A stretch of DNA of 62,474 nt from an uncultured Bacilli bacterium (GTDB lineage Bacteria; Bacillota_I; Bacilli_A; RFN20; CAG-826), in contig CAJOLV010000006.1 of assembly GCA_905235515.1 (NCBI GenBank), forward strand, positions 1 through 62,474, given 5' to 3'. Both the position numbers and the translations under genes were made by a program. Positions 1 through 62,474 of this stretch are shown in pieces. Each line of letters begins with the position of its first letter. Within the stretch, counting starts at the first letter, position 1. The notes beneath the pieces are model-generated. The model was not told where the DNA came from. It was given only the letters and a program-made list of their open reading frames with translations, and made no database searches.

Positions 1-108
1 AATTTGTTGCTTAAACTACTATTTTTAGCAGATAAAAAGATAAAATTCCGTGATGTTATCAAGTAAAAATATCAACACTTTGCTTTATTCGCCTGTTTTT
101 TTATATTT

Positions 109-546
109 TTACTTTTCTTCGTCGATTATCATCTGCACTCTAGTGGCGTGTCTGCCACCTTCAAAATCAGTCGATAAGAAGATATTTATTCTTCTTAACA
201 CATCATCTAATGACATGAATTTTTGGCCAAAAGCAATCATGTTTGCGTTGTTATGTTGTCTAGAAAGTGCCGAAACTTCATCATTATATCCAATTGCACA
301 CCTAACGCCTTTAACTTTATTAGCGGAAATCATGATTCCTTCTCCGCTAGTGCAGACAAGAATGCCAAAATCACATTGGCCACTTCCCACTAATTTTGCA
401 GCAGCAATTCCAAATTGAGGATAATGACAAGAATTCTCATCATTGGTGCCTACATCAATCACTTCATATTTATCTTTTAAATATTTTTTAATAGCTTCTT
501 TATAAGCAAAGCCACCATGATCACTACCAATTGCAATTTTAAGCAT
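109..546 (-). CDS. rpiB: Ribose-5-phosphate isomerase B
   Basis: ORF 109..555; MLKIAIGSDHGGFAYKEAIKKYL and CTSGEGIMISANK are RpiB hallmarks; start at 546 preferred over 555. Confidence 0.95.
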   Translation of the reverse strand: MLKIAIGSDHGGFAYKEAIKKYLKDKYEVIDVGTNDENSCHYPQFGIAAAKLVGSGQCDFGILVCTSGEGIMISANKVKGVRCAIGYNDEVSALSRQHNNANMIAFGQKFMSLDDVLRRINIFLSTDFEGGRHATRVQMIIDEEK

Positions 547-1399
547 AGTTACCATCCTCCTTAATCATTATATATAAGAAACGCATTTTCCCATACATAT
601 CTTTAGATAATTTATAAGCACTGTTAGGAAAATATTGTTCGACTAAAGCGCATAATTCGTCTTCCATATCTTCGCCTATTTCAAAGGCCAATATAGCGTT
701 CTTATTTAAGATTTTATCAACATCTTTAAAAATTCTTTCATAGAACAATGTTTTTGGTTCAGCAAGCAAAGCTTGGTGAGGTTCATATTTCCATACTTGT
801 TCATCAATTGTAGAAGGGTCTCCAATATATGGGGGGTTACAAACTAAGACATCTAATTTAATTCCCTTTTCTATTAATGGTTCTAATAAATCACCTTGTA
901 ATGTTTCTATCGAAAGATTATGCATTTTAGAATTTGATTGAGCGACCTTTAAGCATTGCTCACTGATGTCTGTCGCGTACACTGTTGCTGATCTAAATAA
1001 CTTCTTAAGATAGATTCCAATCACACCAGAACCAGTACATACATCTGCAATAGTTAATTTTGAAAAAGGTGGAAAAATTTTATCAATCATCACTTTAGTG
1101 CCAATTACTAATTCTTCAGTTTCTTGTCTTGGGATTAAAACACCTGGCTCAACATTAAAAGTTAAATCAATGAAATTTGCTTTTCTAATAACATATTGAT
1201 ATGGCTCGCCATTTCTTACTCTATCAATCAAACTTAAAAAGTTTTCATAATTATCTACTTCTCTATCAAAGTTTTTATAGAGTGTGAGGTTGCAATCAAA
1301 ACCATTTATAAAACAAAGCATTGTATTTACAATGTTTCTATTTAAATATTTATTATTTTCTTTTAATAAAGAAAAGTATGTTTCTCTATTTGTTGGCAT
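539..1399 (-). CDS. prmC: Release factor glutamine methyltransferase PrmC (HemK)
   Basis: NPPYI motif and SAM-binding ADVCTGSGVIGIYL; adjacent to prfA; start MPTNRE at 1399 fits the prfA end better than 1429. Confidence 0.93.
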   Translation of the reverse strand: MPTNRETYFSLLKENNKYLNRNIVNTMLCFINGFDCNLTLYKNFDREVDNYENFLSLIDRVRNGEPYQYVIRKANFIDLTFNVEPGVLIPRQETEELVIGTKVMIDKIFPPFSKLTIADVCTGSGVIGIYLKKLFRSATVYATDISEQCLKVAQSNSKMHNLSIETLQGDLLEPLIEKGIKLDVLVCNPPYIGDPSTIDEQVWKYEPHQALLAEPKTLFYERIFKDVDKILNKNAILAFEIGEDMEDELCALVEQYFPNSAYKLSKDMYGKMRFLYIMIKEDGNYA

Positions 1400-1400
1400 A

Positions 1401-2471
1401 TTATCCCGCCATTTTGGTGGATTGATCATAGTGGATTAAAGCATCGATAACTTCATCTAAATCACCTTCGATAATGCGATCGAGCTTTTGAACAGTGAAA
1501 CCAATGCGATGATCAGTGACACGATTTTGTGGATAGTTATATGTTCTAATCTTTTCAGATCTTTCACCTGTACCGACTTTAAGTTGTCTTTCCTTACCAA
1601 TTTCTTCTTGTTGCTTTGCAAGTTTATCAGCGTACATCTTTGCTCTTAACATTTGCATAGCAATTTCTCTGTTTTGAATTTGTGATTTTTCAGTTTGGCA
1701 AGCAACCACTGTTCCTGTAGGAATGTGAGTAATTCTCACTGCGGATTCTGTCTTATTAACGTTTTGTCCACCTGCTCCTTGTGAATGATATGTGTCAACT
1801 TGCAAATCATTAGGATTAATTTCAATATCAATTTCTTCGGCTTCTGGCATCACTAACACTGTTGCGGTAGATGTATGAATACGTCCACTGGCTTCAGTCT
1901 TAGGAACGCGTTGGACACGATGTGCACCACTTTCAAACTTCAATTTTGAATAGACGTTTTTTCCTGTAATTTTGAAAGAAACCATAGCAAAACCCCCGGC
2001 TTCTGATGGGTTTTCGTCTAACATTTTAATTTTCCAGCCTTGGGTTTCTGCATATCTGGTATACATGCGAAAGAGGTCTCCAGCAAAAATATTTGCTTCA
2101 TCACCACCAACCGCTCCACGGATTTCAACAATGATGTTTTTATCATCAAGAGGGTCTTTTGGTAGAAGCATTTCTCTTAAATCTGCTTCTAATTTTTCTT
2201 GTTCGGCTTCAATTCGTTTGATTTCTTCTTTACCCATTTCAGATAATTCTGAATCAGAGTCTCTCGCCATTTCTTGCGCGCCAAGAATGTCTTCTTCGTT
2301 TTTTAAAAATTGTTTGAAAGTTTCAACTTGAGGTTCTAAATTGGATCTCTCTTTAGAGATTTCACGAAAATGCACCAAGTCTTTCATTAGATCAGGGCTT
2401 AATAATTCTTCATCAATTTCCGCTAAACGTTTTTGTGCAACAATTAAACGTTGTCTCATACTTTCTTCCAT
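1401..2471 (-). CDS. prfA: Peptide chain release factor 1
   Basis: GGQ motif (SQGAGGQNVNKTESAVRITHIPTG), full-length RF1 pattern. Confidence 0.96.
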   Translation of the reverse strand: MEESMRQRLIVAQKRLAEIDEELLSPDLMKDLVHFREISKERSNLEPQVETFKQFLKNEEDILGAQEMARDSDSELSEMGKEEIKRIEAEQEKLEADLREMLLPKDPLDDKNIIVEIRGAVGGDEANIFAGDLFRMYTRYAETQGWKIKMLDENPSEAGGFAMVSFKITGKNVYSKLKFESGAHRVQRVPKTEASGRIHTSTATVLVMPEAEEIDIEINPNDLQVDTYHSQGAGGQNVNKTESAVRITHIPTGTVVACQTEKSQIQNREIAMQMLRAKMYADKLAKQQEEIGKERQLKVGTGERSEKIRTYNYPQNRVTDHRIGFTVQKLDRIIEGDLDEVIDALIHYDQSTKMAG

Positions 2472-2586
2472 AAATAGAGCCTCACTTTCGCGTTTGATAT
2501 TCTAACATATAAGTTCTAGAAGAAAAAGAAACAAAAGATTTTGCTTAATATTAATATTAATTCTTCATAGAAACTTGCACTTTGTG

Positions 2587-2592
2587 TATAAT
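2587..2592 (+). promoter_or_regulatory. Putative -10 box (TGTGTATAAT) for the dnaX operon
   Basis: TATAAT with extended TG, 20 nt upstream of the dnaX start and its GGTGGTGAG SD. Confidence 0.5.
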
Positions 2593-2611
2593 CTTGTTAG
2601 GTGGTGAGAAA

Positions 2612-4276
2612 ATGGCTTACAAAGCATTGTATAGAACGTATCGTCCAAGTACATTTGATGAAGTTGCTGGCCAACAGCACATCGTCAGAACTATTAAAAA
2701 CGCATTAACGACTAGAAAAATCGCTCATGCATATCTTTTTGCAGGTCCTAGAGGAACTGGTAAAACAACAATGGCTAAATTATTAGCCAAGGCTTTAAAC
2801 TGTGAACAAGGAATTGGTTGCCAATGTAATCAATGTAAAAATTGTTTGGCAATTAATGAAGGAACACATCCTGATGTATTAGAAATTGACGCTGCTAGCA
2901 ATAATGGTGTTGATGAAATCAGAGACCTTATTGATAGAGTCAAATATGGCACTATTTTAGGTAGATATAAAGTTTACATTATCGATGAAGTCCATATGAT
3001 GACTGCTGGTGCTTTTAATGCTCTATTAAAAACACTAGAAGAGCCACCAGAACACATAGTGTTTGTTTTAGCAACAACCGAACCACATAAGATTCTTCCA
3101 ACCATCTTGTCAAGATGCCAAAGATATGATTTCAGCAAAGTCTCAGACCACGATATTAAAGATAGAATTAGAACTGTTTTAAAATCTGAAAGTATTCAAT
3201 TTAATGAAGAGGCTATTGATTTAATTGTCTCTTTAGCTGATGGCGGAATGCGTGATGCCTTAAGTATCTTAGACCAAGTTCTTGCATATTCCGGAGACCA
3301 TCTCAATGTGGACGATATCTTAGATATGTTCGCTTTAGAATCCACAGAAGAAAAGATTGAACTCATCACTTCTATAACTCACGGTAATGTAGTCGATGTT
3401 TTAAATAGACTTAATGACTATGTTGCTAGAGGAACAGACATCAAAAGATTAACTAATGATTTATTAATGATTCTTAAAGATGTTCTTATCTTCCAAACAT
3501 CCCTCAAGACAGATTTCTTTGAAGTGTTAAAAGATAGTGAAGCAAGAGAACTCGCTAAGATTATTGATGAGAAAAACACATTGTCGATGATTAACATTTT
3601 AATGGATACTTTGAAGGACTATAAGAACGTCACATCCATCGTACCTTTGTTTGAAGTGACATTATTAAAAATGACAACCTTGAATGCTCCTTCAAAACCT
3701 ATTGAAAAACCAATAGAAAAGGTTGAAATCGCTGCAAAACCTCAACAAAAAGAAGAAAAGCCAGTGATTTCGCAGCCAAGTACAGTTTCCTTATTTGATA
3801 CATTTGAAGAACCTAAAAAAGAAGTTGTTATTAGCAAAGATACACTTGTTTTAAAAGACACAAAAGGTGAAGAAGGATTCTTTGTTTCAGATGAACTAAT
3901 GATTAATATCATGGTCACTAGTAAAAAAGATTTTAAAAACAAATACTTAGAAGACTGGAAAAAGATTAAGATGTACACCACTCATCCACAAATTGGTAAT
4001 GCCGCGATGATGTTATTAGATAGTCATACATTAGTGGCCTCTAACAAAGTGCTTATTGTTGAATCACAATTACAAACATTAGCCGATAAAATTAATCGTT
4101 TTGAAAATCAAAAAGCATTACAAGATGTCATTTCCACTGTCTTTGGTATCAAACCATTTATCTATGCAGTTAGCAGAAACGAATCAGTGAGACTTCAAAA
4201 AGTCTATACCGATAAATTACAATTAGGAACCTTGCCAAAGAAAGATTCCATCACATTAGAATTTGAAGGAGAATAA
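2612..4276 (+). CDS. dnaX: DNA polymerase III subunit gamma/tau
   Basis: MAYKALYRTYRPSTFDEVAGQQH, Walker A GPRGTGKTT, zinc-binding Cys cluster; SD before ATG 2612. Confidence 0.96.
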   Translation: MAYKALYRTYRPSTFDEVAGQQHIVRTIKNALTTRKIAHAYLFAGPRGTGKTTMAKLLAKALNCEQGIGCQCNQCKNCLAINEGTHPDVLEIDAASNNGVDEIRDLIDRVKYGTILGRYKVYIIDEVHMMTAGAFNALLKTLEEPPEHIVFVLATTEPHKILPTILSRCQRYDFSKVSDHDIKDRIRTVLKSESIQFNEEAIDLIVSLADGGMRDALSILDQVLAYSGDHLNVDDILDMFALESTEEKIELITSITHGNVVDVLNRLNDYVARGTDIKRLTNDLLMILKDVLIFQTSLKTDFFEVLKDSEARELAKIIDEKNTLSMINILMDTLKDYKNVTSIVPLFEVTLLKMTTLNAPSKPIEKPIEKVEIAAKPQQKEEKPVISQPSTVSLFDTFEEPKKEVVISKDTLVLKDTKGEEGFFVSDELMINIMVTSKKDFKNKYLEDWKKIKMYTTHPQIGNAAMMLLDSHTLVASNKVLIVESQLQTLADKINRFENQKALQDVISTVFGIKPFIYAVSRNESVRLQKVYTDKLQLGTLPKKDSITLEFEGE

Positions 4277-4281
4277 AAGTT

Positions 4282-4581
4282 ATGAATATGCAACAAATGA
4301 TGGCGCAAGCACAAAGAATGCAACGCGAACTTCAAAAAGCTATGAAAGAACTCGAGGAAAAAGAGTTTACTTTTAGTAAAGGCGGAGCAGTTACAGTTAA
4401 AATGTATGGCTCAGGCCAAATCATTTCTGTCAACATTGATGAAGACGCCTTTGAAAAAGATAACAAAGAAATGATTGAAGATATGATTGCTATGGCGGTC
4501 AATGAAGGCTTAGAAACCATTGCCGATGAAAAAGAAGCAATCAACGAAAGAATCACAGGACAAAAAGGGTTTGGTTTTTAA
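4282..4581 (+). CDS. YbaB/EbfC family nucleoid-associated protein
   Basis: MNMQQMMAQAQRMQRELQKAMKELEEKEF; between dnaX and recR. Confidence 0.93.
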   Translation: MNMQQMMAQAQRMQRELQKAMKELEEKEFTFSKGGAVTVKMYGSGQIISVNIDEDAFEKDNKEMIEDMIAMAVNEGLETIADEKEAINERITGQKGFGF

Positions 4582-5177
4582 TGGAAAAACTCAAAGCTTT
4601 AGAAAGACTTGAAGAATCATTAAACAAACTCCCAAGCGTTGGCAAAAAAAGCGCTGAGAGATTGGCTTTTGCTATGCTTGATATGGACGATGATGATTTA
4701 CAAGAATTTGCTGGAGCGGTTGCTGATTTAAAAGCATCAATCCACACTTGTCCAATATGTGGTAACCTTACCGAAGATGAGATTTGTTCTATTTGTTCTG
4801 ATGATAGCAAAGACAAATCAACCATAATGGTTGTTTCTACACCTAAAGATGTTTTAGCGTTAGAAAAAGCAGAAGATTATAATGGCCTATATTATGTCTT
4901 AGGAGGCACAATTTCTCTATCTAAAGGCAAAGGGATTGAATCATTAAATATCGCTGGTTTAATGAAGAGATTAGAAAGTGGCGCTGTTAAAGAAGTAATT
5001 CTTGCTACAAACCCAACAGTGGACGGAGAAACCACTGCTTTATATCTTGCTAAAATCATTGAGCCATTAAATATCACTGTAAGTAGAATTGCCTATGGCC
5101 TTCCAATGGGAGGTAATCTTGATTACACAGACTCATTAACCATCAGCAAAGCCATTCAAGGAAGAAGAAAAATCTAA
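4581..5177 (+). CDS. recR: Recombination protein RecR
   Basis: LPSVGKKSAERLAF HhH, CPICGNLTEDEICSIC zinc finger, Toprim. Confidence 0.96.
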   Translation: MEKLKALERLEESLNKLPSVGKKSAERLAFAMLDMDDDDLQEFAGAVADLKASIHTCPICGNLTEDEICSICSDDSKDKSTIMVVSTPKDVLALEKAEDYNGLYYVLGGTISLSKGKGIESLNIAGLMKRLESGAVKEVILATNPTVDGETTALYLAKIIEPLNITVSRIAYGLPMGGNLDYTDSLTISKAIQGRRKI

Positions 5178-5189
5178 GGAGAAGCGATT

Positions 5190-5810
5190 ATGTTTATTAC
5201 TTTAGAAGGACCAGAAGGATCTGGAAAAACCACTGCTGTTGAAACAGCTGTTAAAAGATTACAAGAGCTTGGTTATGAAATCGTGAGAACTCGTGAACCA
5301 GGCGGAACACCAATCGCTGAACAAATTAGAAATGTTATTTTAGACAAAGCCAACACAGCGATGGATCCAAGAACCGAAGCATTACTTTATGCAGCCAGCA
5401 GAAGACAACATTTAGTGGAAAAAGTCTGGCCAGCAATTAAGGAAGGTAAGATTGTTATTTGCGATCGTTATTTAGATTCTTCTTTAGCCTATCAAGGCGG
5501 TGCAAGAGGTTTAGGCGTCGATAACATTTTAAATATTAACTTATTCGCTACCGAGAATACTTGGCCTGATTTAACATTATTGTTCGATTTAGATCCCAAA
5601 ATCGGTTTAGAAAGAATCAACAAAAACGCTAATCGTGAAGTAAATAGATTAGACTTAGAAAAATTAGAATTCCACAATGCAGTAAGAAACACATTCTTAC
5701 AATTAGCAAAGCGCTATCCGGAGAGATTTGTCATTATTGATGCAAGCAAATCACAAGAAGAAGTTGCTAAAGCAACTTTAGATGCCATTTTAAATAGACT
5801 ATGCAAGTAG
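5190..5810 (+). CDS. tmk: Thymidylate kinase
   Basis: MFITLEGPEGSGKTT, TREPGGTPIAEQIR, DRYLDSSLAYQG. Confidence 0.96.
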   Translation: MFITLEGPEGSGKTTAVETAVKRLQELGYEIVRTREPGGTPIAEQIRNVILDKANTAMDPRTEALLYAASRRQHLVEKVWPAIKEGKIVICDRYLDSSLAYQGGARGLGVDNILNINLFATENTWPDLTLLFDLDPKIGLERINKNANREVNRLDLEKLEFHNAVRNTFLQLAKRYPERFVIIDASKSQEEVAKATLDAILNRLCK

Positions 5811-6796
5811 GTACTTACTTAAAAAAATATCAACCAATCATATATCAAACATTTGTAAATTCGTTTCAAGCAAAGCGCCTTTCTCATGCTTATTTAATAT
5901 CAGGCAATCCTGGAACACCACTTTTAGAAGTTGCGAAATATTTTGCAAAAAGCATCCTTTGCGATGATCCAGATCCTTTAGCGTGTAATTCTTGCATTAC
6001 TTGCCTACGTATAGATGATAATAACTACCCAGACTTCATTGTTATTGACGGCAGTAAAGGCACGATTAAAAAAGATGAGGTTAGTAATATCGAAACACAG
6101 TTTGAAAAAACCGCTTTTGAATCAAAAGGTATCATGATTTATATTCTCCACTTAGTGGAAAACATGACAGTTCAAGCAATTAATAGCATTTTGAAGTTTT
6201 TAGAAGAACCAGGCAATGAGATATATGCCTTTTTAACCACTAATAATGAAAACAGCATTCTTCCAACAATTATTTCTCGTTGCCAAGTATTAAGACTTAA
6301 GCAAATAGAAAGACAAGAAGTGATTGATAATGCGATTGAATTAGGCGTTGATCAAAAAGATGCTGAATTATTATCTTATTTTTATAATGATCCTGAACTA
6401 ATTCAGGAATCTCTAGAAGATAACGATGACAAAGATACATATCTAGACGCTAAAAAAGCATTAGAGGAATTATTAGAACATTTAATTGAGGAAGATTATA
6501 GAGCGAGCATTTATTATGCTCAAACATATATAATTCCACAAATAAGAACACTTCCTGAGGCTAGATTCTTCTTTGACATGTTAGGGCAAGCATTCGAAGA
6601 TATTTTGAATATTAAACATAACAAAGAGCCAATTCTAAAAAGTTATGATACAATACTACGCGAGTTATCACTTAAGCTTCCTCATATAGAAGAAAGCTTA
6701 TTAGAAATATTAAAAGATAGAAACTTATTAAATCTTAACGTAAATATATCGTTATTACTTGATAACTTAATTCTTAAAATAATTAAGGAGGGATAA
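5801..6796 (+). CDS. holB: DNA polymerase III subunit delta'
   Basis: LSHAYLISGNPGTP, zinc Cys motif, NSILKFLEEPG, follows tmk. Confidence 0.9.
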   Translation: MQVGTYLKKYQPIIYQTFVNSFQAKRLSHAYLISGNPGTPLLEVAKYFAKSILCDDPDPLACNSCITCLRIDDNNYPDFIVIDGSKGTIKKDEVSNIETQFEKTAFESKGIMIYILHLVENMTVQAINSILKFLEEPGNEIYAFLTTNNENSILPTIISRCQVLRLKQIERQEVIDNAIELGVDQKDAELLSYFYNDPELIQESLEDNDDKDTYLDAKKALEELLEHLIEEDYRASIYYAQTYIIPQIRTLPEARFFFDMLGQAFEDILNIKHNKEPILKSYDTILRELSLKLPHIEESLLEILKDRNLLNLNVNISLLLDNLILKIIKEG

Positions 6797-6797
6797 C

Positions 6798-7682
6798 ATG
6801 GTCGATTTAGACAGACAAACAAATTCAGAAACAATAGATAACACAATATATGAAGGCTTTGTGGGAGTAAAGTTTTACTCTGCCCCAAGAGCGTACTTTT
6901 TTGGTTATAAAGACATTAAATTAGAAATGGGCGATAGAGTTGTTGTTGAAACTAGCAAGGGGATAGAATTAGGTGAAATTGTAATCGCTCCAATTTCTAT
7001 TGAAAAATATAAGAGTTCTATGGGGCTCAAGCCAATCATTAGAAAAGCCACTGATGTGGATAATAGAATGTATGAAATTAATGAAAAAGATGCCGGTTTT
7101 GCTCTAGATATTTGTAAAGTTGAAGCACAAAGGCTTAATTTAAACATGAATTTAATTTCATGCGAATACACATTAGATAAGAGCAAAGTTCTCTTCTCCT
7201 ATGTCGCTGATGACAGGGTCGATTTTAGAGAATTATTAAAAGTTTTAGCGTCCAAACTTCACACTCGTATTGAGCTAAGACAAATTGGTCCAAGAGACAA
7301 AGCCAAAATGATTGGTGGTTTAGGTATCTGCGGTTTACCACTTTGTTGTTCAACATTCTTAAATGAATTCGATGGTATTTCTATCAACAGAGCCAAAAAC
7401 CAAATGTTAGCCATTAATATCCCGAAGTTAAGCGGCCAATGTGGTAAACTTATCTGCTGTTTAAAATATGAAGATGACACATATACAGTTGAAAGATCTA
7501 AATATCCTGAATTAGGAAGTAAGGTTTTCTTGGATAATAACGAATATACAATCACATCAGTGAACATCATTTCTGGTGTCATCAAAATTGAAAACGCCGA
7601 AGATGTTAAATTCATGCCTTATGACGATTTAAAAAAGCAAGGCAAAGTAAGAAAAAACAAACCAAACGATGACAAAAGATAA
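6798..7682 (+). CDS. ricT: PSP1-domain protein RicT (YaaT)
   Basis: IGPRDKAKMIGGLGICGLPLCCSTFL...LSGQCGKLICCLKYE, cysteine-rich RicT signature. Confidence 0.92.
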   Translation: MVDLDRQTNSETIDNTIYEGFVGVKFYSAPRAYFFGYKDIKLEMGDRVVVETSKGIELGEIVIAPISIEKYKSSMGLKPIIRKATDVDNRMYEINEKDAGFALDICKVEAQRLNLNMNLISCEYTLDKSKVLFSYVADDRVDFRELLKVLASKLHTRIELRQIGPRDKAKMIGGLGICGLPLCCSTFLNEFDGISINRAKNQMLAINIPKLSGQCGKLICCLKYEDDTYTVERSKYPELGSKVFLDNNEYTITSVNIISGVIKIENAEDVKFMPYDDLKKQGKVRKNKPNDDKR

Positions 7683-8508
7683 AAGCTTCTCAAGCAAAAA
7701 CAATCTTTTATATCTAGTAGCTACTCCCATTGGTAACTTAAATGAAGTTAGTGAGAGGTTTATTTCAGTCATTAAAGAAATGGACATTATTGCCGCAGAA
7801 GACACTAGAAATACTGGTTCTTTATTATCAAAACTAGGTATATCAAAAGACTTTTTCTCTTTAAGAGAACATAACGAGAATCAAGCATCAGAACACCTCA
7901 TTAATTTAATTAAAGAAGGAAAGAAAGTTGCTTATATGTCTGATGCTGGATATCCAGGTATCAGTGATCCTGGTTATTTATTAGTGCAAAATGCATTAAA
8001 AGCCGGAATCAGAGTGTCAACAATCAGTGGTCCTTCTGCTTTTATCAACGCCTTAGTGGCGTCAGGTCTACCAACTAATCATTTTTATTTCCATGGTTTT
8101 TTACCTGCAAAGGAAGGAGAAGCTAAAAAGGAATTAGAAGAGCTAAAAGAAAAGAAAGAAACAATTATATTTTACGAGGCGCCTCATAGAATTATTAAAA
8201 CACTAAACTTACTATTAAATGTCCTTGGTAATAGAAAAGCAGTCATCGCCCGTGAACTAACAAAAATTAATGAAGAATATATTAGAGGCGATTTGTCTGA
8301 ATTAGTTGAACTAGATGAAACAACACTCAAAGGAGAGATGGTTGTTTTAATCGAAGGTAATAAAGAAATCAAAGATATTAGCGACAAAAAAATATTATCA
8401 TTAGTAGGTTATTATAAGAAGCAAGGATTAAGCAACAAGGATTCAATAGAAGTAGTGGCAAAAGAGTTGCAAATTCCCAAAAATCGTATTAAAAAATTAG
8501 TATTATAA
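7669..8508 (+). CDS. rsmI: 16S rRNA 2'-O-methyltransferase RsmI
   Basis: YLVATPIGNLNEVSERF, AAEDTRNTGSLLSKLGI, SDAGYPGISDPGYLLV. Confidence 0.95.
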   Translation: MTKDKSFSSKNNLLYLVATPIGNLNEVSERFISVIKEMDIIAAEDTRNTGSLLSKLGISKDFFSLREHNENQASEHLINLIKEGKKVAYMSDAGYPGISDPGYLLVQNALKAGIRVSTISGPSAFINALVASGLPTNHFYFHGFLPAKEGEAKKELEELKEKKETIIFYEAPHRIIKTLNLLLNVLGNRKAVIARELTKINEEYIRGDLSELVELDETTLKGEMVVLIEGNKEIKDISDKKILSLVGYYKKQGLSNKDSIEVVAKELQIPKNRIKKLVL

Positions 8509-8661
8509 TGTTTTAAATTCTACAAATAACAATCCAACTAAGTGGGTTGTTTTCTTTTTGTCTTTTTATAAACTTTTGTTGCTTGAAAAACATTGTTTTT
8601 CTTGCAAAGTGATATTTATATTTTTTAATATATAAAACGTGTTTTTTAAACACGAAGTATT

Positions 8662-10500
8662 ATGAATATTAGAAATATCGCAATTATTGCTCACGTCGAC
8701 CACGGCAAAACCACATTAGTAGATCAGTTGTTAAGAACTTCTGGCGCTTTTCGTGCTAATGAAGAAGTTGCTACTCGTGTTATGGATAGTAACGATATCG
8801 AACGTGAAAGAGGCATTACCATTTTAGCCAAAACAACATCTATCATTTATAAAGATACCAGGATCAACATTCTTGATACTCCTGGACACGCCGACTTTGG
8901 TGGTGAAGTGGAACGTATTATGAACATGGTTGATGGTTGTTTACTTTTAGTAGATGCTTTTGAAGGCACAATGCCACAGACCAGATTCGTTCTTAAAAAA
9001 GCTTTACAAGCTCATATTAAACCAATTGTTGTTATTAATAAAATTGATAGAGCAAATAGTGATATCAACAGAACATTAGACGAGGTTCTAGATTTATTTA
9101 TTGAATTAGGCGCTCCTGATGAATTTTTAGAATTCCCAACAGTGTTTACATCTGCTTTGAAAGGCACCAGTTCATTAGATCCTGATCCAGCCACTCAAAA
9201 ACAAGGTATGGAAGCAGTCTTAGATACAATTATTAAAGAAATTCATGAACCAAACGTTGATAAAAATGCACCACTACAACTTCAAATAGCTTTATTAGAC
9301 TATAACGATTTTGTCGGAAGAATTGGTATTGGCACTATCAAAAATGGCAAAATTAATACTGATGATTTAGTAGCGGTTTCAAGATTAGATGGAACTGTTA
9401 AACAATTCAAAGTTATGAAATTGTTCGGCTATGAAAATGTTAAGCGTTTGGAAATTGACCACGCCGAAGCTGGAGATATTGTTGCAGTAGCAGGTTTAAC
9501 CGATATCAACGTTGGTGAAACTATTAACCTGCCAAATCATATTGATCCACTACCATTAATTAGGTTAGACGAACCAACATTACAAATGACTTTTGGCACA
9601 AATACATCCCCGTTTGCAGGCAATGATGGCAAATTATTAACAGCGAGAAAAATTGAAGAAAGACTCTTTAGAGAAACTCAAAAAGATGTCGCTTTAAAAG
9701 TTGCACGTATTTCTAATAGTGAAACTTGGGTTGTATCTGGTCGTGGTGAACTCCATCTTTCAATATTAATTGAAAACATGAGACGTGAAGGCTTTGAATT
9801 AGAAGTTAGCAAACCACAAGTCATTATCAAAGAAATTGATGGTCAAAAATGTGAACCATATGAAGATTTAACAATTGACGTCCCTAACGAATTTGTTGGT
9901 GATGTAATGACTACTTTAGGTGAAAGAAATGCTGAGCTCATTAATATGGATGTGAAAGAATCAGTTACAATTCTGCAGTATGTCATTCCATCTCGTGGTT
10001 TATTGGGCTATATGACCGCTTTTATGACCTTAACTAAAGGTTATGGAATTATCTCTCATGTGTATAAAGAATATCGCCCAATGACGACAAGTGCGATTGG
10101 TGAAAGAACAATAGGTGTTCTTGTCGCCACAGAAGCTGGTATGGCCACACCTTATGCGATTGAGCATGTAGAGGAAAGAGGCATTATGTTTATTGAACCA
10201 GGGACTCAAATCTATGAAGGTATGATTGTTGGTGAAAATAAATACGCTATGGATTTAGCGGTTAATGTTGTTTTAAAGAAAAATCTCACTAATGTGAGAA
10301 GTTCTACAAAAGACAACACAGTTGTTCTTAAAACCCCAAGAAGAATGTCATTAGAAGCTTGTTTAGACTATATCAATACTGATGAATTAGTTGAAATCAC
10401 TCCTACAACATATCGTATGAGAAAGAAAATTCTTAATACAGTTGATCGTAAAAAATATGACGCTCACGTAAAAGCTGAGCTTAAAGAAAAAGACTTATAG
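8662..10500 (+). CDS. typA: Translational GTPase TypA/BipA
   Basis: [52 protein letters not shown]. Confidence 0.97.
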
Positions 10501-10559
10501 AGTCTTTTTTTCTTGTTTAAAATAATATAATGATTGTATCTTTATCTACTGTTAGATAA

Positions 10560-11513
10560 CTATTTTTTCTTGCTTTTATTGACTGTCTTATGTTGGACAT
10601 TGTTTTCATTAAATAATGCTTCAAATTCTTTTGGCATTGGAGAGGTAAATTTCATATTCTTACCTGTAATTGGGTGCTTTAATTCTAGGCAATAAGCATG
10701 TAAGCCCAATCTTTTTAAAGGATTTGATGGGTTTCCATATTTATCATCGCCTATTACATTGTGTCCAAGATCGCCCATATGAACACGTATTTGATTCTTT
10801 CTCCCTGAATCAATATTAACATCTAGCAATGAATATTTATCATTCTCTTTTATTACTTTGTAATGAGTAACTGAGAATTGTCCATTTTTATCTTTTGATG
10901 AATACATCAAATTTTGAGCGTTTTTCTTTAAATAGGATTTAACAGTTCCTTGTTTTTCTTTCATTTGCCCTTCAACAATCGCGTAATATCCACGCTTAGA
11001 TACAATGTCATTCCAATTATCTTGAAGGGCTTTTTGAATGTCTGGATTCTTAGCCACCATTAAAACACCTGAAGTATCTTCATCAAGTCTATGCACAACA
11101 AAGATTCTGTTGTGTTTATCTTTTTGTTGAACATAATCAGACAACATACGATATGCTGTAGAACTTTTTTCCTTATCAGAAGCAATTGAAAGAAGTCCGC
11201 TTGGCTTATTGATAACTATTATTTCGTTGTCCTCATAAATGATTGGTAAATTACTTCTTGTTTTCTTTTTAATTGGTTCTTTTGAAATTATTACTGTGTC
11301 ACCAGGATATAATTTGAAATCAAATTGAGTTATTGGTGCGCCATCAACAGATACTCTTTTGGAGGTCAAAACCGATTTAACAGAATTACGTGATTGCCCT
11401 TTGAGCACCTCAAATAAAAAATCTAGCAATTCACATTGTTTATTAACAGGGAATTCCCTAATACGATTGAATTCTTTATTTTTATGTTGAAAACGTGGTT
11501 TGTTCTTATTCAT
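10560..11513 (-). CDS. RluA/RluD family pseudouridine synthase
   Basis: S4-like N-terminus, VVHRLDEDTSGVLMVAK catalytic motif, GRKNQIRVHMGDLGHNVIGDDKYG. Confidence 0.93.
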   Translation of the reverse strand: MNKNKPRFQHKNKEFNRIREFPVNKQCELLDFLFEVLKGQSRNSVKSVLTSKRVSVDGAPITQFDFKLYPGDTVIISKEPIKKKTRSNLPIIYEDNEIIVINKPSGLLSIASDKEKSSTAYRMLSDYVQQKDKHNRIFVVHRLDEDTSGVLMVAKNPDIQKALQDNWNDIVSKRGYYAIVEGQMKEKQGTVKSYLKKNAQNLMYSSKDKNGQFSVTHYKVIKENDKYSLLDVNIDSGRKNQIRVHMGDLGHNVIGDDKYGNPSNPLKRLGLHAYCLELKHPITGKNMKFTSPMPKEFEALFNENNVQHKTVNKSKKK

Positions 11514-12420
11514 ATATCTTTCTAATCACCATTTCAGCAAATGCTTTTGCAACATTTAAACCAGTTGTTTTTTCAAACTCTTCAAAGAAAGCGTTAGAAT
11601 TAATTTCACACAACACAATCTCGCCATTTTCATCGTCCAATAGGTCAATTCCAGCATACTCAATATCTAATTTTTCTGCAATTTTCGTCGCAAAACTCAA
11701 ATATTTTTCTGGATTTTGCAATTTTTCACTTCCCGCAGTGGTGCCAAAGTTGCTTCTGAAATCGCCATGGTTTTTACGTATAAAAGCACCAAAAACTTTG
11801 CCATCAATGACAATAACTCTTATCGAATGACCACTTGATGCTGCCATATATTTTTGAAATAAAACTGGGAAATGGCAAATGTCTTTATATAGAGAAATAA
11901 GTTCTTCTTTGTTTTTAACTAGGAAAACTCCTTCGCCTAATGATCCATATACTTTTTTAACAACAATCGGGAAGCCAAGTTTATTGCTTATTTCATTTAA
12001 GAATTCAATATGAGGTTCTTCAATTGATGTATATACTAATGGTCCAGCGTATGTATCGGGCATTCTAATTCCTTTATTGGAACAAGTGATAAAAGTTAAC
12101 ATCTTGTCATCGCACATTTTAATAAAATCTGCCCTGTTAAAAAGACGTTTGCCAGACTTCTCTAATAATCTTGCTAAATATTGGTCTTTATCTAAATAGA
12201 TAACAAAATCGCATTTTGGAATATTCAAGACAATATTATTATTCTCAATTCTCGCTAAAGTTCCATCGTTTTTCCTGACTTCAAGTTCCACACCAAGTTC
12301 AAAAAACTCTTTTTGGAATCTTTGAATTTTATATTCATTGTGTCTTATTTCTTGGTTTGTAATTATTAATCCACGCATACTTTTACTAACATTACAACTT
12401 ACTAATTTGATTGTAAACAT
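11506..12420 (-). CDS. RimK-like ATP-grasp ligase
   Basis: GFPIVVKKVYGSLGEGVFLV, AGIDLLDDENGEIVLCEINSNAFFEEFEKTTG; start could be 12378 (MRGLIITNQ). Confidence 0.85.
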   Translation of the reverse strand: MFTIKLVSCNVSKSMRGLIITNQEIRHNEYKIQRFQKEFFELGVELEVRKNDGTLARIENNNIVLNIPKCDFVIYLDKDQYLARLLEKSGKRLFNRADFIKMCDDKMLTFITCSNKGIRMPDTYAGPLVYTSIEEPHIEFLNEISNKLGFPIVVKKVYGSLGEGVFLVKNKEELISLYKDICHFPVLFQKYMAASSGHSIRVIVIDGKVFGAFIRKNHGDFRSNFGTTAGSEKLQNPEKYLSFATKIAEKLDIEYAGIDLLDDENGEIVLCEINSNAFFEEFEKTTGLNVAKAFAEMVIRKIYE

Positions 12421-12425
12421 CGTTA

Positions 12426-13340
12426 TTAATCAAAGATATATTGTTTAATCTTTTCTAACACTAAAGCTAAATTTCCATCTTCTGGGCATTGAATTGATAA
12501 AGCTTCTCCTAAATCATCAATAATGAAAGTAATTTGTCCAAACGCCCCATCGGCGCGATAGCTATCATAATAACGGACTTTCCAAAATTGATATGTGTAA
12601 CCATATCCTAGCCATGTATCTTCTGGTAAATTGACTTTTAACTTGCGACATTCTTTAACATAATCTGGGTCAATTAATTGTTTTCCGTGCCACTTTCCAC
12701 TATTTAAAAATAATCTGCCCAATTTGTTCATGTCTTTAATGTCTAAGCGCAAACCAGAAGCACCCAAACAATTTCCATACATATCTATTTCCCAAGCTGG
12801 TGAATTGATTCTTAATGGTTTAAACAATTTATTGTTTGTCAAAGTATAAAAGTTTGTTTTATAAGCGCCTTCTATAACTTTTGTTAATAAAAATGTGTCA
12901 CCATTTGAATAATGGAAGTGAGTTCCTGGTTCATATTTCAAAGAGTGTGATAAAACGTATGAGGTAAAACCATTAGGAATACCTTTTATTCTTTCGTTGC
13001 TCATTAGTATGGATTGGCCAAAACCTGATTTCATTGTTAATAAGTCTTCAACTTTAATATCATAAAGTCTTTTATAATCTTCCTCACTTAACTCATCTTT
13101 CATATAATCAACAAGTCTATCTTGAAGAGTAATTTTCTTTTCTAATAGGGCCACACCAATCATTGCGGAAACAAAGCTTTTGGAGTGCGAATAAATATTT
13201 CTTTTCTTTTTTTCAACAAAGTGATGCTCAATCAATACCTTATCGACATTGGATAAAAGAATAGCCTCAATTGGTAATTTTTCTTTTTTTGCTACTTTTA
13301 TAAATTCTTTAACTTTGTTAAGCATACTAATTGTTCCCAT
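12426..13340 (-). CDS. Serine hydrolase, beta-lactamase (class C)/PBP-like family
   Basis: HSKSFVSAMIGVAL (SxxK), YSNGDTFLLTKVIE (YxN). Confidence 0.85.
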   Translation of the reverse strand: MGTISMLNKVKEFIKVAKKEKLPIEAILLSNVDKVLIEHHFVEKKKRNIYSHSKSFVSAMIGVALLEKKITLQDRLVDYMKDELSEEDYKRLYDIKVEDLLTMKSGFGQSILMSNERIKGIPNGFTSYVLSHSLKYEPGTHFHYSNGDTFLLTKVIEGAYKTNFYTLTNNKLFKPLRINSPAWEIDMYGNCLGASGLRLDIKDMNKLGRLFLNSGKWHGKQLIDPDYVKECRKLKVNLPEDTWLGYGYTYQFWKVRYYDSYRADGAFGQITFIIDDLGEALSIQCPEDGNLALVLEKIKQYIFD

Positions 13341-13354
13341 TACTTTTATTAAAC

Positions 13355-13387
13355 AAAAAAAGATCGTGAATTTAAATCACAATCTTT
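13355..13387 (-). terminator. Rho-independent terminator downstream of the DegV gene
   Basis: AAAGATcGTGA-loop-TCACaATCTTT stem with A-run on + strand (T-run on - strand). Confidence 0.6.
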
Positions 13388-13403
13388 CTTTTTTATTGAA
13401 TTA

Positions 13404-14327
13404 TTAAAGTGATGAGTAATCAAGTGATGGGGCAACATCACAACCATCAAACACTTTAATGGTGTCACAATAACCAAATACTGCGAAGACACCTGGGCCG
13501 CATGTTGTGCCAACAATAGGGCCAATCCATCTAATACGAACTTCGATATCTTTGATTTCTTCTAGTAATCTAGCTTTCATCTTTTCCGCTCTTTCTTGAG
13601 CCATGCCTTGTCCGATGTAGACGATATTGCACTTATCTTTTAATAATCTTTCTTTTAAACCTTTAACTAATTCATTATCAGCGTTCTTTGTGCCTGTAAC
13701 GGTGCCTAATGTGTAATTGTTACCATGAGCATCAGAGATGAAGATTGGTTTTTTATGGAACAAGTTACCCATAACAGCCTTGCTGGCTTTAATTCTTCCA
13801 GCTTCCTTTAAATAACTTAATGTTTCCACTGTTGCTAATTGAAGAATATTATTTCTAATGCTTTCGGTGTATTTTGCAACTTCTTCAATGCTTGCGCCTT
13901 CTTTTTGTTTTAAGGCGGCGTTAATAACAACCAAACCCTCGGTAAGAGAACCACACAAGGAGTCAACGCCAATGATTTTGCGTTCTGGGAATTTTGCTAA
14001 TAATTCTTGTTTTGCTAATTCAAAGATATTGATTGAACCAGATAAAGCAGAAGAACACGCGATGTACAAAACATCGATTCCTTTTTCTAAGTAAGGTGTA
14101 AAACGATCAATGAATTCTGTTAGTGGAACTTGTGTAGTTTTAATGTGTTTTCCGGCTTCTAGCCAACCATAGAATTCTTCTGGTTTATAAACAACCCAGT
14201 CTAAGTCTGCTGGCATTTCTTCACCATCAACAACAATGTGCATTTGGACGTATTCAACGTCAAATTCTTTACGGTCTTCTAAGCATAAATCACTACATGA
14301 ATCTGTAAAAATTTGAAACTTTGCCAT
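13404..14327 (-). CDS. DegV family protein (fatty-acid-binding fold)
   Basis: FQIFTDSCSDLCLED, TTQVPLTEFIDRFTPYLEKGIDVLYIACSSALSGS. Confidence 0.93.
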   Translation of the reverse strand: MAKFQIFTDSCSDLCLEDRKEFDVEYVQMHIVVDGEEMPADLDWVVYKPEEFYGWLEAGKHIKTTQVPLTEFIDRFTPYLEKGIDVLYIACSSALSGSINIFELAKQELLAKFPERKIIGVDSLCGSLTEGLVVINAALKQKEGASIEEVAKYTESIRNNILQLATVETLSYLKEAGRIKASKAVMGNLFHKKPIFISDAHGNNYTLGTVTGTKNADNELVKGLKERLLKDKCNIVYIGQGMAQERAEKMKARLLEEIKDIEVRIRWIGPIVGTTCGPGVFAVFGYCDTIKVFDGCDVAPSLDYSSL

Positions 14328-14369
14328 ATTTAATCCTCCGACAAAAATAATCTTAATTAATTAAAAAAT

Positions 14370-14393
14370 AAAAAAATAGTGAAACTTCACTAC
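14370..14393 (-). terminator. Terminator downstream of the FGGY kinase / small basic ORF
   Basis: AGTGAA-GT-TTCACT stem followed by T-run on the - strand. Confidence 0.6.
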
Positions 14394-14421
14394 TTTCCTT
14401 TACACGTGTAAAGTCTTTTAA

Positions 14422-14565
14422 TTATGCACCATCTATGTGGGTGTCACATATTGGTTGTCTTTTCTTACGGCGGTTCTCATATTCTCTTTCATTGAGCATA
14501 TCGATATCTTCGCCAGTTCTATATCTATTACGTTTACGACGTGGTCTATTTGGTGAACTTGTCAT
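14422..14565 (-). CDS. Small basic protein, 47 aa (MTSSPNRPRRKRNRYRTGEDIDMLNEREYENRRKKRQPICDTHIDGA)
   Basis: Hand-translated; overlaps the 3' end of the FGGY kinase gene by 20 nt in another frame; terminator follows; not in the supplied ORF track. Confidence 0.45.
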   Translation of the reverse strand: MTSSPNRPRRKRNRYRTGEDIDMLNEREYENRRKKRQPICDTHIDGA

Positions 14566-16096
14566 TGTACTTTTTGATTTCTTTATAAATATCTTTAGCG
14601 TGTGGATACAATCTTACATAGGCTTTTTTGTATAAGAAATTGTATTGTTTATGAGCTTCAGGATTTGGTTGGAATGTTTGCGTTTTATGAGACATTGATT
14701 TTAACGCGACGTCAATAGATTCAAATCTACCCAAAGCACAGAAAACCGCAATTGCAGCGCCCAAAGATGTAGTTTCAAAAGTTTGAACACGAGAAACTGG
14801 CTTACCAAAAATATCCGCTGTAATTTGGCAAATTGCATCACTTTGTGATCCACCACCAGAAATCATAATTCTTCTCACTTTATTGTGTTGAGATTTTTCA
14901 ATACCTTCTAAACCTTCTCTCAAAGCGTAAGCAATGCCTTCAATAATAGCTCTATAGAGGTGATATTTAGTGTGGACATCACTAAAACCAACAATTGCAC
15001 CTTTTGATAAAGGTCTTCTTAAACCTGGTCCCCAATATGGTTGTAAAACAAGTCCATCACTACCAGGAGGAATTTCACCAAGTTTTTTGTTTGCTAATTC
15101 TTCTAAAGATAAAGCAGTTATTTTGGCTTCATCAATTAATTCAGAGGCAAATTCCTTTGTAAACCAAGTTAGCATCCAATATCCACGATAGATTTGAACT
15201 TCCATATTGTATAAGCCAGGAACAGCAGCTGGATAGGCGGGTAAGAATGGTTCTGGTTCAAAGAATTTAGAGTTTGTGACTTCCACTGTTGAAGCAGTTC
15301 CATAAGAAATAGCAGCAGTATTAGGGTTCAAAGCGCCTAAACCAATGGTTTCACAAGCTTTATCGGAGCCCGACGCAAATAAAGGAATGTCCCTAGGTAA
15401 ACCAACTTCATCAGCAAACTCGTTACAAATAGTGCCCATTTTCTCGCCAGGCAATTTTAATTTACACAGCATTGATGATGGAATCCCATAAACATTTTTA
15501 AGTGCTTTTTCACTGTACCATTTTCTCTTTTTGAAATTAATTGGATAGTGACCAGTGACTGAAGAGGCAGAATCCACTAATTGGCCAGTTATTTTATAGG
15601 TTAAGTAACCAGAAATATTTACGTACTTATAAGTCTTCGCCCAAATCTCTGGTTCATTTTCTTTAATCCATTGCGCCATAGTTCTTTTTCTATTTAAAAC
15701 AATGGTGTCTTTCATACCTACTAAATTAAACAAAATCCTATGTAAAAGTGGCAGTTTTTCCCTTGCTTCTGCATTTCTTTGATCTAACCATAATATACAT
15801 TTTCTTAATGGTTTTAAGTCCTTATCTAGTTGTACTGATGAGTCTCTAAAAGTGGTGATTGTTGCACCGACTATATATTGCAATTTATCCTTATGTTGAG
15901 AGGTTAACTTTTTCATCCCCTCCACTAAAACATCATAGTAATAATCAGCATCTTGCTCGGCGTAGCCTTTACACTCCGAAATATAGACAGGATTATATGG
16001 CGTTTTAACAATTGCCACCGTTTCACCTTTCTTATTAAATAAAGCAACTCTAGCTGATTGAGTTCCAAAATCGATAGTAAGGGCTAATTCTTCCAT
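14546..16096 (-). CDS. FGGY-family carbohydrate kinase
   Basis: ELALTIDFGTQSARVALFN, DQRNAEAREKL, MISGGGSQSDAICQITADIFGKPV; start MEELALT at 16096 preferred over 16198. Confidence 0.92.
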   Translation of the reverse strand: MEELALTIDFGTQSARVALFNKKGETVAIVKTPYNPVYISECKGYAEQDADYYYDVLVEGMKKLTSQHKDKLQYIVGATITTFRDSSVQLDKDLKPLRKCILWLDQRNAEAREKLPLLHRILFNLVGMKDTIVLNRKRTMAQWIKENEPEIWAKTYKYVNISGYLTYKITGQLVDSASSVTGHYPINFKKRKWYSEKALKNVYGIPSSMLCKLKLPGEKMGTICNEFADEVGLPRDIPLFASGSDKACETIGLGALNPNTAAISYGTASTVEVTNSKFFEPEPFLPAYPAAVPGLYNMEVQIYRGYWMLTWFTKEFASELIDEAKITALSLEELANKKLGEIPPGSDGLVLQPYWGPGLRRPLSKGAIVGFSDVHTKYHLYRAIIEGIAYALREGLEGIEKSQHNKVRRIMISGGGSQSDAICQITADIFGKPVSRVQTFETTSLGAAIAVFCALGRFESIDVALKSMSHKTQTFQPNPEAHKQYNFLYKKAYVRLYPHAKDIYKEIKKYNDKFTK

Positions 16097-16302
16097 TTCT
16101 AATTTATTATACCAAATTAGTTTTTTTATGACCTTATCTTTATAAATAAATATGAAAAAATGCACAAAAACAGGGGTAGGTACACAAATAATGCCCATTT
16201 TTGTTAATTTTTATAGCATGTAGCGCGTACTCGTGATATATTTTAATACGTTGGTGTACGCAACAATGTTGCTACACAAATTAGCCTATTAGGAGGAATT
16301 AT

Positions 16303-18948
16303 ATGGCTGAAAAAAGATACGTTTACGCCTTTGAAGAAGCTTACGGCTTAGGTAAGGAACTCTTAGGTGGTAAAGGTGCTGGTTTAGCGGAAATGACACA
16401 TATTGGTGTCCCAGTTCCACAAGGTTTTACAATTACAACTGAAGCCTGCACACTTTATTATGACAGTGGAAAGAAAATCCCAGAATATGTTGAAAAAGCA
16501 ATTTTCAACGCTGTTGCCGACATCGAAAAGAAATCCGGCAAGAAATTCGGTGGAGATAAGAATCCATTATTAGTCTCTGTTCGTTCCGGCGCTCGTGTGA
16601 GTATGCCTGGTATGATGGACACAATTTTAAACTTAGGTTTAAATGACACATCCTGTGCTGCTATCGCAAAAGAAACAGGAAATGAAAGATTTGCATTAGA
16701 CTCCTTCCGTCGTTTCATCTTAATGTTCACAAACATCGCAAAAGGACACCCAAGAACCGACATGGACAAAATGCTTGACGATCTCAAAAAATCACGTGGT
16801 TACAAACTTGATACAGAAGTTACCGCTGATGAGTTAAGAGAATTAGTCAAAAAATACAAAGCATATTACAAGAAAACATTTGGCGAAGAATTCCCAAGTG
16901 ATCCAAAAGTTCAATTAATGGAAGCTGTCGCAGCTGTCTTCAGAAGCTGGGACAACCCACGTGCTAACGTTTTCCGTCAAATGTATGGTATTCCATACAG
17001 TTGGGGAACCGCAGTTAACGTTCAATCCATGGTTTTCGGTAACAAAGGTGAAACATCCGGTACAGGCGTTGCTTTCTCACGTGACCCAGGTACAGGTGAA
17101 AAGAAAATCTCTGCTGAATACTTACCAAATGCTCAAGGTGAAGACGTCGTTGCAGGTATCCGTACTCCTCTTCATATTGAAGAACTCAGAGCTCGTATGC
17201 CAGAAGTCTATAAACAATTCGAAGAAACCATTAAGAAGATGGAAGCCCATTACAAAGATATGCAAGATATGGAATTCACCGTTGAAGACGGTAAATTATA
17301 CTTCTTACAAACCCGTAATGGTAAAAGAACACCAGCCGCTGCATTAAAAATCGCATGCGACTTAGTCGACGAAGGTGTTATCGATGAAAAAGAAGCTGTC
17401 CTCCGTATGGATCCAGTCTCCTTTGACAAATTATTATTGCCAGGTTTTGATGCTGAAGCATTAAAACATGCTCAACCAATCGCTACAGGTTTAGCCGCTG
17501 GCCCAGGTGCTGGCACAGGCGCTATCGCATTTACAGCAGAAGAAGCACAAGCCCGTAAAGAAAAAGGTGAAAAAGTTGTTCTCTGCCGTGCCGAAACATC
17601 TCCAGAAGATATCGTTGGTATGGTTGCAGCTCAAGGTATCTTAACAATGCGTGGTGGTATGACAAGTCACGCCGCAGTCGTTGCTCGTGGTATGGGTAAA
17701 TGCTGTGTTTGTGGTTGCTCTGCTGCTATTATTGATGAAGAAAAGAGAACACTTACCATTAATGGTAAAGTTTACACAGACAAAGATGTATTATCAATCG
17801 ATGGTAGTACAGGTAAAGTCTATGAAGGTGAAATCAAAACAGTCAATCCAGATTTAACTTCCGGTTACTTCGGCAGATTAATGGGTTGGGTTGATCAATA
17901 TCGTGACTTATTAGTCAGAACAAACGCTGATACTCCACGTGATGCTAAACAAGCACGTGAATTCGGTGCTCAAGGTATCGGTCTCTGCCGTACAGAACAT
18001 ATGTTCTTCGCCAAAGATAGAATCTTCTCTATGAGAAAAATGATTCTCGCTGACACAAAAGAAGAACGCGAAAAAGCATTAGCGGAAATCGAACCAATGC
18101 AACAATCAGACTTTGAAGCATTATTTGAAACAATGGATGGCTTCAATGTCAATGTTCGTTTATTAGACCCACCACTACATGAATTCTTACCACAAGAAGA
18201 AGAACTCATTGAAGAATTAGCAAAAGCTATTGGTAAAACAGTTGACCAAGTTAAAGATAGAATCGCTGAATTACACGAAGCTAACCCAATGATGGGTCAC
18301 CGTGGTTGCCGTTTAGCGGTTACATATCCAGAAATCTGCGTTATGCAAACAACCGCTATTATCAAAGCCGCAATCAACGTTAGCAAGAAACTTAACAAAG
18401 TTATCGAACCAGAAATCATGGTTCCATTAGTACTTGAAGAAAGAGAACTCAAGTTCGTTAAAGACATCATCTGTGAAACAGCTGATAAACTCATCAAGAA
18501 AGCCCATATGGTCAGATCCATTAAATACCATGTTGGTACAATGATTGAAATTCCTCGTGCAGCTTTATTAGCAGACGAAATTGCTAAACACGCTGAATTC
18601 TTCTCATTTGGTACAAATGACTTAACACAAATGACCTTTGGTTTCTCCCGTGATGACGCTGCTAAATTCTTACCAGCTTATTACGATTCCAAGATATTTG
18701 AAGAAGATCCATTCAAGACATTGGATCAAAATGGTGTTGGTAAACTTGTTCAAATGGCAGTCAAAGCTGGCCGCAAGACAAGACGTAAATTACACGTTGG
18801 TGTTTGTGGTGAAACAGGCGGTGAAGCGAAGTCCATCGAATTCTACCACAAAGCTGGTTTAGACTATGTCTCCTGTTCACCATTCCGTGTTCCAGTCGCA
18901 AGATTAGCCGCTGCTCAAGCCGCCATCAAATTCCCAAGAAAGAAATAG
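16303..18948 (+). CDS. ppdK: Pyruvate, phosphate dikinase
   Basis: LLGGKGAGLAEM, LTMRGGMTSHAAVVARGMGKCCVCG (catalytic His), GTNDLTQMTFGFSRDD; AGGAGG SD. Confidence 0.98.
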   Translation: MAEKRYVYAFEEAYGLGKELLGGKGAGLAEMTHIGVPVPQGFTITTEACTLYYDSGKKIPEYVEKAIFNAVADIEKKSGKKFGGDKNPLLVSVRSGARVSMPGMMDTILNLGLNDTSCAAIAKETGNERFALDSFRRFILMFTNIAKGHPRTDMDKMLDDLKKSRGYKLDTEVTADELRELVKKYKAYYKKTFGEEFPSDPKVQLMEAVAAVFRSWDNPRANVFRQMYGIPYSWGTAVNVQSMVFGNKGETSGTGVAFSRDPGTGEKKISAEYLPNAQGEDVVAGIRTPLHIEELRARMPEVYKQFEETIKKMEAHYKDMQDMEFTVEDGKLYFLQTRNGKRTPAAALKIACDLVDEGVIDEKEAVLRMDPVSFDKLLLPGFDAEALKHAQPIATGLAAGPGAGTGAIAFTAEEAQARKEKGEKVVLCRAETSPEDIVGMVAAQGILTMRGGMTSHAAVVARGMGKCCVCGCSAAIIDEEKRTLTINGKVYTDKDVLSIDGSTGKVYEGEIKTVNPDLTSGYFGRLMGWVDQYRDLLVRTNADTPRDAKQAREFGAQGIGLCRTEHMFFAKDRIFSMRKMILADTKEEREKALAEIEPMQQSDFEALFETMDGFNVNVRLLDPPLHEFLPQEEELIEELAKAIGKTVDQVKDRIAELHEANPMMGHRGCRLAVTYPEICVMQTTAIIKAAINVSKKLNKVIEPEIMVPLVLEERELKFVKDIICETADKLIKKAHMVRSIKYHVGTMIEIPRAALLADEIAKHAEFFSFGTNDLTQMTFGFSRDDAAKFLPAYYDSKIFEEDPFKTLDQNGVGKLVQMAVKAGRKTRRKLHVGVCGETGGEAKSIEFYHKAGLDYVSCSPFRVPVARLAAAQAAIKFPRKK

Positions 18949-18968
18949 TTTTCTTTGGATAATAAAAT

Positions 18969-18998
18969 AACCAGAGCCTTCGGGTTCTGGTTTTATTT
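18969..18998 (+). terminator. Rho-independent terminator of ppdK (UUCG loop)
   Basis: AACCAGAGCC-TTCG-GGTTCTGGTT then TTTATTT. Confidence 0.85.
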
Positions 18999-19012
18999 AT
19001 CTTTGATAAATA

Positions 19013-20428
19013 TTAAGAGTTAAAGTATGTAACGTAAGATTGGAAGAAATGGGCAAATGCGATAGCTTTAAAATCAATTGTGTCCTTAAGCGCCATTATA
19101 TTATCAATTCCTGCAAATTTAGCATAAAAAGATAATATGGAATAATATTGTAGGGTTAATGTTTGAAAAGCGTAATTTAAACCATAAGCATTAATCCCAA
19201 CACCAATCATATCGCTTAACAAAGCAGAGCAACTTACAACACTTACAACAAACTTATCATCATCGTTTTTATTCACATCAAAACGTAAATATTTTTGAAG
19301 GTGAACAAAAATTCCATCAAATTTGTTTTTATATTTTTGAATATAATCGTCTACTTTTTCTTGTGTATCAAACGGTTTAGAAACATCTAAAGTATATTTT
19401 TCATCAAAGACATAAGATTTATCGCGTGAGTCACAAAAAGAACTAAGTAAATTAACTATTATCGATTCCTCTTCATACTCTGGTAGGTCTTGACCAGTAA
19501 ATTGTTTAAATTGTTCTTTATAATTTCTAATATCAAAGCGGATATCTTGGCCAAATCTCTTGAATCCCCATTGTGCTGATGGCATTGAAGTAATTGGGTC
19601 CACAACATTAACATAATTAAAAATGTGATTATATTTTGGATTAGAAGTCTCTGTTGATGTGCTTGTAAAAGGTGAGGCTAATGTATACGCAACAACCTCG
19701 TGACCTTTATCAATCATCTTTTTTGCCACTAGATTTGAGATGGCTCCGCCACGAGAATGACCAAAAATATAGATGATTTGCGGCGTTTTTCCTGATTTTA
19801 CTTCAGAAAGATATTCTTCAATAAAAGACATTGTTCTATTAGCAGACACATCAAATCCCTTGTGATTTTCTTTATCTGTCCACTCTGGGTGTTCACCGGT
19901 CTTTTCGTAATAAGAAGCGCTATCATATCCAACATCTAAATTGGATTTCCAGCTGTTTTTAACACTGCTATCACGAATCGAACAGAAAATAACATTGTAT
20001 TTCTTACCGTCTTTTTTAACAAAGTGGTGACCCATTTCAACATGGGTTACATCTGCATCTTCACCTTTGTTTTCTGTAGAGCGATTTCTCAGTTTTTCTA
20101 AACCAAAATGATTAAATAGAGCAAAATCGCCTGCAATGTTATTTGGGTTGGCTCCAGTAACAAGCACTTTAGAATTTAAACAAATGTTAGCGCTAAATAG
20201 CATAGCTATTTTGGCTTTATTGATATTAGGTTCATCTTCAATTGTTACAAAATCTTCAAGATTAAAAGTTACATTAAAAGGGCCTAATTCGCCACATCCT
20301 TCTATGCCCAAATCTTTTGTGTCAATTTTTATCTCTTTTTCAACATTAACATTGTCTGTATTGTCGCAAGCAACAGTTGAAAACAATAACGGGGTTACTA
20401 ATAATAATGTTTTAACTATTTTTTTCAT
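19013..20428 (-). CDS. Putative lipoprotein, class 3 lipase-like alpha/beta hydrolase
   Basis: Lipobox TVAC after MKKIVKTLLLVTPLLFS; GHSRGGAISNLVAKKM nucleophile elbow; start at 20428 preferred over 20467. Confidence 0.8.
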   Translation of the reverse strand: MKKIVKTLLLVTPLLFSTVACDNTDNVNVEKEIKIDTKDLGIEGCGELGPFNVTFNLEDFVTIEDEPNINKAKIAMLFSANICLNSKVLVTGANPNNIAGDFALFNHFGLEKLRNRSTENKGEDADVTHVEMGHHFVKKDGKKYNVIFCSIRDSSVKNSWKSNLDVGYDSASYYEKTGEHPEWTDKENHKGFDVSANRTMSFIEEYLSEVKSGKTPQIIYIFGHSRGGAISNLVAKKMIDKGHEVVAYTLASPFTSTSTETSNPKYNHIFNYVNVVDPITSMPSAQWGFKRFGQDIRFDIRNYKEQFKQFTGQDLPEYEEESIIVNLLSSFCDSRDKSYVFDEKYTLDVSKPFDTQEKVDDYIQKYKNKFDGIFVHLQKYLRFDVNKNDDDKFVVSVVSCSALLSDMIGVGINAYGLNYAFQTLTLQYYSILSFYAKFAGIDNIMALKDTIDFKAIAFAHFFQSYVTYFNS

Positions 20429-21368
20429 GTAAGAATAACGCAGCGGCTCCAATTTTCCCTGAATCATATCCTAACTTTGCCGGAACAACCTTAACAACAG
20501 GGCTTCTTGGAAAACCATATCTTTCCTTTGCTAAATAAGTGTTAATTCTATCAAATAAATAGTCACCTTCGTTGGCAATGCCACCAGAAAGAATAACTAT
20601 GTTAGGTCTAAAAATATTGCAGTAATTAAGGATTCCTTCGGATAAGCAATAAATATATTGTTCAACTACTTCTAAGCCAGCTAAATCACCTTGTCTAGCC
20701 GCTTTAAAAGCAACGCGACCATCTATTTGTCCTTGTTCAGCAGAAATTCTATGCATTAATGATTCTGGGTGTTCATCCATCGCTTTTGTGGTATCAAAAA
20801 CTAACGCTGTAGCAGAAGCATATCTTTCTAAACATCCTTTTCTTCCACAAGAACATTCACGCCCACCAAATTGAACGACTGTGTGACCTAATTCAGCTCC
20901 TTGTCCTAAATTGCCTTCATATAATTCACCATCGAGGACAATTCCACCACCAACTCCAGTGCCTAAAGTAAGCATAATAACATAGGGAATGCCCTTACCA
21001 GCGCCATATATTGCTTCACCATATGCAGCGCTGTTTGCGTCATTAGCAATTCTCACTGGATAAGGGAGTCTTTTCTTAAATATTTCTACAATTGGAAGAT
21101 TCTCCCATTTAAGGTTGTTAGAGGATACAACAACGCCTTTTTCAACATCTATCAAACCAGGAATTCCAATACCAATTCCAATTATTTCATCGGCAATTCC
21201 TTGATCTTTTACGTAATTTTCTAGTAAATCAATTAGTTTTTCAATTGTGTCCTCGCCAGGTTCACCTTTAATTACAGGTAAAGAAAAAACATCTAACATT
21301 TTACCGTCATCATAGACAGCAGCGCCTTTAATTGATGTTCCACCAATATCAATTCCAATAGCAATCAT
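20412..21368 (-). CDS. ROK family glucokinase-like sugar kinase
   Basis: IGIDIGGTSIKGAAV, LGTGVGGGIVLDGELYEG, CSCGRKGCLERYAS. Confidence 0.94.
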   Translation of the reverse strand: MIAIGIDIGGTSIKGAAVYDDGKMLDVFSLPVIKGEPGEDTIEKLIDLLENYVKDQGIADEIIGIGIGIPGLIDVEKGVVVSSNNLKWENLPIVEIFKKRLPYPVRIANDANSAAYGEAIYGAGKGIPYVIMLTLGTGVGGGIVLDGELYEGNLGQGAELGHTVVQFGGRECSCGRKGCLERYASATALVFDTTKAMDEHPESLMHRISAEQGQIDGRVAFKAARQGDLAGLEVVEQYIYCLSEGILNYCNIFRPNIVILSGGIANEGDYLFDRINTYLAKERYGFPRSPVVKVVPAKLGYDSGKIGAAALFLHEKNS

Positions 21369-21394
21369 GTTTGTTTTCCTTCTTTCCTAATGAA

Positions 21395-22252
21395 TTATTT
21401 CAAAACTTTTGCCACTATGGTGTGGTATTTGTTTTCTAATTTCTTATTGGCCACTTTAAGTAACTTCTTGTCTCTTGTTAAGCCAAATACGGCACTACCA
21501 GAACCACTCATTAAAACTATCTTAAAACCAATTTCCTTTAATTCATCTTTTACAGTTTGAATCTCTGGAACCAATTCAATAGATGATTCTTCTAAAACGT
21601 TGAAAACTGAATTCGCTAATAATTCGTCATCACCTTTTTCTAATGCCTTAACAACGTTTTCAACGTTACCATGTGGATATTTATGTTTTTTATCTGCTGC
21701 AAAAAATACATTTTGTGTAGAACAACCTTTTTCTGGCTTAACTAAAAAAACATAGTAGTCGTTTTTAATATTGATTGGTTCAATAATTTCACCAATACCT
21801 TTGCACCTAGCTGGCTTGTTTTTAATAAAGAATGGAACGTCAGCGCCAATTTTTACGGCTGCGTTAATTAATTCATTTTCTGATATATTAATTTTTTTAT
21901 ATTGGGTAATTGCTTTTAAAGTAAATGCTGCATTAGATGATCCACCACCTAAACCAGCTTTCATTGGAATAACTTTGTGCAAATCGATTTTAAATTTAGT
22001 ATTTAATTGATATTTATCCTCTAAATAATTGATAGCCTTGGTAACTGTATTATATTGAGAGTCACCGATAGTGAATTCATCTAAAGTAATATAATTATCG
22101 ATTACTCGTGATGTTTCCTGAATCAATAGAGTGTCATGCAAAGAGATAGGCAACATAATTGTATCTAAAAGATGATATCCGTCCTCTCTGACACCAGTGA
22201 TATCTAAACAAATATTAATCTTAGCAAAGCTTTGAACCACCAATTTTTTCAT
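21395..22252 (-). CDS. ispE: 4-diphosphocytidyl-2-C-methyl-D-erythritol kinase
   Basis: SFAKINICLDITGVREDGYH, PMKAGLGGGSSNAAF, MSGSGSAVFGL. Confidence 0.94.
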   Translation of the reverse strand: MKKLVVQSFAKINICLDITGVREDGYHLLDTIMLPISLHDTLLIQETSRVIDNYITLDEFTIGDSQYNTVTKAINYLEDKYQLNTKFKIDLHKVIPMKAGLGGGSSNAAFTLKAITQYKKINISENELINAAVKIGADVPFFIKNKPARCKGIGEIIEPINIKNDYYVFLVKPEKGCSTQNVFFAADKKHKYPHGNVENVVKALEKGDDELLANSVFNVLEESSIELVPEIQTVKDELKEIGFKIVLMSGSGSAVFGLTRDKKLLKVANKKLENKYHTIVAKVLK

Positions 22253-22291
22253 AGTTTATTCCTTCTTCAACATTGATTGTATCATTCAATG

Positions 22292-23110
22292 TTAATTTTG
22301 TAATAGATAGTTATTATAAATACGATATAGTTTCAAATAATCTAATGGGGAAATATCTTCTGGTCTAGCAGTAGGCAGAATGTTGCCTTGCTTTAATATA
22401 TCAATGGTTTTTTCTTTGTTTTTCAAAACACCTAATAGATTATTGGAAATAGTTTTTCGACGATTTAAAAATAGTTTTTTAGTAAATAGATAAACTTGTT
22501 TAGCTTCTTCTAATTCACATTTGTTTTCAATATTAATTTCAAATACGGTGCTATCACATTTAGGAACAGGATAAAATGAACCAGCTTTTACTTGGAACAA
22601 TTTTTTAGGCTCGCCTAACAGGTGTAACAACACTGAAGATGGTCCATATTCTTTTCCTTTAATGTCGGAAAAGTGTGGATAAGCATCAGTTTGAACCATC
22701 AAAACAATCTTAGTTGCTTTGCGAGCATTTAGTAAAAGATAAACAATTGTTTCACTAGTGATGTTATATGGAAGATTTCCAATTATCTTTTTATAACCAC
22801 TCACATCATGACTTCTAATATCTTCTAAAACAATATTTATATTGTTTTGATAAACTAATTTGAGGAAGGCTATCATTCTTTCATCAATATCAACAACAGT
22901 AAGATTATTAGTTTGTTGAGTGATGAAATGAGTTAATGATCCAAGTCCAGGTCCAATCTCTAATACAGAATCATCTTTATCTAAATTGGCAGAAGAAACA
23001 ATATGATTACAAACATCTGGTTCAACCAAAAAGTTTTGCCCGTAATCTTTGCTTGGCCGAGCGTTAGAATTATTGACGATTTCATAGATGTTTGAGCGAT
23101 TAATTTCCAT
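22292..23110 (-). CDS. rsmA: 16S rRNA dimethyladenosine transferase KsgA/RsmA
   Basis: KDYGQNFLVEPDV, VLEIGPGLGSLT, IIGNLPYNITSE. Confidence 0.95.
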   Translation of the reverse strand: MEINRSNIYEIVNNSNARPSKDYGQNFLVEPDVCNHIVSSANLDKDDSVLEIGPGLGSLTHFITQQTNNLTVVDIDERMIAFLKLVYQNNINIVLEDIRSHDVSGYKKIIGNLPYNITSETIVYLLLNARKATKIVLMVQTDAYPHFSDIKGKEYGPSSVLLHLLGEPKKLFQVKAGSFYPVPKCDSTVFEINIENKCELEEAKQVYLFTKKLFLNRRKTISNNLLGVLKNKEKTIDILKQGNILPTARPEDISPLDYLKLYRIYNNYLLQN

Positions 23111-23639
23111 CTTTATATTCCTTTATTGCTTCGCACAATTGTTGCTCAGTAATTTGTAAAGTTTCAAGCCTTTTAAATAATGTTTTATTATTACATTTTC
23201 CTAGGTGAAATTTAGAAGCTATATATTGTCTTAGTTGTTTATTAGAAAGGGTGATTTTTAATGATTTTTCCCGCAAAACCTCGCTTTTTTTAATGTTTTT
23301 GTCAGTAAAGAACGGTTTAACAATTGATATTATTTCATCTTGTGCACACTCTGCGATGCCGTTTTTTAAACCTCTATTACATTTGTTGATTTCTACATTA
23401 AGATATGTCGCTTTTTGTAGTTTTGATTTAAGTTTTTCTTCTATGTTTCTTCCTGCTTTGTCTGGATCAACAAGAACAATAATTCTTTTGTATTTCAAAG
23501 CGGCGTTTAAATATTCAATTTCTTTTTGAGGTAATTCATAACCATTGGTCACGACATATTCACTTTCAATAAATGATGAAAGATAACTCACATCTTCTTT
23601 TCCTTCAACAACGACAATGGCATCTAAATAATATTTCAT
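23100..23639 (-). CDS. rnmV: Ribonuclease M5
   Basis: Toprim VVVEGKEDV, LVDPDKAGRNIEEKL, next to ksgA. Confidence 0.92.
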   Translation of the reverse strand: MKYYLDAIVVVEGKEDVSYLSSFIESEYVVTNGYELPQKEIEYLNAALKYKRIIVLVDPDKAGRNIEEKLKSKLQKATYLNVEINKCNRGLKNGIAECAQDEIISIVKPFFTDKNIKKSEVLREKSLKITLSNKQLRQYIASKFHLGKCNNKTLFKRLETLQITEQQLCEAIKEYKDGN

Positions 23640-24406
23640 TCAAGACCAAATAATTTATTTGCGTTATTGTAAGTAACGTCAAGAATATGTTTTTTTGATA
23701 ATCCTTTTAATCTAGTGACTTCATCAATGATAAGTACAATGTTTTTTGGTTCATTGACTGTGCCTCTCAATGGGTGTGGCGATAAATAAGGACAATCTGT
23801 TTCGACAAGTAATCGTTCCAAAGGAACTACTTCACAAACTTCTTTTGGTGTTTTAGCGTTTAAAAACGTTAACGGGCCATCTAATCCGATATATAAACCA
23901 AGATTTAAAACATCTTTCAATAATTCAACACTTCCGGAATAACAATGCATGACACCACTATATAAAGGCTTGTGTTCTTTAAGAATCGCCAAACAATCTA
24001 AAAATGCTTCTCTATTGTGAATGGAAATCGGTTTATGATGTTCGTTTGCGAATTCAATTTGTTTAATAAACCATTCTTTTTGTAATTCTCTTTTGGTTTG
24101 ATCTTTAGTCCAATGATAATCAAGACCTATTTCACCCACCGCTACGACTTTTGGATGGTCTATGTATTTCATTGTTTCTTGGAAGTCTTCTTCGGTCGCA
24201 TCAAATATGTTTTCCGGATGAAAACCAATTGCAGCGTATACACCTTCATATTGTTCTGCAAGCTTAATTGCAGTCAAACTAGAATCCTTATCCCAGCCAA
24301 CAACAAGAAAACGATTTACACCTACTTTTCGTGCATTTTCAATGATTTCATCTACGTTTTGCAGTAGTTTTTCATCATTAAGATGACAATGTGTATCAAA
24401 AATCAT
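23636..24406 (-). CDS. TatD family deoxyribonuclease
   Basis: MIFDTHCHLND, AIGFHPEN, VGEIGLDYHW, LVETDCPYLSP. Confidence 0.95.
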   Translation of the reverse strand: MIFDTHCHLNDEKLLQNVDEIIENARKVGVNRFLVVGWDKDSSLTAIKLAEQYEGVYAAIGFHPENIFDATEEDFQETMKYIDHPKVVAVGEIGLDYHWTKDQTKRELQKEWFIKQIEFANEHHKPISIHNREAFLDCLAILKEHKPLYSGVMHCYSGSVELLKDVLNLGLYIGLDGPLTFLNAKTPKEVCEVVPLERLLVETDCPYLSPHPLRGTVNEPKNIVLIIDEVTRLKGLSKKHILDVTYNNANKLFGLE

Positions 24407-24407
24407 A

Positions 24408-25733
24408 TTATTTTCCAACACAGAATCTAGAGAAAATTTCTTTGCTTAAATCTGTTTGATTGGCCTCTCCAAGAATTTCTAAAATAGCGTTATATCCTTC
24501 CATTAATGATATGGAAATTAAGTCTACTGGAAAATCGTTAATCGCATCTTCTTTTGCTTTTAACAACGCATTATAGGTTTTAGCTAATAAACCAAGTTGT
24601 CTTGTGTTGTTTAAAGCTGGCTGTTTAAATGATTGCTCATCTAAACCTACTACACGATATATTTCATCCACTAATGGTTTGATATCTTTATTTAATGCAG
24701 ATATTTGAATGCCATTAATTCCAGATAGTTTTAAGTCACTCTTGTTGTAAACAACAATTCTATTTGTTTCTTTTGTTATTTCTAATATTTCTTTATCTTC
24801 TTCTGTTAGCTTATTTGAGCCATCTAAAACAACAATAACAAGCTCTGCATCATTAATGCTCTTTTTTGCTCTTTCAACACCAATAGATTCAACTTTGTCA
24901 TCTACATCTCTAATACCGGCGGTATCTAATAAATGCAAAACCACCCCATTAAGATTTACTTCGCCCTCAACAATATCTCTTGTTGTGCCAGCAATATCTG
25001 TAACAATGGCTTTATCCTCGCCTGTCAAAGCGTTTAATAAGGATGATTTACCAACATTTGGTTTACCAACTATTGAGACTTTAATACCATCTTTAATGAT
25101 TTTGGCTTTATGACCATCAGAAATAAGCTTTTCAATACTTGGATTGATTTTATCAATCGATTCAATAATTTTTTCTTTATTTGCTACTTCTATATCTTCA
25201 TATTCGGGAAAATCAATATTGACTTCAATCAACGCGATAAGATCCGCTAAAGCGGTTTTAATAGGGGTGACTAATTTACTAACTTCTCCTTTAAGAGATT
25301 GCATTGAAAGTTGCTTGCTTTCTTTTGTGGTAGCGTTAATAACATCGTTAATTGATTCGGCTTGAATTAAGTCGATTTTTCCATGCAAAAAGGCACGTGA
25401 AGAATATTCACCATTTGTAGCGTATCTTGCTCCATGTTTAATTAACATCTCAATAATTTGATTAGCAATGAGCATAGAGCCGTGGCAAATTATCTCTACT
25501 AAATCTTCACCAGTAAAACTCTTGGGGCCTTTATAAACCGCAACCACAACCTGGTCAATAACTTCGTTATCATTAATAATTTCACCAGTTAACAGTGTTC
25601 TTTTATCAATGCTTCTAATGTCTTTTGAAAAGCATTTTGAGACAACATCAAAGCAATCATCACCAGAAACTCTAATGATGGCTAATGCACTCTTAAGAGG
25701 CGGAGTAGCTAATGCGACAATTGTTTCAAACAT
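24408..25733 (-). CDS. mnmE: tRNA modification GTPase MnmE
   Basis: MFETIVALATPPLKSALAIIRVSG, GKPNVGKSSLLNALTGEDKAIVTDIAGTTRD, C-terminal FCVGK. Confidence 0.96.
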   Translation of the reverse strand: MFETIVALATPPLKSALAIIRVSGDDCFDVVSKCFSKDIRSIDKRTLLTGEIINDNEVIDQVVVAVYKGPKSFTGEDLVEIICHGSMLIANQIIEMLIKHGARYATNGEYSSRAFLHGKIDLIQAESINDVINATTKESKQLSMQSLKGEVSKLVTPIKTALADLIALIEVNIDFPEYEDIEVANKEKIIESIDKINPSIEKLISDGHKAKIIKDGIKVSIVGKPNVGKSSLLNALTGEDKAIVTDIAGTTRDIVEGEVNLNGVVLHLLDTAGIRDVDDKVESIGVERAKKSINDAELVIVVLDGSNKLTEEDKEILEITKETNRIVVYNKSDLKLSGINGIQISALNKDIKPLVDEIYRVVGLDEQSFKQPALNNTRQLGLLAKTYNALLKAKEDAINDFPVDLISISLMEGYNAILEILGEANQTDLSKEIFSRFCVGK

Positions 25734-25772
25734 ACCTTTCAAAAAGCACCCTATAAAAGGGTGCATTAATAA

Positions 25773-26372
25773 TTAGTCAATGTAAATGATTTGAACTTGA
25801 CGATGTGTTCCTTCACCAGTACTCTCAGTACGGATGTGTGGCATACCAGAACAAGCGTTATGAATCATTCTTCTTTCATCAGCAGGCATTGCCTCAAATG
25901 TATAAGTGGTTTTTGTCTTTTGAACTTCGTGAGCGCACTTACGGGCAATTCTTCTAAGGCGGTTATATTTTTCATCTTTATAACCGTTAATATCTAAAAG
26001 AATTCTGAATCTCTTCTTAAAGTGGTTAGAAACTGCTAACTTTGTTAATTCATTAAGGGCTTGTAATGTTTTACCATTTTTACCGATTAAAACTGGGTTG
26101 TGGGTAGAGTCAATCGTAATACGGATAATATCGTTATCTAAAACAGTGTGTAAAGTGCTTTCGATACCAAGATTATCAATAACCTTTAAGACATAGTCTT
26201 CAGCAAATCTAACAATATCAGAGAGGTCATATACCTCAATGATTAATTTCTTCGCAAAAAGACCTTTTTTCTTATCGGAAACTGCATAAATTAATTCTTC
26301 AACAGCAACACCTTGTTCTTCTGCGGCAATTTGTAACGCTTCTTCAATGGTTTTTCCTGTATAAATCTTCAT
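25773..26372 (-). CDS. KhpB/Jag RNA-binding protein (KH-R3H)
   Basis: MKIYTGKTIEEALQIAAEEQGVAVEELIY Jag-N, VLIGKNGKTLQALNEL KH motif, R3H; next to yidC. Confidence 0.93.
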   Translation of the reverse strand: MKIYTGKTIEEALQIAAEEQGVAVEELIYAVSDKKKGLFAKKLIIEVYDLSDIVRFAEDYVLKVIDNLGIESTLHTVLDNDIIRITIDSTHNPVLIGKNGKTLQALNELTKLAVSNHFKKRFRILLDINGYKDEKYNRLRRIARKCAHEVQKTKTTYTFEAMPADERRMIHNACSGMPHIRTESTGEGTHRQVQIIYID

Positions 26373-26375
26373 ATC

Positions 26376-27998
26376 TTATCTTTCCTTTTTCTTGGCAGAA
26401 ACACTTTCTCTGCTACTGCCATATTTCTCTTCTTTTGCTTTTTTAGCGGTGATGGCTTGCATGATTAAAGTTTGAGCGATTGAGAAGATCGCACCAAACA
26501 ACCAATAAATACCCATACCAGAGGCGAGAGAGAAGCCCATAAAGATAATCATGGCTAACATAATATATGTGAACCATTTCATTCTGTTGTTGTTTTGTTG
26601 TTGCGCTGGGTTCTTACCTAACTTAACAGCATTCTTAGCTTTCTTCTTTTGAATCCATTGTGGGAGTAGCATAGCTACTGTTTGAGCGCCAGACATTAAT
26701 AAGAATAAGCCTAAAGCAACTTCAGCAGCACCTGTTGACCAGGCCACTTTAGTGAATAACGCTGAAGAGATTGAATCGCTGAAACGTAACACGTTAAATA
26801 ACGCGCCACTACTTAGGTAGGCGTTACCTTGCATGGCACCCCAAACGCAGATAAAGACAGGGAATTGCACAATCATTACAAGAAGAGAAGATAATGGATT
26901 AATCTTGTTCTTCTTATAAAGTTTTTGCATATCCTGCGCCATACGCTGCTTGTCATATTGATTTGTGTTCGCGTTAGGATATTTAGCCTGAATCTTTTGA
27001 ATTTCAGGTTGTAATTCATTCATTTTCGCAGACGCCGAGGATTGTTTGATGGTAAGTACCATCATTAAACCCCTAATTAAGAATGTGACAACTAAAATTG
27101 ATAATAATTGTGCCCATCCATTACTAACGCCAACTCCAAAGAAACCTTTGGTTAAAACATCGATTAAAGCACCAATTGGCCAAACGAGAAGGAATTCAAA
27201 TAAGCCTTTCCAGTCTGTCCATTTTTTAGCTTGAATTTCAACAGCAGCACTTCTTGGACCGTATGACCCATAGTCACCAGTGTTGATTGTTAAACATGAA
27301 CGTTGATTTGCAATTGCGCCATCTAAACTCTTTCTATAATAAAGATTGAGATAGTCGGTTGATGGCACTTCATCCACGCCAATATAGCCTTTTACTTCAT
27401 CAATAAGTTTGTCATAATTTGTCCATAGGACTTGTTTTTCATTATATGAATCCTCAAATTTGAGATAACCATAAACATCTAAAATACCCTTATCTTCAGG
27501 TTTGGCATTTTTATCTGTGTAATCTCTGAGAACAGCGTCGGTTGTCAATTCGTTAGCGGCATTAGTGATATCTGATAATCCCCATTTTGTTTTAAGATCC
27601 GGATTAGCATATGCGTGTTCAATCGCGTGTCCTAATACAACGCTATCAAGAGTTGTTAAGAATTTGATGGTTGGTAACTTAACACCATCTTTAGCAGCAG
27701 CTTCATCAATAGTTTTGAAGGTACTGTTATATTCATAAATTTGCGCTCTTGCTTGTGTCACATCAGCGGAAAAACCCTTATAATTAACATTATTTAATGT
27801 TATTAGTGTCCCATTGACATACGCTTGTGCTTGTGTATCCGCACCTTCCGCACGATAATCAGTCACACCATAATCAAATGCATATAACATATGCGCTTTA
27901 TCTGTGACACTACAGAATGATGCTGTACAACTAGATAAAACAACCGCTCCTAGTAAGAGTGAAAAACCGCCTATTATGAGTCTTGTTTTTCTTTTCAT
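26376..27998 (-). CDS. yidC: Membrane protein insertase YidC/OxaA
   Basis: 60KD_IMP-like GWAQLLSILVVTFLIRGLMMVLTIKQSSASAKMNELQPEIQKIQAKYP; downstream of rnpA. Confidence 0.95.
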   Translation of the reverse strand: MKRKTRLIIGGFSLLLGAVVLSSCTASFCSVTDKAHMLYAFDYGVTDYRAEGADTQAQAYVNGTLITLNNVNYKGFSADVTQARAQIYEYNSTFKTIDEAAAKDGVKLPTIKFLTTLDSVVLGHAIEHAYANPDLKTKWGLSDITNAANELTTDAVLRDYTDKNAKPEDKGILDVYGYLKFEDSYNEKQVLWTNYDKLIDEVKGYIGVDEVPSTDYLNLYYRKSLDGAIANQRSCLTINTGDYGSYGPRSAAVEIQAKKWTDWKGLFEFLLVWPIGALIDVLTKGFFGVGVSNGWAQLLSILVVTFLIRGLMMVLTIKQSSASAKMNELQPEIQKIQAKYPNANTNQYDKQRMAQDMQKLYKKNKINPLSSLLVMIVQFPVFICVWGAMQGNAYLSSGALFNVLRFSDSISSALFTKVAWSTGAAEVALGLFLLMSGAQTVAMLLPQWIQKKKAKNAVKLGKNPAQQQNNNRMKWFTYIMLAMIIFMGFSLASGMGIYWLFGAIFSIAQTLIMQAITAKKAKEEKYGSSRESVSAKKKER

Positions 27999-28333
27999 TG
28001 TTTTATTCCTACCTGTGTATTTAATAAATTAAATAAGTGTTCCTTATTACTATTAAATGTTCCTTGCAAAAAAGGTGATCTAACAATAATAACTACATCA
28101 ATTGAGGCTTCGTTATAATCCAAAATAGAATCACACATTGCTCTTAATTGACGTTTGATGCGGTTGCGAACCACTGCGTTTCCTAGCTTGCTTGATACAG
28201 ATAGTCCTACACGTGAGTACCCGAGATTTGTTTGATACATATGGACTGTAAATTCGTTGCAGCGATACGCTTTACCTTTCTTAATCGTTACAAGAAAGTC
28301 ATCAGATTTCTTAATTCGATTAAAGATTTTCAT
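27995..28333 (-). CDS. rnpA: Ribonuclease P protein component
   Basis: RVGLSVSSKLGNAVVRNRIKRQLRA. Confidence 0.94.
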   Translation of the reverse strand: MKIFNRIKKSDDFLVTIKKGKAYRCNEFTVHMYQTNLGYSRVGLSVSSKLGNAVVRNRIKRQLRAMCDSILDYNEASIDVVIIVRSPFLQGTFNSNKEHLFNLLNTQVGIKQ

Positions 28334-28344
28334 CTTACTCCTTA

Positions 28345-28479
28345 TTAGGCAGTTAAAACTTTTCTACCTTTAGCTCTACGACGGGCTAAAACACGACGAC
28401 CATTAGCGGACTTCATTCTGGCTCTAAAACCAGCTTTGTGTTGATGTTTGATTTTGCTTGGTTGATACGTTCTTTTCAT
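28345..28479 (-). CDS. rpmH: 50S ribosomal protein L34 (44 aa)
   Basis: Hand-translated [44 protein letters not shown]; missing from the supplied ORF track because it is short. Confidence 0.97.
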
Positions 28480-28514
28480 TTTAATAAACCTCCATTTTAC
28501 ATAGCGTGTTTAAT

Positions 28515-28542
28515 TGTATAGGCATTTATATATAAATGTCAA
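28515..28542 (-). promoter_or_regulatory. Putative rpmH promoter: TTGACA - 16 nt - TATACA
   Basis: Consensus -35 (28537-28542) and near-consensus -10 (28515-28520) on the - strand. Confidence 0.6.
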
Positions 28543-28548
28543 TTTAAT

Positions 28549-28905
28549 GTGCATACGCACAGGAAAATTGTGAATGAATTGTGAATAAAAATAATCAGTA
28601 TCCACTTTTCCACATTGTTTTAAACTACACTTATTATATGAAAATATTTATTAATTATGACAAAGTCATATTAAGCAAAAGACTATTTAGTTATCAGTTT
28701 GAAAAATACACCAAAATTCACAATGTTAATAACTTTTCAACATAATTATCCACATTTAAAATTTGTGGAAAATGTGGAAAACTCACTTAATGGTTTTTGG
28801 GGGCAAAATCAGGCTGTGGAAAACCAAAAAACGCAAAAATTTTCCACCAAAAATATGTGGATTACTAGTATAATGTGAGCAATACAAATAAAGGATTTAT
28901 TTATT
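28549..28905. other. oriC: Chromosomal replication origin (oriC) between rpmH and dnaA
   Basis: DnaA-box-like sites TTTTCCACA 28606-28614, TTATCCACA 28746-28754, TGTGGAAAA 28764-28772, 28773-28781 and 28815-28823, TGTGGATTA 28856-28864; AT-rich; classic rpmH-oriC-dnaA order. Confidence 0.9.
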
Positions 28906-30273
28906 ATGATTAGTTCAATATCAGAAATGACCCAATTATGGGACAAGACATTAGGTAAAGTTGAAAAGAAGTTAGGTGAGAAACAAATATTTGATTCATT
29001 TTTCACTGGTAGTTACATTGATGAAATTAACGGTGATGTTATCGTGGTGGTAGTTAATTCCGCTTTAGCGGTAACCTTAATGAGTGGTAAATATTACAGT
29101 TTAATCGAAGAAACCATTAATGAAATCACTGGTAATAATTTCAAAGTTGAATTTATTCAAAAAGATTCATCAAAAAAACAACATAGAGTAGAAGTAGTCG
29201 AACAAAAAGAACAAAACTATTTCGCAGGATCAGTCGTAAAACCTAACTGTACCTTTGAAAGCTTTGTTGTTGGACAATCAAATAGAGAAGCATCACAAGC
29301 CGCTTTGTTAGTCGCAACAAATCCTGGTGAAATGTATAATCCTTTATTCATCTACTCAAATTCCGGTTTAGGAAAAACACATTTGCTTTACGCAATTGGT
29401 AACTATGTTTCAAAAATTAGTAAACCAGGCGCGAAAGTGTTATATGTTCAAGCATCTGATTTTGTTACAGAATACATCAATAGTGTTAAAGGAGAAGTTC
29501 ACGCTGAAGATTTAAAAAAGTATATTTGTAGCTTTGATGTTTTGCTTTTAGACGATGTTCAAATGTTGTCAACAGCGGTTAAATCTCAAGACTTCTTTTT
29601 CTCTATTTATGAAAAGCTTTACAACGCCGGCAAACAAATCGCTATTACATCAGATAAACAACCATCTGAATTAGTAAACATGCAAGAACGCTTAGTAACA
29701 AGATTTAGCCATGGTTTGACGGTAAAAATCGAAGAACCAGACCAAAATACATGTGTTGAAATCTTAAGAAAAAAGATAATTGAAAAGGGTATTGATATCT
29801 CAAGAATTGATGAATCGGTATTATATTTTTTAGCCGATAAATTTTCTAAGAATATTCGTGAACTTGAAGGGGCGTTAAATAGGTTAACTTTTAGAATTCA
29901 AATGTTAGCCCAAAATGAACGTGTCACATTAGAAATTGCCGCCGAATCTGTCCAATCACTTTCTGGTGGTAAAGCTTTCGCAAACGAGCTCAGCGAGCAA
30001 AAAATTATTAATACAGTTGCTGACTATTATAGCCTTGCTCCAAGCCAATTAGTGGGCAAGATCAGAACTGGTCAGATTGCACTCGCAAGACATATCGCAA
30101 TGTATTTAATTAGAAACACGCTCGATGTCCCACTAAAGAAAATTGGTGATATTTTTGGAGGCAAGGATCACACCACTGTGATGAACGCAATTCAAAAAGT
30201 GGATAAAGGGTTGAAAACTGATATGACATTAAAAGAAGCTGTAGATGAGCTTCAAAAACGTTTAAAACCATAA
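28906..30273 (+). CDS. dnaA: Chromosomal replication initiator DnaA
   Basis: PLFIYSNSGLGKTHLLYAIGNY, LLLDDVQML, GGKDHTTVMNAIQKV. Confidence 0.97.
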   Translation: MISSISEMTQLWDKTLGKVEKKLGEKQIFDSFFTGSYIDEINGDVIVVVVNSALAVTLMSGKYYSLIEETINEITGNNFKVEFIQKDSSKKQHRVEVVEQKEQNYFAGSVVKPNCTFESFVVGQSNREASQAALLVATNPGEMYNPLFIYSNSGLGKTHLLYAIGNYVSKISKPGAKVLYVQASDFVTEYINSVKGEVHAEDLKKYICSFDVLLLDDVQMLSTAVKSQDFFFSIYEKLYNAGKQIAITSDKQPSELVNMQERLVTRFSHGLTVKIEEPDQNTCVEILRKKIIEKGIDISRIDESVLYFLADKFSKNIRELEGALNRLTFRIQMLAQNERVTLEIAAESVQSLSGGKAFANELSEQKIINTVADYYSLAPSQLVGKIRTGQIALARHIAMYLIRNTLDVPLKKIGDIFGGKDHTTVMNAIQKVDKGLKTDMTLKEAVDELQKRLKP

Positions 30274-30357
30274 AAATTTATTGAAAATAAATACTAATGC
30301 TTAATTACTTGTGGTAGAATAAAAAAAGAAATGTGCAAATAAGGCATTAAAATAGAG

Positions 30358-30375
30358 TTATCCACATAATCCACA
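30358..30375 (+). promoter_or_regulatory. Tandem DnaA boxes TTATCCACA-TAATCCACA in the dnaA-dnaN intergenic region
   Basis: Two abutting 9-mers on the same strand. Confidence 0.8.
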
Positions 30376-30418
30376 TTGCTTATAATTATTATTAATATAA
30401 TAAAGAAAGGAATTAAAT

Positions 30419-31540
30419 ATGAGATTTACCATCAGACGTGAAGAACTTCTTAAAGGATTAATGATTGCTTCTAGAGCGGTAGCAAGCAAGGTTGCAGTCC
30501 CTGTTTTAGCTAATTTAAAAGTGGAGTTGAACGAAAGAGGATTATTCATCACTGGTTCAAACTATGATTTAACCATTAGAACCTTTATTCCTTATAAACA
30601 AGATGAATTAGAAATCATTAGAAACTTTAAAGAAGGCGCTACATTAATTAATTCCAAAATTATTGTTGAAATTGCTAGAAAAATGGGTTGTGAAGAAATC
30701 ACTTTAGATGTCATTGATTCCACTATTGCTACAATTTCTGGCGGTGGATCTGAATATAAACTAAATTGTATTAAACCTGAAGAATATCCAGATTTAGATT
30801 TAGATTCTTCTGGTACAAAACTTACATTGAGAAAAGATCAATTTGATGCAATTGTTGCTCAAACTTCATTTGCAGCATCAACAAAAGAACAACGTCCAAT
30901 CTTAACAGCTATGAATTTAGAAGCTGCTAATGGTTTGTTAGTTGCAACCGCAACAGACTCTGCAAGATTAGCTCGTAAAGAAATTGAAATCGATAGAGGC
31001 ATTGATTTTGTTGCTAATGTTCCAGCGAAAATGATGGTTGAAGTTGACCATTTAATGGAAGGTGTTGAAAGTGTTGATATCGCTTTTAGCGATAAAAAAG
31101 CTTTATTCTCATTAGGAAGAACAGTTATTGCTACTCGTTTAGTGGCGGGTGATTATCCAAATACAAGAGGAATTCTTCCACGTATTACCAATTATTCATT
31201 AGAAGTTAACGCTTCCGATTTATCTAAAGCTATTGAACGCGCAAACATTTTATCTATTGATAGAGAGAATGTTGTTGATTTAGCCATGAGTGAAGATGGA
31301 GTGGAGATTTCTGCTAAATCCAGTCAAGTTGGTTCCGCTGTTGAAAAGATTGAATTATTTAAGTTTGACGGACAACAACTCAAGATCTCCTTTAACTCCG
31401 AATTTGTCCTTGCTGCAGTTCGCGCTTTAGGTTCAGATGATGTCACATTCTTATTTGTCGGTGAGATGAAACCGTTTGTTGTAAAGAACAATGCTGACCC
31501 ATCGGTTATTCAAATTGTGACACCTGTTAGAACATACTAA
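30419..31540 (+). CDS. dnaN: DNA polymerase III beta sliding clamp
   Basis: MRFTIRREELLKGLMIASRAVASK; C-terminal IQIVTPVRTY. Confidence 0.96.
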   Translation: MRFTIRREELLKGLMIASRAVASKVAVPVLANLKVELNERGLFITGSNYDLTIRTFIPYKQDELEIIRNFKEGATLINSKIIVEIARKMGCEEITLDVIDSTIATISGGGSEYKLNCIKPEEYPDLDLDSSGTKLTLRKDQFDAIVAQTSFAASTKEQRPILTAMNLEAANGLLVATATDSARLARKEIEIDRGIDFVANVPAKMMVEVDHLMEGVESVDIAFSDKKALFSLGRTVIATRLVAGDYPNTRGILPRITNYSLEVNASDLSKAIERANILSIDRENVVDLAMSEDGVEISAKSSQVGSAVEKIELFKFDGQQLKISFNSEFVLAAVRALGSDDVTFLFVGEMKPFVVKNNADPSVIQIVTPVRTY

Positions 31541-31568
31541 AATAGCCCATTCAAGGCCTATAAAATTT

Positions 31569-31595
31569 AAGGGAATATTTTATTCCCTTTTTTCT
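31569..31595 (+). terminator. Rho-independent terminator of dnaN
   Basis: AAGGGAATA-TTT-TATTCCCTT followed by T-run. Confidence 0.85.
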
Positions 31596-31630
31596 TTATA
31601 TCGTGTATAATGAGCCTAAAGGAGTCTTTT

Positions 31631-31855
31631 GTGGGCAAAATTGAGATACAACTTAAGTCTGATCAGGAGTTCATCACACTTCAAGCATTGCTTCAAATCA
31701 CTGATATCATCTCAACTGGAGGGATGGCAAAAGCGTACTTGATGGAAAATGAAGTTGTGGTAAATGGCGAGTTAGAAGACCGTCGAGGTCGCAAGCTCTA
31801 CCCCGGAGATAAAGTTGAAGTTGAAGGTCGCACATTTGTGATAAAAACACCATGA
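31631..31855 (+). CDS. S4-domain RNA-binding protein YaaA/RlbA
   Basis: GGMAKAYLMENEVVVNGELEDRRGRKLYPGDKV; GTG start at 31631 preceded by AAAGGAG; the track start 31610 overlaps a TATAAT -10. Confidence 0.88.
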   Translation: MGKIEIQLKSDQEFITLQALLQITDIISTGGMAKAYLMENEVVVNGELEDRRGRKLYPGDKVEVEGRTFVIKTP

Positions 31856-32919
31856 TTGTTAAGACCATCACACTCAAAGGATTCCGCAATCATGATTACT
31901 TGTCCTATGATTTTGCACCAGGATTAAATGTTCTCACTGGTCCTAATGGTGCTGGTAAAACTAATGTCATTGAATCTCTCTACTATTTATCCCTTGCGAG
32001 AAGTTTCAGATTAAATGATTCAGAAGGTTTAATTAAAAAAGGCAAGGAACACGCGGAAATATACGCTGAAGTATTGGAGGGAAAATTATTAAGAAAAATT
32101 AGGATTGTCATCACTCCTACTGGTCATCAAATATTTATTAACGGTAAAGCAGCCACTAAGGTTTCAGATCTCGCTAAAATCGTTAATGTTGTGTTATTTG
32201 AACCAAAAGATGTGTTGTTATTCCGTGGTTCACCAAGGGCAAGAAGGAACTTTTTAGACATTTCCCTATCTAAAAAGAGCCCATCTTACTTAGATTATAT
32301 AACTCGTTATGAAAAGGTCTTAAAAGAGAGAAACGAGCTTCTAAAAGGGGAAAATGTTGATAAAACACTGCTTGAAACCACTACTGAAATGTTGGTCAAA
32401 TTAAGCGGTCCAATTGTCGGTTATCGACAGATGTATGTCAAGGATATCAACGATATCCTTAATAAAATAACGCGCGCGCTCACGGGCGAAGAAAACAAAA
32501 TTGAAGTCATCTACAAACCATTTGTTGAGAACTCAGTTAACTTCGAAAATGATGCGCTAGAAGCATTTAAAAGGGCAGAAGAAAGCGATTTAAAGAAAAA
32601 AGCAACATCTATTGGTGTTCATCGAGAAGACTTCTCAGTGAACCTAAATGGGCGTGATGTTGGTGAATTTGGCTCTCAAGGTGAGAATCGCTTAGCAGCA
32701 TTGGCTCTCAAATTAAGTCCCTACTTCTTAATTGAAGATAAGGACAAGCGCCCAATCATAGCTTTAGATGATGTGATGTCTGAGTTAGATCAAAACCATC
32801 GTTTAAGGCTCATAGCATTTTTAAAAAAGTTTGAGCAAGTATTTATTACTGCAACTCGACTTGAGATTAATGGGGCAACCCATTATCAAATAAAAAAGAA
32901 GAAAAAGGAGGTCTTCTAA
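31852..32919 (+). CDS. recF: DNA replication/repair protein RecF
   Basis: LKGFRNHDYLSYDFAPGLNVLTGPNGAGKTNVIE, SQGENRLAALALKLS, ALDDVMSELDQNHR. Confidence 0.96.
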   Translation: MIVKTITLKGFRNHDYLSYDFAPGLNVLTGPNGAGKTNVIESLYYLSLARSFRLNDSEGLIKKGKEHAEIYAEVLEGKLLRKIRIVITPTGHQIFINGKAATKVSDLAKIVNVVLFEPKDVLLFRGSPRARRNFLDISLSKKSPSYLDYITRYEKVLKERNELLKGENVDKTLLETTTEMLVKLSGPIVGYRQMYVKDINDILNKITRALTGEENKIEVIYKPFVENSVNFENDALEAFKRAEESDLKKKATSIGVHREDFSVNLNGRDVGEFGSQGENRLAALALKLSPYFLIEDKDKRPIIALDDVMSELDQNHRLRLIAFLKKFEQVFITATRLEINGATHYQIKKKKKEVF

Positions 32920-34998
<2,079 letters not shown>

Positions 34999-35016
34999 TA
35001 GAAGGAGGACGAAACT

Positions 35017-37674
35017 ATGTTATTCGAAGATGAAGAAAAAGTCGTTGAAGAAGCAGAACAAGAAACTGAAAACGAAGAAGAAACCATCGAACAAGAAGCA
35101 GAACTAGAAGCTGGTATTGTTGCTGGCTTAGAAGATGTTGACACAGTTCGTTTAGTCAAAGAATCCTTCTTAGATTATGCAATGAGTGTTATCGTCGCTC
35201 GTGCTATCCCTGATGTTAGAGATGGTATGAAGCCAGTCCATAGACGTATTGTTTACTCAATGAGTGAAACAGGCAATACACCAGACAAGCCATTTAAAAA
35301 ATGCGCTCGTATCGTTGGTGACGTCATGGGAAAATATCACCCACATGGTGACTCTGCAATTTATGGTGCCTTAGTTAGATTAGGTCAACCATTATCCACA
35401 AGATACACTCTTGTTGAAGGTCATGGTAACTTTGGTAATCCATTAGATGGTGACGAAGCTGCTGCTTATCGTTACACTGAAGCAAGAATGTCTAAACTCG
35501 CCCTTGAAATGGTGAGAGATATTAATTGTAACGTAGTTGACTTTATGGATAATTACGATGGTGTTGATCAAGAACCAGTCGTTTTACCATCTAAATTTCC
35601 AAACTTATTAGTTAATGGTTCAAATGGTATTGCTGTTGGTATGGCCACAAATATGCCACCACACAACTTAAGAGAAGTTATTGATGGTGTTATCGCTTTA
35701 GCAAACAACAGAGACATTGATACAGAAGGATTAATGGAATATATCAAAGGTCCTGACTTCCCAACCGGTGGTATCGTTCTTGGCAAGGGCGGAATTAGAG
35801 ATGCGTATGAAACAGGTACAGGTAGTATTGCTATCCGTAGTAAATGTCATATTGAAGACCGTTCCCAAGGTTTAAAGAGAATCGTTATTGATGAAGTTCC
35901 TTATGGTTTAAGAAAAGATATCCAAATTGAAAATTTGGCCAACCTAGTAAGAGACAAAGCATTAGAAGGAATTTCGGATATACGTGATGAATCTAATAAA
36001 GATGGTGTCCGCATTGTTATTGAAGTTAAACGTGAAACAATTCCAGAAGTTTTATTAAATCAAATTTTTAAATTAACACAATTCCAAACCAGCTTTGGTA
36101 TCATCAACCTCTGCTTGGTCGATGGACAACCAAAAGTTTGTTCATTAAAGATGATGTTAGAGCAATATCTTGATTTCCAAATTGAAGTTATCGAAAGAAG
36201 AACCAAGTTCTTACTCGATAAAGATATGGCCAGAGATCATATTGTTATTGGTTTAATTAAATGTCATGACAATATCGATGATATCGTAGATATCATTAAA
36301 GATAGCGCCACTCCAGAAGAAGCCACTCAAAGATTAATGGCAAAATATGGTTTTACAGAAATCCAAGTCAACGCTATTTTAGCAATGAACTTAAGAAGAT
36401 TAACAGGTATTGAAACCGAAAAATTAGAAGCTGAAAGAGCGCAATTGGAAAAGAATATTGCTGAATACAATAGTATCCTTTCTAGCAAAGCAAACGAAAC
36501 CGAAGTAGTTATTAAAGAATTACTCGAAATCAAAGAAAAATTCGGTGATAACAGACGTACAGAAATCTCTAATGACGCTGCCACAATTGATGATGAATCG
36601 TTAATTCCTGAAGAAGAAATTGTTATCACATTATCACGTGGCGGATACGTGAAGAGATTAACTACAGATACGTTCCGTGCCCAAAACAGAGGCGGTCGCG
36701 GTGTGCGTGGTGCAGGCCTCAATGAAAATGACCATGTTGAGATGATGGTTTATGCAAAAACCCATACAGATATCCTCTTCTTTACTGATTTAGGTAAAGT
36801 TTATCGTATTCGTGGATATCAAATTCCAGAAGGCCAAAGAGGCAGTAAAGGTATCCCAGTAATTAACCTCATTAACGTTGAAAAAGGTGAATCTGTTAAA
36901 GCCATTATTGCGTGTGATCAATATTTAGATGATCACTATCTCATGTTCTTCTCTGAAGGTGGCGTCGTAAAGAAAACACCTATCAAAGAATATGAATCAA
37001 TTCGTCAAAACGGTAAAATTGCAATTTCATTAAGAGAAGGCGATATGCTCTTAGATGTTAAAGAAATTACTGATTATGAAGAAGTTGATGGTGTTACATA
37101 TCCAACAATTGTTGGTATTGGTGCATCCAATGGTAAAATGTGTAACTTCCCTGCTACAGAAGTAAGACCAATGGGTAGAAGTGCATCTGGTGTTAAAGGT
37201 ATTGAATTAGCTGATGATGAAAAAGCTGTTGGTGTTACAACATCTCACGATGGTGATAAGATTCTTGTCTTGACAGACAAGGGATTTGGTAAAATCACCC
37301 CGGTGTTCAATGAAGGTGATGGACCATTAGAAGAAAGAAGAAATTACCGTATCACCAAACGTGGTGCGAAAGGTGTTTCCACTTTAAAAGTTACAGACAA
37401 AGTTGGCAAACTCGTTGCAGTCCGCGCAGTTAATGGTGATGAAGACTTAATGGTCGTTACTAACGCCGGTATTGTGATTAGAACACCATTAGAACAAATT
37501 AGAATGATTGGTCGTAACACTCAAGGTGTCAAGATTATGAATCTTGAAGCACGTCAAAAAGTGGCGTCTATGACTATTATTCCTCACGCCGAAGAATCTG
37601 ATGAAGATGTTGAAGATCCTTTAGATGAAGGTACAGATGTTCAACAACCAGTTGAAGAAAACAGTGAAGAATAG
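35017..37674 (+). CDS. gyrA: DNA gyrase subunit A
   Basis: [63 protein letters not shown]. Confidence 0.97.
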
Positions 37675-37680
37675 TCTTTT

Positions 37681-38685
37681 ATGAAAGTTCTCGTTCACTT
37701 TCAAATAAATCCAAAGAATGACATTTTTGAGGGCGCTAGATTGCGTAAAACAATTAAAAGCGCTCTCGAAATGAATAACGCTCCTTATGCAAACACCTCA
37801 ATGGACGATTTCGATATTGCTCATTTTGTCTATGTTGAAAGTGACAACATAATAGATGAACTAAAAGAAAGACATATTCCAATTGTTGTTTCGGCACTAT
37901 ATTGTGAGAATGACCCGTGTGCGTCTTATTTAGAATATAAATATAAGAACGGCGAGCGAAGTTATTCATTAAAATCAAAAGCGATTAGATTTTTGGAAAA
38001 AGCCAATCTAATACTTGTGCCGAATGACGCTGCTAAAAATATCTTAGAAGCATCAGGGATTAATAATCGCATTGAAATTTGCCCTTTAGGCGTAAATTTA
38101 ACAAGATTTGATTTTTCCAGAGATGATGAAAAAGATATCTTCTATCGTTACTTCTCTTGCAACAAAGAGAATAAGGTTGTGGTCGCTATTGGTAACGCAT
38201 ATTTAGAAGGCCTTAGCACAATCGCTACAGTTGCCAATCTATGCCAAGACACACATTTCTACTATTTCTATAAGCCAGAAAAAGCAAAATTAAATAAAGA
38301 AGATAAAAAGATTCTAAAGAATCTTCCTAACAATTTAATTATTAGTAATTTAGTAGCGGATGATATTTATAGAAGTGCATTAATCAATGCAGATATGTGT
38401 TTGTTACTAACTTATAGGCCAGTAGGCACGATCACAATATTAGAAGCCATGGCGGCTAAATGCCAATTGGTGGTAAGAGAACAAGAGCTCTTAAAAGAGA
38501 TTGCTGTTGATCAAAAAACAGCCTATGTTGCTAATTATAGTGAAACATTAGTAGAAATTATTAAAGAGTATTTAGAAGGAAAATTAAAACCTACAATAAA
38601 TGAAGCGTATAAGATTGTTAGGCAAAATGATATAAACGCTTTTGGAAAAAGATTGTTGGATATTTATCAAAGTTTAATTAAATAA
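37681..38685 (+). CDS. Glycosyltransferase (GT4-like)
   Basis: LILVPNDAAKNILEASGI...ICPLGVNLTRF; LLTYRPVGTITILEAMAAKCQLVV. Confidence 0.85.
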   Translation: MKVLVHFQINPKNDIFEGARLRKTIKSALEMNNAPYANTSMDDFDIAHFVYVESDNIIDELKERHIPIVVSALYCENDPCASYLEYKYKNGERSYSLKSKAIRFLEKANLILVPNDAAKNILEASGINNRIEICPLGVNLTRFDFSRDDEKDIFYRYFSCNKENKVVVAIGNAYLEGLSTIATVANLCQDTHFYYFYKPEKAKLNKEDKKILKNLPNNLIISNLVADDIYRSALINADMCLLLTYRPVGTITILEAMAAKCQLVVREQELLKEIAVDQKTAYVANYSETLVEIIKEYLEGKLKPTINEAYKIVRQNDINAFGKRLLDIYQSLIK

Positions 38686-38699
38686 AAGGAGGCAATAAC

Positions 38700-39980
38700 A
38701 TGTTAGACATAAATGTTATTCGTGAGAATCCAGAAAAAATTAAAGAAGCCCTTAAAAAGAAGTTATGGGATACAGACTTTAGTGAACTTCTTCTTTGGGA
38801 TAAACAAAGAAAAGAATTAATTCAAGAAGTCGAAGGTAATAAAGCAGAAATGAATCAACTTTCTGCATCTGTTCCTGCTGCTAAAAAAGCTGGTGAAGAT
38901 GTAAGCAAAATCTTTGCAAAAGTTAAAGAAATTGCTGCAAAAAACCAACAAAAAGATCAAGAATTAAAGGAATTAGAATCTAAGATTTTCAATTTCTTGG
39001 CTGAACTTCCAAATATCCCAGACGATGATTTAGTGGGTGGTGGAAAAGAGAATAATAAGGTTATTAAAATAGTCGGTAAAAAACCCGAATTTGATTTCCC
39101 AATGAAAGACCATGTTGAATTAGCGACATCATTAGGGTTAATCGATTATGATAGAGCTGCAAAAATCGCTGGCCGTGGTGCTTGGATTTATACAGGGTTA
39201 GGCGCTCAATTAGAATTTGCTTTATTACAATATTTCATTAATACACACCTCAAAGATGGATATACTTTTATCCTACCTCCACATTTATTAAATGAACAAT
39301 CTGGTTTTGGTGCTGGTCAATTCCCTAAATTTAGAGAAGATGTCTTCTGGTTAGATGGTTTAGAACCAAAGAGATTTTTACTCCCAACCGCTGAAACCGC
39401 TTTGGTAAATATTTATAGAGATGAAATTTTAAAGGAAGAAGACCTTCCTAAGAAGTTCTTTGCATATACCCCTTGCTATCGTAGAGAAGCTGGTTCATAT
39501 AGAACAGAAGAAAGAGGTATGATTCGTGGCTATCAATTCGATAAAGTCGAAATGGTTCAATATACCAAACCAGAAGATAGTGATGCAGCTTTTGAAGAAT
39601 TAGTTAGAAAAGCCGAAGAATTAGTCGCTGGTTTAGGATTACATTATCAAGTATCTAAATTAGCGGCTGGTGATATTTCTCACTCAATGGCGAGAACATA
39701 TGATATTGAAGTTTATATTCCAAGCATTGGAATATATAAAGAAGTCAGTTCCGCGAGTAACGCAAGAGATTACCAAGCTCGTAGAACTATGTGCAGATAT
39801 AGAGATAAAGCAACCGGAAAAACACGTTATGTTCATACATTAAATGCTTCTGGCTTAGCGACATCTCGTATTTTTCCGGCTTTATTAGAACAATATCAAC
39901 AAGCTGATGGGTCTGTTTTAATTCCTGAAGTATTGCAACCATATATGGGTGGATTAAAGGTCTTAAAGCCAGTTAAATAA
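38700..39980 (+). CDS. serS: Seryl-tRNA synthetase
   Basis: MLDINVIRENPEKIKEALKKK, FRREAGS-type motif 2 (CYRREAGSYRTEERGMIRGYQFDKVEMV). Confidence 0.97.
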   Translation: MLDINVIRENPEKIKEALKKKLWDTDFSELLLWDKQRKELIQEVEGNKAEMNQLSASVPAAKKAGEDVSKIFAKVKEIAAKNQQKDQELKELESKIFNFLAELPNIPDDDLVGGGKENNKVIKIVGKKPEFDFPMKDHVELATSLGLIDYDRAAKIAGRGAWIYTGLGAQLEFALLQYFINTHLKDGYTFILPPHLLNEQSGFGAGQFPKFREDVFWLDGLEPKRFLLPTAETALVNIYRDEILKEEDLPKKFFAYTPCYRREAGSYRTEERGMIRGYQFDKVEMVQYTKPEDSDAAFEELVRKAEELVAGLGLHYQVSKLAAGDISHSMARTYDIEVYIPSIGIYKEVSSASNARDYQARRTMCRYRDKATGKTRYVHTLNASGLATSRIFPALLEQYQQADGSVLIPEVLQPYMGGLKVLKPVK

Positions 39981-40060
39981 CTAATGAGATAAACGGAGGA
40001 TGTTTAAAACCTTCGTTTTTTCTTAATTACAATTGTTAGTATTATGTTATAATAACCACG

Positions 40061-40136
40061 CCACCGCGATGGGTAAATATGAACCAGGTCAGGACAGGAA
40101 TGTAGCAGCCTTAAGTACCTTATTCATGTGCGATGG
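40061..40136 (+). ncRNA. ffs: Signal recognition particle RNA, small bacterial (4.5S) type
   Basis: CCAGGTCAGGACAGGAATGTAGCAGCCTTAAG apical core; terminal CCACCGC/GCGATGG pairing; TATAAT just upstream; T-run after. Confidence 0.93.
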
Positions 40137-40150
40137 TTTTTTTAAAAGAT

Positions 40151-40600
40151 ATGAAAACTGATATTAAATACATGAAACAAGCAATTAAAGAAGCTAAAAA
40201 AGCTGAATTGATTGATGAAGTGCCAATTGGATGTGTCATTGTTAAAGATGGCAAAGTTATCGCTAGAGGTTTTAATCACCGAGAAAGTAAAAGAATGGTA
40301 ATTAGTCACGCCGAAATAGAAGCGATTAACAAGGCAAATAAGAAGTTAAACGCTTGGAGATTAGAAGATTGTGATATTTATATTACCTTAGAGCCATGTA
40401 TTATGTGTGCTGGTTCAATTATTCAAGCTAGATTCAAAAGAGTAATTTACGGTGCTAAAGATTATAAAGGGGGAGCTTTTGGTTCATCCATTAATATTCT
40501 AGACGCTCAAAATATTAATCATCGCCCAGAAATAACGGGTGGAATACTCGAAGAAGAATGCTCGTTGCTTCTCACAAATTATTTCAAGAAAAAGAGATAA
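40151..40600 (+). CDS. tadA: tRNA-specific adenosine deaminase TadA
   Basis: HAEIEAINKA, LEPCIMCAGSIIQARFKRVIYGAKDYKGGAFGS; start 40151 (MKTDIKYMKQAI), because track start 40133 lies in the SRP RNA. Confidence 0.94.
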   Translation: MKTDIKYMKQAIKEAKKAELIDEVPIGCVIVKDGKVIARGFNHRESKRMVISHAEIEAINKANKKLNAWRLEDCDIYITLEPCIMCAGSIIQARFKRVIYGAKDYKGGAFGSSINILDAQNINHRPEITGGILEEECSLLLTNYFKKKR

Positions 40601-40628
40601 AACTTGGAACATTGCTCCAAGTTTTTTA
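40601..40628 (+). terminator. Rho-independent terminator of tadA
   Basis: AACTTGGA-ACATTGC-TCCAAGTT then T-run. Confidence 0.85.
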
Positions 40629-40640
40629 TTATTATTGTGT

Positions 40641-42944
40641 ATGCGCAATTCTAGAAAAACATTATTAAATGTTTTAATGGACAACCTGTTCTGCTTATTT
40701 GATTTAGCTTTAATTACACTTTTAATTATATTTATAATTAATAAATCATTTTTGTACATCCCTCCATTGTTCATCGCCTTTACTACTTCTATTTTTAGAT
40801 TAGTTTTAAATATTAAGCATTATGTGGTTTATAAACCATTTGATTGGACATGCCATGTTTTAATCGACGGCCAAGAAACCGAAAAAAGATACGATAAAGT
40901 TGAAGTTGGTGATTTGGTTTGTGTATATCCAAAGGAAATAATTAATTACACCGGTCTTGTAAAAAGTGGAATGTTATTTGTTGATGAAAGCAAAATTAGT
41001 GGTGAAACAAGAACAATTAAAAAGGGTATTGGAGATAGAATTAGACAAGGATCTATCATAGTTAACGGCAATGGTGTAATTGAGATATTGTCATTAGATA
41101 GACAAATTGCAAGACCAAACAAAGTCCAAAACACTTTCTTTGTAAAAGCATTAAAAATGTTTAATGACATTTTAGGCGGAATAATTGTTTTATTGATTGT
41201 CTTAACACTCATATTCAATAAAGAGAATCTTTATAATACAGCGTTGGGATGTGTGGCGACACTACCGTTCTTTATGAATTTATTAATTACTATATATTTA
41301 TATATAGAGTCAAAAACTTACCACACATTTAAAGCCAACGATCTCACTGGAATCGCAAATTTCGGTAGAATGGATACCTTCTGTTTTGATAAAACAGGAA
41401 CCATCACAGATTTGCAATTTGAGGTATTTAAAACCATTCCTATTCAATCACAATCTTTAAACCAAATATCTTTAGATACTAACCGAGCGTTGTCTCAAAT
41501 AGTATCGGATGTTATTAAATCTACAAACGAAAAAGGTGGATATTATTCAGCTTTAAGAAATTACTTTATTTATGATGTGAGCAAGGTTGTTGAGTTTTCA
41601 TCACCAATTTATGAGAATGGCTTTTATTCTGTTGCGTCGTTTAAAGGCAACAAGATATACGCTATTGGAAGCGAAGATAGTTTTGATCTTTCTAATAACG
41701 ATTCTATTGCTGGATTAATTAATGAATATAAAGCTTTAGGATATTATGTTTTGGTGGTTGCTGAAGCAAAAACCATATCAGAAACCGGCTTAATTGAAGG
41801 AAAATCAGTTGGTATTGGTTTAATTATCATTCAAGAAACCGTTCGCGAAAATGTTAAACAAATGATTAAAAACATCTATAAAAATGGTGGGGATATTAAG
41901 GTTATTTCAGGAGATACCTTAGCAAATACTGCTGAGGTATGTCGAAAAGCCGGGATTGAAAATACCGACAAAGCTGTCGCTATTAACAAAATGCCTTTTG
42001 AACAATTAGATTTGATTGTTGATGAAACAATTATTTTTGCAGACGCATCTATGTCGCAAAAGGCATACATAGTAGAGCAGCTTAAAAAGCATGGCCGCAA
42101 AGTAACATTTATCGGTGACGGCGACAACGACACTCAAGCAATGAAGGCATCTGACCTTGCTATTACAGTAAGTGGTTCCTCTGAATCAGCGCACATGTGT
42201 TCTCATATCACACTTAAAGATGATTTTGTTTATGACCAAGACACAATTAATAGATGTAGAAAGGTCCGTAACAATGTTTTAACAATTATGTTATTAAATC
42301 TTTCTCAATCTGTGTTTGCTTCTGTGATTGGAACCATATTCTTTATTTGTAATTTGGTTAATAAAACAATTGTTAATCCATTTACTTATGATCACCTGGT
42401 TTTTTGGGCCTTGTTTGGTGCTTTCATACCTTCGGTTCTCATTTTGTTAAATAGAAAAAGTGATGAAAACGCGAAAGTAAGTTTCAAAAGAAACTTGATT
42501 GCAAATTCATTACTCTATATGCTTCCTGTCGCGGTAATATATCTATTTCAACTTTTGCAATATTATGGAGTTGGTTTTATTGCTATTACATCAGATTATA
42601 ACGAAATGCATGAGATGTTAATTACATCACAAACCGCTAATAATTTGTGTTATCTTTCTTTAATTTTAGCAGCTATGTTTATTGTTTATAGAATGTATCA
42701 ACCATTAAATAATTTCAGAATTTTAGCCCTGCTAGGTATTTATTTAATCCCGTTAGTGTATTTTATTTTGATTGGTTTTGGTGTGAATAATTTAGAATCA
42801 ATTACAAACATCAAAACATCTATTATTACCCCTGTTCAATTCTTTGTTGGTTTGGCCATTACAATAATTGCAGCAAGTTTACATTTATTGATTTTACAAA
42901 TAATTAAAACTTTGAGAGGAGATAAAGACAATGCTAAAAATTAA
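40641..42944 (+). CDS. HAD-type P-type ATPase of unknown substrate
   Basis: CFDKTGTITD phosphorylation motif, SGET actuator motif, GDGDNDTQAMKASDLAI hinge, multiple TM segments; start inferred downstream of the tadA terminator. Confidence 0.85.
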   Translation: MRNSRKTLLNVLMDNLFCLFDLALITLLIIFIINKSFLYIPPLFIAFTTSIFRLVLNIKHYVVYKPFDWTCHVLIDGQETEKRYDKVEVGDLVCVYPKEIINYTGLVKSGMLFVDESKISGETRTIKKGIGDRIRQGSIIVNGNGVIEILSLDRQIARPNKVQNTFFVKALKMFNDILGGIIVLLIVLTLIFNKENLYNTALGCVATLPFFMNLLITIYLYIESKTYHTFKANDLTGIANFGRMDTFCFDKTGTITDLQFEVFKTIPIQSQSLNQISLDTNRALSQIVSDVIKSTNEKGGYYSALRNYFIYDVSKVVEFSSPIYENGFYSVASFKGNKIYAIGSEDSFDLSNNDSIAGLINEYKALGYYVLVVAEAKTISETGLIEGKSVGIGLIIIQETVRENVKQMIKNIYKNGGDIKVISGDTLANTAEVCRKAGIENTDKAVAINKMPFEQLDLIVDETIIFADASMSQKAYIVEQLKKHGRKVTFIGDGDNDTQAMKASDLAITVSGSSESAHMCSHITLKDDFVYDQDTINRCRKVRNNVLTIMLLNLSQSVFASVIGTIFFICNLVNKTIVNPFTYDHLVFWALFGAFIPSVLILLNRKSDENAKVSFKRNLIANSLLYMLPVAVIYLFQLLQYYGVGFIAITSDYNEMHEMLITSQTANNLCYLSLILAAMFIVYRMYQPLNNFRILALLGIYLIPLVYFILIGFGVNNLESITNIKTSIITPVQFFVGLAITIIAASLHLLILQIIKTLRGDKDNAKN

Positions 42945-43836
42945 TCCAGAAGTACGAAAGGCACTTGAAGAAGGGAAACCAGTAGTCGCTTTAGAAAGTA
43001 CAATAATTTCTCATGGTATGCCATATCCTAAAAATGTCGAAACAGCCTTATTGGTTGAAAAAACAATTAGAGACCATGGTGTAGTGCCAGCGACCATTGG
43101 AATTATTGATGGTAATCCAGTTGTTGGAATGACACCTGATGAAATAGAAGAATTTGGTAAAAAAGAAGGCATTATAAAAGCATCCAGGCGTGATTTGCCG
43201 GTAATTTATGCGAAAAAGTACTGGGCTGCTACTACTGTTGCAACCACTATGATTATTGCCTCTCAAACTGGAATTGACTTATTTGTTACAGGCGGTATTG
43301 GTGGTGTTCATAGAGGAGCCCAAGAAACAATGGATATCTCCGCCGACTTACAAGAATTAGCAAAAACAAACGTTACAGTTGTTTGTGCCGGTCCAAAAGC
43401 AATTTTGGATCTCCCTTTAACTTTAGAATATTTAGAAACACAAGGTGTACCTGTTTTAGGTTTTAAAACAAAAGAACTTCCAGCTTTTTACACTCCTCAC
43501 TCTGGTCTGAAAGTTGATTATCAAATCGATTCATATGAAGAAGCTGCTTTAGTGATGAAAGAAAAAAGAGCTATTGGGCTTCAAGGTGGCATTTTGATTA
43601 CTAATCCAATTCCAGAGCAATACGCTATGGACCAAAAAGTAATTGATACCGCTATTAAGACTGCTCTTATGGATGCTCAAAGAGATGGTATTAAAGGCAA
43701 AGAAGTTACCCCTTATTTATTAAAAACGATTGTGGAAATTACTGGTGGAGACTCCCTAGAGTCAAATATCAAACTAATTTTAAATAACGCTGCTGTTGGA
43801 GCGGAAATAGCAAAAGCATATTGTAAGATTAAATAA
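42931..43836 (+). CDS. psuG: Pseudouridine-5'-phosphate glycosidase
   Basis: VALESTIISHGMPYPKN, PATIGIIDGNPVVGM, VTGGIGGVHRGAQETMDISADLQEL. Confidence 0.95.
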   Translation: MLKINPEVRKALEEGKPVVALESTIISHGMPYPKNVETALLVEKTIRDHGVVPATIGIIDGNPVVGMTPDEIEEFGKKEGIIKASRRDLPVIYAKKYWAATTVATTMIIASQTGIDLFVTGGIGGVHRGAQETMDISADLQELAKTNVTVVCAGPKAILDLPLTLEYLETQGVPVLGFKTKELPAFYTPHSGLKVDYQIDSYEEAALVMKEKRAIGLQGGILITNPIPEQYAMDQKVIDTAIKTALMDAQRDGIKGKEVTPYLLKTIVEITGGDSLESNIKLILNNAAVGAEIAKAYCKIK

Positions 43837-43838
43837 TT

Positions 43839-44408
43839 ATGAAAACAGAACACGAACTAGCTTTAACTCTTAAAACCATGATGGCGGAAGTTCCACTTGA
43901 TGAAATATCAGTAACTTCATTAACCAAAAGATGTCACATCAATAGAAAAACATTCTATTATCATTTTCATGATATTTTTGACTTACTCACCTTGGTGTTT
44001 CTTGATGAAAATATCCCTGGTGTAACCGAAACAAAAGATATTAACCAATTAATGAAATTGATATTTGCCTATTACACAAAAAACTACAAGTTTATTGATG
44101 CAACTCTTAATTCTGCTGGTAAAGACTTGGTTCGTGAGTTTTTCTTCAACAATTGTTATACAAGTTTTTTAAGATATATCGCTGCTATTCCAGATGGCAA
44201 GAAATTACACATCAACGATCGTAAATATATAGCTAGATTTTATTCATTTGGATATTCTAATTCCATCATTTACTATCTCTCCACTTATAAAAACAAGACT
44301 TTTGCAGGAATGATGAATTGTTTTAATTTCCAAAGCAAAAATGTTTTAGAAGACGCAGTTAATAATTTATTAAAAACAAAGGAGAAAAAGACCTATGTTG
44401 AACTTTGA
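43839..44408 (+). CDS. TetR/AcrR family regulator
   Basis: VTSLTKRCHINRKTFYYHFHDIFDLL HTH. Confidence 0.88.
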   Translation: MKTEHELALTLKTMMAEVPLDEISVTSLTKRCHINRKTFYYHFHDIFDLLTLVFLDENIPGVTETKDINQLMKLIFAYYTKNYKFIDATLNSAGKDLVREFFFNNCYTSFLRYIAAIPDGKKLHINDRKYIARFYSFGYSNSIIYYLSTYKNKTFAGMMNCFNFQSKNVLEDAVNNLLKTKEKKTYVEL

Positions 44409-45570
44409 TTTTGAAATAAAAACTAAATTGTATTTTGGTAAAGGCAGACATTTAGAAACAGGGCGAATTTTATCATCTTTTGGTGCTAAAAAGGTGCTTG
44501 TTATAATCGGCCAAGGGTCTGTCAGAAAAAGCGGTCTATTGGGTGAAGTGATGAACACTTTATCTGCTGAAAAAATAAGTTTTTATGTTTTAGAAGGTGT
44601 CAGACCAAATCCAACAATTGACTTAGTCAAAGATTTCCTTAAGTTTGCGAAAGAATATCAACCAGATTTTGTTTTAGCTATTGGCGGCGGCTCTGTTATA
44701 GACACCGCTAAATCAATCTGTGTTGGTTATTATTATGATGGCAACCCATTTGATTTTAATTTAAAAAAAGCGGTGCCTAACAAATCACTTCCTTTAGGGG
44801 TTATTTTAACCATTTCAGCTTCAGGTAGTGAAATGTCCACCTCGTGTGTTATACAAGATGATAAAACAATGATTAAGTGTGGTTTTAATTCAGAATATGT
44901 AAGACCAACTTTCGCTATTGAGAATCCTGAATTAACATATTCAGTTAGCCCATCTCAAACTGCTTATGGCATTGTTGATATTATGATGCACACCATGGAA
45001 CGTTATTTTATGCCATCCGCAGAGATTGAACCTGCAGATAGATTTGCAGAAGGATTATTAAAATCTGTAATTGATGCATCTAAAAGAGTTATTGCCAATC
45101 CAAACGATTATGAGGGGAGAGCGGTTATTATGTTAATGTCTTCTCTTTCACACAATGGTTTGACAAATATTGGTAAAACACCGTTTTTGTTGGTTCATAA
45201 ATTAGAACATGCTTTATCTGGTGTTTATCCGAATGTCGCTCACGGAGCGGGTTTATCAGTATTGTTCCCTGCATGGGCAGATTATTATATCAATATTGAT
45301 ACTGATAAATTTGACACATTTGCTAGGAATGTATTTGGCTGCAATAATCCTGATAAATTAGAGAATGGTAAAGAAGGCATTAAATGTCTTAGGGAATTTT
45401 TCAAATTTGTTGGCGCTCCATTAACATTAGAGGAATTAAATGTTGGCGAAATTGATATTGAAAAAGTAGTCAACGTGCTCACTGATGGTGGTCAAAAAGT
45501 GGTTCCACATTATAAAAAACCACTCGATGCCGAAATTGCGCGTATAATATATGAAAGTTGTGTGAGGTAA
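44395..45570 (+). CDS. Iron-containing alcohol dehydrogenase
   Basis: FGAKKVLVIIGQGSVRKSGLL, LAIGGGSVIDTAKSI, LVHKLEHALSGVYPNVAHGAGLSVLFPAW. Confidence 0.94.
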   Translation: MLNFDFEIKTKLYFGKGRHLETGRILSSFGAKKVLVIIGQGSVRKSGLLGEVMNTLSAEKISFYVLEGVRPNPTIDLVKDFLKFAKEYQPDFVLAIGGGSVIDTAKSICVGYYYDGNPFDFNLKKAVPNKSLPLGVILTISASGSEMSTSCVIQDDKTMIKCGFNSEYVRPTFAIENPELTYSVSPSQTAYGIVDIMMHTMERYFMPSAEIEPADRFAEGLLKSVIDASKRVIANPNDYEGRAVIMLMSSLSHNGLTNIGKTPFLLVHKLEHALSGVYPNVAHGAGLSVLFPAWADYYINIDTDKFDTFARNVFGCNNPDKLENGKEGIKCLREFFKFVGAPLTLEELNVGEIDIEKVVNVLTDGGQKVVPHYKKPLDAEIARIIYESCVR

Positions 45571-45576
45571 GTTGAT

Positions 45577-46716
45577 ATGAAAAAACAAGATTTTGCTGGA
45601 ATTATCGTTTATGTTATCATCCTTGCTTTAGCGGCGGTTTTTGGGTTGGTTGTTATCAGAGAATATTCACCTAAAAGTGGTTTAAGTTCTGGAATCTTCA
45701 TTCTATTTGTTGCTGGTGCGATTGTTTCTGGTGTTATTTTTAACGCTATATTATTTGAACTAGCTCATATTGTTGGAGCTAAAGTTGGTGGTTATAAAAT
45801 CACATTTGTTTCTATACTTGGATTTACTTTTAATAAGGTTGATGACAAGTTTAAATTCCGTTTTTCTTCCTATGATGGATTAACTGGTGAAACAAGAATA
45901 ATTCCTAATTTAAAACGCAAAAAACCTGCAAATCCCATTCCTTATTTGATTTTTGGCACTGTTTTTTATGCAATTGAAGTTATCGCAGTTGTCTTGTCTT
46001 TTGCCATTTTAAAAAGAGATGAATTGCCGATATCTGTTAATAATATTGCTTATTTCTTATTAATCATTATGGCTGTTGGTGGAATGATTCTTTTCTATAA
46101 CATTATTCCATTTAGATTAGATTCTATGACCGATGGTTATAGATTGAGATTAGTCTCTGGAAAGAAAAATAAGGAAGCGTTTAACGCTATGTTATTAGGC
46201 GAAACGGTGTCCACAGAAGAATCGCAAGAAGAACAAAATGCTTCTTCGTTTTCTAGTGACATTAAAGTTAATGAATTGTATGTTTGTTTGAATGAAGATA
46301 AATTTGTTGAAGCAGAACAAATAACTGATGCTATCATCGAAGACAGCAAAACAAACAAGAAAATTAGTAATAAGGCTTTAATCGAATCTAAAGCCAATAA
46401 AATTTACCTTATGTTTGCGAATCATGACTTTGAAGAAGCGAAAAAATATTGTGAAGATAGTTTTTCACTCCATGACAAAAAGGAATTAAGTGAAGAAAAC
46501 AATCTCTCATGTTTGCGTGCATATATATTGTTATCTGGATTAGTTGATCGTTCACGTTCCGAATGTGTAAGATCACTAGATAAGGTTTATAGATTATATA
46601 AACACACGCCTGAAGAAAAAAGACGGCTTGAAACCAAACTATTTAATATCGCGATTGAAATGATTGCTGAAAAACACCCTGATTGGGGAATAAGCGATTA
46701 TCGAATTAACGCATAA
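45577..46716 (+). CDS. Membrane protein with M50-like but degenerate FELAH motif and cytosolic helical-repeat tail
   Basis: FNAILFELAHIVGAKVGGYKITFVSILGF resembles HExxH-GxKxxGxxV of M50; several TMs, then a soluble C-terminus of about 170 aa. Confidence 0.5.
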   Translation: MKKQDFAGIIVYVIILALAAVFGLVVIREYSPKSGLSSGIFILFVAGAIVSGVIFNAILFELAHIVGAKVGGYKITFVSILGFTFNKVDDKFKFRFSSYDGLTGETRIIPNLKRKKPANPIPYLIFGTVFYAIEVIAVVLSFAILKRDELPISVNNIAYFLLIIMAVGGMILFYNIIPFRLDSMTDGYRLRLVSGKKNKEAFNAMLLGETVSTEESQEEQNASSFSSDIKVNELYVCLNEDKFVEAEQITDAIIEDSKTNKKISNKALIESKANKIYLMFANHDFEEAKKYCEDSFSLHDKKELSEENNLSCLRAYILLSGLVDRSRSECVRSLDKVYRLYKHTPEEKRRLETKLFNIAIEMIAEKHPDWGISDYRINA

Positions 46717-46719
46717 TTT

Positions 46720-46745
46720 AAAACAGCACAAGTGCTGTTTTATTA
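46720..46745. terminator. Bidirectional terminator between convergent genes
   Basis: AAAACAGCAC-AA-GTGCTGTTTTATT. Confidence 0.8.
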
Positions 46746-47078
46746 TTCTCTCTTTTTCTTAAGTTTCAAAAGCACAAAACCTGTAATTGACGTTAAACTT
46801 ATCAACACACTACTAACGACAACCGACCCGCCACAGCCAGTCGATGAGTGGTCTTGTGGTGCTTGACCATCTTGATTTACTACAATAGTGCATTCAGCTT
46901 CAAAATTACCATCACTCGTAACTACAGTAACTTTTGCTATGCCTTCTTTTAAACCATTCACTTTAAATGAAGTTGGAGTTTTGTCGGAAACGCTAATGAT
47001 AGTGTAGTTACTAACTAAAATTTCATAGTTTTTATTTGATGCGTTAGCAGGAGCAAAAATCGGTGTTAAGGCAATACT
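46743..47078 (-). pseudogene. Detached C-terminal part (Big_2-like remainder plus Gly/Cys-TM-KKK tail) of the endonuclease I surface protein
   Basis: In the same frame as 47079..47966 after a TAA; reads SIALTPIFAPANASNKNYEILVSNYTIISVSDKTPTSFKVNGLKEGIAKVTVV...GCGGSVVVSSVLISLTSITGFVLLKLKKKRE. Confidence 0.7.
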
Positions 47079-47966
47079 TTATCCTTTTGCAACATATCTT
47101 GTGTTTTCTTCAAAAGAAACGCCTGTAACTGCTGTGCCACCATCGTGTGTTGAGCCATCGATTGGATCTGGGGATTTATATTGTGTGTAGCCTTCAAAAA
47201 TCTTGTTTGCGTAAGATGGATGATCAACGAATGGATTTCTATTCCCTTGCAAAGTATAAACCTTGTTATTTCTATATATTTCTCTTGCTGTTACTGGATG
47301 TTCTGCATGCCATTTCAAACAAGTTGAAGTATCAACAAAAATATCTGTTAATTTATAGCCATAATAAACAGTGCAATACATACACGCTCTGGCAATTTCA
47401 CCTTTAGCGTCATCACAAGGTTCGAAATAACCGCCAGAAGATTTGCATCCAGTATCATGCCCAAAGACACTCACGGTTGTTGTAACATTATCTAATTGAG
47501 CAAACTTATCATTATCTCTAATTTGGTTAATTTGTCCTTCACAAGCGAAGATATTGTGATTATCAGTGTTTGAGTTTGGGAATTTTGTTTGAGTATAAAC
47601 GTGTTCTCTATTCCATTTGTCCCAAGCATAGGCTCCACAGTGACTACTCTTTTTGATAGTGTGTCTTGTATAAATAGAAAGAATACTAGTTGAATCACCT
47701 TCCGCTTCATCAGCAGCCTCATATCTAGACCAGTCGTAACTTGGTTTGGTTGGTTTGTTAAAATTACTTAACGCGTTTACTAGGAAATTACCATATAAAT
47801 CATCGCAACTTGAATAGTAGGAAGCTGAGACGCTACATTGTTGTTCTCCAGACCACGCTGAAACAACTTTTTCTTTTTCTGGAGTTTTTATTGCAACCGC
47901 AGAAAAAGCCAACGCACTAAAGGCTAGCAGTGGAGTAAATAAATTCTTTAATAATTTGCTTTTCAT
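47079..47966 (-). CDS. Secreted endonuclease I family nuclease (EndA-like), truncated in a C-terminal Big_2-like domain
   Basis: Signal peptide; YDWSRYEAADEAEGDSTSILSIYTRHTIK...KWNREHVYTQTKFPN...DNHNIFACEGQINQIRDNDKF. Confidence 0.82.
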   Translation of the reverse strand: MKSKLLKNLFTPLLAFSALAFSAVAIKTPEKEKVVSAWSGEQQCSVSASYYSSCDDLYGNFLVNALSNFNKPTKPSYDWSRYEAADEAEGDSTSILSIYTRHTIKKSSHCGAYAWDKWNREHVYTQTKFPNSNTDNHNIFACEGQINQIRDNDKFAQLDNVTTTVSVFGHDTGCKSSGGYFEPCDDAKGEIARACMYCTVYYGYKLTDIFVDTSTCLKWHAEHPVTAREIYRNNKVYTLQGNRNPFVDHPSYANKIFEGYTQYKSPDPIDGSTHDGGTAVTGVSFEENTRYVAKG

Positions 47967-47978
47967 ATTTATTACCTA

Positions 47979-48686
47979 CTAAATGGTGATACCATTTCCT
48001 CTAAATAATTTTTTAAAGAAGGACTTGATTTTATTAAATTCATTAATAAAATTCATTCCTATACTGACAATTTTAATTTCGATAATGTTAACTACATTGT
48101 TGAAAAAGGAACGGTGGATAATAGGAATACTTACTTGTAAGTTTGCTTTTCCATATTGCTTTCCATTTTTGTTATAGAACTGAATTGTATAAATCTTTGA
48201 TTCCATAGATCCGAGATAGAATTTGTAAGTGATTTTGTCATCAATAGTTTCTCTTTGAATACTTTTTGAATTTTCTAATTCTGTGTTGTCGATAGTGTAA
48301 TAAGCAAATTGATATTTATCATCAAATGGATTTTCATCACATAAAACAAGAGCAAAATTATCTTCACCAATTGAAACAAAACTTAAATCAAAAGTCACAA
48401 TTTGATTACCAAAATCAATTGGTTGATATGTTTCTCCTGGTGTTGTTGGTTGAATGGTTTCTTCTGATTTTTCTGATTCTTTAGGGTTGTCTTCAGAATT
48501 AGATCCGGCTCCTCCACCATAAACTCCATCACCTGTGTGTTCGGTGCTTGGTTCTAGTCTTTGATCTTCTTCTTCGTACTCAACATAAGAGTTACTATCA
48601 GCTATAGAAAAACCACCATCAGAACAGCCTGACAAAAGTAGTGAGAACACTAACGAAGCTAAAATAAGTGGTCTAATTGACTTCAT
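47979..48686 (-). CDS. Putative lipoprotein of unknown function
   Basis: MKSIRPLILASLVFSLLLSGCSDGG lipobox, low-complexity linker. Confidence 0.75.
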   Translation of the reverse strand: MKSIRPLILASLVFSLLLSGCSDGGFSIADSNSYVEYEEEDQRLEPSTEHTGDGVYGGGAGSNSEDNPKESEKSEETIQPTTPGETYQPIDFGNQIVTFDLSFVSIGEDNFALVLCDENPFDDKYQFAYYTIDNTELENSKSIQRETIDDKITYKFYLGSMESKIYTIQFYNKNGKQYGKANLQVSIPIIHRSFFNNVVNIIEIKIVSIGMNFINEFNKIKSFFKKLFRGNGITI

Positions 48687-48771
48687 AATTAAAATGCATT
48701 TGCAAATTAATTATGACATTAGAATGATATAAAAGATACATCTTTTTGTTTCGATGAAGTATTATTGATAT

Positions 48772-49872
48772 ATGAGCATTCAGGAATTTTTCACTCTTTG
48801 CAATAGTCACCCTTGGGCTTATATTGCATTGATTATTAATTTTGGGGTTGTGTTTGTTAATGGATGGACAGATGGTCCTAATTCAATAGCTACTGCAGTT
48901 ACAACAAGAGCAATAACACCTAAAAAAGCTGTCACTATGTGTGCTATATTGAACGCTACTGGTGTAATAATCATTGTAGCGTTCTCATCATATATTTCAA
49001 AACTAGTAGGTGGAGACGTCTCACAAACCATTGCTAATTTAGTTAGTTGGGGAAACGCCTCTGTTGATCAAATACTTTGTGCTATTGCTTGTGGACTTTT
49101 AGCCATTGTGGTTGTCAGTCTCTTATGCACATATTTTGGTTTTCCATCAAGCCAATCCAATTGTTTGGTGGGTGGTATCACTGGAGCGGGTCTAGCTTTG
49201 ATGTTATTAGGCAATGGTGGCTCAATTGGAATTAATCCTTGGGTTAAAGTAATTATTGGTTTCTTTGGCTCACTAATATTAGGATTTGCTTTGGGTTATG
49301 GATTAACACTTCTGATTCAAGTGCTATTTAAAAAAATGACTAGAGGTAAAACAACCAGATTTTTCAATATTGGTCAAGTAGTTACAAGTGGGTTAATGTC
49401 ATTCATGCACGGTGTGCAAGATGGTGCTAAGTTTTTAGGCATTTCTATTTTAATTGGCGCTATATTAGCAAGCGCGAACGGGGGCTCTCAAGCAGAAGCT
49501 TTAATTGCCCTATCTGGCCAGTGGTGGATTTACATTCCAGTAGCGATTTTTATCACCTTGGGTACATTCATGGGTGGCTATAACATCATTAAAACAATGG
49601 GTAAAGGAATGGCGGTTTTACAAAAATACCAAGCTTTTGCGACAGATATTGCTACATCTATTGGATTATTACTCGCAACATTCTTTGGCCTTCCTGTTTC
49701 AACTGGAACAACAAAGAGCACTGCGATTATGGGTGGCGGGGCAGCCAAAAGTTTTAGAAGAGTTAAATGGCATACAGCGGGTAGAATGATAATGTGGGGA
49801 ATTATAGTTTTCCCGGCGTCTGCTGTTGTGGGATTAATACTTACATTTATATTTGTTTGGACATGTCATTAG
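48772..49872 (+). CDS. Inorganic phosphate transporter, PiT family
   Basis: NGWTDGPNSIATAVTTRAITPKKAV, GFPSSQSNCLVGGITGAGL, MHGVQDGAKFLGI, PVSTGTTKSTAIMGGG. Confidence 0.94.
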   Translation: MSIQEFFTLCNSHPWAYIALIINFGVVFVNGWTDGPNSIATAVTTRAITPKKAVTMCAILNATGVIIIVAFSSYISKLVGGDVSQTIANLVSWGNASVDQILCAIACGLLAIVVVSLLCTYFGFPSSQSNCLVGGITGAGLALMLLGNGGSIGINPWVKVIIGFFGSLILGFALGYGLTLLIQVLFKKMTRGKTTRFFNIGQVVTSGLMSFMHGVQDGAKFLGISILIGAILASANGGSQAEALIALSGQWWIYIPVAIFITLGTFMGGYNIIKTMGKGMAVLQKYQAFATDIATSIGLLLATFFGLPVSTGTTKSTAIMGGGAAKSFRRVKWHTAGRMIMWGIIVFPASAVVGLILTFIFVWTCH

Positions 49873-49886
49873 GAGGTTAAAACAAT

Positions 49887-50522
49887 ATGTTAAAAAGAAA
49901 GAAAGCTAATAAGTCAAATTATTATTTTGATTCATTCCCTGTCCTTGCTCATTACTCTGTGGAATGTGGCGAGATGATTTTAGACTTCATGAATAATTTT
50001 GATCAATCAAAACTTGAAGAAATTAAAACTTCTGTTCATTTAATTGAACATAAAGCAGATGATTTAAAACACGAAGTCACCGCTAAGTTATTAACCGAAT
50101 TTATGACACCTATTGATAGAGAAGATATCTTTGCGTTGTTAAAACTCATTGATGATGTCACAGACGCCATTGAAGAGATTTCTCTCAAATTATATTTATA
50201 TAATTATAGTGAATTGCCACATAACACAGTTAAGTTTACTGAACTCACACTAGAATGTATGAAAAAGATGGAAGAATGTTTAAAACACTTCCCAGATTAT
50301 TTAAATAGAGAGCTATTTGAACCATATATAATGGAAGTTGTTCATTTAGAAGAAGCTTCCGATGCTGAATACATTGAAGATATGCATCATCTATATTTAA
50401 CAGAAGTTGATGGATTTAAGCGTCATAAGGCAGAAGCAATGTATACGATGTTAGAAGATGTCTCTGATCGATGCCGTGAAGTATGTCGTTTTGTACAAAA
50501 CATTGCGTTTAAAAACATTTAA
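49887..50522 (+). CDS. DUF47/PhoU-like protein, partner of the Pit transporter
   Basis: HKADDLKHEVTAKLLTEFMTPIDREDIFALLKLIDDVTDAIEEI. Confidence 0.93.
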   Translation: MLKRKKANKSNYYFDSFPVLAHYSVECGEMILDFMNNFDQSKLEEIKTSVHLIEHKADDLKHEVTAKLLTEFMTPIDREDIFALLKLIDDVTDAIEEISLKLYLYNYSELPHNTVKFTELTLECMKKMEECLKHFPDYLNRELFEPYIMEVVHLEEASDAEYIEDMHHLYLTEVDGFKRHKAEAMYTMLEDVSDRCREVCRFVQNIAFKNI

Positions 50523-50543
50523 AAACTCGGCTATACCGAACTT

Positions 50544-51301
50544 TTATTTTGTATAACCTATCTCTAAGGAATGTAGGAACACCCTTCCATCAAGACTACC
50601 TAGTGTTATGGATTTAACTGGACTAGAATATTCTTCACGTTTTTCTATTTTTTGAGGTGTTTCTCCCTCACTTAATGTTAAGTTGGTAACATTTGTTTCG
50701 TTATCGATATAAAACCTTGCTTCACTATCAGCGTTATAAATCAATGTATCTGTTCCTGGGGTTGTCCAAGTATCATAGTATGGTTTTGAATAAGCCTCGA
50801 TATTGACTTTAATATAATTAATATCGTAATTGAAATCTAATTTTAGAGTTCCATCTTCACTAGCTGAACCGACCCACATATATAAGTTTTTAGAGACCAC
50901 TTCTTTTTGTTTTTAATCTCGATGTAATTAATGTTGATGTGATCTGATATAACAATAGATTTAAATAAATCCGTTTCACCATTTAAGAAATTTAAAAATC
51001 TATTTTTAGCGGTCTCGTTATTTAATTCTCCTGCTGGAGCTTGATTATCAAACACAATTGTCTTTGTGTAAGTTCCATCTGTGTTTTGTTGATCCTCATC
51101 GCCATCATCGATAGGGGTTACGGGTGTTGGACCAGGGATATCCGTGTTAGTATTTTCATTATTTGTCTCATTGCTTGGTGGTTGATCATTGTTGTCTATT
51201 TGATTGTTTTCTGGTTCTTTTGTTGCGCTTTCTCCGTGCAAATCAAGAGTGCATCCTGTTAATAATGTTAGACACAACAATGGTATTAATATCTTTTTCA
51301 T
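50544..51301 (-). pseudogene. Frameshifted putative lipoprotein
   Basis: Lipobox LTGCTLD; ORFs 50843..51301 and 50544..50900 overlap; restoring one A in the run at 50904-50908 (T's on +) fuses them as ...IEIKNKKEVVSKNLYMWVGSASEDG... Confidence 0.7.
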
Positions 51302-51359
51302 ATTCAGACCTCACCTGTTATTATAACTTTGTTATCTTTTTTTGTATAATTAATACGTT

Positions 51360-52715
51360 ATGGGTCAAATTGTTAGAGGAAAATGTTTAGATATATCATC
51401 AGAAGGTAAAGGTGTTGCTAAAGTTGGTAAGAACATCTATTTTGTTGATGGCTTGTTTGTTGGTGAAGAAGCTGATATAGAAGTCCTTTATCAAAGAGCG
51501 GGCGTGTATTTTGGCAAAGTCAAAAAACTATACACACTATCAAAAGATAGAATCCAACCAAAATGTAAAGTTTGTACTTCTTGTGGCGGTTGCCAATATC
51601 AACAAATTAATTATCAAACCCAATTGGAATATAAAACCAAAAGAGTGAAAGAAGCTCTCACTAGAATTGGTGGTGTTAAAACAAATGTTTTGCCATGCCT
51701 TGGTATGAATAATCCATATTATTACCGCAACAAAATTCAAATGCCTTATGGCAAAGATAGAAAAGGCAATGTTGTTTACGGCTTCTTTAAAGAAAACTCA
51801 CATGAAATCATCCCTGTTAAAGAATGTGTTATTGAAGATAAAAGAGCGGCATCTATTCTTTGGGATATTAAAGAATTAGTAAAACAGATGAATATCCCTA
51901 CCTATAACGAAGATAATGGGAGAGGTATTTTAAGATATGTCCTTATTAGAACGAGTTATCATTACAAAGAATTAATGGTGGTGCTTGTTACATCAATAAT
52001 GAATTTTCCTGGCCAAAGGAATTTTATTGACGCTTTGGTAAAATTGCATCCAGAGATTACCACCATAGTGGAGAACATTAACAAAAGACACACAAATGTA
52101 ATTCTCGGTAATTCAGAAAAAGTGCTTTATGGACCAGGCTACATTAAAGATAAGATACTTGATTTAACATTCGAAATTAGTGCCTCTAGTTTCTTCCAAG
52201 TGAATCCTGTTCAAGTTGAAAAACTATATCAAAACGCACTTGAATTAATCAAAATTGATGAAAAATCAGTTGTTTTAGATGCCTATTCAGGAGTAGGGAC
52301 GATTGGTTTAATTGCCGCTAAAAATGCCAAAAAAGTTATATCTGTGGAAATTAATAGATCAGCCCACGAGAACGCAAAAGAAAACGCCAAACGTAATGGT
52401 GTTACAAATATTGAGTTCTATTGTGATGATGCCGGACACTTCATTGACAATTATCAAGGAAAGATTGATACAGTAATCATGGATCCACCTAGAAAAGGTA
52501 GTGATGAAAAGTTCTTATCAGTATTGATTAGAAATAGCATAAAACAAATTGTGTATATATCTTGTGACCCAGAAACCTTAGCAAGAGACATCAAATATTT
52601 GTCTTCACACTATGGGGTTACTTATGTCCAACCTGTTGATATGTTTCCAATGACCGCTCACGTTGAAACAATTTTATGCTTATCTTTGATAGGCAACAAA
52701 ACCTCAAAAAACTAA
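51360..52715 (+). CDS. 23S rRNA (uracil-5-)-methyltransferase RumA/RlmD family
   Basis: TRAM-like N-terminus, CKVCTSCGGCQYQQINYQTQL Fe-S motif, SSFFQVNPVQVEKLY, MDPPRKG, YISCDPETLARD. Confidence 0.94.
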   Translation: MGQIVRGKCLDISSEGKGVAKVGKNIYFVDGLFVGEEADIEVLYQRAGVYFGKVKKLYTLSKDRIQPKCKVCTSCGGCQYQQINYQTQLEYKTKRVKEALTRIGGVKTNVLPCLGMNNPYYYRNKIQMPYGKDRKGNVVYGFFKENSHEIIPVKECVIEDKRAASILWDIKELVKQMNIPTYNEDNGRGILRYVLIRTSYHYKELMVVLVTSIMNFPGQRNFIDALVKLHPEITTIVENINKRHTNVILGNSEKVLYGPGYIKDKILDLTFEISASSFFQVNPVQVEKLYQNALELIKIDEKSVVLDAYSGVGTIGLIAAKNAKKVISVEINRSAHENAKENAKRNGVTNIEFYCDDAGHFIDNYQGKIDTVIMDPPRKGSDEKFLSVLIRNSIKQIVYISCDPETLARDIKYLSSHYGVTYVQPVDMFPMTAHVETILCLSLIGNKTSKN

Positions 52716-52770
52716 TAAAAATCATATAAAAATAGCATCTTTTTTTAGTAGATGTTACGAAATACGAATT

Positions 52771-52806
52771 CACCAGAAATTGGAGTCACTCTGACTGGTG
52801 TTTTTT
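52771..52806 (+). terminator. Probable Rho-independent terminator after the RlmD-like gene
   Basis: CACCAG...CTGGTG (inner AGTCA-CTC-TGACT) then TTTTTT. Confidence 0.55.
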
Positions 52807-53287
52807 CATATTAGGCAACCTTAAAAATTGTTACGAGCATTGTAAAAGGAGTAATGTCTTTATTGAGTATTTGTTATATAGAATACACAAGGGTCGTCAC
52901 TATGCTTATAACTTCAAAACTAGTGTAATGGAGAACGCTCAACAAAGAATAATAATTCCTTTTTTTCTTAAAAACACTGCAGTTGTTTAACATTTAGCTG
53001 TTTTTTGGTTGAAAAGCTTAAAAACTCAATTAATCCATGTGAAAGTAAATAGCGATAAGTAGCAGTTTTATTGTTTGAAAAAGAGTGCAACAACGCGTCA
53101 ATCTTCAAATAAGTTCTGGGACATTTTCAGGGACAAAATTCAACTATCTAATGTAATGTGTTAAGATAATTTTGCAGCAGGAGCAAGGATATCAAGTTGT
53201 TTCCATTGCGACACCTATGTTGGTTTATCCAAGGAGTGGTGTGCTGCACTTAGCTTAAGTAAATAAAAAGCAGTGAGAGGTTTATGT

Positions 53288-54250
53288 ATGGCTAGAGAAA
53301 TTTTTGATTATAGTAAGTCAAACCCAAACGACTATGAATATTATGGCTTTCATCTAAAAGATGGAAGGTATCATATTGACACAAAGAGACTAAAAAAGCT
53401 TCATTGCGATGGATCTTTTCCTGAAGCTCTTTTTTCAAACCCAAGAAATACACATTATTTTGTTCCGAAGCATAAAAACTATAGTGATTATGCGATAAAT
53501 GTCTTAAGAGAACAACTCAATAGATTAACAAGTGATTGGAACAAAGAATATAAAGATGTAATTAGTAAAATAACAACTCCAAAAGAAGTGATGGAAAATG
53601 TACGAACTGCCGAATTAGCCTATACAACTGATGTTGATGATTTAGATGATATTGCATTTGAATCTTTACGAGCTGGGTTAAGGCGCGAAGCTAAATACAA
53701 TCAGGTTATCAAAAGTATTCATCTTCAATATTTACAGAAAATATTTACCGAATTCTTTAGAACAATCCTTTTAGTTATCAAAGATAGAGGGTATACAGAC
53801 TCAATCGATTTTACATACAAATCATTTTTCTTTTATGTTCAAAATAGGTTTAATGCTGAAACTAAAAGAGCTAACCCGTTGTATAAACTTCCACATTATC
53901 GTTATTTCGACATACTCAATAAGATAGACAATTTTTTAAAGCACAATACAGTCATGTCTTATAACGCTCTTGCAAACAATCCATTTGAAAAAGATGAAAA
54001 AATGAAGAAGTTTCAGGCTAGTTTTGTTTATACAAAAAAAGAAGCGGGGTTTGAATATGAAAATGGCATGTATGCTGGAGATTGGTTAAAAATAGGACCC
54101 ACATTTGTGGATGAGACACTTACTAATCTACAAGAGTTCGCTAATGAATTCTGTGAACTAATGTATGAAGAGAATGCAGATGAAGTTTACTGGAATTCAG
54201 ATGAATCACTTTTAAAAATTCTGAAAGATAATTTCTACGATTTAGTATAA
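53288..54250 (+). CDS. Uncharacterised helical protein, possible HEPN-like
   Basis: ORF 53273..54250; GAGAGG SD before ATG 53288; YFDILNKIDNFLKHNTVMSYNAL motif. Confidence 0.75.
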   Translation: MAREIFDYSKSNPNDYEYYGFHLKDGRYHIDTKRLKKLHCDGSFPEALFSNPRNTHYFVPKHKNYSDYAINVLREQLNRLTSDWNKEYKDVISKITTPKEVMENVRTAELAYTTDVDDLDDIAFESLRAGLRREAKYNQVIKSIHLQYLQKIFTEFFRTILLVIKDRGYTDSIDFTYKSFFFYVQNRFNAETKRANPLYKLPHYRYFDILNKIDNFLKHNTVMSYNALANNPFEKDEKMKKFQASFVYTKKEAGFEYENGMYAGDWLKIGPTFVDETLTNLQEFANEFCELMYEENADEVYWNSDESLLKILKDNFYDLV

Positions 54251-54304
54251 AATAAAAAACGCAACAAATAATCTGGCCTCAGCTATACGGAGGAGGACAA
54301 GATT

Positions 54305-54508
54305 ATGAACAGTTGCTACTCTTCCAGTAAAGTTATGGAAGAAATCAAGTGTCGCATTAAAGACAAGTTCAAAAACCAAGAAAACTTTGGTAAAGAACTT
54401 GGTGCGAGTCGCAAAACCGTGAGTCGAATTTTGAATCATGGTACTGACATCTCCACATTCTTCAGAATATGCAAGATACTTGGTATCGACGGAATATCAA
54501 TCGACTGA
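54305..54508 (+). CDS. Small XRE-type HTH regulator (67 aa)
   Basis: GGAGGAGG SD; KNQENFGKELGASRKTVSRILNHGTDISTFFRICKILGID is an XRE HTH pattern. Confidence 0.8.
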   Translation: MNSCYSSSKVMEEIKCRIKDKFKNQENFGKELGASRKTVSRILNHGTDISTFFRICKILGIDGISID

Positions 54509-54582
54509 TATTCCTTTTTTTGTAACCTTTTTAGGGACAAACTCACATTTTATCAGCAGAATTTGCTAAAAATATATAAGTT

Positions 54583-54610
54583 AACCCAATTTATAAGATA
54601 TAATTGGATT
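54583..54610 (+). promoter_or_regulatory. Operator-like inverted repeat overlapping a TATAAT -10
   Basis: AACCCAATT-N10-AATTGGATT (8/9 symmetric); TATAAT at 54599-54604. Confidence 0.5.
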
Positions 54611-54637
54611 AATATAGATTACTTGTGAGGGAACACT

Positions 54638-55039
54638 ATGAATGTTAAAGTTTATGGTTTAATAGAAGGCCTGATGGTTTGTTGGGATGAAGTTAAAGAT
54701 GCCGCTGTTTACCATGTCCATCTTTTTATTGGTGATTGGAATAGGCGCATGGAAGTAATTAACGGACAGCAAAAAGTTGTTACAGACAAAAAACAAAAAT
54801 TTCAAGAAATTGCTCTCGTAGATGTTGATAGGAATCTTAAATACTATTCTTTTAAGAATTTACCTAGAATTCACGTAAATTTTATGTATAGCATTCATGG
54901 CCGCATTAGAGAAGAAACTGGCTTAGATTATTATTTGTTTGTCGAAGCTGAAGATAGGCAAGGCAAAATAATTGATTCTTCTGATAAAGTGGTGGGAAGA
55001 GTTTCATCGATTGATAATGGTTTTGCCACTGTGGGGTAA
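54638..55039 (+). CDS. FN3-like protein A (133 aa), uncharacterised
   Basis: GAGGG SD; MVCWDEVKDAAVYHVHLF...VDRNLKYYSFKNLP...YLFVEAEDRQGKII; no signal peptide. Confidence 0.7.
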   Translation: MNVKVYGLIEGLMVCWDEVKDAAVYHVHLFIGDWNRRMEVINGQQKVVTDKKQKFQEIALVDVDRNLKYYSFKNLPRIHVNFMYSIHGRIREETGLDYYLFVEAEDRQGKIIDSSDKVVGRVSSIDNGFATVG

Positions 55040-55042
55040 TTT

Positions 55043-56056
55043 ATGAGTTGGAAAAAAGTTAACTTATTTGAGCATCTTGGAAGCTATGTTTTTATGGATG
55101 AATATGGCTTTTGCCATAGTGAGATAAATGGCATTTTTATTAACGATATTAATTTATCTGACCTGTTTGTATATAACAACGATAGCAAAAGATATGAAAG
55201 AATTAGATTTGGAAACAGAGGGAATTGCACCCAATCTATCGCTGATCTCTTTTCTTTGGATATTGCAAAGAGAAAAAAGACTAATCAACCATACTATAAT
55301 TACGGCTATGGTAATGACTACTTTAGTAACGATCAAGCTGTAAGCGTGAAACCTAAGACCATTAAAGTAAATTTAAGAACATTCTACCATACGACTCTTG
55401 GATATAACGGTGGTGGGGCTCAGGAGCAACATGCTGATGATATTATTGAACTTAATTCAGCAAAAGATGTTAGCAAATATTTTTGCTGGTTTGAAGAAGG
55501 TGCTAGCACATCCTCATTCAAAACGACCATTTTGCCTGAACTCAAAGTAGATGACGAATTGTATCTTGTTGGCGTAGGCAAAGTTAAGGTATCGAATCTT
55601 GTTGAATATCCAAACAAAGATGATGTTGTCTGCGAAGCCGTTGATGTAGAAGGTAAAAAGCAAAAGATTAAAATGGAGTCGGAGGTTTTTTGCTTACCAT
55701 ACAACAAAGCTGTTGACGAATATGAAGATGTTGATAAATCGCTTAATGAATTAAAATTGTCACCTTATGTTATACGCAGTAAGGAACAGAACCATATTTA
55801 TAATATTTATTGGAACAAAATAGAGGAAGCAAGCTGTTATCATGTTATTCTCTACAAATATATTGAGTTAAGAAACAGAAGACGTATTTTGAAAATTGCA
55901 GATTATGAAGTCGATAGAAACACTAGCTTTTTATCTTTAGATAAACTTGTAGGTGGAAACTTTATTTTTAAAGTTAAAGCCGAAGATAGAAGTGGAAATA
56001 TAATCGCTGAATCAAGAGGGGCTATTGATGGTGTTCCTCGCGATTTCAAAAAATAG
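55043..56056 (+). CDS. Uncharacterised protein with C-terminal FN3-like domain (FN3-like B)
   Basis: C-terminus YNIYWNKIEEASCYHVILY...YEVDRNTSFLSLDKL...FIFKVKAEDRSGNIIAES; no signal peptide. Confidence 0.72.
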   Translation: MSWKKVNLFEHLGSYVFMDEYGFCHSEINGIFINDINLSDLFVYNNDSKRYERIRFGNRGNCTQSIADLFSLDIAKRKKTNQPYYNYGYGNDYFSNDQAVSVKPKTIKVNLRTFYHTTLGYNGGGAQEQHADDIIELNSAKDVSKYFCWFEEGASTSSFKTTILPELKVDDELYLVGVGKVKVSNLVEYPNKDDVVCEAVDVEGKKQKIKMESEVFCLPYNKAVDEYEDVDKSLNELKLSPYVIRSKEQNHIYNIYWNKIEEASCYHVILYKYIELRNRRRILKIADYEVDRNTSFLSLDKLVGGNFIFKVKAEDRSGNIIAESRGAIDGVPRDFKK

Positions 56057-56065
56057 GAGGTATTT

Positions 56066-56437
56066 ATGCCAGTTGTTCATCCAGAAGCAGGCATCTACAA
56101 CGGATTAGGTGCGGTTAAAACAGAACTTGAAAAGTTGAATTCAAAGGTTGACCAGTTAATAAAAAGCCAAGAACCAGGTCAAATTAAGACCGAATACGCA
56201 AATGGGTTTGAATTAAAAGCCCAAGATAGAGTGGTTTGGTGGACTAAAGTAGATAATGCTGCAAGGTATCGTCTCATTTTAAAGATCAATATTGATGAAG
56301 TTGGTTCTTTAGATTTAGATAGAGAAACTAGATTCTACGTGTTTGATAAAATGCCAAAAGGCATTTATTTCTCGGTTAAAGTAATTGCTGAAGATAGAGA
56401 AGGAAACGAAATTGTTTCTGCATCGATTGGACTTTAG
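56066..56437 (+). CDS. Small protein: coiled-coil N-terminus plus FN3-like domain (FN3-like C)
   Basis: TAGGAGG SD; VVWWTKVDNAARYRLILK...LDLDRETRFYVFDKMPKGIYFSVKVIAEDREGNEIVSAS. Confidence 0.72.
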   Translation: MPVVHPEAGIYNGLGAVKTELEKLNSKVDQLIKSQEPGQIKTEYANGFELKAQDRVVWWTKVDNAARYRLILKINIDEVGSLDLDRETRFYVFDKMPKGIYFSVKVIAEDREGNEIVSASIGL

Positions 56438-56448
56438 GAGGTTCGTTT

Positions 56449-58056
56449 ATGAGATACTACGAAGAAGAATTAGAAACACTAATTAAAGCAGGCGCGAAAG
56501 TGGTAGAAGTTGCTTCTTTCGAATGGGAAAGAGTGCACGGCTTCGCTAATTATGTCGCTGAAGACTTAGGAATCGATTGGTACTCTTGGAGCAGTGTTTC
56601 CGGATTGAAAGTTTGGGATGGGAAAGGATTTAAAGTAATTAATCCTGATTGCCAAACTCTAGCGGCAGTTTTAGATTATTACATTCAAAATGAGAACGAT
56701 ATGCTTCTAGTATTAGAAGATTTCCACCCATATAGTGAAGCTCAAAACCCCGTAAATATTAGATATTTAAGAGAAATGATGAGACCACAAAACTATTCTC
56801 CAAAATATAAGAAGGCCATCATTTTAAGTTCTCCTAACAAATTTGTTCCTGAAGAATTATCTAAGGAACTTCCTGTAATTGAAGTTGAATTACCAGACAG
56901 ACAAACTATTGAAGTTATCGCTAATAGTGTTGTTGAAGAATATAGCGAATATTGTATGGAAAGTGAAATCACTTCTAAACTTTTAGAATCTGCTTTAGGT
57001 TTGACCGTTATGGAAGCAAGATTAGCTTTTGCTAAAGCAATTATTACAAATAGAAAATTAACTGAAGAAGAAATCCCACTCATCATTAGCGAAAAAGAAC
57101 AAATTATTAAGAAGAGCGGACTTCTTGAATATTTCCATCCAAAAGAATTCTTATCCAGCATTGGTGGTCTTGAGAATTTAAAAGAATGGATTCATAGACG
57201 TGGCAATGCTTATAGTGATGAAGCAAAAGACTTTGGTTTAAATACTCCAAGAGGCGTTTTGCTCCTTGGCGTTCCTGGTTGTGGTAAATCATTAACCGCA
57301 AAAGCCATTGCTAACGAATGGAAATTCCCACTATTAAGATTTGACTTAGGCAAAGTCTTTGGTGGTATTGTTGGTGAATCTGAAAGAAACATTAGATATG
57401 CACTCGATGTTGCTAAAACAATCTCTCCATGTGTCCTTTGGATTGATGAAATCGAAAAAGGTCTAAGCGGATCACAAAGTAGTGGTAGAACCGATGGTGG
57501 CACAAGCGCCCGTGTCTTTGGTACATTCTTAACCTGGATGCAAGAAAAGAAAGAGCCCGTCTTCGTTGTTGCCACAGCAAACGACATCAGCTCATTACCA
57601 CCTGAATTGCTCCGTAAAGGTAGATTTGATGAAATTTTCTTTGTTGATTTACCATCCGCAAAAGAAAGAGACAACATCTTCAGAATTCACCTCAAAAACA
57701 AGAACAGAGATGCCGACAAACTCGGTTTAGATATGAATAAGCTCGTTAAATTAAGTGAAGGTTTCTCTGGTGCCGAAATTGAAGAAGTTGTAAATGAAGC
57801 ATTATTCAATGCTTATGCCAATGGACAAAAAGATTTAGAAATGAAAAATCTTGTTGAATGTATTGAAGCAACATCTCCTCTTTCTAGAACAATGGCGGAG
57901 ACAATTGCTAACTTAAGAAAATGGGCAGAACAAAGAGCAAGATTGGCCAGTTCCGAAAAACCAGAAGAAGTCAAAGATCTCGGAGCAGATGTTCCAAGAC
58001 TTCAACAAGAGTATAAGAATCCATTTATAGCTAAGAAACACGATGATAAGCAATAA
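56449..58056 (+). CDS. AAA+ ATPase, Ycf46-like
   Basis: Walker A GVPGCGKS (57268-57291), Walker [38 protein letters not shown]; degenerate N-terminal AAA-like half [10 protein letters not shown]...[32 protein letters not shown]. Confidence 0.9.
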
Positions 58057-59899
58057 GCTCGTTACAATTGTCAAAGAGAATCAATTTGATAAAGGTTGGA
58101 CGATATTTTCTCCTGCCTCTTTTGAAATTGAAAGAAATTGGCAATTCAAAAAAGTTGATTTATCAAACGTTGTGAAATTAATTACCTTTTCCACTCAGGT
58201 TAATTTAATCTTGTCTGATGCTTGCCTTCCTTCAAGATTGATTAGCGAATTGGAATGGTCTAACAAATATATAAAAATTAACATAGTTGCTAAAAGCAAG
58301 GACATAGTCGAAAGGTACAAAAATATATCTTTTAATTCGTACAAAATTGATGAGTCATTAAACATCAATTACATCGGAATCACTGGTAAAAATAATGGAT
58401 ATTTCATGCTGGGCGCCGATTTATGTGAGATTGATGAATCTATCGAAAATATTTACTTTAACCCAAAAAAGAAAAGCGAGAAAAGCTCATCTTTAGAAAA
58501 GGCTAAAATGCTTATTCTTTGCAATAGTGGTAAGCACATAGACTTCAACAACGTTATCTCTTTGGCTGAAAAATATGGCGCAAAATGCCGTTATGTTATT
58601 TGCAGTAGATATTTTGATAGGGCCGCTTATGATTTTGCAAAGGACAACAGTATTGAATTATTTATTTCTAACTATGTTGATAATGTTGTTCTTGTTATTA
58701 ATGCAGATAATTCTATTAGCAGGATATCGGTTTTAAATGATGGATATATTGTTTTATATCCCATTGAAAGAATAAGTAACTATGTTGGCGATCTTTATAA
58801 AAATTTGTTTTTAAAAGACACAATCGGAGTGGATAAAATCCCCTCTGGTGTTTATTCTTGCTTCAATGGCAAAAATGAACAATTAAATATAGTCGATGCC
58901 GTTACTATAAAGAAGGATGTCGCTATAAACGAAATGTCTGATTTTGTCAAAGAAAGCTTTGATAAATCAATAACTGAAAAGCACAACGAATACTCCAATA
59001 AAGGGAGGATGACACAATATTTATTCACTTTAATTCCTCCTCTTTTTGATTCTTCCTACAAGGAATCAACAATTTACGCTCCAATCCATGAATTTAGTTC
59101 TGAGTGGTTGGCGCTCAATAAAATTAAGTTTGATCGAATTGTAAGAGATTACCGCGAATTCATGAACAAGGATTCCAAGTTAATATCGTTCATTGAATTC
59201 TCCAAGGAGTTTACTGGCCAGTTGGAAAAAATGGTTAATAAATGCTTTTATAAAGGCTATTATTCAAAAATAGAAGAAGCAATTGATATTTTTCAACAGT
59301 ATCAAAGTAATCTATTAGATGACTGTTTGTTTATGTTTGATGAAGTCAATTCTGAAAGTTCAGGCACAAAGTTCGATAAATTCGATGTCGAGATTGAAGG
59401 GTATAGGAAGACAATTGCTGAAAAAGAAGCCCTTGTATTTGTTGGAACCGATGTTTTGAGCAACAAGAGAAGAATAGAAATTCTTAATAAGAAAATTAAT
59501 GATTTATTAGCTTTAAAAGAAAAATTTGAAGTCAGCGCATCTTCGCGTTCCGACAAGGAAGCTGAATCATTTATCAATTATTGTAAGAAACTTATTAATG
59601 AGGTAACAAAATCATCTTTGGATGATGGTGATTCTATCGGTAAGATCGTTAACACGAGCGAAAAGTCCAAGTCGATTAAATTGAATAATTTTGTTTCCAA
59701 ATACTTAAAAGAAATTAGTGATTATGTTTTCAATTGTTTATCTTGCTTACAAAAGATGAAAGAAGTTAATATCCCAGAAGAATACCCTGTTTATGAGAAA
59801 GATGGTCAAAAATACATTGTTATAGATGATCTGAGCGAATTTGATGCCACTAAAAGCTTGCGTGAAAAATTTTCACTCAAGTGTTTGGCAAGGAGGTAG
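58043..59899 (+). CDS. Uncharacterised 618-aa protein, coiled-coil C-terminus
   Basis: Overlaps the AAA+ gene by 14 nt; intact ORF; no family recognised. Confidence 0.75.
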   Translation: MISNKLVTIVKENQFDKGWTIFSPASFEIERNWQFKKVDLSNVVKLITFSTQVNLILSDACLPSRLISELEWSNKYIKINIVAKSKDIVERYKNISFNSYKIDESLNINYIGITGKNNGYFMLGADLCEIDESIENIYFNPKKKSEKSSSLEKAKMLILCNSGKHIDFNNVISLAEKYGAKCRYVICSRYFDRAAYDFAKDNSIELFISNYVDNVVLVINADNSISRISVLNDGYIVLYPIERISNYVGDLYKNLFLKDTIGVDKIPSGVYSCFNGKNEQLNIVDAVTIKKDVAINEMSDFVKESFDKSITEKHNEYSNKGRMTQYLFTLIPPLFDSSYKESTIYAPIHEFSSEWLALNKIKFDRIVRDYREFMNKDSKLISFIEFSKEFTGQLEKMVNKCFYKGYYSKIEEAIDIFQQYQSNLLDDCLFMFDEVNSESSGTKFDKFDVEIEGYRKTIAEKEALVFVGTDVLSNKRRIEILNKKINDLLALKEKFEVSASSRSDKEAESFINYCKKLINEVTKSSLDDGDSIGKIVNTSEKSKSIKLNNFVSKYLKEISDYVFNCLSCLQKMKEVNIPEEYPVYEKDGQKYIVIDDLSEFDATKSLREKFSLKCLARR

Positions 59900-59902
59900 A
59901 GC

Positions 59903-60640
59903 ATGAGCTGTCAAAGAACTGTTAAAACTTTTGAGACCGTTGAAGTCAAAATTGATACATGCAACAAGAAAGAGTTAGAGGAATTAGAGCAAAGCATAAT
60001 TTCTTCAACAAATCAAAAATTAGAAAAACTTAATATTTTGATTAAGAATTGCGATATTTATTCCAATGGTAACTGCATCCTAGTTCATGATAGATTCAAC
60101 ATCTGCTCTAGCCTAAAAGAAGTAGCTGAGGCTTTTGGTCTTGAGTGTGAATTAGTGGATTGTTCCTTAAAAGGAAAAACATATTTAATTTCAGACCAAT
60201 TACTGCATGTTCTTAAACAAATAGATGTTCAATTTAATTTTGGTTCAAATGTCTCTAACAAAGATTTAGTTGATGAAATAGAAGACATTATGGGTGAATT
60301 TGGAACTACGAAAATTGATCCAGACATTTTAGAAATGGTTCGTAATATAAAAAAGAATGGTGTTTATACGACCAGTAAGACCAGAGAAGTATCACAAACA
60401 TTCTACGATGGTAGATTAATTGGTCACTCCGAAGGCGAGTGGTCTACTGATGAGAATGTGATTAGGGACAGACTTTTAAAGATGTCTAAAGACGCCGAAA
60501 GTGTTGTCAAGAAGACAAATATGAATTTGAGAGATGGTACGACAAAGTTAATTTATACAAGAGCAAAACAAATGGGATATGCGGTTCAAGAAGTCAAAAA
60601 AGGAACCCAAACGCAATTAGTGTTAGTGAGGTACGAATAA
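59903..60640 (+). CDS. Ycf35/DUF1257-like protein
   Basis: AAGGAGG SD; C-terminus TTKLIYTRAKQMGYAVQEVKKGTQTQLVLVRYE resembles the Ycf35 C-terminus; next to a DUF2997-like gene. Confidence 0.6.
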   Translation: MSCQRTVKTFETVEVKIDTCNKKELEELEQSIISSTNQKLEKLNILIKNCDIYSNGNCILVHDRFNICSSLKEVAEAFGLECELVDCSLKGKTYLISDQLLHVLKQIDVQFNFGSNVSNKDLVDEIEDIMGEFGTTKIDPDILEMVRNIKKNGVYTTSKTREVSQTFYDGRLIGHSEGEWSTDENVIRDRLLKMSKDAESVVKKTNMNLRDGTTKLIYTRAKQMGYAVQEVKKGTQTQLVLVRYE

Positions 60641-60840
60641 TGCCAGAGAAAAAAATTGTTGTAAATATTAGTGATACCGGCGAAATCGATGCCGAAACTT
60701 TCAATATGGAAGGCACTGAGTGCTTAGAAGAATTGGATAAACTTTTAAAGGATTTGGCTCTTGAATCGAAAACAACCAAAAAAGAAGATTTCTTTAGAAA
60801 TTCCACAAAAGTCGAAAATACAATTAAAGTTAAAAAATGA
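60640..60840 (+). CDS. DUF2997-like small protein (66 aa)
   Basis: KKIVVNISDTGEIDAETFNMEGTECLEELDKLLKDL; overlaps both neighbouring genes by 1-4 nt. Confidence 0.65.
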   Translation: MPEKKIVVNISDTGEIDAETFNMEGTECLEELDKLLKDLALESKTTKKEDFFRNSTKVENTIKVKK

Positions 60841-61409
60841 TTAGCATTCAAAGAATGATGCTTGTCGAAAATGAGCATCTCTACGGTCCCGGAAAAAGGT
60901 TGTTAATTTATTTAAAAGGCTGTTCCATACATTGCGAAGGATGCATTAATCCTCATTTATGGTCTTTTGAAGGCGGGACCCCTCTGTCATCTGAAGAAAT
61001 AATGAAAATTATTGCAGATAACGATCTCGATGGCATTACTCTTCATGGTGGAGAGCCATTGGATCAAGCAGACGATTTGCTTCAAATAGTTAAAGACATT
61101 AAATCAAACAATAAAACAGTTATTTTGTTTACTGGATATATAAAAAAAGAAATCAGCGGCAATAGACTCAAGGTATGGAACTTGGCCGACATTGTAGTGG
61201 CTGGAAGGTTCAAATTGAAAAAAAGAAATGTTTATCTTCAATTTAGAGGATCTACCAATCAAAAGGTCTATATGCACAAAGGCAAATATAAAGATTATAA
61301 ATTGAAAGATGGATATACCGCCGCAATGTTCACAATTGGTGAAAATGGCGAGATGGACGTCAACGGCTTTTTAACAGAAGACATCGCAGAATTGATGAAA
61401 ATTAAATAA
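60837..61409 (+). CDS. Radical SAM, 4Fe-4S single-cluster (NrdG/activase-like) protein
   Basis: KGCSIHCEGCINP (CxxxCxxC, 60921-60944), LDGITLHGGEPLDQADDL. Confidence 0.88.
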   Translation: MISIQRMMLVENEHLYGPGKRLLIYLKGCSIHCEGCINPHLWSFEGGTPLSSEEIMKIIADNDLDGITLHGGEPLDQADDLLQIVKDIKSNNKTVILFTGYIKKEISGNRLKVWNLADIVVAGRFKLKKRNVYLQFRGSTNQKVYMHKGKYKDYKLKDGYTAAMFTIGENGEMDVNGFLTEDIAELMKIK

Positions 61410-61483
61410 ATGTACCCAATATATGGACAAAATCACAAACTACAATTCGTTTACGGTATCTTGTAACTAAGAGAGGTAAACAA

Positions 61484-61663
61484 ATGGAAATTGCACCAGT
61501 ATTTACAGTTTTAGGTATTATTAATACAGTTATTAGTGTAATCGCATGTCCGATTATCGCAGGACACAAAAACAGAAGCGTGGCTGGATGGATCTTCGGG
61601 GGCTTATTTCTAGGCCTTATTGGATTAATCATTGTGGCTTGCCTTCCAAGCAAAGATTATTAA
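61484..61663 (+). CDS. Small two-TM membrane protein (59 aa)
   Basis: Hand-translated MEIAPVFTVLGIINTVISVIACPIIAGHKNRSVAGWIFGGLFLGLIGLIIVACLPSKDY; SD GAGAGG; below the track length cutoff. Confidence 0.75.
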   Translation: MEIAPVFTVLGIINTVISVIACPIIAGHKNRSVAGWIFGGLFLGLIGLIIVACLPSKDY

Positions 61664-61860
61664 TAAAAAGAGAATCTTGAATGCCTAACCTAATGTTATT
61701 TCTAAATCTAAAATGTTTCAGACAGAAATTGAGTGGTATAATTATATTGTTCAGAAATTGTAACATACGAATTTAACTTTAATGTTTCTCCTCATTTTAG
61801 TTGGTTCGGCCACGATTGGTGTTATGAATTTCTAGAACATGAAAGGAGACTTTTCTTTTA

Positions 61861-62474
61861 TGAAAGAGAAAGTAAAGAAGTGGTGGTCGGACTTCAAACA
61901 ATTCGACTGGAAGATGTATTTGGCACTTTGTTTATTAGCTTTGGTGCCTGCTATCTATCAAACAGTTATAACAAAGCTAATAACATCCACAACAAGCCCC
62001 GGCAGCTTAGATATTGTCGGACAAATGGAATGGTTTGATCTTATTGATGAAACCATCTGTGCCTTCTTAATCGTGCCTATGTATTCCGTATTATCAAAGG
62101 CACATAAACGAGAAGATTTTAATAAAGTAGTATTTAAATTAGGAATCATAGTGGTGGGCCTATATGCATTGTTCTCACTGGGAACATTCTTTTATGGCAT
62201 CCATATGGTTTCCTTTATGAATCCTGGTGAGATTGATATTAACGCTGCTTATCGCTATCTATCTTTAGAAACAATTGCGTTCATGATTGGTATAGTTTTC
62301 AGCTATGTTAGCGTTGTCTTTATTGTCATTGATAAATCTAGATACATGTATGCTTTCTTAGTGGCCAAAATCCTATTAGCGTTACTTTCAGATTTTGCCT
62401 TAATTCCTAGCATGGGCATTGATGGTATAGCGGTATCTAATATCATCGCTAATACGATTATGGGTGGCTTAGGT
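61861..62474 (+). CDS. MATE-family-like multidrug/transport protein, truncated by window end
   Basis: Open ORF MKEKVKKWWSDFKQFDWKMYLALCLLALVPAIYQTVITKL...GIDGIAVSNIIANTIMGGLG; multiple TM; GAAAGGAG upstream. Confidence 0.7.

Follow-up and report, generated by a model that had tools for sequence, protein, structure and literature searches.

In the GTPase-centric DO-GTPase/GAP1-N2 systems (Kaur et al. 2020, PMC7159879), a constant NTPase core lies beside rapidly evolving FNIII proteins, the proposed invader sensor; the variable FNIII domains are inferred to sense the invader directly. The vWA-MoxR "FtsH ternary" systems (PMC7159879), likewise mobile, include an AAA+ ATPase and a radical SAM gene. 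The Ycf46/DUF1257/DUF2997 clusters, found in cyanobacteria, Bacillus, and on actinobacterial plasmids, encode an AAA+ ATPase together with DUF2997 and DUF1257-like proteins, frequently accompanied by a radical SAM protein of the 4Fe-4S type. In DGR-diversified proteins (FGS/C-type lectin, Ig-fold), hypervariation is local to the surface loops of a stable fold.

The window considered here, a 62,474-nucleotide stretch of DNA from an uncultured Bacilli bacterium, contains a gene cluster that resembles each of these in part. Like the GTPase-centric systems, it has a variable FN3 component beside a constant NTPase core, in mobile neighbourhoods; unlike them, its core is a Ycf46-like AAA+ protein accompanied by radical SAM, DUF1257-like, and DUF2997 proteins, and it encodes three separate FN3 proteins in place of one FNIII repeat protein. 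Pfam recognises no GTPase family in any cluster protein, and DO-GTPase/GAP1 was not recognised with a set of models that lacks one for GAP1. Nor does Pfam find the MoxR or vWA genes of the vWA-MoxR systems. Those systems have two FtsH-type AAA+ domains, the first inactive; in the AAA+ protein here, the N- and C-terminal regions give a collinear but weak alignment (E 0.044). Because these defining genes were not recognised, the cluster is classed as working like the GTPase- and NTPase-centred systems and not as a member of them. The Ycf46/DUF1257/DUF2997 clusters have AAA proteins 38-47% identical to this one, without the FN3 proteins or two others described below, p618 and up325. PADLOC 2.0 returns only generic AAA similarity (IetA, TRIP13) and nothing for the Fn proteins, p618, or up325; IetAS, which pairs a full-length IetA ATPase with the serine protease IetS, was rejected, since IetA scores 100.9 bits against a cut-off of 510, over the AAA domain only, and no protease gene was recognised. 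A literature search found no work on this cluster.

Three FN3-fold proteins and their partners

The Fn genes lie one after another on the forward strand, as do all of the cluster genes described here. FnA (54638..55039; 133 aa) consists of one FN3-like domain, in which a long hairpin is inserted at CC' and the EF loop is also long. FnB (55043..56056; 337 aa) has an N-terminal region of about 230 aa and unknown fold, followed by an FN3-like domain that takes up roughly the final 100 residues. FnC (56066..56437; 123 aa) has a short helix, likely a coiled coil, and then an FN3-like domain. A sequence-only reading had held that these consecutive proteins share an FN3-like signature and carry one module in three architectures, and both points stand. 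Local alignments score 78 for A-B (z 8.8), 96 for B-C (z 14.2), and 61 for A-C (z 6.7), values reached in 0 of 1000 shuffles; the FnB N-terminal 230 aa show no such similarity to FnA or FnC in the same test. A back-translated pattern of the A-E-D-[RS]-x-x-G-[KN] type occurs three times in the 1.2-Mb assembly, always within the Fn genes (the reversed control pattern, not at all), and the Fn domain profile matches the genome at these three places only. By these alignments, the three domains are homologous. Reading of all three N-termini revealed no signal-peptide-like hydrophobic stretch, also as the earlier reading had it, and a cytoplasmic location is supported.

When all PDB sequences are searched with the Fn domain profile, built from 13 domains, FN3 chains of titin and fibronectin come out on top (best E 6.5e-4). 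Since A, B, and C occupy one reading frame, they were modelled together as a single AlphaFold2 chain in which Gly replaces each of the two stops; no fusion is claimed. The model contains the beta-sandwich strand pattern in all three proteins. Its mean pLDDT is 68: domain cores are mostly 75-94, and the linkers and the FnC helix (residues 490-509 of the concatenated chain) are low. The best Foldseek matches in the PDB are fibronectin fragments (E 5e-9), with global TM-scores that are low because of the artificial linking, and with the thinnest alignment for FnC. Features characteristic of FN3 were found throughout: a seven-strand sandwich, core Trp (strand B) and Tyr (strands C and F), and a YxVxAxNxxG-like F strand and FG turn. 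The Fn proteins are divergent, matching no Pfam FN3 model at E<=1, so the claim is one of fold membership, not Pfam-family membership; no family in Pfam, PADLOC, NCBIfam, or PHROG covers them.

What, then, is the signature? Aligned by eye with fibronectin, its W lies in strand B, Y in strand C, and DRN in the DE loop; YxFxVxAEDRxG forms strand F and the FG turn. Most of AEDRxG is thus what the FN3 consensus has in these two places, and W..A..Y belongs to the FN3 core, so that much of the shared signature is fold and not a tag. The earlier suggestion that the DR...AEDRxG face could be the recognition tag for the AAA+ protein is therefore rejected as stated, in the sense of a pure tag. In the main, the signature is the FN3 fold, to which is added a DE/FG pole of unusual conservation: the conserved DRN/ERN of the DE loop and DR of the FG loop are out of the ordinary, and could form a shared docking pole.

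Upstream of the Fn genes, in all five loci with a full Fn set, is up325 (53273..54250; 325 aa, unknown fold). Its homologues in L013, L036, L037, and L065 are 30-79% identical and occupy the same place; it has no Pfam, PADLOC, or NCBIfam family. Between up325 and FnA is a small Cro/CI-like HTH regulator (54305..54508), called from weak HTH/repressor matches. An intrinsic terminator-like hairpin with a T run (54491-54514) at its 3' end separates it from the Fn operon, and the HTH gene probably forms its own transcript. HTH genes lie upstream also in L036, L065, L017, and L038.

Downstream is the Ycf46-like AAA+ ATPase (56449..58056; Pfam AAA 4.4e-32, phrog_8638 2e-145), with intact Walker A (GVPGCGKS) and Walker B (VLWIDE) motifs and a conserved N-terminal region. 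It is the slowest protein of the cluster: compared with L013, from another genus, it is 98.7% identical in amino acids and 71.5% at fourfold sites, and by this comparison is under very strong purifying selection. The next gene encodes p618 (58043..59899; 618 aa), for which AlphaFold2 and Foldseek indicate a PLD-like fold followed by a long helical region, with polyphosphate kinase, TrmBL2, and Zucchini as nearest structures. It is among the fastest cluster proteins (71% compared with L013), and as sole query against the genome contigs it gave no match. An active PLD nuclease was considered and rejected: p618 has no HKD motif, and HxK(x)4D is absent from six homologues. From its modelled fold, p618 is a probable scaffold.

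The remaining genes encode a DUF1257/Ycf35-like protein (59903..60640), a DUF2997 protein (60640..60840; PF11211 3.3e-6, above cut-off), and an NrdG-like radical SAM protein (60837..61409; CxxxCxxC, PF13353 5.3e-34; 118.6 bits against TIGR02491, just under the cut-off of 126.1). The DUF1257-like protein has a C-terminal R-A-x-x-x-G-Y and LVLVR region and no Pfam match; the call is based on a weak profile match, over 25 columns, to annotated DUF1257 and related proteins, along with cluster position. One Cys (Gx(2)C) is kept in the DUF2997 homologues, and M-S-C starts all type-1 DUF1257-like proteins (type 1 being the kind of cluster in the window); as conserved sequence features, these are possible radical SAM or metal sites. 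A 59-aa membrane protein, 93% identical between two genera, follows the radical SAM gene (window 61484-61663; L014:1028-1282). No recognisable killing enzyme is encoded in the type-1 cluster.

Recurrence, mobility, and sister clusters

FnA, FnB, and FnC each recur in five systems, in the orders ABC, BAAC, and BCA. Full homologous clusters are present in L013 (same family as the window, another genus) and in L036 and L037, which come from two other families and are almost the same as one another; one more is split between the contigs L065 and L021, which overlap at their ends inside FnA. The Fn genes directly adjoin the AAA gene in the window and in L013, L036, L037, L021, and L066. A tree groups the Fn domains by kind, with three label changes compared with 10.4 in shuffles. 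Together with recurrence in five systems, this indicates three lasting kinds of protein and not fresh duplicates; the G747 FnC sits on a long branch with FnB, and its assignment is founded on its helix-plus-domain layout.

The profile search that the sequence-only reading had called for, extended to a sample of 395 genomes of the class, found the Fn domain and the type-1 AAA protein in the same three genomes only, with no Fn domain in another context or fusion; toxic or enzymatic fusions, also raised there as a check, were found in no locus. Two loci depart from the standard layout. L006 (G053) has the type-1 core without Fn genes, and L066/L019 has about eight FnB-type copies before the AAA gene (L066:3019-13022), some of them broken and one a double-length fusion, with an in-frame stop in the AAA frame. 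Given the rarity of type-1 systems, sampling is thin.

Nearly identical systems (AAA 99.6%) in two families, represented by G325 and G399, show that the cluster is mobile. Scans of viral contigs, phages, and plasmids, in which A3 is too divergent for a pattern scan, revealed no Fn homologue and no type-1 cluster. Plasmids of Rhodococcus, Bacillus, cyanobacteria, and Treponema do carry the AAA/DUF2997/DUF1257/radical SAM set, whole or in part, without Fn genes. In several close relatives (L069, L070, L072), the contig ends just after rlmD, which in the window is at 51360-52715, and a sister cluster in G133 (L017) likewise follows an rlmD gene. This suggests an insertion hotspot.

These sister clusters, here called type 2, are found in L015, L017, L038, and L039, and have an AAA protein (48-50% identical), radical SAM, DUF2997, a protein in the DUF1257 position, and an HTH gene upstream. 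In place of up325 and the Fn proteins they encode an SF1 helicase and proteins of 501 and 448 aa. The 448-aa protein matches p618 weakly by profile (P 0.0028), and on that basis the two may be related. Close to the C-terminus of the 501-aa protein (L017:9476-10978; L038:13000-14499; L015:7297-8793) is an invariant FHDRYL motif, in which it resembles PLD-family nucleases.

Defence genes are recurrent neighbours. In G400 (L038:1-19001), the type-2 AAA/helicase/DUF2997/radical SAM cluster is flanked by a Wadjet JetABCD operon and a TmtA gene, and is a candidate for an undescribed defence system of its own. Another type-2 cluster adjoins genes read as serine recombinases. Among the type-1 loci, L036 adjoins two GmrSD-type genes and a PDC-S39 gene, and L013 a Schlafen AlbA_2 gene.

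Variation in the FnA loops

FnA is the most variable of the three Fn proteins, and its variation is local. The L036 and L037 systems differ by two amino acids in AAA, none in radical SAM, and one in the DUF1257-like protein. By contrast, their FnA copies differ mainly in the CC' loop: over both copies, codons with an amino-acid change number 9/60 in the CC' and EF loops versus 2/195 in the core (p 5e-5, a descriptive value, as are all of the loop p-values, because the loops were picked after the first difference had been seen); silent changes in FnA show no loop bias (p 0.49). In the CC' loop of FnA2, four adjacent codons differ by six bases, and 4/4 change the amino acid; FnA1 has a 15-aa length change at the same loop. 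Between FnA of the window and that of L013, it is the EF loop that has more than its share of changes (loops 16/38, core 22/95, p 0.026); A1 and A2 within L036 likewise show a loop excess (p 0.003). The loop test draws for the most part on a single pair of metagenome-assembled systems, L036 and L037. Silent changes are also more frequent in FnA than in the core (p 1e-4), so that part of the loop variation is accounted for by a segment that is older or was exchanged.

The CC' and EF loops form one pole of an FN3 domain, opposite the DE/FG pole. Local hypervariation on a stable fold is what FnA has in common with the DGR-diversified proteins; diversification by a DGR was rejected for the cluster here, no reverse transcriptase having been found in the (incomplete) assemblies of four host genomes, G000, G160, G325, and G399.

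A putative defence role and its alternatives

We place at roughly even odds (about 0.5) the reading that the Fn proteins are FN3-fold recognition or adaptor subunits of an uncharacterised, mobile, AAA+-centred defence (conflict) system. FnB and FnC would be fairly constant subunits, docking through the conserved pole (DRN in the DE loop, AEDRxG in the FG loop) onto a core of AAA+ and p618. FnA would bind a changing, invader-derived protein through the variable CC' and EF loops at its opposite pole; once this target is bound, the AAA+ protein might unfold or remodel it, or might set an effector free, and the radical SAM/DUF1257/DUF2997 set might modify a component. The putative defence role is based on location beside known defence genes. 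By analogy, the pattern of NTPase-centred conflict systems (PMC7159879) is matched in several respects: the AAA+ core is constant and modules are swapped, the cluster is mobile and has defence genes as neighbours, and the FN3 protein is non-enzymatic, with variable loops. Against the defence reading are the lack of a recognisable killing enzyme, the G053 type-1 core without Fn genes, the AAA and radical SAM genes amid VgrG and baseplate genes on a Treponema plasmid, and the AAA/DUF1257/DUF2997 genes of cyanobacteria, for which no role in defence is established.

A bolder, more doubtful version makes the cluster an undescribed immune system with antibody-like intracellular recognition modules. 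All three FN3 proteins would share a docking pole for the AAA+/radical SAM machinery, FnA would display hypervariable loops at one pole, and specificity would change through replacement of loop patches and tandem Fn duplication, with no retroelement.

The cyanobacterial clusters bring up an unlikely alternative, in which the module serves stress or metabolism, through control of protein quality or radical-based modification, and the FN3 proteins are its general adaptors. The AAA/DUF1257/DUF2997 genes lie beside Hsp70/GrpE on a Pseudanabaena plasmid, and the very strong purifying selection on AAA would fit such a role; the patchy, mobile distribution, the sister cluster within a defence island, and the rapid change of FnA and p618 do not. 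Slightly less probable is that the Fn proteins are themselves substrates or effectors, with a toxin-like N-terminal region of FnB held by FnA and FnC until the AAA+ protein separates them. That region, of unknown fold and more variable than the FN3 part of FnB, is compatible with this, as is the tandem expansion of FnB in L066; yet no catalytic family was recognised in it, it is not swapped between loci as polymorphic effectors usually are, and some of the expanded copies are broken.

Least probable, finally, is that the Fn proteins are structural or assembly subunits, resembling parts of a tail, fibre, or injection apparatus, which the AAA+ protein puts together as an assembly chaperone. Phage tail proteins often contain FN3 domains, and on the Treponema succinifaciens plasmid (L041:8345-12569) a related AAA+ gene (47%) and a radical SAM gene lie within a contractile injection system, with VgrG-like genes on one side and baseplate V genes on the other. 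That locus, however, has no Fn genes by profile, and in the surroundings of the Fn-bearing clusters nothing was recognised as a sheath, tube, or baseplate gene; in PHROGs, FnA and FnB have no match, and FnC only a marginal one, to a DNA methyltransferase (E 0.03).

If the defence reading is right, the NTPase-driven conflict systems would be joined by a class centred on AAA+ and radical SAM, and the short list of antibody-like bacterial recognition modules by an FN3-based sensor with variable loops. Moreover, the widespread Ycf46/DUF1257/DUF2997/radical SAM set, for which neither the family libraries searched nor the literature found offers an explanation, would gain its first functional lead.
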